From: Oscillospiraceae bacterium | GTDB taxonomy: Bacteria > Bacillota > Clostridia > Oscillospirales > Oscillospiraceae | DNA: 10,360 nt | Direction of reading: 5' to 3' | NCBI GenBank assembly: GCA_029065305.1 | Contig: JAIEIQ010000022.1 | Coordinates: forward strand, 1-10,360 | In this document: piece after piece, positions 1 through 10,360 of the stretch | Numbering within the stretch: the first letter of the stretch is position 1 | Layout: every line of letters starts with the position of its first letter | Notes under the pieces: model-generated | Databases searched by the model: none | Told to the model about the DNA's origin: nothing | Seen by the model: the letters and a program-made list of their open reading frames with translations, nothing else | Position numbers and translations under genes: made by a program

Positions 1-387
1 CGGATCACCTATCTGATTTTGAACGAAAAAGAGCTGGAGCTCCAGATAGCGGAGGCGCTGCCGGTGGAGGAGAAGGCCGCCCGGCTGTCCGGCCGGGGGG
101 CGCGGAACGTCATTGTCACCCTGGGGGACAGGGGCTGCTATCTCCACAGCCCGGAACTCAAGCGATTCTTTCCGGCGGCGGACTTCCCCGCCGTGGACGC
201 CACGGGGGCGGGGGACGCTTTTATCAGCGCCCTCGCTGTCTACCTCAGCGAGGGACACGGCATCGTGCCCTCCATCAAATTCGCAACCTACGCCGCCGGG
301 CTCAGCGTCACTCGGGACGGCGTGCAGCCGGCGCTGGCGGAGCGCATCGCGCTGGATATCTACGCGGAGCAGATCGACGCGACATAG
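1..387 (+). CDS. PfkB-family carbohydrate kinase, ribokinase-like (5'-truncated by window edge)
   Basis: C-terminal 128 residues of a PfkB/ribokinase-superfamily sugar kinase, which transfers the ATP gamma-phosphate to a sugar hydroxyl in the cytoplasm. The reading frame is open to base 1, so the real start lies upstream; the TTG at 19 is internal. The first residues (ILNEKELEL) match the 'NExE' segment that follows the sugar-binding half in ribokinases. Then come VIVTLGDRG and the family signature DATGAGDAF at window residues 66-74, in which the second Asp (residue 72) is the expected catalytic base and GAG forms the anion hole. The tail ending near GVQPAL matches the usual ribokinase C-terminus. 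Ribokinase is the closest match, but the substrate-specific N-terminal half is not in the window, so the sugar is unknown. The MATE gene follows after 44 bp on the same strand with no terminator between, so co-transcription is likely. Confidence 0.9.
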   Translation, partial: RITYLILNEKELELQIAEALPVEEKAARLSGRGARNVIVTLGDRGCYLHSPELKRFFPAADFPAVDATGAGDAFISALAVYLSEGHGIVPSIKFATYAAGLSVTRDGVQPALAERIALDIYAEQIDAT

Positions 388-413
388 GCCGGCCCGCAAA
401 GCAGCCAAATATC

Positions 414-422
414 AAAAGGAGG
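414..422 (+). promoter_or_regulatory. Ribosome binding site of the MATE gene
   Basis: AAAAGGAGG lies 9 bases before the ATG at 432. It is a near-perfect Shine-Dalgarno sequence and fixes this start over the internal methionines. Confidence 0.8.
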
Positions 423-431
423 CCGGACAAC

Positions 432-1805
432 ATGGATACAAACAAGGAATTTCTGGGCACGGAGCCGGTGGGCAGGCTGCTGTTCCGGCTGGCTATTCCA
501 TCCGTTATCGCCCAGCTCGTGAATCTGCTCTACAACATCATCGACCGCGTGTACATCGGCCACATGCCGGGAGAGGGGGAGCTGGCCCTGACAGGCGTCG
601 GGGTGTGCCTGCCCATCATCATGGTGGTCAGCGCCTTCGCGGCCCTCATCAGCTCCGGCGGCGCGCCGCGGGCCTCCATCTCCATGGGAGAGGGGAATAC
701 GGAGGCGGCGGAAAACATCCTGGGCGGGTGCTTCACAGCGCAGCTGGTGGTTTCCACCCTTCTGACCGCCGTTCTGCTGGTGTGGAACCGGGATTTTCTG
801 ATGGCCTTCGGGTGCAGTGAGAACACTATTGAATACGCCGTCAGCTATATGAACATCTACGCCGCCGGTACCATATTTGTCCAGCTGACGTTGGGTATGA
901 ACGCCTTTATTACCGCCCAGGGCTTCGCCAAGACGGGAATGGCTACCGTGCTCATCGGAGCTGTGTGCAACATCATCCTGGACCCTCTTTTTATTTTCGG
1001 CCTCCGTATGGGCGTCAGCGGCGCGGCTCTGGCCACGATTTTGTCCCAGGGCGTGTCCTGCGTGTGGGTCATTGCGTTTCTGTGCGGGAGGAAGTCCAAG
1101 CTGCGGCTGAGGCGGCGCTGCGTGAAAATCGATCCCAGGATCATTCTGCCCTGCCTCTCCCTGGGCGCGGCTACCTTCATCATGCAGGCCAGCGAGAGCG
1201 TGATCTCCGTCTGCTTCAACGCCTCCCTTCTCCGGTACGGCGGGGATATCGCCGTAGGCGCGATGACAATCCTCACCAGCGTGATGCAGTTCAGTATGCT
1301 GCCCCTCCAGGGGATCGGACAGGGGGCGCAGCCCATCATCAGCTACAACTTCGGTGCGAGAAACGCGGAGCGGGTCAAAAAGGCGTACGCGCTGCTGCTG
1401 TTGTCCTGCCTGTTCTGCTCCACGCTGGCGTGGGGAATGATTATGCTGTTCCCCAGGTTTTTCGCCAAGATATTCATCGTAAATATCGCGTGGCTGGACT
1501 TCACCGCCGCCGCCCTGCGGGTCTACTGCGCGGTGAATCTGCTGATGGGGATTCAGATCGCGTGTCAGATGACATTTGTGTCCCTGGGCAACGCGCCGTG
1601 CTCGATTATTGTGGCGGTTGTGCGGAAATTCGTGCTGCTGATCCCGCTGATCTACATCATGCCCCATCTTTTTGAGGACAAGGTGCGGGCGATCTATCTG
1701 GCGGAGCCGGTTGCCGATACGCTGGCTGTCACGTTTACGGTGATTCTCTTCGCTATGCAGTTCAGGAAGGCGATGCGCCGGCTTAACAAGACGGACAAGC
1801 TGTAA
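432..1805 (+). CDS. MATE family multidrug efflux transporter (MepA-like)
   Basis: 457-residue inner-membrane protein of the multidrug and toxic compound extrusion (MATE) family, which exports cationic drugs or metabolites by H+ or Na+ antiport. Length and hydrophobicity fit the usual 12 membrane helices in two six-helix halves. Family features include an N-terminal LAIPSVIAQLVNLLYNIIDR stretch (about residues 20-39), then YIGH and a GEGELALTGVGV loop. In the first half the segment around residues 155-200 (GMNAFITAQG, then NIILDPLFIFGL and MGVSGAALAT) is typical of MepA-type MATEs. In the second half LQGIGQGAQPIISYNFGA is the equivalent MATE segment. The C-terminus is basic (about residues 442-457). 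It is downstream of the sugar kinase and just before a hairpin terminator. The substrate cannot be told from sequence, and the kinase neighbour does not obviously point to one. Confidence 0.93.
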   Translation: MDTNKEFLGTEPVGRLLFRLAIPSVIAQLVNLLYNIIDRVYIGHMPGEGELALTGVGVCLPIIMVVSAFAALISSGGAPRASISMGEGNTEAAENILGGCFTAQLVVSTLLTAVLLVWNRDFLMAFGCSENTIEYAVSYMNIYAAGTIFVQLTLGMNAFITAQGFAKTGMATVLIGAVCNIILDPLFIFGLRMGVSGAALATILSQGVSCVWVIAFLCGRKSKLRLRRRCVKIDPRIILPCLSLGAATFIMQASESVISVCFNASLLRYGGDIAVGAMTILTSVMQFSMLPLQGIGQGAQPIISYNFGARNAERVKKAYALLLLSCLFCSTLAWGMIMLFPRFFAKIFIVNIAWLDFTAAALRVYCAVNLLMGIQIACQMTFVSLGNAPCSIIVAVVRKFVLLIPLIYIMPHLFEDKVRAIYLAEPVADTLAVTFTVILFAMQFRKAMRRLNKTDKL

Positions 1806-1851
1806 ACTTTTCAAATAACATCACCTCAATCCATGAATATGCTTGAAGGGC

Positions 1852-1886
1852 AAAAATGCCGGGCGGATAAATTCCGTCCGGCATTT
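1852..1886. terminator. Bidirectional intrinsic terminator between convergent genes
   Basis: The arms 1854-1867 and 1873-1886 form a 14-bp stem with one G-U wobble around the loop TAAAT. On the minus strand the stem is followed by five U (from A at 1852-1856), giving a good terminator for the Fe-S operon that ends at 1948. On the plus strand the stem itself ends in three U, a weaker stop for the MATE gene. It lies between two convergent genes, which fits use by both. Confidence 0.8.
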
Positions 1887-1947
1887 GAATATCTTGCATA
1901 TCAGGCAGCTCGTCCGCCGGCGGCAGGCCCCCGCGCCCCGGAGGGGG

Positions 1948-2808
1948 TTAGGATGACTGTGACTCCGTGGATTTAAATCCGGGACGGGCTGTGAAACGCA
2001 GGCAGTCCTTGGGGCAGGCCTCCGCGCATTTGCCGCAGCGGATGCACTCCGGGGAACGGGAAATTTCCTGTAAGGACAGCGCCGCAGGGCAGGCTTTTTC
2101 GCAGGCCCCGCATCCAACGCAGCGCTCCCGATCCCAGTGCAGCTGTACCAGGCTGAAGCGGTTGAACCAGCCGTAAATCGCCCCCAGAGGACACAGGTAC
2201 TGGCAGAAGGGCCGAAAGACCTTGATGGACAGCAGGATAACCGCAAGCAGTATTCCCAGCTTCCAGAGAAACAGCCCGCCGGCCTGACTCCGCAGGGCCT
2301 CGTTTGCGCCCAGCAGGGGGAGGGCCCCCAGCAGCGTGCCGGAGGGGCAGAGGTATTTACAGAAGGCCGGGACCTTGGCGAAGCCTCCGAACAGAAACAT
2401 GGAGCCGACGCATACCAGAAGAATCAGCACCGCGTACTTTCCGTATTTCAGAACGCGGTGGAAGGGCAGCCGCTTCCTCTTTTTGAACAGGGGAATCTTG
2501 TACAGAAGGTCCTGAACAAGCCCAAAGGGGCACAGCCAGCCGCAGACAAAGCGGCCAAGTACGCTTCCAAACAGGAAAAAGAAGCCCAGCGCGGCGAAGG
2601 GGACCTGAAAGCCCTTCTGGTTCAGCAGTGCCTGCAGGGCTCCAATGGGACAGGCGGCCACGGCCCCGGGGCAGGAGTAGCAGTTGAGGCCGGGGACGCA
2701 GGCGTATTTCAGATTGCCCTTGTAGATCTTGCCGCTCAGAAAGCCGTACAGATATCCGTTTGTCACGATGGTATAGAGCAGCTGCGCTGTCAGCCGAAAT
2801 TTTTTCAT
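1948..2808 (-). CDS. NapH/MauN-like membrane polyferredoxin, 4Fe-4S binding protein
   Basis: 286-residue membrane protein with several Cys clusters. In order: an N-terminal CVPGLNCYSCPGA...CPIGALQ segment (C37, C43, C46, C53), GRFVCGWLCPFG (C89, C93), CKYLCPSG (C150, C154), CQYLCPLGA (C202, C206), then a ferredoxin domain with two 4Fe-4S motifs: CVGCGACEKACP (C230-C240) and CIRCGKCAEACP (C255-C265). Hydrophobic stretches at about 70-88, 124-142 and 177-195 are membrane helices. NapH/NosR/CcoG-type proteins move electrons between the membrane and a soluble or exported partner. It is the last gene of a minus-strand operon; its ATG lies 3 bases after the TGA of the CXXC peptide gene, with only GAGG immediately before it, so translational coupling is likely. 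I infer it feeds electrons to the CXXC peptide and the thioredoxin lipoprotein encoded upstream; the cytoplasmic donor is unknown. Confidence 0.92.
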   Translation of the reverse strand: MKKFRLTAQLLYTIVTNGYLYGFLSGKIYKGNLKYACVPGLNCYSCPGAVAACPIGALQALLNQKGFQVPFAALGFFFLFGSVLGRFVCGWLCPFGLVQDLLYKIPLFKKRKRLPFHRVLKYGKYAVLILLVCVGSMFLFGGFAKVPAFCKYLCPSGTLLGALPLLGANEALRSQAGGLFLWKLGILLAVILLSIKVFRPFCQYLCPLGAIYGWFNRFSLVQLHWDRERCVGCGACEKACPAALSLQEISRSPECIRCGKCAEACPKDCLRFTARPGFKSTESQSS

Positions 2809-2811
2809 ACC

Positions 2812-2964
2812 TCACCCAATCCCGATACACTCCAGGCAGATCATCACTGCCTTTCTCCATATGACGTCAAACTGACCCTGCGCGGCTCCCAGCCCCAGAA
2901 AGAGGACCCCGGCCAAAGCGCCCCCCGCCCAGGCGTACCGGCTGCTATTCCTCCAGAAGCTCAT
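2812..2964 (-). CDS. CD1871A-like CXXC motif-containing small membrane peptide (50 aa)
   Basis: 50-residue ORF found by reading the gap between the thioredoxin and Fe-S genes. It begins ATG AGC TTC TGG inside the 3' end of the thioredoxin gene (20-base overlap, another frame) and stops at TGA 3 bases before the Fe-S gene. It has a short basic start (MSFWRNSSR), one hydrophobic helix at about residues 11-29 (many Gly/Ala/Leu), then a C-terminal signature KAVMICLECIGIG whose CLEC is a CXXC pair. As I recall, this C-terminus matches the clostridial family named 'CD1871A family CXXC motif-containing protein', usually found next to TlpA-like and 4Fe-4S genes exactly as here. Gene order, overlaps and signature together make it a real gene. 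The function is not established; a membrane thiol/disulfide shuttle between its neighbours is inference. Confidence 0.88.
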   Translation of the reverse strand: MSFWRNSSRYAWAGGALAGVLFLGLGAAQGQFDVIWRKAVMICLECIGIG

Positions 2965-3556
2965 GAATCAGCTCCTCCCAGTCCGACTTTTCCGCAGCAC
3001 CGACAACGCCGCCCAGATATGCCCCCTCTCCATCAAAGAAGAAGGTGGTCGGTACGCCGCTCACGCTGGACAGGATCGCCTGGCCGATGGAGTCGTTGGC
3101 CAGCAGGTGGGGATAGTCCGCTCCGGTTTCCTGGACCAGGCTCTCCACAAGCGACAGGTCCTCGCCCTCCCGCACATCGCTGACAATGCCGATGAGCTGG
3201 AACTCCGACGGGTCGTATTCCGCCGCCAGCTCCCCAAGGCCCGGCATCTCCCGCAGGCAGGGATTGCAGTAGGTCGCCCAGACGTTGACCATGGTGAGCT
3301 TGGACTGGGTGAAGATCTCCTGTGAGACCGCGTTGCCCTCCAGGTCGGTTCCGTCAAAGGTGATGTAGATAGGGTCGGGCTCCTCCTCTGAGGGCGGCTC
3401 TTCCTGTGCGGACGGCTTCTCCTCGGGAGCGGTTCCGGCCGATGGCTGCGCTTTGGGGGCGGTCCCGACTGCGAGTTCACCGCCGTCCACGCCGCAGCCG
3501 TACAGCAGAAGCAGCGGCAGCAGCAGCCCTAACAAGATCTTGTACCGTTTGTTCAT
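2945..3556 (-). CDS. TlpA/ResA-like thioredoxin-fold lipoprotein
   Basis: 203-residue exported thiol-disulfide oxidoreductase. It has a basic N-terminus (MNKRYK), a Leu-rich signal helix and a lipobox-like LYGC (Cys21), so it is probably a lipoprotein on the outer face of the membrane. A Pro/Glu/Ser/Ala-rich linker (about 22-62) tethers a TlpA-type thioredoxin domain with VNVWATYCNPC (catalytic C97 and C100), EMPGL after it, and cis-Pro169 in GVPTTFF. Such proteins reduce or isomerise extracytoplasmic disulfides. Start choice: GGAGG at 3564-3568 is one base from an ATG at 3562 but seven from the ATG at 3556, so 3556 is preferred; the alternative adds Met-Asp. It is first in an operon with the CXXC peptide (20-bp overlap) and the Fe-S membrane protein. 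The Tyr before Gly-Cys in the lipobox is unusual, so lipidation is likely but not certain. Confidence 0.92.
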   Translation of the reverse strand: MNKRYKILLGLLLPLLLLYGCGVDGGELAVGTAPKAQPSAGTAPEEKPSAQEEPPSEEEPDPIYITFDGTDLEGNAVSQEIFTQSKLTMVNVWATYCNPCLREMPGLGELAAEYDPSEFQLIGIVSDVREGEDLSLVESLVQETGADYPHLLANDSIGQAILSSVSGVPTTFFFDGEGAYLGGVVGAAEKSDWEELIHELLEE

Positions 3557-3599
3557 GTCCATTCCTCCGTTTTACAGCTTTGTCTGTTTTGTGTGAGCC

Positions 3600-3649
3600 A
3601 TCGCTGCAAATTTTTACCCCAGACACAAAAGTGCCTAGGGTACAGCGAT
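3600..3649 (-). promoter_or_regulatory. Structured 5' leader of the redox operon
   Basis: The roughly 125-base leader contains a nested hairpin. The inner stem pairs 3615-3626 with 3631-3642 (12 bp, two G-U wobbles) around a four-base loop. The outer stem pairs 3600-3606 with 3643-3649 (7 bp, perfect), with an 8-base bulge (3607-3614) on one side. No U tract follows on the minus strand, so it is not a simple terminator. The arm at 3641-3646 can also pair with 3677-3682 at the presumed transcript start, which would compete with this fold. I do not recognise it as a known riboswitch class. Confidence 0.55.
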
Positions 3650-3688
3650 AAGCCTATCAGTGAAATCCAATTCGTTGCTGTATCACAT

Positions 3689-3717
3689 AGTATAGCTTCG
3701 GCTGTGGTGCGTGTCAA
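3689..3717 (-). promoter_or_regulatory. Sigma-A promoter of the redox operon
   Basis: On the minus strand TTGACA (3712-3717) and TATACT (3689-3694) are separated by exactly 17 bases. The -35 is perfect and the -10 matches 5 of 6. Transcription should start near 3682 and read into the thioredoxin lipoprotein gene. It is the strongest housekeeping promoter visible in the window. Confidence 0.85.
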
Positions 3718-3751
3718 GGGGAATTCGAGTAAGATCCTGGCTGTTCTTTCG

Positions 3752-4438
3752 TCAGATTATGGCAAAAGCAGCGTTCAGCTCCGCTAATAGCCATACCTTG
3801 AGTAGGACGCCCCCAGGTCCTGAAGCCTGCCCACTCTGTCGTCGCTGTGTGGATGGGTCGCATACAGCGCCTGCAATAGTCCCCTCTCCGGCGGGGAGCA
3901 GAGGCGCTCGTCCAGCACCCTCGCCAGGCTGTCCCCGAACCCGATCTGATATGCGTACTCGTCCGCCGCAAACACATTCTGCCGCATGGACCAGCGCGGG
4001 AACAGCAGGCAGAACTTCGTCCAAAGCCAGATTGACAGGCTCGAGAGCAGCCCAAAGAAGGCAATGAACGTCCCCCACAGCAAACCGGTACTCCGCCGCG
4101 CCGAGCTGCTCATCAACCTGTCCCCTCGCGTCCCCGTCCTCGCACTGTGTCCGTCTGGAATACAGTTCGTTCAGCTGTGCCCGCAGGGCCGACGCCTGGC
4201 TGTCCAGCCGCCGCAGGTCGCTGTTCATCTTCGGGATACGCTCGCTGACCTCGTTCAATTCATTCGTATCCCGCGCGATCACAGCCTCCAGCTGCTCAAT
4301 CTGCCCCGTGAGCACCTTGATCTTCGTCTCCAGCTGTACCACAAAATTGGCTGTCTGCCGGATCATCGTCTGACATTCCGCCGTAATCTCCTCCGCCTTC
4401 TCATGGGCACGCCAAGACATTCCGGATATCGCAGTCAT
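3752..4438 (-). CDS. Coiled-coil protein of unknown function, probably frameshifted
   Basis: As read, 228 residues. The first roughly 105 look like real protein: charged heptad-like helices rich in Glu, Gln, Leu and Ile (HEKAEEITAE, then LETKIKVLTGQIEQLEAVIA, NELNEVSERI and LRRLDSQASALRAQLNEL), a long coiled coil without cysteines in the core or a signal peptide. From about residue 108 onward the composition changes to an irregular Arg/Ala/Gly/Val mix, and another frame of the same DNA encodes recognisable M48 peptidase sequence. The tail is therefore probably a read-through after a frameshift or a junction, and the true product may end near 4113. The ATG at 4438 has no strong ribosome binding site and sits inside the 3' end of the upstream WXG100-like ORF (38-base overlap), so coupled translation or a one-base frameshift joining the two is possible. 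I do not recognise a named family. Confidence 0.4.
   Translation of the reverse strand: MTAISGMSWRAHEKAEEITAECQTMIRQTANFVVQLETKIKVLTGQIEQLEAVIARDTNELNEVSERIPKMNSDLRRLDSQASALRAQLNELYSRRTQCEDGDARGQVDEQLGAAEYRFAVGDVHCLLWAALEPVNLALDEVLPAVPALVHAAECVCGGRVRISDRVRGQPGEGAGRAPLLPAGEGTIAGAVCDPSTQRRQSGQASGPGGVLLKVWLLAELNAAFAII
3784..4113 (-). pseudogene. C-terminal fragment of an M48 (HtpX-like) metalloprotease
   Basis: 109 residues (110 if the TTG at 4116 is used) that read as the back half of an M48 peptidase: a long hydrophobic segment (about residues 10-38), then FAADEYAYQIGFGDSLARVL, and YATHPHSDDRVGRLQDLG, the usual 'THPxxxxRIxxL' ending. M48 enzymes are membrane zinc proteases used in membrane protein quality control. 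Two essentials are absent. The HEXXH helix would lie upstream and is not found in any frame here. The third zinc ligand, Glu in the usual 'ExxAD', aligns with Val in VFAAD. A Shine-Dalgarno-like AGGGGA lies 8 bases before the ATG, so an independent small protein is possible. The fragment overlaps, in another frame, the tail of the coiled-coil ORF starting at 4438. I read it as a remnant; the alternative is a catalytically dead membrane protein still in use. Confidence 0.5.
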
Positions 4439-4610
4439 CCCCGGCCACCATAATATCCCTTGACATGTCGGCGATCACACTTACCGCCGAGGAGAGTTCC
4501 GCAAACTTCGCATCGGACCACAGTGCTCCGGCATCTCCGACCTTCCCGCTCAGCCTCTTCACCACCGCCTGGAATGCGTCCACTTCCTGTCTGATTGGTC
4601 CTGTATCCAT
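4401..4610 (-). CDS. Small helical protein, WXG100-like (hypothetical)
   Basis: 69-residue ORF with a good ribosome binding site (GGGAG, 7 bases before ATG 4610). It is almost wholly helical: MDTGPIRQEVDAFQAVVKRL, then ALWSDAKFAELSSAVS and DMSRDIMVAGDDC. A single Trp in the turn between two amphipathic helices ('LWxDxKFxxL') resembles the WXG100/ESAT-6-like proteins of Firmicutes, which are exported by type VII secretion or act as small partners. The last dozen residues (CDIRNVLACP) look less natural, and the next ORF overlaps here in another frame, so a frameshift may have cut an originally longer protein that continued into the coiled coil. No type VII secretion gene (EssC-type ATPase) is in the window. 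Assignment to WXG100 is by pattern only. Confidence 0.45.
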   Translation of the reverse strand: MDTGPIRQEVDAFQAVVKRLSGKVGDAGALWSDAKFAELSSAVSVIADMSRDIMVAGDDCDIRNVLACP

Positions 4611-4651
4611 CGTACCACTCCCATTTTCGGTTTTCCGGACGCCCGCTTGAC

Positions 4652-4683
4652 AAAAAATGCCGTAGGCTGAACGCTTACGGCAT
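4652..4683 (-). terminator. Orphan minus-strand intrinsic terminator or attenuator
   Basis: The arms 4657-4667 and 4673-4683 form an 11-bp stem (one G-U wobble) around a 5-base loop. On the minus strand the stem runs directly into six U (A at 4652-4657 on the plus strand). It lies 42 bases upstream of the WXG100-like ORF and points at it, yet no minus-strand gene precedes it. It could be a leader attenuator for that ORF, or the surviving terminator of a lost gene. Confidence 0.7.
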
Positions 4684-4767
4684 CAGTGGTTTCCAGGGAT
4701 TTTGCTCTCGAAATCTTCGCCAGTCAAAGGGGAAATGTAACTGAGATTTTTTGCGAAACTCCCCGCC

Positions 4768-4797
4768 GCATATTCCGGCCCTCAAACCGGCATACTA
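4768..4797 (+). promoter_or_regulatory. Sigma-G-type (forespore) promoter of spoVAC
   Basis: GCATA (4768-4772), 18 bases, then CATACTA (4791-4797). This fits the Bacillus sigma-G pattern GHATR-N18-CATWHTA at every defined position. The expected start, about 7 bases downstream (near 4804), falls within the ribosome binding site AAAGGAG (4803-4809), giving a very short 5' end. SpoVA genes are classic forespore sigma-G targets, which supports the call. Confidence 0.7.
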
Positions 4798-4818
4798 AGG
4801 CCAAAGGAGTGATGTCAA

Positions 4819-5253
4819 ATGGATATGACCAAGCAGGAGTATCAGGCCTATGTCCAGGCCCGGGCCAAGCAGTCCCCCCTTGTCAAAGACTGCGCTCTGG
4901 CCTTTCTCATCGGCGGTGTCATCTGCGTGCTGGGACAGATCATCATGGAGCTCTGGATGGCGGCGGGCCTGGAGAAAACCGACGCCGGGACCGCCACCTC
5001 CATCTCGCTGGTGTTTCTCTCCGTACTGCTGACCGGTCTGAACCTCTACAACAAGCTGGCCCGGTACGGCGGCGCCGGGACCTTGGTGCCCATCACCGGC
5101 TTTGCCAACGCGGTGGCCTCTCCGGCCATTGACTTTAAGAGCGAGGGCCTCGTTACCGGCATGGCGGCGAAGATGTTCACCGTGGCCGGGCCGGTCATTG
5201 TGTTCGGCGTAACCGCCAGCGTGATCTACGGTGTGGTGCTGATGCTGCTGTAG
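4819..5253 (+). CDS. spoVAC: Stage V sporulation protein AC (SpoVAC)
   Basis: 144-residue integral membrane protein, close to the usual SpoVAC length of about 150. It has a short hydrophilic N-terminus, a LVKDCALAFLIGGVICVLGQ segment (residues 21-40), a helix at about 61-75 followed by YNKLARYGGAG, and the highly conserved core LVPITGFANAVASPAIDFKS (89-108), then GMAAKMFTVAGPVIVFG. In Bacillus, SpoVAC is part of the SpoVA inner-membrane channel that moves calcium-dipicolinate into the forespore and releases it at germination, and it behaves as a mechanosensitive channel. AAAGGAG, nine bases before the ATG, sets the start. The gene is usually followed by spoVAD and spoVAE; here it stands alone, with its own sigma-G-like promoter and a strong terminator 11 bases after the stop. 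Confidence 0.95.
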   Translation: MDMTKQEYQAYVQARAKQSPLVKDCALAFLIGGVICVLGQIIMELWMAAGLEKTDAGTATSISLVFLSVLLTGLNLYNKLARYGGAGTLVPITGFANAVASPAIDFKSEGLVTGMAAKMFTVAGPVIVFGVTASVIYGVVLMLL

Positions 5254-5264
5254 AGATCTCCCCG

Positions 5265-5299
5265 AAAATCCCCCGGACCCTGTGGTCCGGGGGATTTTT
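5265..5299 (+). terminator. Intrinsic terminator of spoVAC
   Basis: Perfect 15-bp stem (5265-5279 with 5284-5298), loop CTGT, with the U tract at 5295-5299. The leading A tract also makes it able to stop minus-strand transcripts. Confidence 0.92.
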
Positions 5300-5333
5300 C
5301 CGCCAGGGGGCTGGAAAACAGCGGCAGGGATTG

Positions 5334-5398
5334 TTTAAGATACGGTTAAGACAGGCACATTAAAAATATCTTAAAGATTCCGCTGCTTTCAACTTAAA
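5334..5398. promoter_or_regulatory. Cluster of TTAAG/TTAAA repeats, likely response-regulator sites
   Basis: TTTAAG at 5334 and GTTAAG at 5345 are exactly 11 bases apart. ATTAAA at 5359 and CTTAAA at 5370 are again 11 apart. A further CTTAAA is at 5393, and the 11-mer CTTAAAGATTC occurs twice (5370 and 5393). Hexamers at one-turn pitch (hexamer-N5-hexamer) are the usual form of OmpR/PhoB-family sites; YTTAAG-N5-YTTAAG resembles a PmrA-type box. The cluster ends at the presumed -35 region of the glycosyltransferase gene. Confidence 0.5.
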
Positions 5399-5414
5399 GA
5401 TTCTCTGCTATCAT
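5387..5414 (+). promoter_or_regulatory. Candidate promoter of the glycosyltransferase gene
   Basis: TATCAT (5409-5414) is a fair -10. TTTCAA (5387-5392), 16 bases upstream, is a poor -35, which would fit a promoter that needs an activator bound at the adjacent CTTAAA repeat. The start would be near 5421. Confidence 0.4.
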
Positions 5415-5457
5415 AGCATCCATAGAATCCAACACCCTAACAGAGGAGGGACCCGCT

Positions 5458-6669
5458 ATGAAATCCATTGAAGCCGTCCTGTTCATTCTGTCCCTGTGCC
5501 TGAAGGTCTTTACCATCTACTTCGCCGCCGTGGCTGTCTTTGCCCTGCGGCGGCGGAAGCGCCGGGCCCGGGTCCGGCCGCAGACCCGCTTCGCCGTCCT
5601 GGCCGCCGCCCGGAACGAGGAGGCCGTCATCGGCGGCTTCGTCCGCAGCGTACTGGACCAGGACTACCCGGAGGAGCTCCGGGACGTGTATGTCATTCCC
5701 AACAACTGCACCGACAACACCGAAGCCGCCGCCCTGGCCGCAGGGGCCCGGGTCATCCACTGCCTGGGCAAGGTCTCCGGCAAGGGGGACGCCCTCCATC
5801 AGGCCTTCGCCCAGCTGATGGACAAGGGCTATGACGCCTTTGTGGTTTTTGACGCGGACAACACACTGGCCCCCGACTACCTGGCCCGGATGAACGACGC
5901 CTTTGCCGCCGGGGCTATGGTCTGCAAGTCCCGGACCAGAGCCGCCAACCCCACCGCCGGAGCAGTGGCCGGGTGCTACGGCCTCTACAACGCCTGCTTC
6001 GATCTCATCTGGAACCGGCCCAGAGCGGCCTGCGGCCTGTCCGCCAAGCTCATCGGCACCGGCTTCGCCCTCCGGCGGGAGGTGCTGGAGACGCTGGGCG
6101 GCTGGAACACCCGGACCATCGCCGAGGACGCGGAGTTCGCCGTCCAGCTGGCCGGGGCCGGATACCGGGTGGAGTGGGTGCCCGAGGCGGTGAACTACGA
6201 CGAGGAGCCCACCAGCTTCCTGGTCTCCCTCCACCAGCGCAAGCGCTGGTGCAGCGGCATCATGCAGGTGGCCAAGCAGGGGATGGTCCCCCTGTGGCGG
6301 AGGGATTGCCCCCGGCCCATGCTCCGCTGGGACAGCACCATGTTTCTTGCCGCCCCCTTTGCCCAGGCCGTCTCGGGACTGCTGCTGCTCTCCGGCCTGC
6401 TGGCCGCGGCCCTGACGGGGAACCTGCTGTCACTGAGCGTGGCCCTGGCCAGCTTCGGGCTGTATCTGGCTGGCGGCATGGCTCTGGCGGTGCTGCTGTG
6501 CCTGACGGGAGGCTACAGCCTGGAGGGGATGACGAAAAGTATCCTGCTCTTCCCCATCTTTATGGCCTCCTGGCTTCCCCTCCAGATTGTGTCCCTGTTT
6601 AAGGATACCAAGCGCTGGAAGCCCATCGCCCACGGCCGGTACAACCGCCAGTTCACGGGCCTCTCCTGA
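5458..6669 (+). CDS. Membrane-bound family 2 glycosyltransferase (cellulose-synthase-like)
   Basis: 403-residue processive-type GT2 enzyme. A membrane helix (about 5-29) is followed by a basic stop (RRRKRRAR) and a GT-A domain: FAVLAAARNEEAVIGGFVRS (45-64), VIPNNCTDNT (79-88), GKGDAL, FDADN with the nucleotide-sugar/metal-binding D132 and D134, AEDAEF with the probable catalytic Asp (E223, D224), and QRKRW (260-264), the Q/RXXRW motif of polymer-making GT2 enzymes. Three more hydrophobic segments follow (about 296-318, 322-350, 359-380). The enzyme would use a nucleotide sugar in the cytoplasm and build or pass a glycan across the membrane; the sugar is unknown. GAGGAGGG, 7 bases before the ATG, sets the start. 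It is a single-gene unit with its own terminator and repeat-rich promoter, and no export or polymerase partners adjoin it, so an exopolysaccharide role is only inference. Confidence 0.92.
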   Translation: MKSIEAVLFILSLCLKVFTIYFAAVAVFALRRRKRRARVRPQTRFAVLAAARNEEAVIGGFVRSVLDQDYPEELRDVYVIPNNCTDNTEAAALAAGARVIHCLGKVSGKGDALHQAFAQLMDKGYDAFVVFDADNTLAPDYLARMNDAFAAGAMVCKSRTRAANPTAGAVAGCYGLYNACFDLIWNRPRAACGLSAKLIGTGFALRREVLETLGGWNTRTIAEDAEFAVQLAGAGYRVEWVPEAVNYDEEPTSFLVSLHQRKRWCSGIMQVAKQGMVPLWRRDCPRPMLRWDSTMFLAAPFAQAVSGLLLLSGLLAAALTGNLLSLSVALASFGLYLAGGMALAVLLCLTGGYSLEGMTKSILLFPIFMASWLPLQIVSLFKDTKRWKPIAHGRYNRQFTGLS

Positions 6670-6684
6670 ACACCGAAGCAAACT

Positions 6685-6729
6685 ACAGCGGACGCTGCCT
6701 CCCCGGCGGCGTCCGCTGTGTTTTGTTTT
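6685..6729 (+). terminator. Intrinsic terminator of the glycosyltransferase gene
   Basis: 15-bp stem (6685-6699 with 6705-6719, one G-U wobble), loop TCCCC, followed by GTTTTGTTTT. It lies 15 bases after the stop. No U tract on the minus strand, so it serves mainly the plus-strand gene. Confidence 0.88.
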
Positions 6730-6752
6730 GGAATATATTCTTCAGCCCGCCG

Positions 6753-8882
6753 TCACACCTTATCCACGCTCCACACCAGCGGGAACAGGGGCGCGGCCCA
6801 CAGAAGCATATAGATCAGCAGGTTCACCGGCGTGAGGGAGGCGAAGCTGCCCAAGAAGGTGAGGTAGAACCCCAGCAGCACCCCGCACACGCTGCCCAGG
6901 ATGCTCAGCAGGTTTCCGGCCCGCACAGTCTGGCAGAGCCGGCGGCTCCCGGCGGACAGCTCCACCAGATGGATGATCCCCTCCCGGTAGAGGATGCCGT
7001 TGGGCTCTCCCCCCTCCCGGTCCGGCTCGGAGAGGGCCAGCCGCTCCTCCAGCTCCAGCAGCTCCGCCCCGGCGTCCGTGCCGAAGCGGGTCCGCAGCAG
7101 CCTGGGCGTAATATTTCCGTCCCGGGTAGCCAGCCGCAGCCGCAGGCCCGACCGTGCGGCGGTGCGCAGGGCGCTCTCCACCGGCTCCGCGGCGGTGTAC
7201 TTGATGGAGAACAGCGCCGTCAGCTCCCCGTCCACCGACAGGCACACGCAGGTCTTGGCGGGCATACTGGCCGGCAGGCGCACCGCCTGCCGCCGCATGA
7301 ACACCGGCGGGCCCAGCAGCACCGTCTCCCCGTGGATGATGCCCCCCAGGCCCCCGCCATCGTGGATGTGGAAGTTGTCCACACTCTGGGGGGACAGGTG
7401 TTCCCGCTGGACGGCGTCCCCGAAGATACGGCCCATGAGGCCGCCCCCCAGGGTAGCCAGTCCGGCGGCGTAGGAGAGGGCACGGCCCCGCTCCTCGCTG
7501 AAGAGCTTCACACCGGACAGGCCCGCGCAGCCCGGGGGAAACAGGTCCCCGTCGGAGGCCACCACCTGCCGGGCGGCGGCCAGCACCGAGGCCCCGTAGT
7601 GGCCCGCCACAGCGCCGCCTCCCCGCGCCAGCCGCGCCGCCAGCCGCCCGAAGGGCACGGCGAAGGCCAGCGGGAAGGCCAGACCGGCGGCGGCACACAG
7701 CGTCACCGACCAGCACCACAGAAGGTCCTGCCCCCGCCCCTGCCCGACGGAGGAGAGGAGGGCGAACACCAGGGACGCGGCGCACAGCACCGGCAGCAGC
7801 AGCCTCTGCCACTGGCTGGCGGTGTCCTCCATACACGCACGGGTGTAAAAACCCAGCAGGGAGCCCTTGCCCTTGGCTGTGCCGTGGGGGCAGACGTCGG
7901 CCACCCAGCCGGGCCGGCCCAGGGCGGCGGTGCGGAAGCTCTCCCACATGCCCCGGTGAAATCCCTTGAGGCCCCACAGGGCGAACACGGCGGACACAGC
8001 CGCCACGCCCCCCAGAGGCGGGGCCTCCAGCCGGTTGGCAAGGAGCAGGAGGGTGATCTCGTCAAGCATGGTCACAAGGTTGGCCAGCGCCGCCGTTCCG
8101 GCCAGAGTGACGCTCCCCTCCCGCAGGCCCTCCAGGGCCGCGCGGAACACGGGCCAGGCCAGGGCGCAGGCAATCGCCTGGGGGATAAGCACGCAGATGG
8201 CGGCGTTGTCGGCGCTGGCGCTGAAAAAGGGCACTGTCCGCCCCATCCGCTCCAGCGCCCAGGGGATCCACAGCAGCAGAACCACCGCCCCGGAGAGGAT
8301 CAGGCTCCTCCGGCAGGCAAAGTACCGCCGGCGGTGCCAGGCGGCGGCATCCTGGGCGGGGGGCTCCTCCTCCACCGGCGGGAGGCTCTGGCGGGGGGAG
8401 GGCTCCCGGCGGGCGGCGCGCTTGCGCTGGGCCTTCTCCAGCCGCTGCCGCCACTTCTCCCGGGCCCGCTCCTGGTCGCCCTTCACCGCGTCCACGGTGC
8501 TGGCTACGATGTCCTCCATGGTGACGGGGGACTCCTCCTCCGGCGGCTGCTCCCCGGAGGCCCCTGCCTCCATCCACTGGGTGCCGATGAATGCGGAGAG
8601 ATCCTGCTCCTCCGGCCCACTGTCCTCCTCCGGCTCCGGCGGAGAAACGGCCTCCGGCTCCTCCGCCGGCTGCTCCGGGGCCGGAGGGGCTTCCGCCGCC
8701 GGTGCCGGCGCGGGCGCTTCCTCCGGCGGGGCGGGGGCCCTGGCGGAGGAGCTGTACTCGGCCAGGATGTCATCCAGGCTGTAATCCCGCCCCTTCTCCG
8801 GGTCCACCCCCAGAAGCAGCCGCTGGGTGTCCATCAGGCCGCTGTCATTTTCAAATGGAATCTGGTCGTTTTTATCGGTCAT
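6753..8882 (-). CDS. Degenerate P1B-type ATPase-like membrane protein (probable pseudo-enzyme)
   Basis: 709 residues. The N-terminal 190 are cytoplasmic and disordered: an acidic start with GRDYSLDDILAEY (31-43), long Pro/Glu/Ala tracts (about 46-118), then a basic coiled segment (135-160). The remainder resembles a heavy-metal P-type ATPase. LCAAAGLAFPLA (395-406) aligns with the membrane CPCALGLATP motif, ARGGGAVAGHYGASVLAAAR with the stretch leading to the phosphorylation site, GETVLLGPPVFMRR (518-531) and DGELTALFSIKY (551-562) with the nucleotide and P domains, and two final helices (about 655-678, 683-704) with the C-terminal pair. The catalytic signatures are gone: DGDLFPPG (444-451) stands where DKTGTLTxG should be, ATRDGN replaces TGDN, and no GDGxND or TGE is seen. 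It probably does not pump by phosphorylation. It sits 39 bases after rlmB on the same strand, AAGGA precedes the ATG. Function unknown; a regulatory or scaffold role is inference. Confidence 0.8.
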   Translation of the reverse strand: MTDKNDQIPFENDSGLMDTQRLLLGVDPEKGRDYSLDDILAEYSSSARAPAPPEEAPAPAPAAEAPPAPEQPAEEPEAVSPPEPEEDSGPEEQDLSAFIGTQWMEAGASGEQPPEEESPVTMEDIVASTVDAVKGDQERAREKWRQRLEKAQRKRAARREPSPRQSLPPVEEEPPAQDAAAWHRRRYFACRRSLILSGAVVLLLWIPWALERMGRTVPFFSASADNAAICVLIPQAIACALAWPVFRAALEGLREGSVTLAGTAALANLVTMLDEITLLLLANRLEAPPLGGVAAVSAVFALWGLKGFHRGMWESFRTAALGRPGWVADVCPHGTAKGKGSLLGFYTRACMEDTASQWQRLLLPVLCAASLVFALLSSVGQGRGQDLLWCWSVTLCAAAGLAFPLAFAVPFGRLAARLARGGGAVAGHYGASVLAAARQVVASDGDLFPPGCAGLSGVKLFSEERGRALSYAAGLATLGGGLMGRIFGDAVQREHLSPQSVDNFHIHDGGGLGGIIHGETVLLGPPVFMRRQAVRLPASMPAKTCVCLSVDGELTALFSIKYTAAEPVESALRTAARSGLRLRLATRDGNITPRLLRTRFGTDAGAELLELEERLALSEPDREGGEPNGILYREGIIHLVELSAGSRRLCQTVRAGNLLSILGSVCGVLLGFYLTFLGSFASLTPVNLLIYMLLWAAPLFPLVWSVDKV

Positions 8883-8898
8883 ACAATTCCTTCTTTTG

Positions 8899-8916
8899 CC
8901 GGGGCCACACCCCCGG
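8899..8916 (-). other. Small intergenic hairpin between rlmB and the P-type ATPase-like gene
   Basis: CCGGGG (8899-8904) and CCCCGG (8911-8916) pair around six bases. No U tract follows on the minus strand, so it is unlikely to be a full terminator; it may lower read-through or protect the upstream message. Confidence 0.4.
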
Positions 8917-8921
8917 GACGT

Positions 8922-9683
8922 TTATCCCGCCATCCTCTGCCGCAGAGCCTCATAGAGCAGCACGGCGGCGGCGGCGGACGCGTTGAGGGAGGAGATCCGC
9001 CCCTTCATGGGGATGCGCACCAGAAAGTCGCAGCTCTCCTCCACCAGGCGGCTCATGCCGTCCCCCTCGCTGCCGATAACCACGGCGGCAGGGAGTGTCC
9101 AGTCCGCCTCCCACAGGGAGACGGAGCCGCCGGCGGCGGCGCCGAACACCCAGATATTCCGCTTCTTCAAATCCTTCAGCAGGGCGGGCAGGTTGGGCAC
9201 CCGGGCCACCGGCAGGTGGCTCACCGCCCCGGCGCTGGTCTTGGCGACCACGGCGGTGAGCCCGGCGCTGCGGCGCTTGGGGATGATCACGCCGTGGGCC
9301 CCCACGCACTCGGCGGTGCGGATGACGGCCCCCAGGTTGTGGGGGTCGGAAATCTCGTCGCAGATCACCAGCAGGGGCGCCTCCCCCCGCTCCTCCGCCA
9401 GGCGGAGCATATCCTCCACAGAGGCGTACGCGGCGGCGGCGGCTACGGCGATGACACCCTGGTGGCTGTGGGTTTCGCTCATGGCGTCCAGCTTCCGCCG
9501 GTCCGCCTCCGCCACCACCACACCGACCCCCTTGGCCTGGGCGATGAGGCGGGAGAGGGTGCGGTCGGTCTCGCCCCTGGCTACGTAGAGCTTGTCGATG
9601 GCCCGTCCGGCCCGGAGGGCCTCCGCCACCGCGTTGCGGCCCTCAATCAGGGTCTCGGCGGGCTGCTGTTCTCTCTCTTTCAT
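8922..9683 (-). CDS. rlmB: 23S rRNA (guanosine-2'-O-)-methyltransferase RlmB (TrmH/SPOUT family)
   Basis: 253 residues, the normal length for RlmB, which methylates the 2'-OH of G2251 (E. coli numbering) in the 23S rRNA peptidyl-transferase loop using S-adenosylmethionine. An N-terminal substrate-binding domain (TLIEGRNAVAEALRAG, residues 11-26) is followed by the SPOUT knot domain with its three motifs: DEISDPHNLGAVIRTAECVG (109-128, with N116 and catalytic R122), VIGSEGDGMSRL (202-213) and IPMKGRISSLNASAAAAVLL (224-243, with N234). Motif 3 reads SLNAS rather than the commoner SLNVS, a mild change. GAGGAG, eight bases before the ATG, sets the start, and a TATAAT box lies upstream. The related TrmH-family tRNA methyltransferases are an alternative, but the N-terminal domain favours RlmB. 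First gene of a likely two-gene unit with the P-type ATPase-like gene; divergent from ftsH. Confidence 0.95.
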   Translation of the reverse strand: MKEREQQPAETLIEGRNAVAEALRAGRAIDKLYVARGETDRTLSRLIAQAKGVGVVVAEADRRKLDAMSETHSHQGVIAVAAAAAYASVEDMLRLAEERGEAPLLVICDEISDPHNLGAVIRTAECVGAHGVIIPKRRSAGLTAVVAKTSAGAVSHLPVARVPNLPALLKDLKKRNIWVFGAAAGGSVSLWEADWTLPAAVVIGSEGDGMSRLVEESCDFLVRIPMKGRISSLNASAAAAVLLYEALRQRMAG

Positions 9684-9718
9684 GCAAATTGCTCCTCACA
9701 TCGAAAACATGTCAAACT

Positions 9719-9748
9719 ATTATAGCACACATAGGGGCCTGTGCGGAA
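9719..9748 (-). promoter_or_regulatory. Promoter of rlmB
   Basis: A perfect TATAAT lies at 9719-9724 on the minus strand. The best -35 is TTCCGC (9743-9748) with an 18-base spacer, a weak match. The start would be near 9712, leaving a leader of about 28 bases. Confidence 0.6.
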
Positions 9749-9754
9749 GGGGTA

Positions 9755-9775
9755 TTCACAGAAATTTCACAGAAA
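9755..9775. repeat. Tandem 10-mer repeat between rlmB and ftsH, possible response-regulator box
   Basis: TTCACAGAAA occurs at 9755-9764 and 9766-9775, 11 bases apart. On the other strand this reads TGTGAA-N5-TGTGAA, the layout of OmpR-family boxes and close to the WalR pattern TGTWAH-N5-TGTWAH except for G at position 4. It lies just behind the -35 regions of both divergent promoters. Confidence 0.45.
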
Positions 9776-9790
9776 ATCTATACGCAGTTC

Positions 9791-9819
9791 TTGTGACTTC
9801 CCCGATTTTGTGCTACCAT
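9791..9819 (+). promoter_or_regulatory. Promoter of ftsH
   Basis: TTGTGA (9791-9796) and TACCAT (9814-9819) are 17 bases apart; each matches the sigma-A consensus at 4 of 6 positions. The start would be near 9826. The leader then holds a hairpin (9833-9840 with 9847-9855, one bulged base) before the ribosome binding site AAGGAG (9863-9868). Confidence 0.55.
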
Positions 9820-9874
9820 GCTGGATAGACGGACCGCGGGGGTACACCCGCTGGTGGGATAGAAGGAGAAAACC

Positions 9875-10360
9875 ATGAGTGACAACCGTAACAATCAGAA
9901 CAACCAGAACAACAATAACAAAAACAATAAGCGCCTCAACGGCCTCTTCGTCCTCATCGCCTGGACGGTGGGGCTGACCATCCTGATGAACTACTTCTCC
10001 GCCTGGAGCGCGCAGACCAAAAACGCCGCTGTCACCCATGAGATCATGTACAGCCAGCTCAAGGAGATGGTGAAGGCGGACCAGGTGGAGAAGGTGGTCT
10101 TTGCCGACGGAATGATCGAGATCACCCCGGTGGAGGGCTTCGTCTACAAGGAGACCGCCGAGGACGGCACGGAGGCGGCCTATCCGGAGGATGTGAAGCT
10201 CTTCACCATGCAGATGGGGGCCTACGGCACGGACCTGACCGAGCTGCTCGATGAGCACGGGGTGGACTATACCCACCCCTATGTGCCGGAGATGAGCCCC
10301 ATTCTGGAGTTCATGATCTCGTACATTCTGCCGACCATCCTGCTGGTGGGCCTGTTTATG
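9875..10360 (+). CDS. ftsH: ATP-dependent zinc metalloprotease FtsH (N-terminal part, truncated by window edge)
   Basis: First 162 residues of FtsH, a membrane-anchored AAA+ protease that removes damaged membrane proteins and short-lived regulators. After an Asn/Gln-rich start (12 Asn in the first 22 residues) comes membrane helix 1 (about 23-42, LFVLIAWTVGLTILMNYFSA), then the extracytoplasmic FtsH domain beginning EIMYSQLKEMVKADQVEKVV with the typical 'YSxF/LxxxV...V..V' pattern, the GTDLTELLDEHGVDY stretch, and membrane helix 2 beginning ISYILPTILLVGLFM at the edge. The AAA module and the HEXXH protease site lie beyond the window. The start is set by AAGGAG, 6 bases before the ATG. The frame stays open to the last base. 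The family assignment is firm even without the catalytic part. Confidence 0.93.
   Translation, partial: MSDNRNNQNNQNNNNKNNKRLNGLFVLIAWTVGLTILMNYFSAWSAQTKNAAVTHEIMYSQLKEMVKADQVEKVVFADGMIEITPVEGFVYKETAEDGTEAAYPEDVKLFTMQMGAYGTDLTELLDEHGVDYTHPYVPEMSPILEFMISYILPTILLVGLFM

Follow-up and report, generated by a model that had tools for sequence, protein, structure and literature searches.

What would hold a gene built like a heavy-metal pump in the genomes of a whole bacterial order when the residues that drive the pump are gone? The question is raised by a 709-codon gene in a contig of an Oscillospiraceae bacterium, of which 10,360 nucleotides were analysed as one stretch (the window). The original prediction, a conserved pseudo-P-type ATPase, is supported by a fold match, a dN/dS of 0.09, a steady place beside rlmB, and the absence of DKTGT from all 135 distinct family proteins, the window's counted. 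The gene product is very probably a dead pump under selection. Our preferred reading, with a probability of about 0.6, is that it is a pseudoenzyme derived from a P1B ATPase, retained across the order and working in the membrane as a scaffold or sensor instead of a transporter. We infer from the protein sequences that members of the family would neither pump ions nor turn over ATP.

The predicted coordinates of the frame were right, and the gene lies on the minus strand, on which the prediction was silent. The intact frame and good ribosome-binding site that had been described were recovered. The features of the locus are as follows.

6753..8882, minus strand: pseudo-P1B-ATPase gene, 709 codons plus stop, starting at ATG (open frame; homologues order-wide).
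8888..8892, minus strand: ribosome-binding site AAGGA, 5 nt before the ATG (direct sequence reading).
8922..9683, minus strand: rlmB, 23S rRNA 2'-O-methyltransferase, directly upstream of the pseudo-P1B gene with a 39 nt gap (Pfam SpoU_methylase and SpoU_sub_bind; adjacency in relatives; named rlmB in a public record).
6684..6720, strand given as ".": GC-rich hairpin with a T-run, between the pseudo-P1B gene and a convergent glycosyltransferase gene (consensus scan only).

The downstream neighbour in the window is this convergent glycosyltransferase, not EF-G. One relative (locus L097) has 96.3% identical DNA across window positions 6747–10360, and the likeness ends 6 nt beyond the pseudo-P1B stop codon; past the gene, the relative runs into an EF-G-like gene and the window into the glycosyltransferase. 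The break at 6747 reflects either a rearrangement or a chimeric contig. Elsewhere in the window, Pfam matches identified a SpoVAC/SpoVAEB sporulation membrane protein (4819–5253, E 1.8e-42) and a membrane protein with several 4Fe-4S domains adjoining a redoxin-like protein (1948–2808 and 2945–3562, both minus strand). The N-terminus of the redoxin-like protein reads as lipoprotein-like. An Rfam scan of the window gave no match at the gathering threshold.

Naming the family by Pfam or NCBIfam was ruled out. The window protein matched no Pfam family at E ≤ 0.01, 42 family members produced two single matches (Extensin_1 and Trp_Tyr_perm), and the NCBIfam CopA model matched residues 457–598 of the window protein weakly (E 7.3e-6, far under the model cut-off). 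The final ~520 residues had been predicted to follow the order of a heavy-metal P-type ATPase. Both profile and structure comparisons do place residues 181–709 with P1B ATPases. By prediction and profile, the window protein has MA, MB, M1–M6, and both P and N domains, and all eight P1B membrane helices are retained in the AlphaFold2 model. Its segments, in order from the N-terminus, are as follows.

8343..8882, minus strand: N-terminal arm, residues 1–180, acidic/proline-rich and largely disordered, with a basic helix at 122–158 (AlphaFold2; composition).
8754..8780, minus strand: short linear motif SLDDILAEY, residues 35–43 (strict motif in most family arms; shuffle control).
7926..8342, minus strand: transmembrane helices MA, MB, M1, and M2, residues 181–319 (AlphaFold2 helices; P1B alignment).
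7824..7925, minus strand: stub replacing the actuator (A) domain, residues 320–353, one beta hairpin (alignment; AlphaFold2; other loci).
7623..7823, minus strand: helices M3 and M4, residues 354–420, CPC metal motif absent (predicted helices; alignment).
7530..7556, minus strand: rebuilt phosphorylation loop S-D-G-D-L-F-P-P-G, residues 443–451 (column counts in 115 proteins; hhalign register).
7194..7529, minus strand: N (nucleotide-binding-like) domain, residues 452–563, His-Pro lost, G511 and G524 kept, DPPR-like hinge Asp replaced by Y562 (structure match; alignment).
6978..7193, minus strand: second half of the P domain, residues 564–635, truncated, GDGxND segment absent (alignment; AlphaFold2).
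7104..7124, minus strand: RDGNITP, residues 587–593, at the TGDN position (D588 in 110/115, N590 in 106/115).
6756..6977, minus strand: helices M5 and M6, residues 636–709 (AlphaFold2 helices; structure comparison).

Losses were counted by column in 115 distinct family proteins, obtained from 135 by removing identical last 300 residues. Second copies (L056–L070) and the window locus (L001) were left out, and the window protein itself was retained; counts over 135 proteins combine the 115 with 20 more distant members. Neither DKTGT nor GDGxND occurs in any of the 115 or of the 20, compared with 16 of 16 P1B ATPases for each, so both absences foreseen in the prediction hold throughout the family. 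The Lys motif and the GDGxND segment fall inside the deleted part in the alignment. TGE, likewise reported missing, is absent because the actuator domain itself is gone. In its place is a stub of ~27 residues where P1B has ~105 (alignment), with a hairpin at 326–339 (AlphaFold2). TGE[SPA] occurs in four of the 115 proteins, placed by position in the arm, among the first helices, or within the N domain, and never in the stub.

Several motif readings in the prediction were right in place and wrong in detail. A CPCALGLATP-like motif does sit in M4, with the residues LCAAAGLAFP, and LCA stands where a CPC/CPH/SPC-type metal motif would be. C-P-[CHS] occurs in 4/115 proteins, and the window's copy, at residue 331, is in the stub, not M4. 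DKTGT was said to have become DGDLFPPG; the motif is indeed lost, and the register is S443-D-G-D-L, with Ser at the phospho-Asp position of the window protein. This register was taken from a local hhalign alignment of the P/N region (E 1.2e-20) because the strand and the downstream P-x-G both agree with it. A first register, with the phospho-Asp at A442, was set aside. The single-residue reading of the active site is alignment-based, and the two hhalign runs differ by one residue. TGDN has changed to TRDGN as proposed, with its Asp retained as D588. In the proposed GxG of the N domain, G509 is present in the window, but 85 of the 115 proteins have E or D at this position; Gly at the second position, G511, is conserved in 113. 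S-E-H-P aligns to G-G-G-L in the window protein (hhalign), no protein of the 135 has His in the His-Pro column, and Y562 (Tyr in 130/135) occupies the column of the hinge Asp that precedes the second half of the P domain. A pump cycle is hard to see because the actuator, Mg site, phosphorylation motif, and metal ligands are all gone.

Arms and their motifs were counted after leaving out proteins with fewer than 110 residues before the membrane (129 remained). These arms span 112–900 residues and have a median net charge of −27. In the window protein, the AlphaFold2 model has helices at 14–23, 36–47, and 122–158, and pLDDT is below 50 at 77–113. SLDDILAEY, predicted to lie in an acidic/proline-rich arm, was located as listed above. 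The strict motif, [LV][DE][DESQA]IL[AKSQE][DE] in the first 120 residues, is present in 98/129 proteins (shuffle mean 0.08), with only 20 of 48 distant members carrying it; a looser form is present in 111/129 (shuffle mean 0.98) and in 33 of the 48 (shuffle mean 0.7). A search of 1.74 Mb of collected sequence from 177 sources for L[DE]xIL[AS][DE][YF] returned 119 occurrences, 116 in listed family spans and three in family genes (L087, L091, and L092), and none outside family genes. A ribosome-binding basic arm was rejected as a family trait; a basic 40-residue stretch reached by ≤5 of 100 shuffles is found in only 36 of the 129 proteins.

Checked as had been suggested, the gene stays beside rlmB. 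Of 137 loci that leave over 900 nt of room, 131 have rlmB as the immediate upstream gene in the same orientation; many of these loci share genomes and are not independent. In further distant loci, rlmB is directly upstream in 20 of 20. The six exceptions are L039 and L122 (chosen start runs into rlmB), L044 and L045 (split frame), L172 (647 nt gap), and L034 (no rlmB found). Downstream, 52 of the 110 loci with room have an EF-G-like gene within 600 nt, and the copy at L064 matches NCBIfam NF009381, elongation factor G. The public record for Vescimonas fastidiosa gives ftsH (divergent), rlmB, and, separated from rlmB by 10 nt, a "hypothetical protein," the family homologue WP_212820792.1. There (locus L223), the family gene shares an 861-kb replicon with ftsH, rlmB, groEL, and groES; the replicon was deposited as plasmid pMM35_01 and looks like a second chromosome.

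The rlmB and EF-G-like neighbours, together with the basic helix at 122–158 ahead of the membrane in the window's genus, are the evidence for a translation-linked membrane receptor, whose arm would hold ribosomes, or else a translation factor, at the membrane. We regard this as unlikely, since operon neighbours need not share a function, few arms have the basic stretch, and the window has no EF-G gene in the downstream position.

The loops that replaced the catalytic motifs are conserved across the order, which places the loss pattern beyond chance. At the place of DKTGT, D444 is found in 106 of 115 proteins, D446 in 104, F448 in 107, P449 in 109, and G451 in 96. The position in register with the phospho-Asp most often holds Thr (84 proteins), less often Ser (8), Arg (7), or Asp (5); over all 135 aligned proteins, 17 have Asp there. 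A quick tree, constructed without named loci or rows shorter than 400 residues, separated 74 family rows from 16 same-order P1B ATPases (SH-aLRT 100). Of the 17 proteins with Asp, 15 fall in one 19-row clade of this tree with a support of 85, and the tree flags long branches; the two outside are L050 and L055. The rest of DKTGT and GDGxND are also gone from this clade, and the loci looked at have only the actuator stub. Read from the alignment, the Asp persists in most of one clade, where the other parts of the motif are gone, and a different residue has taken its place in the window's clade. An Asp-phosphate may be possible in the 17 proteins. Distant Asp-keeping members (L177–L181, L185–L187, and L189–L192) have arms of 225–900 residues, compared with ~180 in the window.

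A residual phospho-switch or nucleotide sensor, in which a pocket that binds ATP or another phosphate compound, or that is itself phosphorylated, gives a signal but drives no pumping, would account for D444, D446, D588, and N590 being conserved in 104–110 of 115 proteins at the old catalytic site, for the Asp in 17 of 135, and for the kept N-domain fold. It is rather improbable, given the lack of any His in the His-Pro column, the acidic residue at the first G-x-G Gly in most members, and a deletion that takes in both the Lys motif and GDGxND. Compared with the HAD D-x-D motif, D444-x-D446 is conserved but begins one residue past the nucleophile position, and the GDGxND segment is deleted.

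Genuine P1B pumps are encoded alongside the family protein in 18 of 18 genomes, which, with the common fold, would be consistent with a regulatory partner that forms hetero-oligomers with them through like membrane folds. Co-occurrence says little because P1B pumps are common anyway (matches in 14/14 control genomes, 13 over the cut-off), and it is rlmB, rather than a P1B gene, that constantly adjoins the family gene. This explanation is quite improbable.

Conservation was compared by segment. In 75 family proteins, the N domain ranks second of 13 segments (1.67 bits) to the P-loop (1.76), followed by M4 (1.53) and the others (0.56–1.42). In 16 P1B ATPases, it comes last among five segments (2.19 bits vs 2.77–3.26); only segment order was compared between the sets because they differ in size and spread. 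The most conserved single position of all is W695, in membrane helix M6. This position and the eight remaining helices could be taken to indicate a passive channel or carrier working without ATP. Such a role is very improbable: the CPC ligands are gone, the helices average 1.18–1.53 bits, under the N domain and P-loop, and of the 45 most conserved positions, just one charged position lies within a membrane helix, namely 193 (Arg, 59%), close to where MA starts.

We searched 247 genomes of the order and identified the family in 241, representing 133 of 135 genera (E ≤ 1e-40), with one match per genome in all but two (G388 and G538). In the six others, the only matches are weak and are ordinary pumps, because their loci hold DKTGT (all 12 loci retrieved, of which four belong to other genomes). 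Five of the six are also without a close rlmB, and in the sixth, G349, the contig ends 419 bases after rlmB, which makes an assembly gap as likely as loss. In a sample of the class (n = 292), all 14 own or same-order genomes match at E ≤ 6.1e-82. The remaining 278 comprise 267 whose matches reach 1.5e-32 at best and 11 with no match. Among the matches listed, the 267 mostly cover the P and N domains, as ordinary P1B ATPases would. In a sample of the phylum (n = 299), with up to three candidates scored per genome, a match at E ≤ 1e-45 was limited to four genomes, each of them own, same-family, or same-order; kinship is listed for part of the sample (275 of the 295 non-matching genomes unlisted). 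Spo0A_C was found in 57 of 58 order genomes, and the sole one without it, G534, still has the family, which leans against a role in sporulation only.

Core dN/dS (NG86) is 0.091 to the nearest relative, like that of rlmB (0.097), and ranges from 0.04 to 0.39 over all 11 congeneric pairs; values for the arm are 0.20–0.47. The gene is not a pseudogene, as predicted, and a dN/dS near 1 is excluded. Purifying selection and the uniform loss of catalytic residues, by which a pseudoenzyme is recognized, were both found. Matches contain one in-frame stop each in G057, G404, G435, G453, G514, and G383 and two each in G042, G352, G363, and G396, and the family frame is split at L044 (G057) and L045 (G047). 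Each may reflect an assembly error, a stop ahead of the start, or decay. Gene decay or misprediction, to which these few relatives point, has a negligible chance of being the explanation and is already refuted by order-wide retention, a low dN/dS, and new conserved motifs.

For the membrane scaffold or sensor that we prefer, a mechanism may be proposed. The membrane part would anchor a cytoplasmic platform made of the N domain and a rebuilt pocket, D-x-D-[LI]-F-P / R-D-x-N-I-T-P. This platform would bind a partner or ligand, and the long acidic arm would recruit a further partner through its SLxxILAE(Y/F) helix. The location of W695 in M6 argues against a mere anchor and a purely cytoplasmic role, and the scarcity of the strict motif in distant members argues against the role of the arm. 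A more extended version is tentative and, on balance, doubtful. In it, a dead heavy-metal pump became a core membrane hub near the root of the order, its loops were rebuilt as a ligand pocket, and the acidic arm with its SLxxILAE helix recruits a cytoplasmic machine, possibly linked to the ribosome through rlmB. The family would then be, within the literature searched, the first of bacterial pseudo-P-type ATPases and a candidate essential gene of gut Oscillospirales.

P-type ATPases rank among the best studied membrane machines. A literature search for a bacterial pseudo-P-type ATPase, covering few subscription journals, found none among the matches listed. In the portion of a 2023 P-type ATPase review that was available, the single "pseudo" is part of a species name, and "inactive" is absent (PMC10654040). 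The nearest non-pump setting among the matches listed is a guanylyl cyclase with a P4-ATPase domain; in Plasmodium falciparum, according to the available portion of that report, this domain has a conserved catalytic Asp and its activity is essential (PMC7858053). Such apicomplexan and ciliate cyclases likewise put a P-type fold to use in signalling, but their ATPase domain is eukaryotic, P4-type, and keeps the Asp, unlike the family described here.

The family, which has dropped the actuator and occurs in nearly all genomes sampled from a gut-associated order, is a test case for the change from ion pump to scaffold or sensor. The Asp kept in one clade and lost elsewhere offers a natural series for that change. 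Despite near-universal presence in the order, the protein is called hypothetical in one annotated record.

P1B ATPases such as CopA/LpCopA (4bbj and 3rfu), ATP7B, and ZntA have the eight-helix plan, N domain, P-domain core, and element order in common with the family, whereas the family has an actuator stub and no DKTGT, GDGxND, CPC, or His-Pro. P1B pumps carry CxxC metal-binding domains, and the long acidic arm stands in for these. KdpB, the P1A ATPase of KdpFABC, retains the catalytic motifs of P-type ATPases and acts as part of a K+ complex; its structural score is lower than those of the copper pumps. Pseudoenzymes, such as pseudokinases, keep a conserved fold under selection after catalysis is lost, and the family likewise combines fold, lost catalytic motifs, and selection.
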